Notes under the pieces: model-generated | What the model saw: the letters and a program-made list of their open reading frames with translations, nothing else | Database searches by the model: none | What the model was told of the DNA's origin: nothing | Source of the DNA: Laburnicola sp. R22_1 | Lineage: Eukaryota > Ascomycota > Dothideomycetes > Pleosporales > Didymosphaeriaceae | Assembly (NCBI GenBank): GCA_014281115.1 | Contig: JACONQ010000004.1 | Location: 2,232,001 to 2,296,000, forward strand | Length of the DNA stretch: 64,000 nucleotides | Reading direction: 5' to 3' | Position numbers and translations under genes: made by a program | Shown here: positions 1 through 64,000 of the stretch, one piece after another | Position numbering within the stretch: the first letter of the stretch is position 1 | Layout: each line of letters starts with the position of its first letter

Positions 1-1315
1 TCGTGGGCGAGGGGAAAGAGTCACTTTCATCGTCTGAGAGTGTGATGGCGTTCATCTGCTTCTCAAGCTGCTTGAACAAGTTCTGTTTCCGGGGCGAAAG
101 GAGAGGCTTGGAAGGGGAGTGCTTGTCATTCCATTGGTTCACGGTTTCCGGATCCCAGAATGCGTCGATGCTGGGTCGCAGATTGGGCGCATGCGGTATA
201 CGAGCATTCTTCTTTGATGGGGAAGCAAGCTTTGAAGGGCTGGGCGGCTGAGGAGGCGTGCTTGGGCGCGAGATTGGGGGAGCTTTGCGCGGCGAGCGTT
301 GTTTCTTGGGGGTTGGAGAACTGGACATACTTAGCCATGGTATATTCTAGATGGATTTGCATTCTTACTAATAAAGAATAGCATCTGCATCATAAGATCC
401 TGCACTGGTTGGCCGAGACGAAGCAGCAAAAGATGCAGTGCGCACTCGTGCAGGTGGTGGGAGAACGAAAGATGAAGGGGGCTCCGGAGACGCTGTCAGG
501 TCGATGACATCTTGCGCCCAGTGGGAGATGGTGCTGTGACCTTTTCGATGTGGAGGTCTTGCGGAGGTGAGAGGCGGAGGCATTGATATCGAAGGTTTCT
601 GCGCAGGCTCTGCTGCAGCGACTTGAGTATGCAGAGCGTCCATAAATTCCTCCTGGTCTTCATCGGATTCAGAATCAGACACGACACGACGAGCTCGTGG
701 CTGCTGCCGCCGAATCTTCGCATCTACCACTGGCTCGTCATCCTCGGCCTCGTCGCTCTCCTCATCCACGTGCTCCGGGTTCTCCTTGTCTCCTTGCTCA
801 TCTTCTTCTCCGCAAATAATGCTCTTCTCCACATCATCTTCACCCACCAGAGCCTCCACCTCCATCTCCATATGCACCTGCACCCCACCAACACTACCCA
901 CCTTCCCCTTCCCCGCACCCTTCTTCCTCGCCACACTCCTCGCCAATGTCCTCGCAAACAAAAGCTTCCCCGCTCCCACACCCGCGCCCTCATCCACCCT
1001 CAAACTTCTCCTCTCCTTATCAGGCGTAGCCGCCAAACTGCGCAAACTCTCATCGCTAGGCTTCCTTAACAACCGACTATTACTCGCGACCGGCCGCAGC
1101 ACACGCTGTTTCTTAACCGGCGAAGGGGGCGCAGACGCTTTCGGGACGAGCAACGAGTCTTCCGTATCTTGTGACGATGTGTAGCGGAGTTCGCGCGTCG
1201 ACGGCGATTCGCGGACGGTCTTGCGCGGGCTGGAGCGCGTCGAGCGCGCCGTCGTCGTCGTGGGTGGTATGAATATCGGACCTTCTCCGGGACTGGGTTT
1301 GCGCAGACGAGCCAT
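1..1315 (-). CDS. Nuclear acidic protein, N-terminal part (possibly SprT/GCNA-like); runs off the window
   Basis: Minus-strand gene starting at 1315 (MARLRKP) and leaving the window at base 1. Exon 1 is 369-1315; a 48-nt intron (321-368, GTAAGA donor, CTAAG branch, CCAG acceptor) joins in frame (phase 2) to exon 2, 1-320. The visible ~422 residues are low-complexity: SPRK and SPTPKK basic patches, an acidic stretch (ESDEAEDDE), DSESDEDQEE, and a DVIDLTASPE motif. Exon 2 carries a conserved-looking block RPSIDAFWDPETVNQWND. That arrangement resembles the N-terminal half of fungal SprT-like (GCNA-type) proteins, whose metalloprotease domain would lie outside the window. The family call is from memory of the motif and is tentative; the gene model is firmer. 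Confidence 0.55.
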
Positions 1316-1877
1316 TGTGTGTATGTGTGTTAGAGATATCGAAAGTGTGTGTGCGCAATTGAAAAATGATGGCGGTCGCTTGGTGACCGGTTGTTTACCT
1401 GGTTGGTCGTTGGGGCAACGGCTAGCGCCGTGACACGTGCCAAGACTATGGCCCCGGGATGCACTTCAGATGATACAGCACCGAGACATTGGTTTCTCGC
1501 ATAGCATGTTACTTCGTGATAGACAAAGTGTAAGCAAAATAATGTAGTATTCAAGAAAGCAAGACAACGCATAGAAACCTGTCAACGCCTTGTGAAGTAA
1601 TGCCGCAAAAGTGATTGGAAGATAGCATGCTAACATCATAAAAAGTACAAGCCAGACCTAACCTCATCGGGCCGGGATGATATCAAAGGAAAGCTCTGCC
1701 ACCACCACCACATCGCATAGTCGTCGCGACCACCAAGAATCACATACAGATTTCCTCCTCCCCAGACGTCATGATTTCTTCACAACTGTCAGCTGTGTGT
1801 CCGGGCCTTCCTGGCCTGCGTATGTACATCTCTAGAAATGACATGTCTTGATCAATATTTCACTTGCCGGAATGCAT
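1316..1877. other. Intergenic, 562 bp
   Basis: Lies between the start of the nuclear acidic protein gene and the stop codon of aconitase, both on the minus strand. It must hold the aconitase 3' UTR/terminator and the promoter of the downstream gene. I see no RNA gene, repeat or further reading frame. Confidence 0.6.
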
Positions 1878-4745
1878 CTAAGCACTCGACTTCTTCGCCA
1901 TAGTGTTGAGAGCGCTGCCGTTCTTGAACCACTCAATCTGGCCCTCGTTGAACGTGTGCGACAGTTCGATGTCGAAGGCCTTGCCACCGTCGGCGGGGTG
2001 GACAGTGAGGGTAACGGGCTTGCCAGGGGCAAGCTTGGTGGCGGCAATGTCAACCTTGTCGTTGGGGCCGATCTTGTCGTAGTCGGCGGGGTCGCTGAAG
2101 GTGAGCGGGAGCATACCCTGCTTCTTCAAGTTGGTCTCGTGCTACGCCAAGTTAGCCTCACTCCTTCCGCATGTGTTCCAAGATTACTCACGATACGGGC
2201 AAACGACCGGACGATGATCGCAATGCCTCCCAAGTGCCTGGGCTCCAGAGCGGCGTGCTCACGGGAGCTACCCTCGCCGTAGTTCCAGTCACCAACGACA
2301 ACCCACTTGATGCCGTTCTTCTTGTAGTCACGAGCGACAGCCGGGACGGCATCGTACTCGCCGCTAAGAATGTTCTTGATCTTGTTGGCTTCGCCGTTCT
2401 CAGCGTTGATGGCACCGATAAGCATGTTGTTGGAAATGTTGTCGAGATGTCCACGGTACTTCAACCAGGGACCGGCCATGGAAATGTGATCGGTGGTGGT
2501 CTTGCCCTGGGTCTTGATAAGAATGGGCGAGTCCTTGATGTCTTTACCGTCCCTGTCCAAAGTCAGTAAAACGAATGGATCTGTATGGCGTTATACATAC
2601 CAAGCGTCAAAAGGCTGGAGCAACTGCAATCTGTCTGAACTCGGCGAAACCGCGACAGAAACGGTGGAACGATCCTCGGGAGGTGCCTGGTAGGTATCAA
2701 GTCCAGGGTCAAAGCCCTGGGAGGGAAGGCCGTCCCCAGTAGGCTCCTTGAGCTTGAACTCCTTTCCATTGGCGTCCTTGAGTGTGTCTGTAAGCGGGTT
2801 GAACATCAAGGTACCAGCGATGGACATGGCAACAACCATGTCGGGCGAGGTGACGAAAGAGTGCGTGGCGGGGTTGGCATCATTACGTCCGGTGAAATTT
2901 CGGTTGTAAGAGGAGATGATGGAGTTGGGCTCGCCCTTCTTCACATCCCTACGATCCCATTGCCCCATTGGGGAGTTAGCACAAGTCCAGTCAAGCAAAT
3001 AAACCAAGGAACAAAAGAAAATAAAATAAAAGAAAGACAATCATCCACCCAGGATTCATAAGAGAGACAGCAAGAGCTCGCAGGCGCCATCAAAGGCAAC
3101 AGGACGGTCGTAGGCATTTGGGTCTGAGTCCTCGCAGGACCCATTATCAGGAGTGAGGCCCTCGAAAGACGGGTGTCTAGGAGGGGTGGTGGCATAAGCG
3201 GATGCCACGGGCCGAGGAGCCTGGGAGTCACCCCAGGACCCACTACCGGGGGCTTGATCCTCGCCGTGTCCAGGATAAAGAAGAAGATTTACTCACCAAT
3301 GCAAGGTCCGCAGGCGTTGGCAAGGACCATACCGCCAAACTCCTCGAAAGTCTTCAGCTGGCCGTCGCGCTCGATGGTGGCGCGAATCTGCTCAGAACCG
3401 GGAGTGACGGTGAAGAGAGACTTAGCCTTTAGGCCGTGGGCCATGGCATCCTCGGCGATCGATGCACTACGCGACATGTCCTCGTAAGAGGAGTTGGTGC
3501 ACGAGCCGATGAGACCGACCTTGAGCTCTTCGGGCCACTTGTTGGCCTTGACAGTCTCCTTCCACTTGCTGATCGGGGTAGCCAGATCGGGTGTGAAGGG
3601 ACCGTTGATATGCGGCTCAAGTTCGTCCAAGTTGATCTCGATGAGCTGATCATACTCGGTGCCCTTGTCCTCACGGAGCTCGGCGGCGTATTCGCGAGCG
3701 AAATCGCCAATAGCCCCGCGCTTCGTGGCCGAGAGGTAGTCGTGCATGCGGTCGTTGAAGGGGAAAAGAGAGGTAGTGGCGCCAATCTCAGCTCCCATGT
3801 TACAGATCGTGGCCATGCCGGTGCAAGAGAGGCTCTCAGTACCAGGACCATGGTATTCGACAATGAAGCCAGTTCCACCCTTGACAGTGAGGAGACCAGC
3901 AACCTTGAGAATGATATCTGAAGCTCGAGTTAGCTGGTTAAAGCTCGGTTGGTGATTGAGCCATGTTGCGACCAGAGCTCAAAAAACTCGGGCACGCTGT
4001 AGAACATACCCTTAGGAGCAGTCCAGCCAGACATTTTACCAGTCAGCTTGACACCCAGCACCTTGGGAGCCTTCAACTCCCAAGGGAGACCGGCCATGAC
4101 ATCGACGGCATCGGCGCCTCCGACACCGATCGCAGCCATACCAAGACCACCAGCATTAGGCGTGTGCGAGTCGGTACCAATGAGCAGAGCACCAGGGAAA
4201 GCGTAGTTCTCGAGAACGATCTGGTGAATGATACCAGAGCCGGGCTTCCAGAAACCGATGTTGTACTTTGCGCAGGATGTGGACAAGAAGTCGTAGACTT
4301 CCTTGTTGATCTCATTCGCGCGAGCCAAATCCTGTTCGCCGCCAACCTGCGCCTCGATAAGATGGTCGCAGTGCACAGTAGTCGGGGTAGCCACGGAGGG
4401 CATGCCAGCCGACATGAACTGCAGAAGAGCCATCTGGGCGGTGGCATCCTGGCAAGCGACACGGTCGGGGCGCAGTCTGAGATAGCTCGAGCCGCGCTCG
4501 ATCTCCTGGTTGTGCGGATCGTCCAGATGCGAGTACAGGATCTTCTCGGCGAAGGCGAGCGGGCGGTTGAGGCGCTTGCGCACTATGCCCAGGTTCTCGC
4601 TCATCTTCTGGTAGTTGATGTAGTGGCCCTTCTCCCAGTTGGTCATTTCAACCTTCTTGGAGAGCGGCGCATCGCTGACGGTGGCCAATTGCCTCCGCGC
4701 GACAAGGCTCTGGCCTAGGCGGCCTAGCCTCGCGAACTTCTGCAT
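1878..4745 (-). CDS. ACO1: Aconitate hydratase, mitochondrial
   Basis: Converts citrate to isocitrate in the TCA cycle in the mitochondrial matrix. Five exons on the minus strand: 4010-4745, 3297-3917, 2601-2964, 2192-2552, 1878-2141. Together they give 781 aa, close to the yeast enzyme (778). The start at 4745 ([11 protein letters not shown]) gives an Arg-rich mitochondrial presequence. The three 4Fe-4S cysteines fall at residues 385 ([10 protein letters not shown]), 448 and 451 (NACGPCIG). Substrate-binding blocks include ISMAGPW and [15 protein letters not shown]. Introns 1, 3 and 4 (92, 48 and 50 nt) are GT-AG. Intron 2 (2965-3296, 332 nt) has a normal GTGAGT donor, but the only acceptor that preserves CIGQWDR is preceded by GG, not AG. 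The gene looks otherwise intact and expressed from a CCAAT-containing divergent promoter shared with the BUD20-like gene. Confidence 0.96.
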
Positions 4746-5431
4746 GGTGGGTGAGCGTGGTGATGGAGTGGAGAGTTGGAGAGATGGAGCAGCGGAGGAA
4801 AAGAACGTCAGAAGCAAGCCGGCAAGCTGGCCGCTAACTAATGTCGATCACGGCGCGTGTGATTGGCTGCAGCACGGTGTGCCCGGACAGAGCTACCTCG
4901 GCGCCCAACAAACAAAAGGACTCGGCTGATATTTCCCGTCGTCCGCGTTTCACGTGCTGGCGTGGAAATGGATGGGAGAGTGCTTGGAAAAAGCTGCGGC
5001 GCCGAGCTGGGGCTAGCCGTTGTGAGTGTGCTGGAGGCGGAATGACGGCATTGAAGAAGCTGGCGGTTCTTCGTAGCCATGTCGTCACCCGGCCGCTTTG
5101 CGTCTTGGGAGGATTTGACCCCGCGTGCGCCACCAGCTTGCCCTCGGCATGATTGGCAGCAGATAACTTTAACACACAACCCGCGGACAACGCTCGTCCA
5201 AGTGACTCTGTCCTTCGTCAGCCGTCTGCAGGCCAGCTTCATCAGGCTTCCTGCTGCACCCGCCGTAGCGCCAAGCCTGCTCGACCGTTCCGATAAAAAT
5301 TCTTTCAGCCTGCAGACACGGCGCGCACGTCCCATACATAGCCGGTGTGCCGAACTGCCCACGAACTTCCACGTCCCGACGACCACGGCCCAATTCCGCG
5401 GCCGAAGAAAGAAACACTTTGAGGCTCCACC
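4746..5431. promoter_or_regulatory. Divergent promoter region of ACO1 and the BUD20-like gene
   Basis: 686 bp between two divergently transcribed housekeeping genes. ATTGG at 4862-4866 and 5152-5156 read as CCAAT on the minus strand, i.e. in ACO1 orientation. CCAAT boxes bind the HAP/CBC complex, which in fungi controls respiratory and iron-sulfur genes including aconitase; that regulatory link is inferred from family knowledge. No clear TATA box seen. Confidence 0.45.
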
Positions 5432-5849
5432 ATGCCTGCCATACGAGGCGACAAGTCGAAGAAGAAGACGCGGCGGCACACGCGCGACCTCGACCAGATC
5501 CACGCCGACCTGCACGACGACAAGCACCTCGCCCAGTTCAAGGACGTCAAGGCCGCCGAGGACCTGCCGGGGCTGGGGAACTGGTACTGCAAAGAGTGCG
5601 CCAAATGGTTTGAGAGCGAGGCCAATTTTGGGGCCCATTACAAGGGGAAGGTGCACAAGCGAAGGTGAGGAAGGCGCTGCCCAGGTGTGGTTCTGGGGAA
5701 GGAGGCACTGACAGACGAGCAGAGTGCGCCAGCTGCGCGACGAGCCATATTCGCAAAAGGAAGCAGAGGCAGCTGTCGGACTCGGCACAGACAACGGGAA
5801 GCGAACGACGACGCTGATGGAGGTTGACGATACTGCGGTGGCGGCGTAG
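5432..5849 (+). CDS. BUD20: BUD20/ZNF593-like C2H2 zinc-finger protein (60S pre-ribosome export)
   Basis: Two exons, 5432-5664 and 5723-5849, joined across a 58-nt GT-AG intron, give 119 aa. The N-terminus is very basic (GDKSKKKTRRHTRD), followed by an acidic linker and one U1-type C2H2 finger (WYCKECAKWF ... FGAHYKGKVHKRR). After the intron the family's conserved tail appears: VRQLRDEPYSQKEAEAAVG. Length and order match Bud20 of yeast and human ZNF593, shuttling factors that travel with 60S pre-ribosomes from nucleus to cytoplasm. Start chosen at the first ATG in the frame, in a CACC ATG context. Confidence 0.9.
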
Positions 5850-6362
5850 ACGAAGCAGAGGCAGCACCATGGGACAACCAGAAGAGGACTGCATATTGGA
5901 ATGGTTGTGGGTAGCATACACGACCACTGCGGGAGGCCCATGTCCAGCCTATCGTCTAGAGCTCAGCAGGTGATGCCTGCGGAGCCCGTGAGCCTACACC
6001 TTATTGCATTGCCAGGCGTTCAAAATCCGCAAAAGAAACCATATAGAGGACATAAAAGTTCAAATGATACCCCAAGCCAGCCAACCTGGCTTATAATGGC
6101 TACTACCTCTTTGCGCCGTGCTTCAATTTCGTGCGTTGTGAATTAGGTTACCCAAATTATTTAAAACTTTTATTCCTAAACTAGAGTAATGATGAAATAG
6201 TAAATAGGTCTTACGTGATCGCTAACAGTCCACGGGTGCGCCAACAACTCATCCCAGAGCAGCTGGACCGCGTACGTGCAGCTTCAAGAACCGCACACAG
6301 CTAGCTACAAAGAACCCTCAACACGACAATACTTCCCAACAAACCAACAGCACCCACCCACC
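5850..6362. other. Intergenic, 513 bp
   Basis: Between the BUD20-like and MOG1-like genes, same orientation. An AT-rich stretch near 6130-6210 could hold the 3' end signals of the first gene. Nothing else recognised. Confidence 0.5.
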
Positions 6363-7130
6363 ATGTCCTTCAAAACCGTGCCCCTCTACGGCGGCCTAGC
6401 CGTCGACCTACCCACCGCCTTCGCCGACGCAAGGTCTCTTACCCCCTCCCTTTCCCAACCCACCAGCTACCCCTCCCCACGCACTAACGCACCCCCAGCG
6501 CAATCCGCCAAGTACCCGACCACCAAGAGCTCTACCTCGACTCTAACAGCTACACTTCGGTAATCTTCGAAATCCTCGAATACGTCGACAAACCCACCGA
6601 CGAAGAAGCGCTGCAGTACCATTTCGCCGACCTGGTCGAAGGGACGGGCGATGCGACGAATCTGCTCGCGCAGGAGAGGGTGAGCATGGGGAAGCTTGCG
6701 TAAGTTTTACTGTGTGTTTTGATATCTACAAATGTTGAGGTTGCGGGTCACGTGTCGTAACATTCAAACCTCGACACACATACCACCTCGCCCTACCGTA
6801 ACACAATGCAATGCAACGCAACGCAACGCGCTGACGAAGCCCAGAGACGCACCCGCATATACGCTCTCGTTCATCCAAACGCCCCAACCCGCATCTGAAG
6901 ACAAACCTTCTCGCAAAACGCCTGCATTCGTAGCTATTTATCTTCTTCTGGTGCGGTTCAAGGAGCAGGGTGCGGATGTCTTGGTTACGGTTAATGTGCC
7001 GCATTATAAAGGGGAGTATGAAGAGGTAGGGCCGGGAGAGAAGACAGCATTGATGAGGGAGGGGGAGAGCATCGCGGCGAGGGTGGTGGAGAGCTTGGAG
7101 GTTAAGGAGTGGGACGTTTTTGGAGGGTGA
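6363..7130 (+). CDS. MOG1: MOG1-like Ran-GTPase-binding nuclear import protein
   Basis: Three exons (6363-6433, 6499-6699, 6845-7130) give 185 aa. Mog1 binds Ran and promotes guanine nucleotide release and nuclear protein import. The N-terminal block LYGGLAVDLPTAFADAS followed by AIRQVPDHQELYLD is the family signature (G-x-Ax3LP-xxF-D-S-x-LR-xVPDxQE). The C-terminal half VAIYLLLVRFKEQGADVLVT fits the Mog1/PsbP-like fold. Intron 1 (65 nt) has an unusual GTCTCT donor but a good CTAAC branch and CCCCCAG acceptor. Intron 2 (145 nt) contains a short CAATG/CAACG microsatellite near 6804-6830. Both joins keep frame. Confidence 0.9.
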
Positions 7131-7658
7131 GTTGAGGGGTTGCAGGGGTCTGAGGGTGGCGGGGAGGGATGAGGGGAAGAAGGAGGGGAGGTGTGGATGG
7201 CGGGGGTGTTGGCACTTGGGTGACGCTTGCTTTGTCTGCGCATATAGATACATCTGAACAAATAAATGAGGGTTGGGTTGGGTTTAGAATGGTCCATATG
7301 ACTATAACCCTTCTTAAGCCCGCTAAGTGTTTTTTATTGTCTCGTGTACTTTGTTGTGGCTAGGTAGAACTCCTGTACGGTATTTTGGCACTCACAGTGT
7401 CTCTATCTTGGCTGTAATTCCAATGCAGAGTTTATATCGACTTAGTGAGGTGACCTCGGGACCTCGGGAGATCAAGTGTCACGTGGTTTGATTCACACCT
7501 GCTCTAACCATATCCAGTTAGCTTTCTCTGAACCCTCAAACAGAAAGCACAATCTGTGACATCATATGCAGCGCAGCCTCGAGGAACACAAACGTTGAGA
7601 CCCACAACAAAATATACTTCCGGTTACACGCCAAAGCCCGCGACCGCGACACATTGAT
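7131..7658. other. Intergenic, 528 bp
   Basis: Between the MOG1-like gene and the F-box-like gene. A small direct duplication (gacctcgggacctcggg) lies near 7452. No gene seen. Confidence 0.5.
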
Positions 7659-8569
7659 ATGAGCAGCCTACTAAACCTCATAACTTCCGGCTTAGAATAT
7701 CTAAGCACCTCCGACAGCTCAACCCCCCCAACCCTTCACAGCCCCGACGCTATGGAGCCCCACTCGCCGATTTACGCAGACATCTGCGTCGTTCGAGCGA
7801 TGTTGAAGTCTCTCGGCCTACCTACCGAGCTAGTCCTCGAGATCCTGGCCTATGCGCAATACGACCCAGTCCTCGAGTTCGCCAGCGACCGGCGTGTGTC
7901 CGCCTCCGCCACCATGGGCGCCGCCGTGAGCGCACGCGTCTGTCTCCCAGCCGAGATCCTGAGCCCCAACACGATGCGTCGAATCTCCAGCCCCAAAGTG
8001 ACGCTCAAGGTCAAAGAAATCGAGTTCCAAATCTCCAGCCGGGACCAAGGATGGACGAGCGAACCGACCAAGGGCACATTCAACACCTCGTCCTGGCTTG
8101 AGGTTTCCATCTTTCGGCCAGGCCCGTCCTTTAGAGACCTGGCTGTCATTCCGGTCTTGTACAGCGAATATCATACCCCCGAGGAGCTGCAGGATCAGCT
8201 ACGCTCTAGGGGCCACGAGCTCGTTGAGAATCGTCCAGCCGACGCGGAGGTCGGCCCGCAGGGCGGCGAGTTACCTGTTTCATGGTATTTGCAGGGCAAT
8301 CAGGTGGCGGAGCGACATTTCTTGAAATACAGACTGGTGTGGGCCCCGGGCCATTACGAGGGTAACGAGGGCACTGGTAAAGGCCAGGGCTTCTTCGAGG
8401 CGTTGCAGGAACGCGATTCGGTGTTGATCTGGGCAAGGGCCAAGGTGAGTTTTTCTATACTATTCCTCATATGGATCGTTCACTGACATATTTGTAGTAC
8501 CCCGGATGGAGTTGCGAAGTCTCCAGGGTGAAGATGATCGTACGCTATGGCTTCGTTGAGCCGGAGTAG
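7659..8569 (+). CDS. F-box-like protein of unknown function
   Basis: Exons 7659-8444 and 8498-8569 (53-nt GT-AG intron, acceptor TTTGTAG) give 285 aa. Residues ~50-70 read LGLPTELVLEILAYAQYDP, the LP-xE-xxxxIL pattern seen at the start of F-box-like segments of many ascomycete orphan proteins. The rest has no motif I recognise: a central beta-rich-looking segment (KVTLKVKEIEFQIS) and a W-rich C-terminal part (VSWYLQGNQ, YRLVWAPG, SVLIWARAKYPGW). No signal peptide or membrane segment. Such proteins are usually annotated hypothetical; a role as a ubiquitin-ligase adaptor is possible but not shown. Confidence 0.75.
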
Positions 8570-9811
8570 AGATGCGCTATATTGGTTGCCGACCTGAAGC
8601 GGCTCTCATCTCACTATTGTATTGCAATTACAAAATCATTGGGCCCCATACTCGGTTTATCCAACTACGAGATGTTTATGTTTGTTTTGCATAGCTCGGA
8701 AGTCCTTATACTAGAAATACTCTCAATCCACACCTTTTCTGAGTATACGAGCCGCTTTCGGCTACATTTGAAGTCTTTTTTTCCATTCTGTGTCCAAGAT
8801 AATCTACTCCCTTCCACGGCATGACTGGTATCAAAATTTACGCGCAGTTTCCAGCCCCGTTTTCTGTTCTACGCTTACCCCCAAAGAGCTGTGGCCTCCT
8901 CAATGGAATCCTGATGAGAGGGTAAGGGCGTTGAGGGTTGAATGAGGGAAGGAGCGCCCCCTAATTTAATCGGACGCGTGATGCTACAAATCACTTTTCC
9001 GAGCACCTAGGTGACAGTCTTCACACCTACTTCGTTACATCTAGATTGTTCATCTTTAATATTCGCTGGGATTTCCTTCATCTGAAGTGTTCGCGGGGCT
9101 TAATGACACCCGATATTTATGATCGCCACTTGTATACAGTGTCTTGCGGCTTTTCGGATGTAGTTCTAACGTACCAACTTACTGCAAATTATTTTTACAT
9201 CTAATTCTAACGTAACAGCTTACTGAAAATTAGCTTCTGCGTGCATATTGTCTATGTAGGGCTTCGTATTTAGTTTATTTCTAAGCTATATAATGTCTGG
9301 TTGCGCCTGGGTGATATATACATGTTCTTCGCTGTAAAGAAAATGGCTATGAGGGTATTGTGAACCTAGTCCCGTAGGTTCTGGAATATGGTGGTTATCT
9401 CATTTTCTGAGACTTAATGACAATGTATGAATTGTGGAAACGCTCGAGCCACGTTGAGAAAGGACGTCGGGACGTAGTAAATCTTTTCACAAACACCTGG
9501 GAAAGCAAACGCTCTTTTCCAAGGTTGCCAGGCCTACTAGCGTTGTGCGACCGAGCAACAGTGAAAACAATTGATAGAGCAGAAGCTTAGTCATCGTACC
9601 TGACAAGTTTCGACGCTGCTCTTACCCAGGTATAATACCTCCCGAGTTGCCGTACGCCACGACGCCACGACAATGCCTCTGTTCGAAGCGGGCGACAACA
9701 AGAGCTCTCCGGCAAGCGAACCTTCAAAGCAAGACCAAGACACGGCGTACGCCCCATAACGGTCTGCACTTTACTACACGCCTTTGACAGATGCTCAGGT
9801 TATCTGTAACT
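8570..9811. other. Intergenic, 1.24 kb
   Basis: No convincing reading frame on either strand, no repeat or RNA gene recognised. Base composition falls around 9100-9350 (many TA/AT steps), with no recognisable element ends. Confidence 0.4.
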
Positions 9812-10469
9812 ATGCCGCCTAACGGTACGCTCGTGGTGCAGGTCGGCCGCGGTGACGCTATGGAGACGTTCCACACCCTCGACGGCAAGTCATCCTCTCC
9901 ACTCTCATTCCTAGATCGCTTGCACACGAAAGCTCGGATTGAAAGCGGCGTGCACATCGTCGAGCTACCCGATACCGAGCCAGACACCTTCCGCGACTAC
10001 CAAGACTACGCCCTCACTACCATCATCCCACACTTCAGGTACATCTGAAAGAAGACTTCGCGCACTCTCGGTACACGGTATAACGCTCTTCAGGTACATT
10101 AATACCGATCCGACGAACTTCATCCAGCTCAGCAAGCTCTACGTACTGGCCGAGCACTTCGATGACGTTGGGACCAAGAATGCTGTTGTCTGCACCATGA
10201 TAAGCATCGCGAAGGCTCGGTATATGATTGTGAGACCTTTGAACGACTCGGTCACTATCATTTACAAGGGAACGAAAGTTGGGGCGATGGCACGTCGCTT
10301 GTTGGTTGATATTTTTGTCGACCACGCGGACGAGGGATGGTTGGGTGGTTGGGAGGCGCCGAAGGAGTTTCTCGAGGATTTTCTCATGCGGTTGCTGGCA
10401 CGGAGGCCGCCGCCGATTGATGGAACTGTGTTCACGTGCAAGCCTGAGGTGTACGTGGAGAAATTTTGA
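9812..10469 (+). CDS. BTB/POZ-type protein, split by an introner-like element
   Basis: Exons 9812-10038 and 10094-10469 give 200 aa. The N-terminus (GTLVVQVGRGDAMETFHTLD) and the conserved SKLYVLAEHFDD helix followed by ARRLLVDIFVDHADEGW match fungal BTB-domain proteins with the post-BTB helical part, which mediate dimerisation and often act as Cul3 adaptors; substrate unknown. The 55-nt intron (10039-10093) is an insertion of a repeated ~43-nt sequence flanked by a 12-bp duplication (CTTCAGGTACAT). The duplicated bases themselves supply both the GT donor and the AG acceptor, and removal restores HFRYINTDP exactly. Start 9812 was preferred over 9791 because the paralogue near 10932 begins in the same context (ATG-CCT-AAC). 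Confidence 0.75.
10033..10099 (+). repeat. Introner-like element copy A with 12-bp target duplication
   Basis: Direct repeats CTTCAGGTACAT at 10033-10044 and 10088-10099 flank a 43-nt insert (10045-10087). The insert's core begins AAGAAGACTTCGCGCACTCT and ends GGTACACGGTATAAC. The same core occurs at 10.60, 42.30, 27.03 (minus strand) and, diverged, 12.43 kb. This copy sits inside a BTB coding sequence and has all features of a GT-AG intron. Confidence 0.85.
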
Positions 10470-10578
10470 GCTCGTAACGTTGTCGTGGCGCTTTCTCTGA
10501 AGGTGCTTCCATCAAATGCGGTGGGTGTTTATACAATTCTATCACGTGGTTCCTATTTGTGTGTCAAAGAGCTTGCTT

Positions 10579-10643
10579 CTAAACTGTCAGTGATAAAGAA
10601 GACTTCGCGCACTCTCGGTACACGGTATAACTAAACTGTCAGT
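10579..10643 (+). repeat. Introner-like element copy B with 13-bp target duplication
   Basis: Direct repeats CTAAACTGTCAGT at 10579-10591 and 10631-10643 flank a 39-nt insert whose 36-nt core is identical to copy A. It lies about 110 bp downstream of the first BTB gene's stop codon, so it is intergenic or in a 3' UTR. A GTGATA donor-like site and a CTGTCAG acceptor-like site are present, so it could also be spliced if transcribed. Confidence 0.85.
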
Positions 10644-10852
10644 TAGATAACAATAGATTTAGCCTATAAAGACAGGCACGCGGCCTTTATGCTACTTGGA
10701 GAATCGGAATGTTTATATGTCAAATTATTCACTAGCTAGGCATTCCTCTTTTTTCCCCGCGGTTTCTCGCGCTGAACTAGCCCACTTTTATTTAATAAGT
10801 ATGCTAGTGTAATGTGTGAAAGCGCTACAATTACCTTAGGTACATTTTAGCA

Positions 10853-10860
10853 TATATAAG
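10853..10860 (+). promoter_or_regulatory. TATA box of the second BTB gene
   Basis: TATATAAG, 72 bp upstream of an ATG at 10932 whose context (ctactATGGCGCCTAACG) resembles the start of the neighbouring BTB gene. Suggests the second BTB locus originally began at 10932. Confidence 0.4.
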
Positions 10861-11015
10861 CTCCTGAAACCCTGCTTGTTATCTATCCTTTACCTCATTA
10901 GCATAATTTTAACCTTACTCAACCTGCTACTATGGCGCCTAACGATAGGCTTCTTAACTTCAGGCACTTTCTGCTTCCGCCTGTTGACAACGTTGAATAT
11001 TATGTAATGTGACTG

Positions 11016-11903
11016 ATGGTACGATGTAGCTATATCGAGACTGAGCTGGTCAAGATCACGGTCGGCCAGCACGATGAGGCGCGCACGTTCGCCATTCATC
11101 AAGGTCTCCTCTGCCCGCGATCCGAGTACTTTACTACGGCTCTGAATGGACGCTGGGAGGAGTCTGACAACCGGGTTATCAAGCTTCCGGAAGACGAGCC
11201 TGCAGCCTTTGCGCTTTAGGCGAAGCTACTTTACGCCCGAGACACCGAGTACATCGCCATCATGTGCGGCGAAATGAGTATCGAGGTCAATCGAAAAGCG
11301 GAAGGTGAAATCCCCAACGGAATTGAGGGTCGGACTGACAACAAGACCGAAGCAGATGGAGGAGCCATGGAAGACGATACCCCAGCATCGAAATTTCATC
11401 TGCCGTGCGAGCTATATGTTCTAGCCGAGAAGCTCATCGATGAGGGGAGGAAAGACAAGACCCTCCTCGGCATGGAGTTGCTCTCCCGCGAGACGTTCAC
11501 TGTGGATGGCAAGTCACGGAATATCGAGAGCGTGGCAATTATCTACGATGGGACACCCGAAGGCAGTCCGGCTAGGGATTGCATCGTACAGACTTACCTC
11601 CTGTATGTCGACAAAGCATTCCCACAGGGTGAAGCGCAGCTTTTGCCATATGAATTCCTGGGCGATCTTTCTTCTAGTCTGCTTGCTGGACGCCGTAGAG
11701 AAATTGACATTGACGAACAACTGAGAAATCTGGAGCAACTACATGGACAAAAAATTGCAAGGGCTGGTGCCGAAGTGCTCAAGGAGCAAACTCGTGCGCA
11801 GGCCAACAAGATCCAATTCCTTAAGAGGGAAATCAACAAGTTGAAGGAAGAAAATGCGAAGGAACACTCCAAACCGCACTCTGTGTTCACTAGCCATGGC
11901 TAG
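11016..11903 (+). pseudogene. BTB/POZ gene with an internal stop codon
   Basis: One frame reads a BTB domain (ETELVKITVGQ, FAIHQGLLCPRSEYFTTAL, WEESDNRVIKLPEDEP) up to a TAG at 11217-11219. It continues in the same frame (AKLLYARDTEYIAIM ... CELYVLAEKLIDEGRKDK ... ARDCIVQTYLLYVDKAF) and ends with a ~50-residue charged coiled coil (RAQANKIQFLKREINKLKEE) before the TGA-free end at 11903. The stop sits where paralogues have an aromatic residue (FALxAKLLY), so it looks like a tyrosine codon turned into TAG; that is not a C-to-T change. The 5' end is unclear: the original start may be 10932, but I could not find a clean intron joining it. May be a pseudogene, or a sequence error in a live gene. 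Confidence 0.6.
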
Positions 11904-12849
11904 AGGTTTTAATCTTTCAATTACTTTCCAGAAGTATGAGGTTCTCCCAGGATGGATTGCAGCTACCTAAAGGTGTCCTACTTAGAGAGACGACTTTCTA
12001 CCAGAGGCACGGGCCTTGAAATTATACATGAATTTGAGAGATGAGTCTAGGAAATTCAAACTGTTCACTCTGCAAGTGGTGATGAAGAAGTAGAGTTTGT
12101 CCTAGCAGTTCTTCAATACAAAATGAGCACAGACCACCCGCGTTCCCCCAAGAAAGACTTGAGCTTTAATAACTGTGCTATATTGTCGAATTCATGACTA
12201 CGAAATGCGTCAACACACCTATGTAACCCTCCCTTTTCTCGGCATTCTATCAACCAGCTCAGCTAAGCTACTTCTTGTTTATTCTTAACATGAACGATCG
12301 CGAAGAATTATGTCGGTGCCACAAGCCAAATGCAGCTGCTTGGAGTGGTGGAATAGAACCAATAGGCGAGGCGAGAATGTTTGATAAGGTTAGTCACGAC
12401 TTGAGTTCATTTATTATTTTATTCAGAGATAAGACTGGGCGTACTCTCGGCACACGGGTATAAAGCTGTTAGGGGAAGCAGTGAGGTTATGCGGCAATGC
12501 AATAAATTAATTGACTTTCACCATCATATTGCAAGCCAACATCTTCTCAAGGCATTTTATTTCCTTGCACTCGGAATGTGATCCCCATTCTCAAATTGGT
12601 ATAAAGCTAATATCTTGAAATGAGTCATTGTTGAGGCACATCGCAACACTCAAACGGATTGATGGCATTAGGATTGGGCCAACGCATTGTTTAGATATCG
12701 AGACACATTGGTTTCATTGCTCACACAGATTCTTTCAGAGTCCTTGTGTAAATAATGGCACTCTCTCCTATAAAGTGCTCTCACAAATCGTTGAAGTTTA
12801 TCACCACACCAAAATACTTGAGAACACATAGTAACTCGAAAAAAACGCT
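11904..12849. other. Intergenic, 946 bp
   Basis: Between two BTB loci. Contains the diverged repeat copy at 12431-12467. No other gene, RNA or repeat seen. Confidence 0.5.
12431..12467 (+). repeat. Introner-like element copy D, diverged
   Basis: Reads AAGACTGGGCGTACTCTCGG followed by CACACGGGTATAA, a degraded version of the core. The following bases (gctgttaggggaagcagtg) resemble those after the 42.3-kb copy (gctgtgagggaaagcagtg), so these two copies share a longer stretch than copies A and B. Confidence 0.6.
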
Positions 12850-13728
12850 ATGGCTGGAATTGTAGCAACCGACAACGAGGCTGAACAAGCTGCAAACTGC
12901 AAGGCAGATTCATTTAACACATTGTTCACGCTCCGAATCGGCCCCAAAGACAACCATACGGATATCAAAATCCGCGAGGGCTTGGTCACTCGCCGTTCCG
13001 AATTCTTTAGGCATGCACTGAGACCTGACACATTCCGTGAGGGCCGGGAGAAGCTCGTAAACCTAGAGGAAGAAGATCCTGAGATTGTCAAGACATACCT
13101 TGCATTGCTGGAGCAACCTCGCGCCGGGATCCGGACCTTATGGGTCAACATGGATGATCAAGAAGGCCTCATGATGGTGATAGAGCTGTACACGCTTAGC
13201 GACTTCCTTCAGGATAATAAGACCAAAGACGCGATGCTAGAGGAAATGGGCATCATAACCAACTTCCCTCTTTATTCTCACAGCATCCGTCTACGACGAG
13301 ATTGGGAGCGCCAAATCATTCCATCGCTAGAGACGATCCGGTACGTCTACGACTCAACAACTCCGGGGGCAAATGACAAAGCTCGTAAATTTATTGTTGA
13401 CCTCTTCACGCATATGGGCGATGCACGATATGCTGCTAATATCTTGGAGGAGGATACAGAGAATCTACCTGCCGACTTTGTTTCCGAGCTCCTGAAGAGC
13501 CTTATACGCTTTCGACAGACTACAGTCGACCATGCACTTGAACGGCGAGAGATGCGGACGCATCATCTGAGGGAAGTGGATCATCATATTCAACCACGTG
13601 CAAATGAGCGATCTCAATTGATAATGTGGCATCAGCGTGCTGTGCATACTCATGCTGCTGAAGATTCCCAAGACCTGCTTCTGAGTATGCTGGCTGAGCT
13701 GGGGCTGTCGGCTGATGACGAGCCTTAA
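12850..13728 (+). CDS. BTB/POZ domain protein
   Basis: Intronless, 292 aa. The BTB fold spans about residues 20-125: TLFTLRIGPKDNHTDIKIRE, then TRRSEFFRHAL, then LEEEDPEIVKTYLALL and ELYTLSDFLQDNKTKDAML. A post-BTB helical part follows (DKARKFIVDLFTHMGDARY; LPADFVSELLKSLIRFRQT). The C-terminal ~60 residues are His/Arg-rich. Third of six BTB genes or relics in the window; the fungal expansion has no assigned function. Intact, with no sign of RIP. Confidence 0.8.
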   Translation: MAGIVATDNEAEQAANCKADSFNTLFTLRIGPKDNHTDIKIREGLVTRRSEFFRHALRPDTFREGREKLVNLEEEDPEIVKTYLALLEQPRAGIRTLWVNMDDQEGLMMVIELYTLSDFLQDNKTKDAMLEEMGIITNFPLYSHSIRLRRDWERQIIPSLETIRYVYDSTTPGANDKARKFIVDLFTHMGDARYAANILEEDTENLPADFVSELLKSLIRFRQTTVDHALERREMRTHHLREVDHHIQPRANERSQLIMWHQRAVHTHAAEDSQDLLLSMLAELGLSADDEP

Positions 13729-14348
13729 CAAGAACATACGCCATCATATTGCTATGCACTTCACTACAATCATTAGCCTGAAACCTATTGCCAGAATATC
13801 TATGTACAATGGAATATGGAACTTAGCCAATCTTTAACGACTATGGCTCTATACTATAATATACTAGCCCTCACAATACAAGATTGATCGTCACAACTAC
13901 CAAGGAATATTATTGCAGCATATATGTTTTCTTTTCATACTAAAAATAACTTCATATGACTTGATGCAGTCCGAATCACTCCCTCTGAGCAATCATCATG
14001 CTGCCTAAAGCCTCCTTTTGAATTTTGAAAGAACTCCAAAGTAATATGATGCGCTATTTGGCGAGGTATAATCGGGGTTGTGACCATGTAACGTATTCCA
14101 GTTCGCATCTGAGAGCCTACCAATCAAGAATTCAGGAGTGGATATTCTTGTCCAAAAGTTGGGACCTTATCCACATAACCACATATAGGGCGACGCAACC
14201 CCGCAGCCTTGGAAGTTTGTCCATGAAAAAAAGATGCTACTGATATATATTAAGCCGCCTGTTTAACGGCTTAAACATTTCCAAAGAAGGAGCGACCTCG
14301 ATCGAGCAATACCTAAGGTATGTCACCCATGCAAACGTCAGAACTTTA
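13729..14348. other. Intergenic, 620 bp
   Basis: Between the third BTB gene and transposon I; AT-rich, nothing recognised. The last two bases (TA, 14347-14348) are the target duplication of element I. Confidence 0.5.
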
Positions 14349-16388
14349 TCGTGTTTGATCACGTAATGCACGCTATCGCGTAATGCACGTTTTCGGCAAT
14401 TTCCGCCCATCCACAACTTGAAGCTGTACAGCTTGTATATATTGTAAAATCGTCGGATTTTCTAGAGTAATAATCAGAAGAGCTTATTTAACAAATATAG
14501 CCCTTCTATTGGCTACCTGTAGCGCTCTGGGAGGCGTATTTGACGTGTGCGCGTCGTGGGCGCGATCTCGGGCATCTCGGGCTCGTCAACTTTGACAGGC
14601 TGTAACTCAGGCTGTACAAGCTCAATATCCTTTGGATTTTTTGCTGGAGGCTTAAGGCTATGTTGATTACCCTTTTGGGAAGCTTTGAGCTCATCGCGGA
14701 GTTGTTTTTCAATTGCGCGGGCCTCTCGCTTTTCTTGAGCTTCAATAGCCTTCAGCTCGCGCTCGCGAGCGCGCTCTGCTTGAGCCTGAGCCTTTTCAAG
14801 GCGTCGCTGTTGCAAGAGGGCTTGCTTTTCAAGCTTGCTCTGCTCTCTGAGCTGGGACTGGATGTCCTTTTGAAGCTGTATCTCCTTCTCCTCCGCGTCC
14901 TTTTGTGCCTGCCAGTCGCGAGCCCTCTGGACCTTAGCTGGCGACCAGAAAATCGCGCCACCGTTGTAATCCTCCAGCGTCTCGAGCGCCAGGGCCTTAC
15001 CCCGCTGGCGGCGCTTGCGCTCGTTAACAAGGGTCTCTTTAAGCTGAGTATTTTCGTGCTTAAGGATCTAATTTTTCGCTGAAATCGAGTGGAGCGTACG
15101 CGAGAGTTTGGCAGCCTGAGACTCGTAAATATCTCCAACAACTTGACGTAATAAGCCCTCGATTTTACGCCAGTCGCTGGCGCTAAGGACCAACATGCTG
15201 CTCTCGCTTGAGCTGGGGCGCTCAGGCTCGCGAGTTTCAAATCGCTTGAGGATCCTGTCGGGATCTAAGGGCACGATCCCAGTAGCCTCAAAGGCCTTAA
15301 GGACCGTTGCTGACGTTAGCGCGCGCTCCCAGGCGGCCTAGAATATCCTGAAAAAGTCCCTCTTTGTAATGCTGGAGAGGCCCTAGCAGGCGGAAATATT
15401 GCCAGCAGGATCTTATTGGCGTTGCAGAAATCGATAAAATCCTTTGTTACGTGAGATCCATGCCCATTAACGATCAAGAGGCGGTACGACGTCCTTGCCT
15501 TTGCTTTCGTCTCGCGGTTAAACACCTGTTTGAGCCAGCTGAGCCCGATATCGTTATTGGTCCATCCTGAGGGCGAGGAGGAGAAAAAAGCCTTGTGGAT
15601 TTCAGGGTTGAAATCCTGGAGCCAGGTGTCTTGTACGTTGCCAGAGGCTGCCTGATAAATGAGGGCAGGTGTGAGGGTAGAGCCGTCGGCGCAAATATAG
15701 GCTATTGAAGTTATCCACTCGCAATTGCCGTCCTGGAGTATTGATTTGAACTTCTTACGCTTGTATTGCTCGCGAGAAAAGACGCGCTTCGATTTAGAGA
15801 GGATTCTAATAAGAAATCCCTTCTTATCCATATTGTAAATATGGGGTGCGTTAATGTTGTATTGCTTGATTTTTTTAGCTAATAGCTTGAAGTACAGCGC
15901 GTACTTGAAGGCTGAATTAGCTCTGCGGCGTGAGGCGTCGATGCCGGATGTCTATCGCGATATTAAGTCGAGTTTGTGGCGCTTAATGAAGCGCAACGGC
16001 CAGCAAGTCCTAATGTATTTTCTAGCTATTTCTGACGCGAAGTTTCGTATTATATAGCTTGTAGGAGGTAGCCCTTGCGCTAAGAGGTCTTGAATATACT
16101 GTACGAGCGTTGCTTCCTGCGTAGCGTTGAGCATTTGTTGATTTTCGAGCTTACGCGCCATCGATAGGGTTGTACTACGCGCGCGCCGCGACAGAGTTGA
16201 CCGGCTAACCCTAAATCTTTTGGCAATTTCTGTATACGTAAAATGTTCTCTTGGTTTTAGCGATTCGATTGCTGTAAGAGCCTCGTCGATTGGAGCCATA
16301 TTGGTGGAGTTATGGTGGGTTGAATATTTCGCGATTTTGGTGGGGCGCGTGCATTACGCGATAGCGTGCATTACGTGATCAAACACGA
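14349..16388 (-). mobile_element. Element I: pogo/Fot1-like DNA transposon (2040 bp, internally deleted)
   Basis: Flanked by TA on both sides (14347-14348; 16389-16390). Perfect terminal inverted repeats start TCGTGTTTGATCACGTAATG and contain two direct copies of CGTAATGCACG at each end. Encodes a minus-strand Tc1/mariner-superfamily transposase of the pogo/Fot1 (DDxD, CENP-B-like) branch, now dead. Sits 6 bp from the outer end of element III. Confidence 0.9.
14513..16299 (-). pseudogene. Degenerate Fot1/pogo-like transposase of element I
   Basis: Begins MAPIDEALTAIESLKPREHF, an N-terminal helix-turn-helix region, then stops at 15952 where TGG has become TAG (DLISR then SG.DASRRRANS continues in frame). 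The DDE region follows: NMDKKGF, LIVNGHGSH (catalytic Asp replaced by Asn, as also in element II). After ILLAIFPP about 45 codons present in element II (the block with LQPLDV, third catalytic Asp) are missing near 15385, and the frame shifts. The C-terminal part is Arg/Lys/Glu-rich coiled coil. Not functional. Confidence 0.85.
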
Positions 16389-17146
16389 TACATAACGTGT
16401 TTACAAGCGAGCTGCGAATACAAGCGAGCTGCGAACCCCACTAAGTCTCTAAGCCTTTCGCAGCATATAAATTCACAACGCATTAATATTCTATCAATAT
16501 AATAGCTATCCTAAATCAAGCAGTATCTATAGAAGCCTTCTTACACGTGCGCGAGTTGTGCCTAGGCTCCCTACAGCGCCTGCAGCGCGCAGAAGCCTGC
16601 CGGCTCGCAACTAACTGCGCCTTGCCTTGCTGTATTTCTCCCTCTAGTTGCTGCTCAACAGCCTTTTAAGCAATAATATCCTCTTCCTCTGCCTTTAATA
16701 GAGTGCCTCGCTTTTAGATCCGCTTCTTTTTGCGCTATTTACGCGTTGTGGCTGCCTTATTTGCCCTTTGTAGAGTAGCTATCTCCTCGCGCATAAGCAC
16801 TATTAAATGCGCCATTCTCTCAGCGCCTCTTATAAGCCAATCAAGCGACTAGATAACTAAGGTAGGAGAGGATCCCTAATGCCTTCGAATCCGCTCACAA
16901 ACTAGAGTTAACTAAGCGCCTAGCTCGCGTGCGTTGCTTGGTGTGGCAGACTCCCATAGGGCCTCTAGTAGGGCTGCTGGCGCTAGCGCTGGCGACGGTG
17001 TACGAAGTTTGATATTAAGCTTTAAGAGCACTGCCTCTAGATTGTGTGGGACTAGCCCAGAGCCTTGAAAGCTTGCGCAGATATTCTCCTTTGTAATTGA
17101 CTAGTTGTAGGCGGCGCGAAAGGCTAGTAGAAACTCAAGCTTAGTA

Positions 17147-19258
17147 CCGTGCCCGTGCGCGTAACGACCCACGTCGCGTAACGACCCAGGAACAACGCGC
17201 TCACTACTTCAAAAATGAGGGTATTGCAACAGCTATAATAGCTATTATTACGAGATTTTGTAGTAGAGTAGTAAACAAAGGCATGCGATTAATTTGTACT
17301 ATCTAAATTTACTTAGAAGGTTGACGTTGCGGCCACGGCGGGTGGTGAAAGCTGGGGCAGCTGATGCAGCCTGTGATGCCTCCTTAGCAGCTGCACCAGC
17401 ACTACGTTGTTTCTAACGCTTGTTGGCTTAAGTAGAGGCTTTTAAGGCCTTGCGCTTGCCCTTTTAGGATAGTTATATAGCTTTTTCAGCGTTGCGAGCT
17501 GCCTTCTAGCGCTCGCGTTCAGCTGCCTTGTCAGCCTTCTCCTTCTCCCTCACCACCTTGGCTGCCTCTCTCGCCACACGCCTCTCCTCTGCCTCCTGCT
17601 CTCGGAGTAGCTTAGCAGCAGCTTAAAGCTCCTTCCTATTAGCCTTTGCAAGCTGCCCGTCATGCTCTTCCCTCTGCTTCACTGTCTCTCGTGCACGTGC
17701 CTCTCTGATCTTGCGCGGAGACCAGAAGACGGCACCACCGTGGTACTCCTAGCGCTGCTGCAAGTCAAGAGGTTTGCCGCGCTTCTTGTGCTTCTTCTTA
17801 GCAGTAAGAGCCTCTCTTAGGCCATCGTTCTTATAGTGTAGCAGTTCGTTTTATACTTGGAGTCCGTGGAGCGTTTGGGAGAGCGACTTTGACTCTTCTG
17901 CGGTAGTATCCTTCACTGCAGAGCGTACGAGACGCTCCATCTGACGCCAGTCGCTCTCCTTAAGCGCTGAGGGGCCTGATTCGCCTTCATCTTGCTTCCT
18001 AGAGCTCTCTCTCTTGAAGCGTTTGAGTATAACCTCTGGGTCCATAGGCCATATACCAGTAGCTTTAAAGGACTTAAGGATAGTCTCTGTCTTAAATGAG
18101 GACTCCCACGCTCTCCAGAACAGTGGGAAAAAGTCCCCCTTCTTGACTGGTACTAGCCCTTGGCTCCTCTGGAGGTGGGTGGAGAGCTCCTTAGAGTAGG
18201 CGGTGGAGAGAGGTTTAAACATGACGACGTCGAGAGGTTGAAGCGTATAGGTAGAGTGAGGGGGAAATACGGCTAGGAGTATGCGATGGGATTCGCAGTA
18301 GTCGATAAACTCCTTCGTGAGGTGACTGCCATGGCCGTTAAGTATGAGGAGACGCCAGTCTCTCCCACGACGCGCTTTCTGCTTCGTGCAGCGATCAAAT
18401 ACCTGCTCTAGCCACGCTAAACCGATGTCGTTATTCGTCCATCCAGATGGAGATGAAGCTACAAAGACGTCGTGTTGCCCAGCTTTAATGGCGTCCACCC
18501 AAGCTGCCTGCAGTAAGCTGTTTGCCGACTAATAGATGAGACCTGGCGGCAGAGCCTCCCCATTAGCGCAGACAGCTGCTAAGAGGGTGATCCATTCACG
18601 AGAGCCATCTTGGAGTGCCGCCTGCACCTCTTTTCGCTCCCACATCTGACAGCTGAACACTCGTTTTGAGCGTCCTGTTATACCTATCATGAAGCCCTTC
18701 TCGTCCATATTGTAGGAATGGCGCGGCTGTATGTCGTACTGCTTTATCTTCTGATGTAGCAAGTCAAAGTATAGCTTATACTTAACATTTGAATCAGCGT
18801 TGTGGCGGAGAGAGTCAATTCCAGATGTCCATTTGGAGATGAGATGGTGGCCGTGTCGGTCAAGAAAGCGGGTAACCCAAGCGTCGCTCACGGGCTCTGT
18901 GGCTGTCAAGGATGCGAAATTTTGTATTATCTCTCTTGTAGGAGGCAGCCCTCTCTTTATAAGGTCTTCAATATAGCTCACGAGCCCTAACTCTTGTTGT
19001 GGGCTGAGTACTTGTTGATCACGATGCTTAGCTTCCCGTGGGCGCTGACAGCCTTGGTGTCTTCGGCGCAGCGTACTGTGCGGTACACCAAACTGGCGAG
19101 CAATTTTCCGGTATATAAGTTGTTCTCCTGGTTTAAGCGATTCGATTGCTGCGAGCGCATCGTCAATTGGTGCCATGGTGGTGGAGTTATGACGCGTTGA
19201 AGTTTGGAGCTTGTCTGGTGTTTTGGTGTTCCTGGGTCGTTACGCGCACGGGCACGGT
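17147..19258 (-). mobile_element. Element II: pogo/Fot1-like DNA transposon (2112 bp), nested in III
   Basis: TA duplications 17145-17146 and 19259-19260. Inverted repeats start CCGTGCCCGTGCGCGTAACG; the left end carries a second copy of GCGTAACGACCCA, the right end only one. Transposase is a paralogue of element I (MAPIDDALAAIESLKPGEQL versus MAPIDEALTAIESLKPREHF). Inserted in the C-terminal part of element III's transposase. Confidence 0.9.
17299..19176 (-). pseudogene. Element II transposase, full length but with nonsense codons
   Basis: One continuous 626-codon frame on the minus strand with no frameshift, broken only by stops: TAG at 18529-18531 (LIY.SANSL, from CAG), TAG at 17851-17853, and about seven more in the C-terminal coiled-coil region. 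Visible: HTH (YRKIARQFGVPHSTLRRR), NMDEKGFMIG (first Asp), LILNGHGSH (Asn in place of second Asp), LQPLDVVMFKPL (third Asp). The stops fit CpA-to-TpA RIP changes on either strand. Between 17851 and 17147 the frame is mostly lost. Confidence 0.85.
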
Positions 19259-19921
19259 ATGGTTGATATAGTTGCGTATCAGGCCCTCAACCTGGCGCCC
19301 GTACGCCCGCTTCAACGGCGAGAAGCAGCCCACGTCAAGTGGCTGTAGGAGGTGTGACGAATATGGTGGCATGCATAGGGTATAGATCTTGTTCTCCCTA
19401 CAGATCTCCTGGAATTCGAGTGAGTTGTGGCTCTCATGGCTGTTAAGTATTAGGAGCTAACGCGCGCCTACTCTATGCTCTACTATATGCTTAATAAAGT
19501 GCCGTAGCCAGGCAACACTAAGCTCGTTCGTAGTCCACCTATTGTTGCTAAGACCAATAGTCCAGTCACCTGGTATATTGTCGCCCTCGTACTAGGCCGA
19601 GAGGTGGTACTTGCCAGCGAAGATAACAAAGGGCGGGATTGCCCACCCAGCAGCGTTGATTCTGTGGATCGTCGTCACCCACTCACGATTGCCTGGCTGG
19701 ATCGCTTTTGGCTGACTACGTCTCTCTAAGCCTGTAACGACTAGCTGGGAGGATATCTTGCCCATTAGAAAGCCAGTCTTGTCGAAGTTAAAGGTGTCCT
19801 TATCGCAGATACCGTAGGTGGCCTTTGTACGTACTACTAGCTCAAACCAGGCCTGTATAGCCGTTGGGTCCTCGCAGAGGGCTCGCTGTCGATTGTAGGC
19901 TCGATTAAATCGCGTTGTGAG

Positions 19922-22900
19922 CAGACTTGTCAATAAACAAAACAAACAAAATTTGTGGCTCTGAATTTGTTTGTTTGACGACTTTCTTGGTGTTGTAGTT
20001 TGTTTGTTTGATTTGATGGAGCTATAGAGGCGCTTTTTATTTGATTGTTTGTTTGATTTTGAGTACTTTAAGAGGACTGTGAAAGAGACTCTGGTGGTGT
20101 TATAGGCGGCGGCTCCTCCCACTCATGTATGCTAAACTGTTCGTTGAGCTTATTGTCATCGTACGTTGCCACCACCTTTGCGCTTGGAGGTTTAAAACCT
20201 GCTCGAATCCATCGTTGAGTACAAATTAAAGTAGCCAATAGTTGGCTGCCTATTTTGCGTCTCTGTGGCTCAAGTACGTCGCTAGTACCCGAGAAGACTC
20301 GCTCACAGTCAGCGCTGGAGGCAGGGATAGTTAACACGTCCAGCGCCAATCGTGACAAATTGGGATACCTCGGCTTGAGCTGGTACCAGTATTGGACAGC
20401 TGTACAGCCAGTTTTGTACTGTTCTGATGTCCATGTTGGCTCTCTAAGCCAGCTCTCGTACTCATCCGCCACCCCTATTATCTCGTCGCTGTTGTCAAGT
20501 ACCGAATTGATCGCGTCGTCAAAGCTGCTCATCGCGTGTTTAGGCGCAGTTGTTATTGTTGTTGCTGTCGCTAGGGCGGGCTTGTAACGAGCCCAAAGCT
20601 GCTCGAAGCTCGCGTGCGTAGCTTGTAACTGTGCGGGCTTCTCACGCCAGAAGCGTTTAAAGTAGTTCTTGAAGCGTGGGTGGAGTGCCGTGGCAGTGTA
20701 GTAGACGGGGATTTTGAGGAGTTTATTAAGGTACTTGCTCGCCTTCTTGAGCGCAGCACGTACGTTGATAGCGACGTGATCTTCTGGCGCCTTGTCTGGC
20801 AGGTAATTGACGCTTTCAAACAGTCTAAGGCGGGCATCTAGGTTAGCAATAAGAGACTCAAACATAGGGATAACCTTGTATAACGCGCTGTGAGTGCTAG
20901 CTTTGCCGCGACCTTGCAAGCGATTAGTTGCGGACTTTAGCGGCTCAAGCACCTCAATGTACTTGGTAATCACTGCCTAGTCTGCAGCTGTAAGCCCGCC
21001 TGATCGCATCCACTGCGGCACAATAGGCGGCTTAGTGTTGTTGCTTTTGGCAAGCTTGTTAGCGTGCTTAGTCTCTTGTATGTGGTAGGAGGAGTAGCTG
21101 TTGATGGCGTGTTGTAGCTCAACACTGCGCTTAAAGTAGTCATAATAGCTGTTCTAACGCGTAACTCCAGGCTTGAAAGGCTTACGGCGTCTTGCTGTAG
21201 CGCTAGCAGGCATCTTAACTGCTTCGCTGTTCTGACAATTCTTAAATATACCCTATTGTTTTGGCGTGTTAATGTAGTTAACAATATCAAGAAATACGCT
21301 AAGCGGACTATCTTTCCGCCATTGCTTCATATAAAACTTCTCTTCGTTGTAGTGTTTAGGCTCGTTATCAAAGGCGTCGGAGTCAGTGCCAAACATAATA
21401 GTTTGCCCAACGAGGTTGAGTATGTGGCAAGCGCAGCGGAGGCGTCGATCGTTGGCGATAAAGCTGTACATTGTGCCGAGTTTATTAACTGCAGTATCGT
21501 TGTTGTAGGCGTTGTCAAGCACGAAATAGCCCAAATTGCTGCTAGAAATCTCAAAGTAGCGTAGGATTCGTACGACAGCTTCCGCGATCGCTGAGCCTGT
21601 GTGCGCACCAACCAGCTGCGGCAAGGCGATGGGAAGGTCAACTATATTGCCTTGAGAGTCAGCGTAGTGCGCACAAATTGCAAAGAAGCCGCGCTTCCCC
21701 CTTGGTAGTCCAGCCGTCAAAGCTTATGTGTATTTTGCTAGAGGCCTTAGACAAGGCGCGCTTGACTTGAGGTTGTAGCCAGCTGTAAAGCCTTATCACG
21801 AACCTCGAAACGCTGTTGTGAGACCTCCATAGCGCCGCCTCTGCCTCTGGGTTGGCGAACCTGATCATCGCGCGGAAGGACTCAGTCTCAAACTCGCGTA
21901 ATGGCCTGTTGTTGTTGACGAGCCATAACACTGCAGCTTGCCTGAAGCCTTGTACGTCGAAGTTACCCAGCTCCTGCGTTGCATCTTGGCTTAATGTGAC
22001 CCCGTTTTCTTCCGCCCATCGCAGCGACTTCTGGCCAGGTTCGAGCGGCCTCTTGTGTACGATAGTGCCTTGTTTGGTGAGCCGATGGCTGGGAAGGTCT
22101 TGCTTCAAATGGTTGTTGGCGGCTGTAGTTGACAGAGTGGTCTGGTGTAGGCCGCCCTTCTTTCTGTTGATGTGATAGTGCTTGCATTGGAAGTAGATCT
22201 TCTTAGGGTTAGTACTAAGCTTTCAAAGGCGATAGCCGTGCCTAAAGACCTAGCTGATGTTGCCTGTGGGTGTGGATAGAGGCATATTGAAGCCTAGCAG
22301 GCGCTTCAAGTCAAGGCCTTCGTAGTTGGTGAAGTCAACACTAGGCGCAGCGTCCTCCTCCACTGAAGCCTCTGTGGCAGCATTACTAAACGCGCGCGGC
22401 GGCTTAGTAGCTATAGGTGGCTTATTAGCCACTAACAGCAACTCCCAAGCTGGCTTATCGGCCTGTAAGGCTTGTAGTATAGGCCGTGGTGATGGCCTCT
22501 GGGCGCGCTCCTCTAGCTCGGTTGGTGGCTCTATTGAGCGCGGCTCTAGAGTACTTTTAAGCACCTTAATAGGCGGCTCCGGCTTGTCAACTACCTCAAT
22601 AGACGGCTGGGTTGGCGGAGGAGTAAGCGGCCGCTGGCTATCCATAAGGCGCTGGCTGGGTTTTGGCGCACGTTGGGAACGTTTGGGCATAGGTTCGGAT
22701 GCCTCAGCAGGCTCGCGGCTTCGTTTTGGGGGCATGGTAAGCGTGAAGGTAAGCAAAGGCGCGAAAAAGTAAGCTGTAGGCGCAGGCAAGTAAGCCAAAG
22801 TATAGTGGGTGTGTAAGCGTTGACGCGCAAGGTACGCGGAAAGTACGCGGTCGGCTAGCCAACATTACCACTTCATGCCAAGGCGTACTGCGCGACGCTC

Positions 22901-23592
22901 TGCAGCCCGCAACAATAGAGATATAGTAAAACAGGCGACAGGAATTAATTTAGCAACATTGATTTAATAGTTTAACTTATAGAAGACAAGATTTATTGCG
23001 TGGTTATAGCAAACGATTTTTTAAGAGTAGTAACTAGGTTCAGAATATATAAACATAACTTAGGCTTCGCTGCAACAGCGCAAACTCACTTTGCTACAAT
23101 ACCTCAACACTATAATATTAGCTTATTTAGATTATTATATATATATTTATTGTTTTAACAGCTTATTACCTACGTAAAGAAAGAGGAGGAACAGAGGATA
23201 GGAGGTGCTAAAGCCGAATAGCAATTCATGTATATCAGTTGCTGGCGGCCAGTGGAAGCACACATCCGTTATGCGGGCTTTTTTTACGCAGGTACAATCC
23301 ACTTAAGAAGCTCCGTTTTTTGCTCTGTTTACTATAGGAATACCTATATAATTGCAGCGTTGGGAAAGTTATTGTTACATTAACACTAAGAATATATCAC
23401 TAACTCTAGGGTACCTTATTATTATAGTATGCTAAGCGATTCAAACAAACTTCAAATTTTTTGACTGCAATTGCCTCTTTTGTTTGTTTGACCTATCAAA
23501 ATTGCAGCAGCAGCTTTTTGTTTGGTTGACGTTGTCAATTCAAACAAAATTCAAACAAAATATTGAGGCATGTTTGGTTGTTGACAACCCTG
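19922..23592 (-). mobile_element. hAT-family DNA transposon (3671 bp), nested in III
   Basis: Flanked by an exact 8-bp duplication GTTGTGAG (19914-19921; 23593-23600), the size typical of hAT. Ends are imperfect inverted repeats: CAGACTTGTCAATAAAC at one side and CAGGGTTGTCAACAACC at the other. Many copies of the motif CAAACAAA / TTTGTTTG lie just inside both ends, likely subterminal transposase sites. Codes for a hAT transposase on the minus strand. Confidence 0.9.
20068..22735 (-). pseudogene. hAT transposase, interrupted
   Basis: Starts MPPKRSREPAEASEPMPKRS at 22735 with a Pro/Ser-rich N-terminus, then a BED-finger-like block (YFQCKHYHINRKKGG). The catalytic-region landmarks are SFDGWTTK, VLDNAYNND and RCACHILNLVGQ. 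The C-terminal hAT dimerisation motif is clear: LALDVLTIPASSADCERVFS. Broken by TAG at 22250, a one-base shift in a G run near 21693 (after FDGWTTKG), a TAG at 21253, and further stops between 21250 and 20973. The last 301 codons (20973 to 20068) are open. Confidence 0.85.
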
Positions 23593-24046
23593 GTTGTGAG
23601 GCTGTCTGTTCGCTTAACAAAGTTTCTAGGCCACTGCTGGCCAACGTGGCCTGCGCTACGCTCAGCGAGCAGCTTATTCGCCATATCTTGTACAGCACCT
23701 AGAGTAGGCGCAAAGCCTCGCGAATCTAGGTTAAGTATATGCTTAATAATAACCTCCTCTTCTAGCTTGGTAAGCTTCTTTAATTTAGGCTTACAATCGC
23801 GTCGCGCAGTAGTTCTAGCGCGTCGGCTGCGAAGCGTGCTTTCAGGAACGTTAAACGTCGCTGCAGCGCGATTAACGCTCTAGATCTGATTCTGATTAAT
23901 AGCTAAGATAGCTAGGGAGATATCTGCTTCGTTATAGGGCAATTAAATAAGTGTTGGTTAAGCCATTGTAGTTAATAGGTGACGCGTTGTAGAAAGTTAG
24001 TGGGGTTCGCAGCTCGCTTGTATTCGCAGCTCGCTTGTAAACACGT

Positions 24047-24322
24047 TAAGTCTAAAAGAATTTAGTTGAATGCAGACTAACATGAATCAATGAATGAACA
24101 AAGATATCTGTTGGAAAAGAAACGCAAAGACCCTGCTTAGTTATAAATGATAGGGGAATGGGTGTAGAGATTTCTACGTTGCTCCGCGGTGAACTAAATA
24201 CAATGGCAATTCTACCGAACTATGGACCTCCAGAAGGAAACCCTGTAAAGTTAACATGTACTTTTTATGTGTACATTAGCACAGAGAATATAAGAAAAAG
24301 ACCTCGCGGCTGAACCACTCTC
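24047..24322. other. Short intergenic spacer
   Basis: Between element III and the minus-strand BTB gene; AT-rich, probably 3' UTR. Confidence 0.4.
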
Positions 24323-25029
24323 CTACACCTCGTCCAGGTATTTCGCAGTTGATGTTAAGATACTGATCTCGGTAGCATCCTCATGCCTCTTCGCAAGCTC
24401 GACGCATATCGCTTTGAGAAAAGTGTTGTAGCTGTCTCCAATACAGTTGATTTTGAAGAAGCAAACCATCCAGGTAGCGTTACTGAATTCAACGACGAGA
24501 TCCACCAGCAGAATACGGACTGGATCACCGAGCGTGGTACTTTCCCAAAGGCGCTCCGCCGCTTTCTGCATGGGGCAACGCTTGTATTCTTGAATCCACT
24601 CAACAAGCGCCTGTGTAGCTAGTCGCATTGTCTTTGGCTCTTCGAACATCTTTCCAAGTTCCCAAATACTCGAGATTCTCTTGAACTCCGCTTCAGGGGT
24701 ACCTGACTTTACTGGGAGAACTTGATTCGATAACATGTGCACATAATCCTCAAGGACTTGTGCGTGGCTTCTAACGTAGATTAATTGTCTAGGAGTAGCT
24801 TCTAGTTTCTGGCTCAGATACGGAGAATTGGCTATGACGCTGGGGTCGGCGTAATACATTGAAACGTAGCTGAAGTTGTAGTCCACCGTGTAGAGCTTGG
24901 TTAGCTTTTTGGTAACCAAGCTAAACTGCTACGTTGGTGTCTAAGGTTTCCAAAGTTGGCACATGCATAGGAATATACGCACGGCTTGGCTGCACCGACA
25001 TCTACGCGGATGCTAGTATTAGTTGACAT
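24323..25029 (-). CDS. BTB/POZ-like protein
   Basis: Proposed exons 24979-25029 and 24323-24925, joined across a 53-nt intron (GTATAT donor, CGTAGCAG acceptor, phase 0), giving 217 aa. The start is MSTNTSIRVDVGAAKPC. The second exon shows SSIWELGKMFEEPKTMRLAT and DPVRILLVDLVVEFSNATWM, matching the post-BTB helices of the other paralogues in the window. The N-terminal BTB part is short and poorly conserved, so the first exon and start are uncertain. No in-frame stops. Confidence 0.55.
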
Positions 25030-26114
25030 TGTCTTCGCATTTGGCGATAGTGGATAATTTGCGCAGTGTTCTGTATTATTGATGTGGTAAGCGAAATAAT
25101 AAGGGCACCTTAAAATTGTCTGGACAGAGTAGTAGCAATAGTTTTGTAAAAATGAAACGCTTGGTAGAGACGGCAACAGGTTTAAATATAAGACTACTAA
25201 TGGTAATAGGATCATGTCTTACTGTACATTTGCTTGAGTTTTCGTGCCTAAGACAGATCAAAACTCGCGGAGGCAAACTCATTTAACGCGGCCGGGGTAT
25301 TGCAGCCAGAGCCTAGAGGGGCAAATCATCAAACAATAGCAATAAGCAGTTAGTAGCCGTGCTACGTCAGAATCATGCTTCTGTCTCAACTTGACTCATC
25401 TCAACTTCATACTTGCGAAAATGTCTCCTATAGTTGTATGCGCACATTTCAGGCTGTTATGCTTGTATACAAGACAGCTTTACAATCACAAAGAGAAGAA
25501 TACCACTCCTACTATGTAGTATGATTATCGTGGTACGTCTTTTCTCCATGACATTTGGAAACCTTTGCAAAAATATCAAGGCATAAAACCAAGCAATACA
25601 CACTCGAATAGTTGGAGTAAAGAGGGTTGCTGCTAACACGTCCACAGCACACGAAGATTCAACGCACAGTTGGCAACCCACTAGACCGCAGGATAGCTTT
25701 GGAATTAGACTCTACTGAGCTCGAACACGCAAAATACCTAACACTCCCCACACAAACCTTCGCAAATTCTCTTTACGCCGCTTAAAATCCATCACACGCA
25801 ACAAAATGATCAATCACTCGCATCTCTTCAACTTCCAGTGGCGCCCCCTTAACCCCAAAAGCCTTCTCTAACATTCTCTGAGCTTTGCAAACAACACGTG
25901 ACGCGCAATCACCTCAACCCTTCTACTTCTCCTTCTCAAGCGGTCACCATTCCTCGCCATGAGGTCCAGCTCCCGTTTTCTGATACCCAATCTTACTTTG
26001 TTCACCAAATGGATCTAGCGGCGTGCCATATAATCCATTTGACAACAAGAAGACCTTTTCTGGATCATACGGCGTACCATCCCACGTGTCCCGAAAATCC
26101 CAATCTGGCAAAAT
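25030..26114. other. Region without a recognised gene
   Basis: About 1.1 kb. Short open stretches exist on the minus strand (25944-26174) but without recognisable motifs or intron signals. No repeat ends. Confidence 0.35.
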
Positions 26115-26190
26115 GTACTTGGTTCTGCATTGCATCGTCAGCCCAAGATCCGCGCATAAAGAGTCAGAGGACATAACACATACTCATCCT
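26115..26190 (-). repeat. Partial duplicate of the 3' end of the secreted-peptide gene
   Basis: The stretch around CTGCATTGCATCGTCAG and TAAAGAGTCAGAGGACATAA resembles 26255-26320 (CTGCATTGTATCGTCAG, TAGAAAGTCAGAAGCAACAG). On the minus strand it aligns with the last codons and 3' flank of the peptide gene; the cysteine codons are degraded (ends MCYVL then stop). Reads as a relic of a tandem duplication. Confidence 0.45.
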
Positions 26191-26294
26191 GTCCAGGATG
26201 CATCCACGTGTTGAGCGAACACCACATTCGGTACTTTTCATTTGGGAATTTCACGCACTCTGCATTGTATCGTCAGTCAACCAAGCATAGAAAG

Positions 26295-26607
26295 TCAGAA
26301 GCAACAGCACATACGGCCACGGAAAACAGTGTCATAGTGCCGGTATTTGCACTTCTGGCCGTACCCGTGATCGCAGTTTCTCGGGCAGTTGCAGGCTGAA
26401 TCTAGTTTTATACAGCATATTAGTATCAATCACAGTTAGGAGCGCAGTTGTCGCGTCTTTGGATGGATGTTTGACGAGAGACGTACCTGGGTCGGGGGCG
26501 ACCCGTTTTTCGAGATGCTTAGTGCTGATACCTTCCTCGACAGGGACGGCCGCGCCGATGGCCGAGATGGCGAGGAGGCCGAGGCTGACGATGTTTTTCG
26601 CAAACAT
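26295..26607 (-). CDS. Small cysteine-rich secreted peptide with Kex2-type propeptide
   Basis: Exons 26487-26607 and 26295-26395, joined across a 91-nt intron (GTACGT donor, GATTCAG acceptor, phase 1), give 73 aa. Residues 1-20 are a signal peptide (MFAKNIVSLGLLAISAIGAA). A short propeptide ends in LEKR at about residue 34, a Kex2 site. The mature ~39-residue peptide is basic and has seven cysteines in the spacing C-x-C-x3-C-x6-C then a terminal CCC. The whole Cys-rich part is in exon 2, which is why the gene is easy to miss. The pattern fits a fungal small secreted effector or antimicrobial-type peptide; no family recognised. A TATA box lies 57 bp upstream. Confidence 0.65.
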
Positions 26608-26663
26608 GGCGGTGGTGCCTAGGTGGTGTTGTGGTGTCCAGGTGATGGTGGAGGAGTGGGAAG

Positions 26664-26672
26664 CTTATAAAG
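26664..26672 (-). promoter_or_regulatory. TATA box of the secreted-peptide gene
   Basis: TTTATAAGC on the minus strand, about 57-65 bp before the start codon at 26607, in a GC-rich surround. Position fits a core promoter. Confidence 0.45.
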
Positions 26673-28239
26673 GGAAGTATAGCACCTGGTAAGAGTGGTG
26701 ACGTTGAAAGAGTTCGAGGAAAAACTGCGTCTTCACCTGCCGGTGAGGGGACGCGTATAGGGCGGAACTGATTTTTTTTCCCGGGCGATAAACGACTCAA
26801 AATGGGACGAAACGATAGGAAGAAAGAGGAAGGCTGTGAGCCGACCTTGAATATCTGTGAAAGTGTGACGCGTCGGCTCCACATCGTGGTTGACCCCTAT
26901 GAGGGACTGATTTGCGCGTGCTCACGAACAGTGTCCCTAAACAGTCACTAAACTAGTCTTATTGCTTTACCTTGTTACAAAGCGTTTTTCTAGCACCCCT
27001 ATAGCTTTCTATAATAGTGTTATACTGTGTACTAAGAGTGCGCGAAGTCTTCTTTTATATAGTTTTACTTACTTTAGCTGTGGAATTATATTTAATGTGC
27101 TGTAAATTTTTATGATCGGTAAAAGGATATAAATGGGGAAATGAATGCGTGGCTTCGTGTAGTGAATGGGACAAGGGAAATCATATATTGATAGCTGGCT
27201 CGATTGGGACTACGCACTGCGCTATACCACATGCGCAAGGTACGTCAAGACTTCCCAGGTTTAGCACCAATGAGACACCTAAAAAATACCATACTATAGT
27301 GGTGTATTTAATGTGAAAAGAATTTTACGATACCGTGCCGATGGATCAAAAGTGATATGATCCAAGATAATTCTGGAAACTATATATTGGTTCACATTTG
27401 TCAATAATGAACTGGAAACTTTCATAGATCATAAGATTTGATAGCTTAACAGCACAGTTTAAGAACAAAGGTAAGAGAAGAAAGGGCGTAATAGTGTCAA
27501 CTACAGTGCAGAGCTAAACTATGATACGATGATTAATCACAAAGGGCCGATCACGTGGTAGACTGCGAACATGGAAACCAGACAAGACGTCATGTATTAC
27601 GGTAGTCCGAGGTGGCTTGTCAGTATCGATTGTAGTGCAATTGAGGCTTCACCTGCCGGAGGGGACGCGTATTGCGCACGGCTTTTTACGAAGGAAAATC
27701 GAAGACGGCAAGTGTCCGAGTATAGGGCGGGGCCGAATTTCTTTTCCGGCGACATGTGAGCCAAAATAAGACCGAACGTGGTTTGATGAGTGGTTTTCTT
27801 TTGATCTCAACACTTTCTGTGTGTGTCATGTTCGATTGTAGTACGTCGCGTTTTGAGGGAGGCTTGTGAGAAGCAAGTTCTCCACCTGACTTCTGAACAC
27901 CCTTGACCGTCTCCTCGCACGGACCACGCCGCCGCGCCACGCATCACGTGCCATGCTTCATCCCGAGGTCCCTATTGAGGCGCAGCTTCCAGATCCGACC
28001 TAGCGCGAATGAGTCACTTTCACTCACACTGTGCGCATTGCACCAGCCTCGTGAGGCTCAGCACTTCTCAGGGTAGGAGTCATCGCAACCGCCTAGGAGC
28101 TGAACCATACGGTATCGTATAAGGGACAGTAGAAGCTCGACGGAAAGCGTCTATAATCTATTCAATCGCGCATTAACGTTCGTATTGAACACACCACCTT
28201 CGTCAGCCTTCTACCAGATTGAGCGAAAATTTCAGATTC
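26673..28239. other. Intergenic, ~1.57 kb, with repeats
   Basis: Holds an introner-like repeat copy (27019-27054) and two diverged copies of a segment: CTTCACCTGCCGG then GGGGACGCGTAT then AGGGCGG, at about 26733-26830 and 27646-27785. No coding region recognised. The last 250 bp are the promoter of the RNA-processing fusion gene. Confidence 0.5.
27019..27054 (-). repeat. Introner-like element copy E (minus strand)
   Basis: The reverse complement reads AAGAAGACTTCGCGCACTCT then TAGTACACAGTATAAC, i.e. the core with about three substitutions. Flanks ACTATATA and ACTATTATA look like a decayed target duplication. Confidence 0.65.
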
Positions 28240-31200
28240 ATGGCGGGCACCGACAAAACAAGCGCTCCGACGCCCTTCCCAACAAGCTCATATGAAACAG
28301 CACTTTGCATTGTTCCGTCCAAACATCAATGCGAGCATATCGACAAGCTGCGGTCACTGTACGATAAAGCATATGGAAAATGGCCGCCTCACATCAACCT
28401 CATATACCCATTCGTTTCCCCAGAATTTCTATCACAAGCAAAAGAAAGGATCCAATCGAACCTTGACAGAACCTTCGGCGAATCTGGACTACCCACATTG
28501 ACCTTGGACCGCGCTGGACATTTCAAACATCACAATTGCAGTACAGTATTTCTTCGCGAAACCAACGACGCAGAAGAGAGCATATTGATGACACTTCGTT
28601 CGGCAGCGCTACAGGCACTGGGATTTGATGCGAGCCCATGCAATTTTCACCTCACTATCGGCCAGACTGAAGATGGCACCGATTCTGCCCGCCAATTTCT
28701 TTTGAGCAAAGCGAGCTTGCTTCCAGCATTCCAGCTCGAAACCGGCTCGCTTGCAATTCTGGTTCGCGAGAAGACTGAAGCCAATTCTGATGTAACTAGC
28801 CAGATGCGGTTGTGGGGCAGCATCGACGTTTCCAATAATTGTCAAGTTGCCCTCAATCTAAGGAGTGAGTTTTGGATCAAGCATCAGGCATCAGCCAAAG
28901 AGCTACCAGTCTCGAATGATGAAATGAATTCGGCCACTGCTCAACCTGGATCCACGTACACATTCAAACCCGAGACCCAGATATGGTGCCCCGTCGCCCT
29001 AGGTTCAGAAGCGCCCAGGCCAAGCACGCTGTCTGTATCAAGTTACAACATCTTGATCGATTCCGAATATCCCCCAGCGCACAATCGAGACGCACTGCTA
29101 GTCGACACCATCCTTGCAAAGTCTGCACTTGCCGACATTCTCATTCTACAAGAGGTCTCGGACGACTTCCTGTCGTACTTCCTTCATGTCGATGAAGTGC
29201 AACATCTGTATCCCTATACCTCGCATGGTCCGCCTAGTCAGCCTGACGTTGGTCCTTTGCCTAGCCTCCGCAATGTTGTAATTTTCAGCAAGTGGTACTT
29301 CAAATGGGAGCTTATTCCATTCCACCGACGTCACAAAGGCGCATTAGTAGCATCTTTCGACTCATTGCGGAAGGATGGAGGTTCCGAAGAGTTGCCCCTG
29401 GTAGTTGCCGGCGTGCATCTCACTTGCGGGTTGACCGATGGCTCTGTCGCTGCAAAGAAAGTGCAACTCCAAACTCTCATCAATCACCTCCAGAAACAGT
29501 ATACCGAGAATCCTTGGCTCATCGCAGGCGACTTCAACCTCACAACATCGAGACACACCATCAATGAGGCTGTCAAGAACAAGTCAATATCTCAAAATAC
29601 CTCTTACGTTTTGGAATCGATCGATTGGATGCTGTCTGAAAACGGGCTTCTCGACACATGGACTGCTGCCAGAGTGGAAGGCGTTGACGAAACCGTTCTG
29701 GTAGATGCGGATGATCTGTTCGAAGGCGAAGAAGGTTCGACTTTCAATCCTCGCGAAAATGCCCTTGCTGCCGCAACATCCGGGACTTCGCTGAATCGCT
29801 CTCAGCGTTATGATCGTATCCTCATGCGTTCTCGAGGCCACTTCAATGTCAGTCATTTCAACCATTTCGGATACCCGGAGTCTATCGATGGCATCACTCG
29901 AGTGGCAAGCGACCACACCGGTATCCGGGCTTTGTTCGCAGTCATGCCCGACTCGGCGGAGAAAAAGATGACCAGCACGGATATACTACACCGATGCACT
30001 ATTCAGCAGCAGCACATCAATGCAGGACTTTCAGATACCACAGACCTAGTAGAAGCTCTCAACAAGCGCGGAGTATTCCCTACTGCCCAAGATGAAGACC
30101 GTTACAAGGATGCATTTGCTCTCATCAAAGAAGTACTTCTGCCCACAGCGAATGACGATATCAATACCGCCGAAGTACCGATGGTCATTCTTCCCGTTGG
30201 CTCTTACGCGCTCAATGTCTGGACACCTGAGTCGGACATTGACTGCCTCTGCATAGGATCTATCAGCTCGAAGACGTTCTTCCAACTAGCCCGTCAGCGA
30301 ATATACAGGTCCGAATCAAAGGGCGTGAGGTTGCTTCGCAAGGTAGAGGCAAACACTGGGACGATGTTGGAGCTATCTGTGAACGGGGTTACTATGGACT
30401 TGCAATACTGTCCAGCTGGCAACGTTGTCCAGAGGTAAGTCAGAAGAAGTGTGAGTAAGAATCCTACTAATGCTGCGCAAGGTGGTCCGAATTCGCAAGC
30501 CTCCCGCCCACAGACCCGATTTTCAACCTCTCCATACTGTCGCTCCGCAAACTCAAGCCGATTCGTGACCTCAGCTATATCCAGCGCAGCGTCCCGTCAA
30601 CGGCCGCTTTCCGATTAGCCTACCACTCCATCAAGCGATGGGCCGTCGAACGGGGTGTTTACTCAGCCAAGTTTGGTTATCTCGGTGGTATCCACATCAC
30701 GCTGATGTTGTCCTGGGTCTGCAAGCGTCTAGTGCATGAAACCGGATCTGTAAGCGCTGGAGATCTCATTCTCACTTTCTTCCATCATTATGCGAACTTC
30801 GACTGGCAAAACGACATAGTCTTCGACGCTTTCTTCCACAAGAAGAAACCGCGGTATCAGCGTAGCGCACGGGAACCGATGGTGATTCTTGGCTTTCATG
30901 CCCCAAATTCTAACATAGCGCATACATCTACCATTCCTGGGCTGCAGGTACTTGTGGAAGAGTTCCGAAGGGCTGAAAAGCGTTTGTCTGTTGCTGGAAT
31001 GACTTGGGATGGATTTTTCGGCACTTCAGAGCCTGCGATTACCATCAGCCCAGCTACCAAGGGCTTTTTAACCTCTTTTGAGAGCTACGTCAAGATCGAT
31101 ATCCAGTTCTGGGGCCGTGCGCTTTCCAAAGGCAAAGGTTTAGTTGGTTGGGTTGAATCGAGAAGCATCGGTCTTGTTGTCGGTATGTGTAAATCGAATA

Positions 31201-31964
31201 TTTCTACTCCTTTACTGATGTAAAACGCAGACATGAACAAAGCTTTGCCGAATCTGTCCATGCGTATCTGGCCCGCTCGATTCGTAGACAGTGAGGCAAA
31301 CGCAGCGGATAGCTATTACCACGGCAGCTATCTGATCGGCCTTTCGCAAAGCAGCCATACCGGTGCCTCATTCAGCAGAGAGGACAGATCCGAGGCGAAG
31401 TCCGCATTGCAGAAGACCTTCGATAAATTTCTCTCGCAGGTGAAGGCCGACGACAAGTACTACGACGAAACTTCCTCCTGGATCGGCATCTCCCTAGTCA
31501 AGCCAAGCGACGTCAAGGACTTACAGGTCGACGAGCGCGAATGGGGCGATTATACAACCGATATGGAGTCCATCTCAGACGACGAGGAAGAACTCGATGA
31601 CCTCGACGAGGATTTACCTGCACCATCAACCACCCGGAAATTGCCCGTACGGTCAGCTCCTTCTGCGACTACAACACCGGTCTCTTCCAACAAACTCCGC
31701 CCCGCATCGGACGTCCTGAATCGGCTACGCTGGGACTCGAACCTCGATCCAAGCGAATACATTGTTGGGTACGAAGACCGCTTCCTCGGTGCAAAGGAGA
31801 CCTCGCTCGAGAAGTGGAAAACGGAGCAGACGGATGAGGAATTCATTCCTCAGCATCGGATACTGTACTTCAAGAAGAAAGGTGAGGATGGTGGGGAGGT
31901 GATGTGGGAGCGTGCAACGCGGATCGACAAGATATTCGGCAGTGGGCTTGGGGACGGAAGTTAG
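28240..31964 (+). CDS. Four-domain RNA end-processing/repair protein: 2H phosphoesterase + EEP nuclease + PAP-like nucleotidyltransferase + MJ1316 domain
   Basis: Exons 28240-30434, 30482-31182 and 31231-31964 (47- and 48-nt introns, both in frame) give 1209 aa. Domain 1 (~15-220) is a LigT/2H phosphoesterase with both histidine motifs, HINLIYPF (His 51) and HLTIG (His 137). Domain 2 (~263-565) is endonuclease/exonuclease/phosphatase: SYNILID, LILQEV, AGDFNLT, SDHTGIRA. Domain 3 (~600-965) is a poly(A)-polymerase-like nucleotidyltransferase: GSYALNVWTPESDIDCLCIG (GS plus DxD), then the central domain with RWAVERGVYS and FGYLGGI. After an acidic linker, domain 4 (~1125-1209) matches the MJ1316/DUF504 RNA end-recognition domain: VLNRLRWD, YIVGYEDR, IPQHRILYFKKKG. 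The combination is known from proposed eukaryotic RNA-repair proteins; the substrate is unknown. The start is the first ATG, 28240. Confidence 0.9.
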
Positions 31965-32061
31965 ATTCATGATATATTGATGATTGATTGTATAGTTAAA
32001 CGTCTTGGCGAGTTACCGAAGAGCTACTTTCACTTCTCCTACTCTCTTCCAAGAATCCCGC

Positions 32062-33269
32062 CTACTGCGCCGCCAATGAATTAGTCCGCTCCTCTACAGG
32101 TATAGTCGGCAGCTGCACAAAAACCGGCTGCACATACCCCGGTATCGGTCTGTTGATTTGCACGAAGCTTGCGATGCTATCACCCATGCTCGGAGTTGGT
32201 GAATGCGTCTTCTTCGTTCCACTACTAGCCCCGCTTCTCTTTTGTACGGAAAGCAAGCTGGAAACCTTTGCGACGAAAGCTGACGCAGCGATCCGCCGCA
32301 TCAGCGGCCGGAATATAGGAAGAGAAGCACACACAATACTCATGCCCGCGTGCACGGCAGTCCAGACCTCAGTATTAGAGTACGACGGCACACGGCTGCC
32401 ATGTTTGTACCCCAGCACAACTCTAACAAGCCCCGTGATAATAGTGCTGCACACCCCATTAGCAACGCATCCATAATGATCATAAAACTTGGAAGACAAA
32501 AAAACTTACAAAGCACCAAGCGCAAAGATACCCACGACCTGCAACTTCCTCCTCCACCCCATCTTCATGCGCACCACCACACTAACCGGCATACCCAAGA
32601 TCATGACATCGAGAAAAATCTCGCACGCGCCACTCGCCATCCAGAAAATATTGTAATCGAAGCAGTACCGCGGGTCCGCGAAACTGTTTACCCAGCTCCA
32701 CTTCAGCGGCATGCAGTTCGTCAGCGTCGCCACGGTGCATCCGACCCACCACCCGGTAACGAGGAAGCACGCGACGTAGAGCTGGTACCGGAAGGCGTTG
32801 CTGACGTTGAAAATGCGGTTGTACATGAAGAGGATGCCGAGTTTGGTTGCGCCCGCGATGGTGAAGTAGAGGACCGAGGTTGCGAAAGCGAGTTTTAGGT
32901 AGAGGATATCGTGCGCTGTGTAGTTGTAGCTTGGGTCGGTGTTTTCCGAGACCCAGAGGCCGTTGGGGGCGATGCTGTTGCCTTTGGGAATTAGATGGTG
33001 GGAGATACGAGCGGGGGAGGGGATGGGTGCATACCAGCTAAGAGCAATGCCGCAGTCGCCAGGGTGAATAAAACGGCAGAGAATATCAGCCAGTCGTCCG
33101 ATTTCAGGCCCGACTTGGTGAAGATGCGGGTGTAAAACCGCAAGCCGACTGAGACGACGGCGAGCGCGATGACGAGCCCACTGACTGCAAGTGTAGCATT
33201 GGATTCGCCGCTGTGTTGCTGCACCGGAGCATCATGTCGCATAACGATAGCCGCGTATCTTGAAGCCAT
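32062..33269 (-). CDS. Rhodopsin-domain (SAT4-like) integral membrane protein
   Basis: Exons 33035-33269, 32510-32981 and 32062-32446 give 363 aa. Introns of 53 and 63 nt have normal signals (CTAAT and CTAAT branches) and keep frame. About seven hydrophobic segments are visible, e.g. LAVSGLVIALAVVSVGLRFY, SDDWLIFSAVLFTLATAALL, LYVACFLVTGWWVGCTVATL, FLDVMILGMPVSVV and VVGIFALGALFTIITGLVRV. The sequence after TM1 (RFYTRIFTKSGLKSDDWLI) is the hallmark of the fungal rhodopsin/Pth11-related family found next to secondary-metabolite and secreted-protein genes. No CFEM domain. Ligand unknown. The tail is cytosolic and Ser/Thr-rich. Convergent with the RNA-processing gene (97 bp apart). Confidence 0.82.
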
Positions 33270-33879
33270 CTTTTCACCTCCGTTTCCTCCTCAGATTACC
33301 TACGTTGTCAGACGCAACAGCGATTTGCGTTCATCATACTTCCGATGCATAGCAGTACCCTTATAGGTCTATGGGCGTGGGTCAGGCCTTCCTCGGGATT
33401 GTAGATGGATGTAGAGGAAGGATGACCGTATGGGGCGGAGCATCGTGAGGCTTGCGGCGATTGGACCACGATGGTGCCTGGGTCCAGAATGGGGTGCAGT
33501 CGTCTGCGTGTAAGCAGATACCACCAATCAGTGCGAAGGCTGTGTACTAATCCTGGAATTATTACGCACCGAATAAAATATATTTAAATGCTACTGCGAG
33601 AGTCGAGTGAGCCCTGCTGACGACATGCTCACTTTGGTTGTTCGCATTTGGTCCTTTCCTGTACAGCACCATTGTCCTTCGGTACGTCGAAACTGCGATC
33701 CTTTGATCGGGTTATCGCACGATGATCGCTAGCCAGCCCATACCTTATGTCCCGCGCATTCTTCCGTGTTTTCGAGGGTGCGGTGGGTTGACGGGTTATT
33801 TTTAGACATGGTGGAGACTGTACAGGGATGATTCGGCAAGTGCTATTTCATTCATTCATATCAGTTTATAGTCGACCTA
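33270..33879. other. Intergenic, 610 bp
   Basis: Promoter side of the membrane-protein gene. No other gene recognised. Confidence 0.4.
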
Positions 33880-34313
33880 ACCTTTTACAGATAATAAGAC
33901 TTAATAGCAAGCACAACTAAGGTTTAATAGCTAAAGTATATAAAAAAAAGGCGCAATTAGAATTAGCTATAGTAAGGAGCTAAAGAATAATATAATAATT
34001 ATAAGGGCAAATTATATAATAGCAAACTATAGGATAGTAACCTTAGAGTTACTATTTAACTATAGAGCTCTAAAGGGTAGTAAAATAGCCTATTAAAGAA
34101 GTAGGATAAAAGCTAGTATCTTTACTTTATATTCTTATTATAACCTACTATAAAGGCAATCTATAACTAGTATAGTAACTTTAATCTCTCCTATTAATAA
34201 AACTATTATAGCTTTATTAACGTACTATAGTAGTATAAGCAACTCTTAAACCTATATTTTTTAACTTTCTTACTTTAATAACTACTATACTAAAAGAAGT
34301 TAAATTATAAGTA
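33880..34313. other. Very AT-rich block next to element IV
   Basis: About 430 bp dominated by TA steps (taatagc, ctatag, tataa), with stops in all frames and almost no CpA or CpG in parts. It ends exactly at the TA duplication of element IV. Looks like an older repeat fully eroded by RIP; its identity cannot be read. Confidence 0.5.
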
Positions 34314-34410
34314 ACGTATTTACAAGCGAGCTGCGAATACAAGCGAGCTGCGAATACAAGCGAGCTGCGAACCCTACTAACTTTCTACAACGCGTCACCT
34401 ATTAACTACA

Positions 34411-36072
34411 ATGGCTTAATTAACACTTATTTAATTGCCCTATAACAAAGTAGATATCTCCCTAGCTATCTTAGCTATTAATTAGAATTAGATCTAGAGC
34501 GTTAATCGCGCTGCAGCGACGTTTAACGTTCCTGAAAGCACGCTTCGCAGCTGACGCGCTGGAACTACTGCGCGACGCAATTGTAAGTCTAAATTAAAGA
34601 AGCTTATTAAGCTAGAAGAGGAGGTTATTATTAAGCATATACTTGACCTAGATTCGCGAGGCTTTGCGCCTACTCTAGGTGCTGTACAAGATATGGCGAA
34701 TAAGCTGCTCGCTGAGCGTAGCGCAGGCCACGTTGGCTAGCAGTGGCCTAGAAACTTTGTTAAGCGAACAGACAGCCTCACAACGCGATTTAATTGAGCC
34801 TACAATCGACAGCGAGCCCTCTGCGAGGACCCGACGGCTATACAGGCCTGGTTTGAGCTAGTAGTACGTACAAAGGCCACCTACGGTATCTGCGATAAGG
34901 ACACCTTTAACTTCGACAAGACTGGCTTTCTAATGGGCAAGATATCCTCCCAGCTAGTCGTTACAGGCTTAGAGAGACGTAGTCAGCCAAAAGCGATCCA
35001 GCCAGGCAATCGTGAGTGGGTGACGACGATCCACAGAATCAACGCTGCTGGGTGGGCAATCCCGCCCTTTGTTATCTTCGCTGGCAAGTACCACCTCTCG
35101 GCCTAGTACGAGGGCGACAATATACCAGGTGACTGGACTATTGGTCTTAGCAACAATAGGTGGACTACGAACGAGCTTAGTGTTGCCTGGCTACGGCACT
35201 TTATTAAGCATATAGTAGAGCATAGAGTAGGCGCGCGTTAGCTCCTAATACTTAACAGCTATAAGAGCCACAACTCACTCGAATTTTAGGAGATCTGTAG
35301 GGAGAATAAGATTTATACCCTATGCATGCCACCACATTTATTACACCTCCTACAGCCACTTAACGTGGGCTGCTTCTCGCCGTTAAAGCGGGCGTACAGG
35401 CGCCAGGTTAAGGGCCTAATACGCAACTATATCAACTATATTACTAAGCTTAAGTTTCTACTAGCCTTTCGCGCCGCCTACAACTAGTTAATTACAAAGG
35501 AGAATATCTGCGCAAGCTTTTAAGGCTCTGGGCTAGTCCCACACAATCTAGAGGCAGTGCTCTTAAAGCTTAATATTAAGCTTCGTACACCGTCGCCAGC
35601 GCTAGCGCTAGCAGCCCTACTAGAGGCCCTATGGGAGTCTGCAACACCAAGCAACGCACACGAGCTAGGCGCTTAGTTAACTCTAGTTTGTGAGCGGATT
35701 CGAAGGCATTAGGGATCCTCTCCTACCTTAGTTATCTAGTTGCTTAATTAGCTTATAAGAGGCGCTAAGAGAATAGCGCATTTAATAGTGCTTATGCGCA
35801 AAGAGATAGCTACTCTACAAAGGGCAAATAAGGCAGCTATAACGCGTAAATAGCGCAAAAAGAAGCGGATCTAAAAGCGAGGCACTCTATTAAAGGCAGA
35901 GGAAGAGGATATTATTGCTTAAAAGGCTGTTGAGTAGCAACTAGAGGGAGAAATACAGCAAGGCAAGGCGTAGTTAGTTGCGAGCCGGCAGGCTTCTGCG
36001 CGCTGTAGGCGCTGTAGGGAGCCTAGGCACAACTTGCGCACGTGTAAGAAGGCTTCTATAGATACTGCTTAA
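34411..36072 (+). pseudogene. Element IV transposase, heavily mutated
   Basis: Plus strand, same family as III and V. Recognisable blocks: ATG at 34411, RQRALCEDP equivalent near 34810, FDKTGFLMGK near 34915, NREWVTTIHRINAAGWAIPP near 35010, [18 protein letters not shown] near 35355 (third Asp now Asn), and a C-terminal CCHC-like cluster ending near 36072. Dozens of TAG/TAA codons, mostly explainable as C-to-T or G-to-A at CpA/TpG. Confidence 0.8.
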
Positions 36073-36750
36073 TTTAGGATAGCTATTATATTAATAGAAT
36101 ATTAATGCGTTATAAATTTATATACAGTCAACTCTCGTTATAACGATTAATCCGTGCACAGCAAATTCTATCGTTATATCGAAATATCGTTTAATCGATG
36201 ATTATTAAGCTAGTCTTGGCGGACTTGCAGCCACTCCGAAATTGTTGACTGCCTCATACTTCTGATTGACTGAGCTTTCAACGACCTCTCTAGCCGCTTC
36301 ATATAGGATATATCCTCATACTTTGCAGTCTCCTGATACTCCTGATAGCAGAGTAGAACCTGTACAGCCTGAAGAGCCTCTGCAACGCTTGGAGCAGGAG
36401 GAGGTAGCACCTCCTCCTCTTCCTCTAATCCTTGAACAAGCCCTAGCTGAGCAACTACGATATCCTGTAGGGATGTATCCTCCTCTTCCTCCTCTAAATC
36501 CTCATCTACTGGATTGAGAAAGTTCTCTATAGCCATAGGATCCTGGATCTGGCCAGCCTGGGCAGCAGCCTGATATAGACTCTCTATTGGCTCCTCTCTA
36601 TCAAGTCCAGAGCTAGGATCTAGCCACCTCTTCGGGATGCACGTGCTCTTGATGTAGCAGTGTAGGATAGTAGTATCCTTAATATCGAGCAGCCATGATT
36701 CAGCTATCCAGTGGAGCGTATAGAGAATCGTCATGAATTTGAATGGATTA

Positions 36751-38599
36751 ACATGAATGGCAAGCGAGCGGCGCAGGCAAGCGAGCGGCGCACCCCATCA
36801 ACTTTCGCACCCGCTCTAAACGCGTCCTACAACAACTCCACGCCACAACACTCAAATGGCTTCAAAGGAAGCAGATGTTCAGCTTGCCATCTTTTCAATC
36901 AATACCAGCCAGATCCAAAGCAACCGAGCTGCTGCAGCAGTCTACAATGTACCCGAAACAACGCTCCGCCGCCGACGCGCTGGGAGACCTACGCGACGCG
37001 ATTGCCAGCCCAACTTGAAGAAGCTCACCCAGCTAGAAGAGGAGGTGATAATTCGTCATATACTTGATCTAGACCTACGTGGATTTTCGCCTACCTACTT
37101 AGCAATTCGCGATATGGCAGATAAGCTGCTAGCTGCGCGCGGCGCAGGCCAGGTTGGACAGAAGTGGCCAGCCAACTTTGTTAGGCGTACAGACTCTCTT
37201 AAGACGTGTTTTAACCGAGCCTACGATAGACAGAGAGCTCTCTGTGAGGATCCTATCCTAATTAGCGCCTGGTTCAAGCTTGTAGAGCAGACTAAGGCCA
37301 GGTACGGCATCTGCGATGAGGACGTCTACAATTTTGATAAGGCTGGCTTCATGATGGGCAAGATTACGACTCAGCTCGTTGTTACAGGGTCAGAGAGGAG
37401 AGGCCGGCCAAAGGCTGTCCAGCCTGGGAACCGCGAGTGGGTGACACTTGTCCAAGCAATCAACGCTGCTGGCTGGGCTATCCCACTGTTTATCATCTTT
37501 GCTGGCCAGCACCACCTATCTGCTTGGTACGAGGAGGATATCCCGCGCGATTGGGCTATATCTCTTAGCGACAACGGCTGGACGACGAACGAGCTTGGAG
37601 TTGAGTGGCTAAAGCACTTTATTAAGCATACAGAGACCCGGATTGTTGGCACGCGTAGGCTGCTTATCCTTGATGGCCATGCGAGCCACCACTCTCTTGA
37701 ATTTCAACAGCTCTGCAAGGAGAACAATATCTACACGCTCTGCATGCCGCCTTACTCCTTGCATCTGCTGCAGCCACTTGATGTGGGCTGCTTCTCGCCG
37801 TTGAAGCGCGCGTACAGCTGAGAGGTTGAGGCTCTGATCTGTAACTACATTAACCACATCACGAAGCTTGAATTCCTGCTAGCCTTTAAGACAGCCTTTG
37901 AGCAATCATTTACATCAGCCAATATCTGTTCAGCCTTTCGAGGCGCAGGCCTTGTTCCTCTCCAGCCTGAAGCTGTTCTGTCAAAGCTGGATGTGCAGCT
38001 TCGTACGCCTTCACCAGCTGCTCTGCCAGAGGCTCTCTGGGAAGCCAAAACGCCGAGCAACATACGTGAGCTTGAGGCTCAATCAACTCTAATCCGTGAG
38101 CGCGTTCAACGGCACAAGAGCTCCTCGCCTGCCTCTATTATTCAGGCGATTAATCAACTTAAGAAGGGTGCTGAAGTAATGATGCTCTCAGCTGAGCTTA
38201 TGCGCGATCGGATTACTAGCCTTGAGAGAGCCAATGAGGCAGCAACTAAGCGTAGACAGCGCAAAAAGAAGCGGATACAGAAGCAGGGGACCTTAACAAA
38301 GGGAGAGGGAGAGAATATACTTGCTCAAAAGGCGGCTGACCAGCAGATAGAGCATGAACAGCGTCAAAGTGGAGAGCGATCAGGCCTGAGCCGCCAGGCT
38401 CTGGCGCGCTGCACAAGGTGCAGAGAGCTTGGGCATAACTCACGTACGTGCAAAAAAGATACTTTAAATACTGCTTAATCTATTGTATCAAAATCTATAT
38501 AGTATATTATATTGTGGTTGAGCTGCGCGACTTCAAAGGTGCGAAAAGTTGATGGGGTGCGCCGCTCGCTTGCCTGCGCCGCTCGCTTGCCATCCATGT
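36751..38599 (+). mobile_element. Element V: Fot1/pogo-like transposon (1849 bp), youngest of the nest
   Basis: TA duplications 36749-36750 and 38600-38601. Inverted repeats (ACATG[A/G]ATGGCAAGCGAGCG) contain two tandem copies of GGCAAGCGAGCGGCGCA, a clear variant of the III/IV unit. Inserted in element VI, which is itself in IV. Its transposase is nearly intact. Confidence 0.9.
36856..38478 (+). pseudogene. Element V transposase, intact except one TGA
   Basis: A single 541-codon frame with one internal stop, TGA at 37819-37821, where relatives have Arg (KRAYxRQVEGL), so a CGA-to-TGA change. N-terminal HTH (SNRAAAAVYNVPETTLRRRR), a CENP-B-type block (LTQLEEEVIIRHILDLDLRG; GQKWPANFVRR). The DDD core is complete: [36 protein letters not shown]. 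The C-terminal part has a basic coiled coil (KRRQRKKKRIQKQG) and a CCHC zinc knuckle CTRCRELGHNSRTC. Most recently active member in this window; no frameshifts. Confidence 0.85.
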
Positions 38600-39905
38600 T
38601 AAGGCTAAGGTTGTAGTGTTTAACCGTGAACGCTAGCCACTGCCTCTGGTAGTAGGTCTTGAAGTTCTGGATGATACCCTGATTAAGAGGCTGATACATG
38701 CTTGTTGAGTTCTTTGGTAAGAGCTGGATCGCGATATTGGATGGAGGCGGCGATTGTTGAAGGCCAGAAAGATGGGCCGAGTAGTTGTCCATGAGAAGAA
38801 CAACCTTCCTTGAGCCAATATAGCTATAGAATGCAGCAAGCCACTCAGCCATAATAGATGTGTTTACCCAGCCCTTCTTGGAGGCCCCCTAGACACAGCC
38901 AATAGCTAATATATTAACTCCTCGCAAAGCTCGAGGCTGTTTTGACTTTCCTATCACCCATGGTGCTACGCGCTCAGTACTAGTAGCGTTGCAGCAGAGC
39001 ATGATAGATACCCTAGCTTTATCTTTCTTAACACTAGGCATTGAGGCAGTAGCTAGCCCTCTTGATATTGGCCACCTCCAGTATAGCCCAGTCTCGTCCA
39101 TGTTGAATATATCGCTGTCTGGGTATCGGATGCAGATGTTCTGTACATCTACCATCTTGGCTGCTGTTTGCGTTGGTATAGAGCTCTGCTCGCCGTGCTG
39201 TGTAACCTCTGCTATCCTATATCGCTGCTTGAATTTTGATACCTAGCCAGACGAGAACTCAGGAATAGCCTGGCCCTGGTAGGCTGGAATCTGACGCCAG
39301 ATCTCTCGAGCTTTCTCAGCAAGTATATCGCCTGATACTAGTCCCCCTCGCACTTGTATTCCCTGCTGCCACTCATACAGGATAGACTCAAGCAGAGGCC
39401 AGGCAGCCGCTCGTGAGCGGTAGGCTGTATCGGATATGGATGTACCGGAGGCGGAGGCGGAGGCGGAGGCGGAGGCAGGTAGGGCGTCGAGGTGTCGAAA
39501 GCGATCGTCGAGAGACTCAGATACAGTTGATTGGGAGAGCTTTCTGCCAAATTCAGCTTCAAACCATGCGATGATAGCTTTCTGTCGTGGCTGTGGTTGC
39601 TGAGAGAAGGCCCAGGCGCGGAGAGCCTTCCTCTCATGATTGGATATCCCCTTGCGGCCCATAGCTTCTATAACGATACTTGGCGCTGAAGTGGTATTAG
39701 ATATTGAATATCGGATACAGGGGTAGATTGTGTGGAGTTGAATCCGTGCAAGCGAAAAATATCGCTATATCGAGGATATCGCTAAAACGGACATCGTTAT
39801 AACGAGAGTTGACTGTACTGTAAAAGGCTTAGAGACTTAGTAGGGTTCGCAGCTCGCTTGTATTCGCAGCTCGCTTGTATTCGCAGCTCGCTTGTAAACA
39901 CGTTA

Positions 39906-41060
39906 ATATAATTATTAACTTTAAACTATGCACTGCGTAAAACTTAACAAAGTACTTAACGGGTCTGCATTAAAGACCTTTGGCAAGTGCTATCCCACAG
40001 GACCATCGCTTATGCCGCTAATTAGATATTGAGGATTTTTGTTCTTTGTATCTTCTTTCTTTTCTTTTTAATAATTTGTATGTGGATACACAGGACTTGA
40101 TGCGCCGCAGGTTAAAGAAATCGAGACTTAGCCTAGAAATTTACGCTTATTCCAGTGCCTCAAAAATCTGTTCACCATTAGTTCAGCGGTCTGTCCTGCT
40201 CGTACTGCACGATATCCCCGGGCAGTTCTGGAGCCACACAACGGAAGTCCTGCAGTTGGATTTACCCTTATTGAGGGTTTGCGGCAAGAGAGCAGAGACG
40301 AGAGCCGTGAGTTGTGCTTATCAAATGTCTGGGCGAAGGGTTATGGCCGCAAATTTCGAGAGGACGGGACATCCTGCTCGACTTCTAGGAGTTGTTGGCT
40401 GGTGCTGTACTACCTCGGGACATATTGTTGTTCTCTGGCAATTTATAAGTTTTATATCTACCAAGGGGCGAGGAAAGACAAAACCTCTGATCTCTTGCAG
40501 CCTAGACTGTTGAGTACCCACCCTAGCCTAATTTGTGTAATATTCTGTACCGTCCACCTTTTTGGAGATCACCAAGATAGATGGGGTGATACCCGCCCCT
40601 GCGGTACTGATGCAAAGGCTCAGCATCGATATCGCAAATATGCGTGAACTGATCTATGTGATATGTTCTGGCATACGTTAAAGAGGTGGGTCGACGAGAG
40701 ATGTACACGCAAATAATGCTTTTTCTCACGCCTGCCAGGCCAACGAAAGGGAAACGGCGAGTGAGTACTCCACGATACTCATGCCTCATTGGGAACATGA
40801 GTGATGAGCCGAAGTCCGATGGCGTTGCCTGTGAAGCGCCGCGGAGGAAGACGAAGCCGCCAGGTTCTGGGGTCCCGTCCCGAGGTCTGTGCTTGATCAC
40901 GTGGACCACTTTGTAAGCAGCTATCATCCTTCCTTCCAGACCAAAACACTCTCTCCAGGCCACCAATTGATCGCAAAGCGCGGAACAATTAGCTGTCAGC
41001 AATAATTGATCACGCATCAATCGCGTCTTAGATCATACAAATCTCCCGGCGGCGTGAAAG
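39906..41060. other. Intergenic, 1.16 kb
   Basis: Between element IV and the TSC10-like gene. Several short open frames, none with recognisable motifs. The last ~150 bp are the TSC10 promoter. Confidence 0.4.
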
Positions 41061-42187
41061 ATGGGCTCACTACTGTCGAAGCATGAATTCCCAGTCGACG
41101 GACGGGTATGCGAATCACGCCTCCAACACCACAAATAACCACTAAAAACAAATAGACAGTCCTAATAACCGGCGGATCCAAAGGCCTCGGACTCTCCGCA
41201 GCCCAACAACTCGCCTCCAAAGGCGCCAACCTGATCATCGTAGCCCGCGGCCAAGAAAGCTTAACCACAGCCCTAAAAACCATCCTCGTAATACACCCCC
41301 TCCACCCACTACACAACCACCCCCTAACAGAATCCCAGGAACATGCACGCGACTCAAAGAATCAACGCTTCCACGCCATCGCAGCAGACGTGACAACCGG
41401 CCCCTCCTGCGCCCGCGTCATCACCCAAGCCACAGAATGGAACAACAACAATCCCCCAGACATAGTATGGTGCTGCAGCGGCAGCGCACACCCCACGCTC
41501 TTCGCCGACACACCCATCGAGCAGTTCCAAACAATGATGGACAGTAACTACTTCTCCTGCGTATACATGGCGCATGCAACCCTCAACGCCTGGTTACACC
41601 CCGCCTCCAAACCCAGCATCACCGACTCAGCATCCAAAGAAAAGACCCCAGCGCTCCCATCCCGCCACATCATCTTCACAGGCTCCTTCGTCTCATTCTA
41701 TTCATTCGCGGGATTCACGCCTTACGCGCCTAGCAAAGCGGCGATACGCTCGCTTTCCGACTCGCTCTCGCAGGAAATGAACCTCTACGCTGCTTCGCGT
41801 CCTGACCTGCCGCGTATTCGGATCCACACCGTTTTTCCGGCGACTATGCATACGCAGTCGTGCGCTGATGAGGATGCTGTCAAGTCTGATTTGACCAAGT
41901 CGCTTGAAGAAGGGGATCAGATACTGGAACCGGACGAGTGCGCGAGGAGGGCGATTACGGGGCTGGAGAGAGGGGAGGAGCTTGTGCCTACGAGTTTGAT
42001 TATTAGGCTGGTGATGGCGAGTGTGATGGGTGGGAGCGTGAGAGGGGGTTTCTGGAGGGGGTTCGCGAATATGGTGTTGGGGTGGGTTACGGCTGTTGTT
42101 ATGGTGTTTATTCGGTGGGACATGGATGTTAAAGTGAGGAAGTGGGGGAAGGAGCATGGACCGAGTGGGATGAAGAAGAGGGAGTGA
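41061..42187 (+). CDS. TSC10: 3-ketodihydrosphingosine reductase-like short-chain dehydrogenase
   Basis: Exons 41061-41105 and 41156-42187 (50-nt intron) give 358 aa. Reduces 3-ketosphinganine to dihydrosphingosine with NADPH at the ER in sphingolipid synthesis. Rossmann signature TVLITGGSKGLGLSAAQQLA, NADPH-binding IVARGQ, CSGSAHP (NAG-like turn), catalytic Ser in FTGSFVSFYSFAG and YAPSKAA (Tyr-x3-Lys). C-terminal hydrophobic segment NMVLGWVTAVVMVFI is the usual ER anchor. Residues after KTIL (about 14: VIHPLHPL...) come from a stretch (41288-41330) that looks like a 43-nt intron but must be read through to keep frame. Start at the first ATG. Confidence 0.88.
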
Positions 42188-42893
42188 TGGGGCCACAGTA
42201 GTCGATGACTGCGGGAGGCAGACACATCACAATATGTGCTACACTTCTGCAGAGCAGCAGGTACCCGCAATGTCGGTATCACTGGATGAGCTGTGTGATC
42301 AAGAAGACTTCGCGCACTCTCGGTACACGGTATAACGCTGTGAGGGAAAGCAGTGGGTGTGCTAAAGAACGCAGTGAATCAAAGCAATGAGACTGGTTTG
42401 GCGACCGTTCGGGGACACTGTTCGTCTTTTGAGCATGTACAAATCGGCCCCTCATGCCGATGAGAGGATGAGCTGTGTAGATAATAGTTCCGCAAGATAT
42501 GTATCCATTTCTCATAAACTCTGGACTCCGGACAATCTAAATATTAAACCGCTGCATTCTCAAACTGAGGTTATCAGTCGAAGAAGAGCTACCAGATACC
42601 GGTCCGGAAGAAAGCACGTAACATTTCCGTGCCATATCGAGAGATTAACCGACGCCATGGTCCAGCTCTGCGGTACATAGAAATTCTATCACCCTGTACT
42701 GCCCAACCCGAACATTGAGAAGTACCTCTGGATCATCTATTCAAGGGCCACATGATTAAAGAAAGCCTGAGAGCTTGTCAATACAAAGGAATTGCAGTTG
42801 ATGGTATCAACGTACCCTTATATTTTGAACTCCACTGTCCCTCCCTGCGGGCCACTCGGCGTATGGCTTGTGAGCATCCTGGCCGTTCAACAG
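42188..42893. other. Intergenic, 706 bp, with an introner-like repeat
   Basis: 3' flanks of two convergent genes. Contains the repeat at 42301-42336. Confidence 0.5.
42301..42336 (+). repeat. Introner-like element copy C
   Basis: 36-nt core identical to copies A and B. Flanked by gctgtgtga and gctgtgagg, a partly decayed target duplication. Lies ~115 bp after the TSC10 stop codon. Confidence 0.8.
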
Positions 42894-43718
42894 TTACAAG
42901 CCGTTGTTGGCGCCGACATCTCCGCCGTCCAGGGCCTCGTGGTACTTGGTAGCCACAATGTCCTCTGTGCCGTATCCGCGGTTGTTGCCGTTCTCGCGAT
43001 GCTTCAGCAATGCGCCAGCAATATCATACAGAAACTCGTTGAAGAAGTCTCCAAGCGGATGATCCAGTATGTAACTCGCGGTACCGTAATTGACCTGTAG
43101 GTCCACCAAAAGCCTCCTCACCGGGAATAGCTTGGTGGTGGCGTCGTAGATACGGGAGATTTCATATCCATCTGGCCCCCAACACTTTCCACCCTCGCGC
43201 CGAGTGAAAAAGGCTTGCACTATTGCGGTGATGATGAGGTTCTTTGACTGCGTGTCTTGAAGCATGTCGCAAAGAATGTAGAGTTCGGAAAAAATGTACC
43301 ACTCCTCGCTGACGGCCTCGCTTATTTTAGTTTGGCGAAATTCGACGTCTTTGGTAGATCCAAGGTCGAGCTCCTTCATGATGGGAAGCACATTCGAATA
43401 GAGCAGCTGAATGTAGGTTGCGAAGATAGTTGGATCATGGTCGCAAAGCTTCACCATGTTGTCGTCAGACTCCACCCAGTTGCCGTTCAGTGCATTGGCA
43501 AAGAACTTGGAACGCGCAGTAAGAAGGTCCCGATGGACTGCGAAATTCCTTTGATCATCGCCGGAACCAACACAAATCTTGATTGCAGGGCTGTTAAGGT
43601 AGCTAAGAACCGTTAGCTGCTAAATTGTGACAAAATAGTTGTAATACCTTTTAGCTTGATCGGTGTCAACAAGGACATTGGCCATCACTGCTGGCTCGAG
43701 CAACTTCGATACTCGCAT
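42894..43718 (-). CDS. BTB/POZ domain protein
   Basis: Exons 43648-43718 and 42894-43602 (45-nt intron, GTATTA donor, TTCTTAG acceptor) give 259 aa from MRVSKLLEP; an alternative start at 43685 (MANVLVDTD) is equally possible. BTB core: SPAIKICVGSGDDQRNFAVH, RDLLTARSKFFANAL, NWVESDDNMVKL, DPTIFATYIQLLYS, ELYILCDMLQDTQSKNLI. Post-BTB part: PVRRLLVDLQVNYGTASYIL. Intact. TATA box at 43773-43780 gives a short 5' leader. Confidence 0.8.
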
Positions 43719-44149
43719 TTGAGCAAGGTGAGGTGGATGAGGTGGTTCTGGAGAGCTTTGGGTGGGGTCTGCTTTATATACGAAGGAGCAGCCGGCCGGC
43801 GCACGGACCAAACATAAGCGATGGGTGAATGATGGTAATGTGTTACTCTTCCGCTAGCGGCTCCGTATCAGACTCATATTTCCAAGTTTTCGCTCGAGTT
43901 CCGCCGTTTCCCATCCAGTCACAGGCCCCTCACAAATTTCGCGAATCTTCTTTTCGTCCTTTTCGCTTGCTGAGCTTGGAAGAACGCCAAGATCTAGAAG
44001 TCGGTCTGCTTCTTCTACGCCACGCTCCCTCCTTTTACTCGCTCGCTCAGCCCGCTAACCGCACTTTTTGCCCTTCGATATTGTAATGCCTGGAGAGTAC
44101 CCGATGAAGCGGCGTAGTGCAGCGGCCCATGACCTCGTCTGTTTACGTT
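43719..44149. other. Promoter-side intergenic region
   Basis: 431 bp between the BTB gene and the solo LTR. Only the TATA box listed separately is recognisable. Confidence 0.4.
43773..43780 (-). promoter_or_regulatory. TATA box of the BTB gene
   Basis: TATATAAA on the minus strand, ~55 bp before the start at 43718. Confidence 0.45.
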
Positions 44150-44330
44150 TGTGGGCGGGTAGGCATATGAGGACAACAAGCTGTATTGCTATTTGCAGAA
44201 AAGAGAGTGGAGTGAGGAGTCTACCGAGGAAGAAAGGAGAGGGCGAGAGCTTTATCTTGAGGGTAGTGGTCTGTGCACCTGAATGGAACCTTCTACACAC
44301 ACCACCTCTGACGTAAGTCACGTGGCTACA
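44150..44330 (-). mobile_element. Solo LTR of a Ty1/copia-type retrotransposon
   Basis: 181 bp with TGT...ACA ends, flanked by an exact 5-bp duplication ACGTT (44145-44149; 44331-44335). About 96% identical, in inverted orientation, to the 5' LTR at 58911-59091. No internal retrotransposon sequence next to it, so it arose by LTR-LTR recombination. Confidence 0.9.
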
Positions 44331-44592
44331 ACGTTTATATGATCGAATCCCGTCTTCTCTTTGTCGTTTCTGGGCCGTGTTGAGAAATTGGTGAGCAAAC
44401 TAATGGACGACTTAAGGCACCCCTTGTATTCGTCTCCAATCAAGACGCGCAGGGTCTTATCTAGAGTGCTAAGATGGTGTAGGTCTAGTGTATTCAAGGA
44501 TGGGCGTCATATGATTCGAGAGGAAATATCTCATTCCCACAGCGCCTATTTGTAAATAACAGGATATACCGAATTTGTGTAAACTTGTTCTA
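44331..44592. other. Intergenic spacer
   Basis: No feature recognised apart from the ACGTT duplication at 44331-44335. Confidence 0.35.
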
Positions 44593-45135
44593 TTATTGCT
44601 GCTTCTCGGGCCCGCTACTAGTGGAGACAAGCTCAAGCATGTCTTCGAGACTCGTTTGGTAACCTCTCATGACAGAGAGGCGGATATAGGTCTCAAGGCT
44701 GTCCTGTGGGATATCGAAATTGACCCCGAGAGCGCGCGAAATAAGCTACGACCAGGCCTGAGATAGGTAGTCTGCATTCTAGTGGCCGTTATCGTCTGAA
44801 GCGGCTTTCAGCAGCCCTTGCACGGCTTCGTCGGCTTAGAACATAGTGCCAAGCTCAAGCAGATAACACTGGAAGACATAGAATGCAGCAACTGTCTCTT
44901 CAATTCCGGAAATCCAGGTGCTATTGATATGTTACTGTCGGCAGAAGACTTCACCTCTTCCAGCATCTGTCTTCAGCGTTGCACGATCTCAAGGCCACAA
45001 TATATCACCATCTTGCTGTTATACCAGGGCGAGCGAGCCCGCGTCCGGGTATCGTATCAGGTCCATGATGATATTTCCTTCTTGAGGCTTGGCTTGTGCT
45101 ATTTGAAATTGCGATTTGGAGCCCGCTTGTGGATG
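44593..45135 (-). pseudogene. Possible decayed coding remnant
   Basis: One minus-strand frame has protein-like composition over ~180 codons: IEETVAAFYVFQCYLLELGT, ADEAVQGLLKAASDDNG, LGVNFDIPQDSLETYIRLSV, LEDMLELVSTSSGPE, but with several in-frame stops (TAA, TAG). Family not recognised. Could be an old BTB or regulatory-protein relic, or chance. Confidence 0.3.
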
Positions 45136-45648
45136 TGATGTGTTGGCCGCGAGGTATCAATCGGCCTGGGAAGGAGCCGGGTGTGGTGTTGCGCTGGAGA
45201 TGTGGCGGTTTTATGAGGCGGAGGTGTGGAAGGCGAAGAGGAGTGTAGAAGTCGAGTTGGCGCATCGGGTGGGGACAAAGGATAGGGATGTTGGGAGGTG
45301 GTCTTTGGGGTTGGGGGGCCGGCGGAGGCGGTGGAGTTTCATAATGAGGTTGCTGTGCGTTTGTGGGAGGTTTGCGGGGTGTAACTGGGATTGTTAGCAT
45401 GGAACTGTAGGAACTGTGGATGAGATGGGCAATTGCATTGTGCTTGATATGTTCCTATCGTAGTACATGCACCGCCGGTAATCCAGACCGTAACTCTGGA
45501 GATCTAATGGCATCCCATGCTCGTCGGCACTGATGTTTCCTATCACCCAGTGAGAATATCGACCGAGAATTCTCCTTCAAATCCAACTATACCAGCTCGA
45601 GACTTCCACGTAATACTGCAACGCCATCTCTGACTAGTTGTTACCATG
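45136..45648. other. Intergenic, ~510 bp
   Basis: A G-rich stretch at 45230-45350 (Pro-rich on the minus strand) has no recognisable protein. Confidence 0.35.
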
Positions 45649-46422
45649 TTATGAAGCATACGAATACCAGGTATACGGCATTGGGCCACTCTTGATCTTC
45701 TCCAAACACTCCGAACAAGCTACAGCTTCGCATGCGGGACACTGGCTCATTTCCTTCGTTTCCTTCAGGCAGAAGATGCACATGTCGTCTCGACCCAGCT
45801 TCGTCCATCGGTCGGTTTTGTATGTGCAATCTTTCCGTCTCGTAGCCGGGTGACTGATCATTTTGACGACGAGGCCGTGGACTGACGGTCGACCGCTGCA
45901 TTGGTGAGCTTTCGTCGACGCGAAAAGCGGGAGTTTGACTTACTCGGATCGGTGAAAACCCTGCGCGTTGGGGGACGACCAGCTACGAGTATGTGCCCCG
46001 GTAGTCCCCTTGTACTTGTTCTTATTCTCAAAGCGGGGCTCATCCTCGGTGAACTCAGAAGCCGTGTAGTCATACTCCGAGTAGGCGAAGGGCGCTGACT
46101 GCGTACTCGCACTGCTGTTCCGGCCGCTCTGTTCTTTGCTCTCGAACGCGGTGAACACATTGTGGGGGCGTTGAGTGCGAGTGCTGGTCCGCCTGCCGTT
46201 CTCCGCGTCGTATCGCTCCTTGAACCTGGTATCGGAAAGCTTCTCGTACGCCTCACGCGCTTGGCGGAACTCGCTGGAGTCGCCATTGAAGCCGGGGCCT
46301 TTCCTGTCGGGGTGGTGCTCCCTGGCGAGTCTGTGGAAGGCGAGTCTGATCTGGTCTGCCGTAGCATCTGGACTCACGCCGAGGTCCGCGTAGTAATCGC
46401 GGGACGAATTGCTCCCGGGCAT
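45649..46422 (-). CDS. J-domain (DnaJ/Hsp40) protein with C-terminal C4 zinc-binding segment
   Basis: Exons 45944-46422 and 45649-45895 (48-nt intron, phase 2) give 241 aa. Residues ~8-72 are a J domain: DYYADLGVSPDATADQIRLA, REHHPDRKGP (HPD motif), FRQAREAYEKLSDTRFKERY. A Ser/Thr-rich linker follows, then in exon 2 DDMCIFCLKETKEMSQCPAC and CSECLEKIK, a CxxC...CxxC...CxxC pattern that should bind zinc. J domains stimulate Hsp70 ATPase. Without targeting signal or membrane segment, probably cytosolic. The specific partner is unknown. Confidence 0.85.
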
Positions 46423-47121
46423 GATGGCTGGTGTGCTTGGTCGGTGAGCAGGATAATGAGGGTTCTATGCGGACGATGTGTGTAGGAAAGAGAGAGAGTC
46501 GTTCGTGAAGAGTAGGACTGGGTGTGTTTGCAGTTTTTCAGACTCCCAGGCACCGACGCGTCCGCCTAACCGCGGGGTCACATGTACTGGCCCCACGCGT
46601 ATGACTGTTTGCTCCTCATGCCACCTAGCGCCATGGTGAGTTTGTTTGACTCACTTGTTGCCATTTTTAGCCGAGCATCGTGAAGTGTTGAGAAGGAACG
46701 AGGTGGCGGCTTCAGGCGCTGGGGTCACTGGCGTTGGCTAGGCAACGCTGCCCGACATCAGGGTAGTCGGTATCCGGGGTCTTCGTAGTGATGGCTTCGG
46801 ACGGCGGACAGGGCGACGCGGTGAGAGCTGGTATGGGAATCGGGCCCAGATGGTTCACAAGTGTTAATGACTGCTTATCCTGCGTGTAGTTGCTGCTCTG
46901 GAACGGTTGGGTCGTAGGTAGCTTGTGTGAGGCCGCGGAGAAAGTGAAATGCGGTGCGTCACACAATCGTATTAGGGCTAGCGCGGAACTCACGGGAACT
47001 TGCATTCACTCTGCAGCATCGGCAAATATTTGCTCCGGTATCACACACAAGCGTTTGCTTGCCTTTCACCCTTCCTATTTATAGTCACCAATTCATCGAC
47101 CACGCCGGTGCAAGTTACAAC
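46423..47121. other. Divergent promoter region
   Basis: 699 bp between the J-domain gene (minus) and the MYND gene (plus). No clear motifs. Confidence 0.4.
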
Positions 47122-49106
47122 ATGGCGCCTGATGAGCTCCCTGACATGTCCGCTTTCCTCAACCCTCCGCTTTGCGCGAATACGGCGCGCATGGCTGACG
47201 GAAGTGTTTCACCTTGCCAAAATGCAGCTGAAATGGCTTGTAAAAGCTGTTTGTTAGTGCAAGTAAGTTCTCTCTCCGCTTTACAAGCATACCCAACACT
47301 GACTTCCCAGTACTGCTCCCACAAATGTCAGTTGGCCGATCGTACTCGCCATAACCTCACATGCAAGTCAGATTTCATGAAGAATACCTGGGAACCGGAT
47401 TGGGTCAAGAAGGACAAGAACCCGGCGTTCCTTGGCGGCTCTAAGGCCAGAATTTTTGGTGTCAAGAAATACCTTTGGGGCAACATGCCGGCCATCGACA
47501 TTATGAAAGTAGCAGACAACGAGGGAACCACGGATATTATCTCTCGTGACCTTGATTTGCTGTTTGCAGCTTCTGGAGACATTCGCAACCTTGTCCAGAC
47601 GATTACCGCGCTTCCGGAGGGCTATCACGGCCACTGCAAAGTGGTAATTAACGACTTGGATTTTGCCGTCGTCTCTCGCAACGTCATGCTCCTTATGACA
47701 GCTTTGATCTTTGAACCGGATATTGCCACACCAATCATGATCCATCTGTGGTACTCCGCACTTCTTCCTTCGTGCTTGATACATGCCTTACAGCCTAGTA
47801 TACTCCCTCTCATCGACAGTGTGTGCCGCAAGATCAAGGATAAAGCCGCGGGCAGTCTACAAGCAAAGACTTTCAAGCTGAACCATCGAGAGTTACGCGT
47901 GATTCTTAAGAAGGAGGATTGGACGAAGCTGGCAAATCTCTTTAGTGTGCCTGTGGACCTTACTAGAGAAAAGTCGACCATCATTCGACAACGCACCACT
48001 CTAGCACCAGAACGAGTGGATTACGTTGACCGGGCCTTGCTCCACTTTACCCCAGCTCAACGCGAGGCGATGATGCGTTTTGGCCGTATCGGGGTCCTCC
48101 TTCCTTTCGGGAGTTCTTTGGATGAGTTCGATACTCCCAACCCGTGAGTCCTATACGTTGACAATCGGTATCGTCCCATACTAACATACGCAGCACCTTG
48201 TTCCAAGATGGTCAGTGGCTGATGATGGACAATGCGAATCCGCTATGGTCCTGGGCTCGTTCAGACTACATGAAGCATACCCAAGCGGCGAAGTTGGATG
48301 ACTACGGAGCCCTCTTCTTTTATCTGCGTCAAACGCTTCATAACTTTTGCATACGCCTTCGCAAGATGAATATAGACTTTCAAGTCTTCAACGAGAATGC
48401 TGCCAAGCTGCCGATGCTTATGGATAAGGCTGAATTCGATCGAATCGAGGTGAGTCGTCCTTCTATTCCTACAGCATCAGATCAACCGTCTCCCCTCTAT
48501 ATCAGTAAAATCTGTAACGCCGATATGATGGACTTGGTACTTTGTACACTAGCCCAATGGCCATTTTACCCATCCCGGCTCACACAGAAACAGATGGCAA
48601 ACATCTGCGACGGATACTACCTTGGTCCCGAAGCCTGCATCAACATCTTCGCCCCGCTCCTGAAACCCAAACTCACCAACCCCAAAGCAACCCTCCTCCT
48701 CCTCTTCATGAACGCCACATCAGAACTGTTCCAGTCGCTACCCTCCCCCCTCCAACAGCAGGCCAGATCTTTCACAAATCAGCGCCTCGACAAACTAATA
48801 CCGTACAGCCCCAGCCTCCGAGACATCACGGGGAACCGCAAAACTATTGCGCGACACCCGGACTTTGTAAAGCGGGATTCGTGCTACCAAATGTTTCTGG
48901 ATTTTGATTCTTTGTTTGCGCCCGTTATGCGCGTTGTTATTAGCCATGCGATTTTAAATGGGTTGAGAGTTAAGCCGAGGCATTCTATTATTGGGAAGTG
49001 GCCGTATAGGGTCCCGCGGGATGTGGGCAAGGAGCGGTTTGGGGTCTATCGTGCTAGTGGGCTTATAGGGTTTGAACGGTATGTGGAGCTCGAGAGGGTT
49101 GGATGA
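47122..49106 (+). CDS. MYND-finger protein with DUF4470-like region
   Basis: Exons 47122-47262, 47311-48143 and 48194-49106 (48- and 50-nt introns) give 628 aa. The MYND zinc finger is at residues ~18-62: CANTARMADGSVSPCQNAAE, CKSCLLVQYCSHKCQ, HNLTC. The intron falls between CLLVQ and YCSHKC. Then WGNMPAIDIMKVADNEGT and LDLLFAASGDIRNLVQTI, the start of a DUF4470-type domain common in ascomycetes, then a long alpha-helical part with no recognisable catalytic motif. Probably a protein-protein adaptor; no SET domain. A GTGAGT near 48451 looks like a donor but no acceptor keeps frame, so it is read through. Confidence 0.82.
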
Positions 49107-49830
49107 GTTGTGGGTCATGTAAGCATACGTACAGCGTTCTTGATAGGTCTTTCTTGGTAATGTGCTGCGAATAGCCGGCATGGATAGCAGATGAGATGAT
49201 GCTTACGCAAACAGTTACAGGACTAGATCAGGCGGATGAGTGATAGCCCTGATGCGTGCAGTTTTGGATGGATGATTTCGGAGGTGATGGAGGTCACAGG
49301 TGGAACGAACGGGACGGAAGGCGCCACGCACGGAGCGCTAACAACGCGGTCGCGCGTGCACGTGGACCGTGACGCGCCCGACAGATTTCGATTTCTAGAT
49401 CTCCGTAACAAACTGAAATTTCTCAGTGGTAATAATATGTTGAGAATCTATCAAATGCCAGAAGCCGGGGAGTTTGTAAGGGCATCCTCATATATGGAGA
49501 GGTTGGCGGGCCGCCTGCTGATGTCCGTTCCACCTTGACACGAGAGGCAATCCTAGACCACCTAGTTACTTCGAACGACACCAGGCGTCTAGCTATCTCT
49601 CTCCACAGTATCAGCGCGACGTGCGCATACCTCGATCGATTTCGCCTCGACAACCTCGCGACGTCGCAATGTTATTAGATTGGATGAACAAGGCGTAGGG
49701 GGGCCGAATCCTTTCCGCCCGCCTCTAGCCTTATGTACGCAGCCACTACACACTGCACATCCTCGCCGTGCTAAGGCAGCCATGCTGGCTCTCCTAAACC
49801 TCCACTTTCCAGGCAGGATAACAGGGCAAC
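49107..49830. other. Intergenic, 724 bp
   Basis: Between the MYND gene and the DUF726 gene; nothing recognised. Confidence 0.4.
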
Positions 49831-52658
49831 ATGCTCTTCAAGGTCGCCAATGTCATAACCGGTGCGGGCAACAACGCTGCCAATCAAGATGAAGGGGCCT
49901 CGCTCTCATCCATCCTCGAAACCCCCGCCCTCCGCGTCGAACTCGCGCTCTTGGTGCTGCTGTGCACCGATGAAATGCGCAGCGACCTTATCGCTACCTT
50001 CGACCCGAACAAGACACACGAAACGTCGTCCTCCACCGCTGCTCCTCCGCCCCCGTCGCCGAAAGCGCAGATGCCGGCCCACGATCTCATCAGCTTCGAC
50101 GAGCCGCAAGACGAGGCGGCTCTGGCGGCAGAAAGGGCCAGGGCCACCAGACAGCGAGAGGTGGAGTCGACGCAGATGCAGGGGCTGCGGAGGAGCGCCG
50201 TGACCTTCTTCGACAAGTGGAGGGCTGGCGTCATGCATCGCATTTGCGACGTGCTCTGTGTGCGCGGCGAGGTCGTGCGCCAGGCGAAGACGAAGCGGAA
50301 GCAGATGCTCGATGAGACGGAGAGGCAGAAGCAGGGCAACTCGCTGTTGCTTGACCTCGAGGGAGATCCGTTCCGAAGCGAGGGCTTTGCAGGCCGCTCG
50401 AAAAGGCAGCACGGCCGCTACCAGGTCCTCGAGACCCGGCTGTTGGCATTCGAGCAACCGAAGAAAGTGCTGATTCTTCATTGCCTTCTGCTCCTCTTGC
50501 TGAGCCTGGAAAATTACCCCGCCCACTCGCGCGTCTTGCTTCTGCATCTCGCGAGTAGCCTGGAACTGGATGTAAACCTGCTTGCCGAGCACGAGAAATC
50601 CGTCGCCCAAGGTCTTCTGGCAACTGCTGCTTCTCAGATGGACGCTGAAGAGTCAGCGAAGAAGCAAGGGGCCAATGATGCTGCTTCGCGGAAATGGAAG
50701 ATTGGCCTCGCCGCGGTCGGTGGAGCTGTCCTCATCGGCGTCACTGGCGGCCTTGCAGCCCCTTTGCTAGCTGCTGGATTAGGCACAGTCATGGGTGGTC
50801 TTGGACTGGGCGTTGTTTCGACCTATCTCGGAGCACTCGCGGGTAGTTCAGTGCTTGTCGGCTCTCTATTCGGCGCGTATGGCGCGAAGATGACGGGAAG
50901 GATCATGGAGCAGTACGCAAGGGAAGTTTCAGATTTCGAGTTCATTCCTGTGCAAGGTAAGTCACATTGCACGTCTTGACCCTTGGAGCGACCCTGAACT
51001 CATGATTTGCAGATCCTGAACGACCATTCGCCCAGCGCGATGAAGAGTGGGCCGCAGAGCTACACGCCCGTGACTCTTCGAAGCGTGAGCAGCATCGTCT
51101 TCGTGTGGCCATCGGCATTAGCGGCTGGCTCAACTCGCCGTCCGACGTGAACAAACCTTGGGAGATCATTGACGGCGCTGGTACTGAGCCATTTGCCCTG
51201 CGCTTCGAGCTGGAGGCCATGCTCCGTATGGGCAACTCGCTCAATGATGTGCTCTTCAGCTACGCCTGGGATGGCGTCACCTACACCATCGCTAGCCATA
51301 CACTCCTTGGTGCACTCTATGCCGGACTCTGGCCGCTGGGCCTTGTCAAAGTAGCAAGCGTGCTAGACAACCCATTCAGTATCGCGCTCGCTAGGGCGGA
51401 CAAGGCTGGAAAGGTTCTAGCGCACGCACTTATCGATGGTGTACAAGGCAAACGCCCAGTTACGTTAATGGGCTACTCGATTGGAGCACGTGTGATCTAT
51501 TCATGCTTAGTCGAGCTGGCCGACCAAAACGCATTCGGGCTAGTGGAATCTGCAGTGCTGATGGGAGCACCGGCTCCCTCCGATAGTAAGTCTTGGAGAA
51601 AGATACGATCAGTGGTAGCTGCTCGTGTAGTCAACGTTTACAGCACGGAGGACTTCATCCTAGGCTACCTATACCGATCTACTAAGCTTGAGTTCGGCGT
51701 CGCAGGTCTCCAAGAGGTCAAAGACGTCTTTGGCATCGAGAATGCCGACATGAGTAAGTTGGTCAGTGGCCATGACCGATATCGCTTTCTGGTTGGCTCG
51801 ATTCTCGTCAAGATTGGTTTCGGCGACATCGACTTCAATCGCGTGGCTGAGCAAGAGCGTGCCTTGGAGGTGGCTGAGAAGAAGAAAGAACAGGTTAGGA
51901 AGCATGTGCAGAAGCACAAGCAGGACAGCCAGCAGCGGGATCCTTCTGCATCTGGAGCTACGGAAATGATTGTCGTCCAGGGATCATCGAATAGTCTGGT
52001 TGATGTGTCTGGTCCCCCGCCTGCATCTCCGGCTCCGACGGTGTCCGAGCCAGCATCGCATCCGCGACCCATGAGGATGCAGCAGAGATCAGGTCAACAA
52101 CCTTTCGTAGGTCGACGACAACCAACAATGCCGGCACCCGCGCCAGCCTCAGCCTCAGCTCCAGTCCAACGGCCCAACCAACCATCCCCCGACCTAGACC
52201 CCCTTTCCAACACCATCAAGATCCAAAGCCCCTCCATTTCCCCCACCCCACCCACAAACCAACGCACCTTCCCCTCCTCCCGCTCGCACACCCAAACGCC
52301 CTCAAACATACTCCCGACCCCGCCCGCCCCCCGCCAACGCACAAACTTCGCCCGTCCTAGCTCCTCCGATGAAGAAGACGAGTATAGGATTACTATGCGT
52401 GATATTGATAGTCAGAAGTTTTCGCCGCCGTTAGAGGAGATGTTAAGGAGTCGGAAGGGGGTGCCGCCGGCTGGGGACACGGGGGCGAAGAAGGGGGCTA
52501 TGGTGGCCGTTGCGGAGGTGGGGGTCGTTGGTGGGGAGGATGGTGAGACTGGGAACGAGAGTGGGGGTGACAGCGAGGACGAGAGTGAGGGGGAGGAGGG
52601 GGAGTTGTGTGTTGTGGAGCCGGTGCCGTTGGGGGAGAATGATTTTGGGTTGGTTTGA
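49831..52658 (+). CDS. DUF726 family putative lipase (TMCO4 / yeast Mil1-like)
   Basis: Exons 49831-50956 and 51013-52658 (56-nt intron, phase 1) give 923 aa. An N-terminal soluble part is followed by a hydrophobic region of two to three segments (~290-355: AAVGGAVLIGVTGGLAAPLL, GLGTVMGGLGLGVVSTYLGA). After the intron comes the alpha/beta-hydrolase part: VAIGISGWL, FSYAWDGVTYTIASHTLLGA, and the nucleophile elbow VTLMGYSIGARVIYSCL (GYSIG, Ser), with VESAVLMGAPAP and VNVYSTEDFILGYLYR. The last ~250 residues are Pro/Ser-rich and acidic (DSEDESEGEEGE), a disordered tail. Yeast Mil1 (YFL034W) interacts with AP-1 adaptor; role here inferred only. Confidence 0.88.
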
Positions 52659-52984
52659 GGGAGTGGTGGGGGGGATGGGCAGGAGAGGTTGGAGGGTCTG
52701 TATGTTTTGGTTGATTGATTGAGTGAGTGATACCCATTTTATAGGAAAGATTTTGTGCGATGGCTTTTGTGCGGTTTTGTGGTGAGGTGAGGATTCATTG
52801 TGTGATTTTTCTAGGCGTGGACGAGTAGTTGAGTGGTGAGTGGTGAGGAGGTTTCGTGGGAGGTTACTAGGGGTGGGTATGATAGAATGGGACGGGGGCG
52901 GGGGGGTTGTATTGTGATGCGGGCAAGTGTTGTAGGGTTGGGTTCACGGTGCCTGAATAGTTGGGGAAGGGCTGGGCTGGGGAG

Positions 52985-53220
52985 TGATGTATATAGAAGG
53001 TGGATGTAGAGACGGAGATGGAGATGGAATGTTTTGTGACGCGGGTATCGTAGACTTGGGTTTTAGGGTTCCTATTTGTTTGGTGGGGGTTTAGGAGTTG
53101 TGGTTGTAGGAGGTAGGGCAGGGGGTTGTAAGGGAAGTGGTGTGTGTGGAGCGTGGATGTAGAGATGGAGATACATTTTTTCGTGACGCAGGTATTGCGG
53201 AATTGGGCTTGGGGTGTCTG
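52985..53220. repeat. Two diverged copies of a ~85-bp unit, 153 bp apart
   Basis: Both contain GTGGATGTAGAGA[C/T]GGAGAT, then TTT[T/C]GTGACGC[G/A]GGTAT and TTGGG[T/C]TT. Positions of GTGGATGTAGAGA: about 53000 and 53153. Confidence 0.55.
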
Positions 53221-53744
53221 TCTAGTTTTGGGGTTTGCGGGAGCTGGGGAAGGGGCGGGTATGTATGGGATGCGGCTGTGGATAGAGTGGCACAGATAGA
53301 GATGGTTGTTTTGTAGGGTGGGGTGTTGGGTAATATTGGGTTTATTGGCGAAGTTATGCAAGAGGCTGGGTTGTGGTAGGATTGGTTTTGTATATGGGTG
53401 GCGTGGGTTGGTGGGGTGAAGTTGTGTTGTTGCAGAGAATGAGTTCTTTATTTGAGGCGGTGGAGATAAGTAAGAGAGCGTGGCCCAGATATATTTTGGG
53501 CGGAATGTGAGTTATAATGTGGGATTATTAATAGTTTGGGTACTAGTGCTGGACTTTTATTTGCCTGGGTGGTGGTGTTCTGTGATGTGGATGAAGTGGT
53601 GATTGTGTAGTCGAATGTAGGGTAATTGTGTGTGGGGACGTCTGGGGAGGATTGGTAGGGGTGTGGACTGGGAATATTGGGAGTAACGTGAGTGGGGAGC
53701 GCGGGGGAAAGATAGAGAAGGGTTGTTTGGATTGGAGGGAGGTT

Positions 53745-53900
53745 TTCACTGGCTTTGAACGTGGGTTCAGCGTGGTTAAATAGGCCTTCACTGGGTTTAA
53801 ATAGTTCTTCACAGGTTTTATACTTGTTCATCGACTTTATATCTGTTTACTGACTTTACAGATCTCTTCACCAACTGCAAATGTCACTTCACTAACTTTT
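53745..53900. repeat. Degenerate ~20-bp tandem repeat, about eight units
   Basis: Successive units start TTCACTGGCTTTGAA, TTCAGCGTGGTTAAATA, TTCACTGGGTTTAAATA, TTCACAGGTTTTATAC, TTCATCGACTTTATATC, then decay to TTCACCAACTGCAAATG and TTCACTAACTTTT. Lies ~170 bp upstream of the secreted protease locus. Confidence 0.6.
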
Positions 53901-54068
53901 CCAATCAATGGCGACCTTTAGGTTAGTACTTCCATTTAAACTAGCCTGGCGCCGGCCAACGTTTATCCGGCCAGTGGTCACAATATTTAAGTTTTCAGCC
54001 TTCGCCTTTTTGCCCTCCATCCGAATCTCAACTTCCAGCAACTCGAACAATCAACTACCGCGGTCGTC

Positions 54069-55392
54069 ATGTCCTCGACTCGTCTCTTGACATGGTTTTC
54101 CTTTGTCGTCGCCGTGGCTATGTGCTATGCTCGGGCGATAGTTCAGCCCAACTCCAGCGGTGCATCAACTGCTATCTCCACCAATGTCCCGAGCGACGCT
54201 CCGCTTGGATGGTCAACTCGTAAGTTCCCATTTACAATTCCCTGCCACGTGCGAAATCACAGCTCATCAATACCCACCGCACATAGCCTTCGTTACCTTA
54301 GGTAAGAATCCTCCCAAGGATTCCGCCCAACGTTGGCCAATGAGCGGCCCCGGTAACAATTGGCGCATACGATTCTGCTACTCGGCAGCGAGACCAAAGA
54401 CAAAGTGGCATGCCTCTTCGCGAAGGCATTGAACGTGTGGGCGGATGCTATCGGTGGCGGACCCAGCGCCGAGACTGGGCACGGGCTCGTGTTTTCAGAA
54501 GCACAATATCAGGGGGTTGACCAGTACTGTCTTCAGAATGACCACTGGAACCCCTACGTCCATTTTGACACGCTACGGATTTCGTTGGTGGATGACACTA
54601 AGGGAGTGTCGAGTGCGAGTGTCGGGCATAAGGCCAAGCATAATGTACTCAATGTGGCGATCGAGGCCATTGAGGATCCGGAAAACGGTGCGGTGACAAT
54701 TGCGCATGAGGTCAGTCTCACAAGTGGCGCAATTAAGAGACGTTTGGCTTACATGACTTAGATTGGACACGGTTTGTCTCTTACTAGTGAGTGTACAACG
54801 TAAACCCAACGCACTAACATTCCCCAGTCCTCGGCCTGGTACACGAGCATAAGCGCAGTGATCGTAAGTACATATTCACTGCCGTAGATGACCTACCACT
54901 GATAGTTTCTTACAGGTGACGAATATGTCGAATTCCGGTGTGACAAGCTCCGAGACTACCAAGATGTTCTGAAGACGGTCCTAGAACAAGAACAAGTATC
55001 TGAACAAGAAGCCGCCACTAAACTCTGCACCGATTTTAATTTCGCATACCATTACGATTTCTCGGCCACGGAGTTCCTCCTCCGTGCCGATTCCAAAATC
55101 GACGGAGATTCAGGTTTCGACACAGAGTCTATAAGTAAGTACCTATACCATCTTTATCGCGAGAAATTTAAACGAGGCTTTGTTGGAGGCTGACGGAGAT
55201 GGTGTGCAAGTGCTATATCCCTCCAGATCCTTCTCTATACCTGCCTGCAAGGATGACCTGGACCAGTGTGCGTTGGTGTATGTGAGGAAGGAAAATGGTG
55301 TTAAGGTGGGAACGAGCAGGATTCCTCAAATCACGAAGCCGTCGACTAGGGATCTGGAGTTCGTGTGGGAGTATTATCCTTGGGCTGGTTGA
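54069..55392 (+). pseudogene. Astacin-like secreted zinc metalloprotease with a frameshift
   Basis: Six exons: 54069-54219, 54287-54710, 54762-54771, 54828-54863, 54916-55134, 55211-55392; the sum is one nucleotide short of 341 codons. Signal peptide STRLLTWFSFVVAVAMCYA. WRIRFCY then, in the next frame, DKVACLFAKALNVWADAIGG: a single missing base at about 54384-54386. The zinc site HEIGHVLGLVHEH (HExxHxxGxxHE) is assembled from exons 2, 3 and 4, with exon 3 only 10 nt. The Met-turn SIMLY spans the last intron. The family is secreted fungal zincins acting on extracellular protein. All splice signals are good, so the gene was functional recently, or the frameshift is a sequence error. Confidence 0.7.
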
Positions 55393-55879
55393 GCACAGTT
55401 GCGTGGCTTGCTACTATGGTAAAAGCGTGAGTGGTGGCGTAGTTGGAGGACTGTACCTAGGGTAGTAGTTCACGAATGATGAGACACAGTACGTAAGTCG
55501 GGTCACGTCGACATGTGGGCCGCAGTCTCCCCATGCCAAAAGCCAGCTTAGATGACAACCAGAACTGTGAGGCTCTTGAGTCATGGAAACATAATTGTAA
55601 TCAGAACTTCTCAGACAGTGACTGTTCCGGTGCGTCCTGTTTACTCCGAGTATCTGAGGGCTTATACATTGTCTAGTAACTAGATCGGTCTCGACCGAGA
55701 CCCACAGGCACTTCACAGTCAAATCACATGATTGAGGAACTTTTCGATTTTAGAAATATTCACGATTTCCAAGGTTTTGCACAGAGCTAGTACACACAAA
55801 AAAAGGTTATAGCTAGACTTTCTTTTACCATATTCTAGTTACGGGATGCAGCTTTATTCAAAAAAAAAAAGACCCTGAC
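55393..55879. other. Intergenic, 487 bp
   Basis: Nothing recognised except an A-run at 55859-55870, directly before the BTB relic. Confidence 0.4.
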
Positions 55880-56512
55880 TTGTTCAGCCTCTATGTTCAT
55901 ATCATGTACAAGGGAAATGCTCCATTGAAGGAGCATGTCAGTATCTACGCGGATGATGACGATAGCGTGCATCCGACAACCGGTGGGCAGAGGGCGACGA
56001 GCAATACTTCCAACTCCACGAGCATTGCCCCTGCAGCGACCAATCGTCCGCTCAAGTCAACTCAGCAGCTTAAAAATGCTGTCTACAATGCCCCAAATCG
56101 AGAATATACACTCCTTATTTCCCTGTACATATTATGCGACAAACTCTTCGACACCACTGAGAAAAACTCAACCACTTGCGCGATGCTCGAGGCAACCCGA
56201 ACCGTCTGAGTAGACAAGCGCTTCTTATACCCTGAGCCAATGCAGATCACCAAGCTCTATGAAGCCATATGGAAAGCGAGTCCGATGCGGAAGTTGATGG
56301 TAGACCTGTTCGTAAACATGGGACGTGGACATTGGTTAGATGAAGTTCAGGAGCGTGGACTGGAAGATTCGGTCTCGCACGAGTTTATGTTTGATCTCTC
56401 TCTGGCGCTCTTGAGCAGGAGAACGCGGTCGGGAGAGAGATTGAATTTGAATAAGTACTTGGAGGATACGGCGGAGACGGCGGCGGAAGAGAATCGTGCC
56501 GCTGAAACCTAG
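55880..56512 (+). pseudogene. BTB/POZ relic, 5'-truncated with a stop
   Basis: The frame starts within the BTB fold (LFSLYVHIMYKG), lacking the first BTB strands. It reads LLISLYILCDKLFDTTEKNS, stops at TGA 56207-56209 (TRTV.VDKRF), and continues in frame through ITKLYEAIWKASPMRKLMVD and LFVNMGRGHWLDE to 56512. No upstream exon restoring the N-terminus was found. Sixth BTB locus of the window. Confidence 0.6.
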
Positions 56513-57155
56513 TCCAGATGGGGGGCTCTTGGTCGTATTACGCATGACGGGTATCTTTTTCAGATGGTAAGAAGAAGGTTATTTTTCCTTTGTAGGTAGG
56601 GAGTGGCATATGCTAGCAGCCTGAGCATATGCATGGACAAATCGTCCGACGTCACGGAAACTCGGTGCGCGAGATCTCTTATCGGGGTGTCTTACATTTG
56701 ATTAGATGACACGTAGACAAGAGGGGCATAATTCTGTCTTAGTTATGTAACACAAGCGCATATCTCATTTATGCAGTCTATGACTCGTCACACTTTACGA
56801 TGTATGCTCACTTCACTGTTTAGTGCAGTTCCACCAGTTCAATCCACTGTACGCTCCGGAAAGTCGTGTGTCTTTACTGCCGTTACTACGTTAGATACCA
56901 TCGTGCAGATTGTGATAATTATCATTCTTTTTCTTTCGATCCCGACCCAATTTTGTTTTGTTGAGGCAAACAAAGGGCATGTTGTGTGACCTTCAAAGGC
57001 TTGGCTGCAGCCCACAGCCCCACGCTTTCGTCTGAAATTAGTTTTGTTTGCTACTCGCCATCTCTTCCTCCTTCTTTCACCATAATCATTCTCTGGTCTT
57101 CAGCCGAGGGAATTCCTACTACTTTCTCGTCCTCGCCAAGGTACTCAAGGCACTC
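56513..57155. other. Promoter-side intergenic region of the Argonaute gene
   Basis: 643 bp; no motif identified with confidence. Confidence 0.4.
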
Positions 57156-58912
57156 ATGAGTGGTTTCAGGGGGCGCGGTAGAGGTCGCGGAGGGACCATC
57201 GGCGGTGCTAGCAGTGTTGGAATGAGTGGGTATGGTGCTGGACCTACTTCTGCGGTTGAAATTTACTAGTATGTTTGCTGGAAAACTTTGGGGCAGTGCA
57301 CCTTGTTAACAAGCAACAGTGACTCGGACGCAATGGCACAGGTCAACTCCGAAGTGACCGAGCTCGAAGATGCTCTGCATCCCTCTACGAGCAAAGCAGT
57401 CAGCTTGAGCGGGTTGAGATTGAATGAAGATTTCCCCCGTCGACCTGGCTACGGAACCTTGGGCAAGAAGGTGGTCCTTTGGGCCAACTACGTCGAGCTC
57501 GTACCTCGCACCAATCTAGTCCTCTACCGCTACGACATCGCTGTAGCTCCCGAGGCTAAAGGAAGGAAGCACATACAGATTGTGCGTTTGTTGCTCGAGA
57601 CGCAAGACCTGTCTCCCATTCGCGATAGCCTCGTGACCGACTTCAAGTCTACCATGATCTCCCAACAAAAGCTCGACCACGACGACCAAACATTCGAGAT
57701 TCCATACCGTGCTGAGGGCGAAGATGAAGCTCTTCCGGGATCCGGCACATACAAGGTTCGAGTTTTGTATACCAAATGCCTGAGCGTTTCAGAGCTTGTC
57801 AACTATCTCTCCTCCACAGATATCAACGAGACTTTCGGTGATAAGCATGAGTATACTCAAGCACTCAACATCTTCTTGAACCACTATGCCAAGGCATCGG
57901 ACAACCATGCCACCCTCGGTTCAAGCAATAGTTTCTCGTTGCCCCTGGTGCTGCGACCTTCGATCTGGGAGCTGGCTTGGAGGCTATTCGAGGCTTCTTC
58001 TCCAGTGTTCGCGTTGCGACTTGCCGCACCCTCGTCAATGTCAACGTCAGCACTGGCGCTTTCTTCAAGGCTGGTCAACTGCTTCAAATTATGAGCGAGT
58101 ACGAAAATGCCCACGGGCCTAACAAAGTTGCACTTGAGCGGTTCTTGAAGCTGGTGCGCGTCAAGACCACCCATCTACCAGAGAAGAAGAACAAGGCTGG
58201 GCAAGTGATTCCTCGTGTCAAAACCATCTTGGGTCTAGCGAGGACAGACGATGGCCGTGGACAGCCTAAACCACCCCGCGTAGCCAATTACGGCGCCGGC
58301 TCGAAAGGTGTCGAGTTTTGGTTGGAAGGTGGAGAAACATCCTCTGCTTCGTCGGGGCAGGCGAAGGGTGGAGCAAAGAGCACCAAGGACGCCGCTAGCT
58401 CTTCGGTGCCTGGGAAATACATCAGCATCTACGAGTTCTTCAGGATGGGTGAGTTACTGTAGGCGCATTCGATCGCAAGCACTAATTGCGTTCAGTTCAC
58501 AACATCTCATTGAAACAACCGGATAAGCCTGTTGTCAACTGCGGGTCCAGGGAGAAACCCATGTATCTTCCTCCCGAGGTGTGCGTGGTTTTGCCAGGAC
58601 AAAACTCAAAGTCAAAGCTTGATGCGAGTCAGACCCAGAAAATGATCAAGTTTGCGGTTTGGAAGCCTGGAGACAACGCGGCATCTATTGCAAATGAAGG
58701 ATTGGCGACGGTTGGTCTTGATTCTAGCAAGAATGTACATCTGGCAAGTGACCCGGACCATATTTTTTGTCGTCAGCTAACAAAACAAGCAAAAATTCGG
58801 TATCACTGTGACACCGGGGCTCATCAAAGTCCCCGGTCGCATACTCAACCCGCCAAAGATCACCTACAAGGGCAGCAAGGACCCCGAAGCCCGCTTCGGC
58901 AGTTGGAACATG
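57156..58912 (+). pseudogene. Argonaute (QDE-2/AGO-like), N-terminal half, disrupted
   Basis: Exons 57156-57268, 57320-58448, 58496-58743 and 58790-58912. Starts with an RG-rich tail (MSGFRGRGRGRGG), then the Argonaute N domain (LRLNEDFPRRPGYGTLGKKV), linker 1 (TFDLGAGLEAIRGFFSSVR), PAZ (TLVNVNVSTGAFFKAG, YISIYEFFRM, VHNISLKQPDKPVVNCGS, PMYLPPEVCVVLPGQ) and linker 2 up to FGITVTPGLIKVPGRILNPP and FGSWNM. A one-base deletion near 57931 breaks the frame (GSSNS then FLVAPGAATF). Coding stops at 58912 where a copia LTR begins and supplies a TAG; Mid and PIWI domains (catalytic DEDX) would lie beyond the window. Intron 3 is GC-AG. Role: small-RNA-guided silencing of transposons. Confidence 0.88.
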
Positions 58913-59091
58913 TAGCCACGTGACTTACGTCAGAGGTGGTGTGTGTAGAAGGTTCCATTCAGGTGCACAGACCACTACCCTCAAGATAAAGCTCTCGCCC
59001 TCTCCTTTCTTCCTTGGTAGACTCCTTACTCCACTCTCTTTTCTGCAAATAGTAATACAGCTTGTTGTCCTTATATGCCTGCCCGCCTATA
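58911..59091 (+). repeat. 5' LTR of the copia element
   Basis: 181 bp starting TGTAGCCACGTGACTTACGT and ending CCGCCTATA. The solo LTR ends CCGCCCACA at the same place, so this copy lost its terminal CA by C-to-T change. 7 differences from the solo LTR, 6 of them C in solo to T here, 5 of these at CpA. The five bases before it, GAACA (58906-58910), should recur after the 3' LTR. Confidence 0.9.
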
Positions 59092-59106
59092 GTTATGAGC
59101 CTGGCT
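59092..59106 (+). other. Primer-binding site (initiator tRNA-Met, internal)
   Basis: GTTATGAGCCTGG follows the LTR without a gap. It is close to the complement of the anticodon stem-loop of eukaryotic initiator tRNA-Met (the loop contains CAU), the half-tRNA priming mode known from copia elements. Confidence 0.65.
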
Positions 59107-59298
59107 GTCGACTTTGACCACTGCAGCTGCTGAGCACCTGGCTATCAACTTCAATCGCTGTTGCTACTGCACGTACTGACAAGCTGCTGAGGAGCTGTTG
59201 ACAAGCTGTTAACAGAGCTACGTTACTAAGCTACCTTACCAAGCCTTAAGCACGCGTTCTGTACTGAAGAGCCCCTCTAGGAGCTGATAGAGCAAGAT

Positions 59299-60380
59299 GC
59301 CTACAACCGAGCTAGATAGACTGGTTACGAGGACGACAGTTATACTTAAGAAGCCAGCAGACTAGGAAGAATAGATCTTCTTACATAAGGATAGCGCGAA
59401 TTGAAATCACCTCTGGCCTATAGGTAACCCAGATCTTAACAAGGCGGCACTTGAACAGCTTGAGGAGCCAGTGCCCATGATACTAGAGCACTACTATGAG
59501 GGGACAGAGCAGGATACCGGCGTCGTGCTAAAAGACATAACAACCAAGGAGTTCTAGCGATACCAGCAGGCGGAGAGAGGCTATAATCGAGCCTTGGCTA
59601 GATATACAATCAAGAGGAAAGCGTTGGACAACTTTACCCAGGAGATTGGCAGAACGATTAGCCGTCGCCATATACATCTGATCCAGAGCGACGATACAGC
59701 GTACGCTCGATGAAAGAGGCTCAAGAAGCACCTCTGCCTATTAACGGCTAAGAGGGAGCTGCAGCTTCTAGCAAAGTATCGGCAATTGCAGAGCCAACCC
59801 CGCAACAATATTAATACCTGGCTAGATAAGTGGCTACATATTGTACGTCTGTGCGAGGCAGCGAACCTACCCAACGTGACATTGCCGCGAGCACAGCGCA
59901 ATTTTCTACTCGCAGTTAAAGAACTTGACGACACATAGGCAACTACTTAGTAAGCCAATCTATTTGAAGCACAGATCCAGGGACAGGCTATTAAGAGCAT
60001 ACACGACCTTATCGCTCAATTTACCATGTACTAGCGTTTAACAAGACTAGTAGCGTTATCGCTTAGCACCTTTGCCACACTAGGCATTAGCACCAACAAG
60101 CCACAGGCAACAGAGAAGAAAGAAAAGACTTAAGATAAGAAGCCTAAGTATATATGTGGTCTTAATTATTAATTTAAGGACTGCTGGTATCTGGGAGCGA
60201 AGGGCAAGCCTTAAGGATAGATACCTAAACCTAAGATACAAGAACGATTTAATAAGGCTATAGCAAGCCAATTATTATTTAGAGGAGCTATAAAGGCAGC
60301 ACTCAAAGCGAATAGGAGCGCGATAAATACTAGAGACCAGGCAGAACTGGCAGCGTCTGCAGTCTTAACAGCACCTTAAT
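59299..60380 (+). pseudogene. copia gag, degenerate
   Basis: Recognisable blocks: HLWPIGNPDLNKAALEQLEE, RALARYTIKRKALDNFTQEI, LCLLTAKRELQLLAKYRQLQ, NINTWLDKWLHIVRLCEAAN, and a decayed zinc-knuckle-like segment near 60155-60190 (ICGLN...FKDCWYL). Multiple TAG stops. Confidence 0.75.
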
Positions 60381-60469
60381 AGTTTAATAATTATAGTCCT
60401 ATGCTTAACACGCTAAATAGTCATATATTATAGCTTACTATGAGCTCTAACTGCGCGAGCAAGCAGACA

Positions 60470-63400
60470 GTCAAGCCGAGTCTGATTAATTAATGGATTC
60501 TTAATCCAGGATTAAACACACACGTCACCAACAGCAGAGCCTATAGTTAGAAGAAGTGAGCTAATGGGACAGGTAAAGTTATTAAGGCTGGAGATCAAGA
60601 GCTATTAATACACAAGTGGGGAGATGTTATCCTACTCATTAACACGCCTAGAGGCACAGAGCAGATAGAGCTCACATACGTTGCATATATCCTAGGATTT
60701 CTTACTAATATTGTTGGCCTGTTACGCTGTTAATTAATAGGCATTCATTTCGACTCAGGACGAGACTACTTATACTAGAAGAGCTGGAAGAACGTTATTT
60801 GCAAGCTTAACTATACCAGCGGACACTAATTAATAGACGCTAAAGGCATAAAGAGACTAGACGCTAGCCCTCTACTTGCAGCCTTAGCACACGCCCGCAA
60901 GAAGCCTTTATACAAGCCTAAGAAGCTACTATAGTTAACTGCAGAGGAAGCACATATTATATAGGGTCACGCTAGCAGAGAGGCAATTAAGCACCTGCCT
61001 AAGAACGTTAAAGGCCTACACATCACAGATGGCCAAGCACTAAAGTAGAAGGACTGTGAGACGTGTATACAGTTAAAGCTGACGAAGATTATTAGTTAAA
61101 GGCCACCTTAAGAACTAGCGACTCAACCGTTCGAGCGTATTAGCATAGATCTAATACAGCTCCTAGAGCGAGGAGAGCGCTGCTACAATGGCGATTGATA
61201 CCTATTTTATACTTTTAATTAATACACAAAGTGGCATAAAGGATACTATATACTAGATAAGACAAAGGCTACTCTAACAAAGGTCTTTAAGCGATTACTA
61301 GCTAAGATAAAGCGGTAATTCTAGAGTTAAGTTATTATTGTAAGGCTGGACATGGAGACTAGATATGTTGAGCTGCTAGAGCTTTGTAGAGATCTCAGAA
61401 TCGCTATTAAGGCTAGAGCTATAGAAGCTTAGAGTGGAGCCATTAAACGCGTAGGCAAATCTATTATAATTCGAGGCAGAGCTATACGCCTACACGCAGG
61501 CCTACTAAAGGCGTACGCTAATGAGTGCGTTATGTCAGCTATATATCTACTTAATCGTACACCAACCGAAGCGATACGATGGGAATGCCCGTACACCAAA
61601 GTCAAGGGAGTGAAGCCATCAGTCGCTCACCTTGAGGTGATTGGAGCGAGAGCATATGTGCTCAACGAGAAGCTACCTAGGGGAGACAAGCTCGAATCTC
61701 GAGCTCCAATCAGCCACCTAGTAGGCTTTAATTTAACTAACATATTTCGAGTATGGTTACTAACAATTGGACGAGTTATACGAACCCAAGACGTTGTCTT
61801 TTTGCGAGGCAAGCTCCACGATGAGCAAGAAAAGTACGCAGAGAAGAGTTATATTTGTGAGGCAGTAGAGGTGCTCGACATTAAGGAGACGCCTAATCAC
61901 AGCGACATATTAATTGATTAGCTGTCTATACTAGAAGACTATTCTAATAAGCCTAAGCCAGAGCTTGAGTTTGACTCTAAATCCAAGGCTAAGATTAAGG
62001 ATACTTAACTAGCTCTTATAACTCTAGAAGAGACGCTAGAGAAGCACAGACTGCGCCAGTTACTAGACAACACAGGCTGGGGGAAAGGCTACGCTCTAGC
62101 TCCAGAGGGAGAAGAGCTAAATTGAACAATAAACAACGCAAAGCGACAAGAGGAGATTGCTAGTTAACTATCACAGGAGAATGTGATAGAGGGTAAGCGA
62201 AGTTAGAAGCTAAAGAGCTTTGGCACGTATCTGGCAACATTTGCTGCCTGTATTAACCCTATAGCACTAGCAAAGCTACTTAGCGAGGCGCCAAAGACTC
62301 GACTACATTGTAATTAGCTGCCACTAGAGCCAAAGAGGTGGAAGGATCTAGATCGTCACCTATTTAGTGCTGAGTTTAAGAAGGCAAGTAGAGTTGAGAT
62401 CGATAGTGTTATTAACTGTAGATGCTTTGGAAGAGCCATAGAGCTCGCTAAGCAAGTAGATGCTGAGGTGCTACCACTTATGTGGGTATTCTCGTACAAG
62501 TTTGACAAAGATGGATACCTCTACAAATTCAAAGCTCGACTGGTTGTCCGAGGAGATCTGCAGCAAGACTGGGGCGACACATACGCAGCTACACTGGCTG
62601 CGAAGATCTTCCGATGCCTTATCGCCCTGGCAGCAGCCTTCGACCTAGATCTATACCAGTACGATGTACTCAATGCCTTTCTTAATGCGGAGCTCGATCG
62701 ACTTACCTACGTACGCTGTCCAGAAGGATACGATAAAGAACTTAGAAAACTGCTAGAGCTCAAGCGCGCTCTATACGGACTCTGTGACGCGCCGCGACTA
62801 TGGTATAAGCATCTCACTGCAACGCTTAAGAAGATGGGACTAAGACAGGTGCCTAGAGTGCCCTGTCTATATAGTAGTAACTAGCTTATTGTCTTCTTCT
62901 TTGTCGATAATATAGTGGTAGCTGTATCCCGCAGCAATTAAGACGCATACTATCTATTTGACAGACAGCTAAGAGCAACCTACAACACACAATACCTAGG
63001 AGAGCTAAAGTGGTTCCTAGGCATACAAGTTATTTAAGACCGTGAGCAGAAGTAGATATGGCTGCTCTAAGACAGCTTCATAGACAAGGTGGCGAAGAAG
63101 TACAACATCACAAGCACGAGATACCCAGCAGTACCGCTAGCAGATGGCCATCTTGGCCTAAGCATAGAAGAGCCAGAGGATCAGCGTACGAAACTCTATC
63201 AAGAACTTGTCGGATCGCTAGCCTATATAGCGATATACACACGGCCAGACGTCGCACATGCTTACTTAGAACTATCTCGTTACCTACAGAATCTAGGATA
63301 AAAGCATGTTAGCGCAGCATATCATGTGTGGAAGTATCTAGTTAGGACAAAGAGGTTAGCTATAGGAGCTTAAGAAGACACTAGCAGTCAAGCCATCTAC

Positions 63401-63933
63401 CTAAGCTTAAGCTCAGGGGGTGCAAGACTAGCTAATAGAGAACCACTATTCTACAGAGCATTAGACGCAGCTTTTGCAGACGACTTAGAGACTAGGCAGA
63501 GCTCTTAGGGATACCTGTTTATGCTTTACAGCATGCCTATTAATTAGAAAGCGACTCTACAACGCTTAGTTACAGAGTTAACTACTAAAGCAGAGCTTCT
63601 AGCTCTATTAATAGCTGCTAGCGAGCTTTAAGCTTAGAATTGACTCTTTAAGAATATTAACTTCGATCTAGAGACTACGTCAGCGATCTACTGCGATAAC
63701 CTACAGACAGTAGAGATCATCACTAAGGATGAGGACAAGCTATTCACAAAACTACGCTACGTCGACACTCACCAGCATTGGCTAAGACAAGAACAGGCAG
63801 AAGGACGTATATCAGTCCAGTAGAAGGCTACTAATCAGATGCTAGCTAACGGACTTACTAAGAGCCTTGTACGTCAAAAGCACACCAACTTTATAAGGCA
63901 ACTTGGCATGCAAGACGTCAAAGGATATCTATA
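60470..63933 (+). pseudogene. copia pol (protease, integrase, RT, RNase H), degenerate
   Basis: Protease region near 60500 (WILNPGLNTHVTNSRA, active Asp changed to Asn) and GDVILLINTPRGTEQIEL. Integrase: REAIKHLPKNVKGLHI, CETCIQLKL, then MSAIYLLNRTPTEAIRWECP (61532-61921 open). RT: YKFKARLVVRGDLQQDWGDT, ALAAAFDLDLYQYDVLNAFL, LKRALYGLCDAPRLWYKHLT (62468-62884 open), FFVDNIVV where the YxDD box would be. RNase H: YCDNLQTVEIITKDEDKLFT and MLANGLTKSLVRQKH. All domains present, frame broken by stops. Confidence 0.85.
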
Positions 63934-64000
63934 GAAGAAGCTTAAGGAGGACTCTACTTCAGATTCTATCGTTTACTACCTATTCTAGTATAGTACAGAG

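What the first reader, a model, noticed from the sequence alone, without database searches (positions are those of the whole stretch)
10033..10099. A 43-nt mobile repeat became a perfect intron in a BTB gene (candidate introner-like element)
A BTB coding sequence is interrupted by a 43-nt insert flanked by an exact 12-bp duplication (CTTCAGGTACAT). The duplicated target supplies both the GT donor and the AG acceptor, so the 55-nt span (10039-10093) splices out and restores HFRYINTDP exactly. The same 36-nt core recurs at four other places. Introner-like elements are known from several Dothideomycetes; the very short length and long target duplication are unusual.
Basis: partly seen in the sequence, partly recalled or inferred. 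Interest (0 to 1): 0.9.

Follow-up and report, generated by a model that had tools for sequence, protein, structure and literature searches.

The report
Retroposon stub, possible newborn intron
A short broken-off end of a young jumping element landed in what looks like a fungal gene and duplicated a splice-site-like word on both sides, so it might be cut out as a brand-new intron, but the element family as a whole behaves like an ordinary retroposon that avoids coding sequence, not like an intron-making 'introner'.

Summary
In detail: at 10033-10099 an exact 12-bp repeat brackets a 43-nt insert, and removing 55 nt (10039-10093, GT...AG) restores one reading frame. A divergent paralogue reads through the site without an intron.

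The interpretation changes. The 43 nt are the end stub of a longer, dispersed element (172 exact copies of its 15-nt end word). Of 139 catalogued copies, 116 have a 10-16-bp target duplication around inserts of 30-449 nt, with one constant end and one variably cut end. That is the pattern of 5'-truncated non-LTR retroposition, here antisense to the gene. Many copies stop beside a predicted 3' hairpin, so stub plus duplication is often intron-sized.

It is not an introner family on these data. Sites with coding-like flanks are depleted (6 of 138 against 217 of 1062 background positions), and AGGT in duplications is at chance level (8 of 116; about 9 expected). Recognised genic copies include two inside older introns, three in-frame exonic additions and one frameshifted DHDPS gene.

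This insert is therefore one candidate proto-intron made by a retroposon stub. Its length fits, but the donor (GTACAT) and branch-like site (ATAAC) are weak. I put appreciable splicing at about 0.45; no RNA data were available.

The parts
9812..10038 (+). First part of the BTB-like reading frame (75 codons + 2 nt), ending ..CACTTCAG
10033..10044 (+). Target-site duplication, left copy, CTTCAGGTACAT; holds the candidate donor CAG|GTACAT
10045..10087 (-). 43-nt stub of the retroposon (element sense on the minus strand; constant 3' end at 10045, truncated end at 10087)
10088..10099 (+). Target-site duplication, right copy; holds the candidate acceptor CTTCAG|G
10039..10093 (+). Candidate 55-nt intron GTACAT...ATAAC...CTTCAG; the A of ATAAC is 10 nt before the intron's last base. 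Splicing not shown
   Evidence: splice signals compared with candidate introns
10094..10469 (+). Second part of the BTB-like reading frame
10579..10643 (.). Second copy downstream of the gene: 39-nt stub (10592-10630) between 13-bp duplications CTAAACTGTCAGT
42284..42478 (.). Longer copy: 169-nt insert (42297-42465) between 13-bp duplications GGATGAGCTGTGT
27022..27054 (-). Older copy of the core with 3 mismatches, no convincing duplication (8 bp only)

Best explanation
The insert is a 5'-truncated stub of a young element of non-LTR retroposon type (a SINE, or the 3' end of a LINE), placed antisense in a BTB-like gene by target-primed reverse transcription, which duplicated 12 bp of target. 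Copying starts at a constant 3' end (..GCGCGAAGTCTTCTT followed by TCAG.. or GATC..) and often ends just past a predicted hairpin, so many products are about 30-45 nt. Because the target held CAG|GT on the coding strand, the duplication put GT at one end and CAG at the other of a 55-nt span: one candidate proto-intron, probably spliced only in part if at all. Shown: copy structure, duplications, truncation pattern, reading frame, paralogue without the insert. Inferred: reverse transcription as the mechanism, the role of the hairpin, and splicing (about 0.45 that it is appreciable; the confidence below is for the retroposon-stub part).
For: 172 exact copies of the 15-nt end word and 168 of the 26-nt core with up to 2 mismatches, 0 for reversed controls. 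One constant and one variable end. 116 of 139 catalogued copies have a 10-16-bp duplication hugging the insert, 78 of them exact and at least 11 bp, against 13 of 140 and 1 of 140 at random window positions. Truncation points cluster: 26 of 116 at 21-27 nt from the fixed point, 8 exactly at 24, the foot of a predicted hairpin. L037 looks like a template-switch chimera inside one duplication pair. For the proto-intron: coding-strand CAG|GT at both ends, length 55, branch-like ATAAC, early stop if retained.
Against: No reverse transcriptase, Pol III promoter or known RNA family was linked to the element, and the end has no A-tail. The hairpin-bearing 98-nt tail is not more stable than its shuffles (z -0.36). 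23 of 139 copies show no duplication by the criterion. For splicing: donor lacks G at +5, ATAAC was seen in 0 of 46 donor-constrained candidate introns, and one AGGT by chance among five exon insertions has a probability of about 16%.
Confidence: 0.88

Rival explanations
1. Same retroposon stub, but retained in the mRNA: the gene is simply broken (stop after 78 aa) and the CAG|GT in the duplication is a coincidence. It differs from the best explanation only in the outcome.
For: AGGT in duplications is at chance level: 8 of 116, about 9 expected. Donor and branch-like site are weak. Another copy frameshifts a DHDPS gene without rescue that I could see (L116). The neighbouring BTB-like frame already carries a stop at 11217-11219, so loss of such a gene seems tolerable.
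Against: Insertions with coding-like flanks are strongly depleted, so a surviving frame-breaking one asks for a reason; the duplication holds CAG|GT on the right strand (about 3.5% per insertion).
Confidence: 0.53
2. A true introner-like element family: a mobile unit that multiplies as introns across many genes.
For: A repeated sequence lies in a gene with GT and AG at the ends; many copies are intron-sized with their duplication (40 of 116 at 44-70 nt).
Against: Coding-like sites are depleted, 6 of 138 against 217 of 1062; AGGT at chance level; the two copies found in introns lie in older introns with their own GTAAGT, GCTGAC and YAG; most copies have no genic context that I could recognise.
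Confidence: 0.03
3. Filler DNA captured at a staggered double-strand break, as proposed for new introns in Daphnia; the filler happens to be a piece of a repeat.
For: Short insert between short direct repeats, as described there (PMC4202315, passages).
Against: Captured filler would be drawn from anywhere in the element; here copies share one fixed end.
Confidence: 0.03
4. A miniature DNA transposon.
For: Short, non-coding, with target duplications.
Against: No inverted repeats around the insert; truncation at one end only; duplications vary from 10 to 16 bp.
Confidence: 0.02

Closest known systems
5'-truncated LINE/SINE insertions of fungi (MGL and Mg-SINE of Magnaporthe; AfuSINE of Aspergillus fumigatus)
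   Same: Insertions between 10-20-bp direct repeats, 5' truncation, template-switch chimeras (PMC2104539, passages); SINE duplications of 4-14 bp (PMC5063351, start of abstract in the listing).
   Different: Here the truncation is extreme, with many stubs of 30-45 nt stopping beside a predicted hairpin; no tRNA or 5S relation found and no partner LINE identified.
Transposon insertion into AGGT as a route of intron gain
   Same: Duplication of AGGT supplies both splice sites, as drawn in the review PMC3443670 (passages).
   Different: Here the insert is a retroposon stub of intron size rather than a whole element; splicing is not shown.
Introner-like elements of ascomycetes
   Same: Repeated sequence in a gene with GT-AG ends.
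   Different: Ascomycete introners are reported without target duplications or inverted repeats and biased toward genes (PMC9860276, passages; PMC4457414, passages). This family has duplications and is depleted from coding-like sites.
New introns of Daphnia with short direct repeats
   Same: Short insert between 4-12-bp repeats (PMC4202315, passages).
   Different: There the source of most inserts is unknown and break repair is invoked; here the source family is identified.

Membership tests
Introner / introner-like element | Many copies lie as introns in different genes | tested here: not met
   6 of 138 sites with coding-like flanks against 217 of 1062 background positions; only two copies recognised inside introns, both older introns
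Introner / introner-like element | Element or its duplication regularly supplies the splice sites | tested here: not met
   AGGT on either strand in 8 of 116 duplications, about 9 expected; sense copies end in CTTCTTTCAG in one subfamily, but no use of it was found
Introner / introner-like element | Copies are spliced from transcripts | not testable with these tools
   No RNA data held
Non-LTR retroposon (SINE or truncated LINE) | Variable-length target duplications of about 10-20 bp | tested here: met
   116 of 139 copies, 10-16 bp; 13 of 140 at random positions
Non-LTR retroposon (SINE or truncated LINE) | Constant 3' end with variable 5' truncation | tested here: met
Non-LTR retroposon (SINE or truncated LINE) | A-rich or simple-repeat 3' tail | tested here: not met
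   Tails end ..TCAGATA or ..GATCATA without A-run; many but not all non-LTR elements have such a tail, so I keep the claim at 'retroposon type'
SINE | tRNA-, 5S- or 7SL-derived head with Pol III promoter | tested here: inconclusive
   No Rfam match in five long-copy loci; the true 5' end of the element is not known
LINE | Reverse transcriptase upstream in long copies | tested here: inconclusive
   Deeper body found at 35 places and 150 of 662 RT candidates scored; I saw no convincing pairing by position, and the sequence upstream could not be fetched

The most novel reading that the evidence does not exclude
A young retroposon makes new introns as a by-product: its reverse transcriptase tends to stop at a 3' hairpin, giving stubs of about 30-45 nt that, with a 12-16-bp target duplication, are exactly intron-sized, and whenever the target holds CAG|GT the insertion is born as a spliceable intron. 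This would explain new fungal introns flanked by short direct repeats without any dedicated introner.
Probability: 0.25. Interest if true: 0.8.

Novelty: new variant of a known kind. Interest (0 to 1): 0.5.

Why it matters
How introns arise is still open. Insertion of a transposon into AGGT has long been proposed, and ascomycete introners are reported as the odd group without target duplications. A young retroposon that leaves many intron-sized stubs with clear duplications gives a countable system: each stub in a gene is a natural experiment on whether a fresh CAG|GT duplication is enough for splicing. Even if this insert is retained, the survey separates 'looks like an introner' from 'behaves like one'.

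Tried and rejected
Introner family: rejected on coding depletion and AGGT counts. DNA transposon: no inverted repeats, one-sided truncation. A second spliceable case, L072 (duplication with CAACCAGGTGCT, 50-nt span): its 194-aa frame has no Pfam match and poor hexamer scores on that strand, so I do not count it, but it is not excluded. L067, L028 and L078 scored as coding-like by hexamers; I judged them by eye not to be clear exons and did not count them. A splice-site survey from exon scores alone was too noisy and was replaced by one constrained on branch site or donor, still approximate and limited to lengths of 44-95 nt. Search for protein relatives: 73 candidates, none at E 0.001. Rfam: nothing. 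Link to a LINE: not found. Paper searches for a fungal intron made by a retroposon showed no such case in their listings; that covers only one open-licence library, those terms and the rows listed.

Limits of the counts. The catalogue holds copies whose DNA was fetched, not all copies: 41 copies listed were not fetched, searches did not list all their hits, and one search lists further ones. Copies with identical flanks were counted once. One of the 140 rows (L055, minus strand) is a chance match; it was dropped (116 of 139) but is still. The first null (7 hits) used a shorter search span and an unprinted number of sites; one search repeats it with the full span in the window (13 of 140; 1 of 140 for exact repeats of at least 11 bp). 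One search used 138 rows with enough flank; its coding model was trained on 67 long frames from the same loci and some background loci overlap, so the p value is nominal; the six 'coding-like' sites include L009, which is really an intron. could not see stubs much shorter than 16 nt of the core, so the absence of truncation points below 21 is weak evidence. The genic cases are those I recognised, not a complete list.

Full report
What is there. The window holds an exact 12-bp direct repeat at 10033-10044 and 10088-10099 around 43 nt. The span 10039-10093 begins GTACAT and ends CTTCAG. Removing it gives one 200-aa frame; keeping it gives a stop after 78 aa. A divergent paralogue on the same contig (L041) is one open frame across the site, so the insert is most simply the derived state. 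The label BTB rests on similarity to paralogues and on a sub-threshold PF00651 match of a fragment of the adjacent similar gene (E 0.0012); the gene itself and L041 have no BTB match in Pfam.

What the 43 nt are. In the window's genome (64 Mb, 26 contigs, unnamed) the 26-nt core occurs 168 times with up to two mismatches and the 15-nt end word 172 times exactly, with zero for the reversed controls. The flanks show one constant and one variable end. I fetched part of the copies. Of 139 catalogued (one chance row removed), 116 have a 10-16-bp duplication hugging the insert, most of them 12-14 bp; 82 of the 116 duplications are exact; insert lengths run from 30 to 449 nt. The same criterion passes at 13 of 140 random window positions; for exact repeats of at least 11 bp it is 78 of 139 against 1 of 140. 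Longer copies extend the stub into a common body with two subfamilies. This is how 5'-truncated non-LTR retroposons look when read on the minus strand: a constant 3' end ..GCGCGAAGTCTTCTT followed by TCAGATA or GATCATA, and a variable 5' end. The copy at issue therefore lies antisense to the gene.

Why so short. Truncation points cluster: 26 of 116 lie 21-27 nt from the fixed point and 8 exactly at 24, the foot of a predicted hairpin CGTGTAC-CGAGA-GTGCGCG. The hairpin is a prediction; the 98-nt tail is not more stable than its shuffles (z -0.36). Smaller clusters lie at 50, 72 and 86-88. In 40 of 116 copies insert plus duplication is 44-70 nt. In a rough survey limited to 44-95 nt, 46 candidate introns with GTRNGT donors were 46-92 nt long, 23 of them 57 or below.

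Is it an introner family? Not on these tests. Sites with coding-like sequence on both sides: 6 of 138, against 217 of 1062 grid positions in the longer loci and the window (nominal Fisher p 3.4e-7). Duplications with AGGT on either strand: 8 of 116, about 9 expected. Genome-wide, AGGT near the constant end occurs 8 and 17 times on the two strands, among 172 end words. The genic copies that I recognised behave variously. L009 lies in a sodium/calcium-exchanger gene (PF01699 on both exons, the second below the cut-off) and L132 in an unassigned gene; both sit inside older introns with GTAAGT, GCTGAC and YAG outside the duplication. L066 (HET-domain gene, PF06985, 51 nt), L108 (108 nt, no Pfam match) and L140 (66 nt, in a gene with an upstream intron) are in-frame additions without a stop. 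L116 breaks the frame of a DHDPS-family gene (PF00701). With ours these make five exon insertions; the list is not complete.

Is this copy spliced? For: CAG|GT on the coding strand at both ends, a fitting length, a branch-like ATAAC whose A is 10 nt before the intron's last base, and an early stop if retained; survivors in coding-like sequence are rare. Against: the donor GTACAT lacks G at +5 (G in 25 of 42 branch-constrained candidate donors, a mixed set in which GTACAT occurs once), CTRAC is present in 18 of 46 donor-constrained candidates and ATAAC in none, a chance AGGT among five exon insertions has a probability of about 16%, and the neighbouring BTB-like frame already carries a stop at 11217-11219, so loss of such a gene seems tolerable. 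I put appreciable splicing at about 0.45. The insert matches two other window copies without mismatch over 33 nt, so it looks young and the intact downstream frame says little.

Comparison. The geometry is the long-proposed insertion of a transposon into AGGT (PMC3443670, passages). Ascomycete introners are reported to lack target duplications (PMC9860276, passages; their range in relatives of Fulvia and Dothistroma is in PMC4457414, passages), so this family is not of that kind. New introns of Daphnia show 4-12-bp repeats and are read as break repair with mostly unknown inserts (PMC4202315, passages); a retroposon stub is a further possible source there, which I did not test. Fungal LINE and SINE insertions with 10-20-bp repeats, 5' truncation and template-switch chimeras are known from Magnaporthe (PMC2104539, passages); L037 here looks like such a chimera.

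Verdict. Observation confirmed; interpretation partly supported. It is a retroposon stub with a splice-competent target duplication: a fair candidate proto-intron, not a member of an introner family.

Noticed in passing
window 11016-11903 (+): The neighbouring BTB-like frame is interrupted by an in-frame stop at 11217-11219, so the similar gene next door looks decayed.
   Followed up: partly
L037 (C12:149160): Chimeric insert of 275 nt: two pieces of the element around an unrelated stretch inside one 13-bp duplication pair, as after template switching.
   Followed up: partly
L066, L108, L140: Three copies lie in frame in coding-like exons (51, 108 and 66 nt) and add element-encoded residues; L066 is a HET-domain gene.
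   Followed up: partly
L116 (C25:629101): A DHDPS-family gene (PF00701) is broken by a 100-nt insertion (89 nt plus 11-bp duplication).
   Followed up: partly
window 27022-27054 (-) and copies beginning TAAAAGAAG: Some copies carry several C-to-T and G-to-A changes, reminiscent of repeat-induced point mutation (recalled); not measured.
   Followed up: no
L027 (C8:2313902): A copy without the usual tail whose duplication TTCTTCTTTTACC resembles the element's own tail, perhaps from priming by pairing of target and template.
   Followed up: no
G000 contig C21: All nine genome matches to the BTB-like protein lie on the same contig, C21 (two of them are this gene itself).
   Followed up: no
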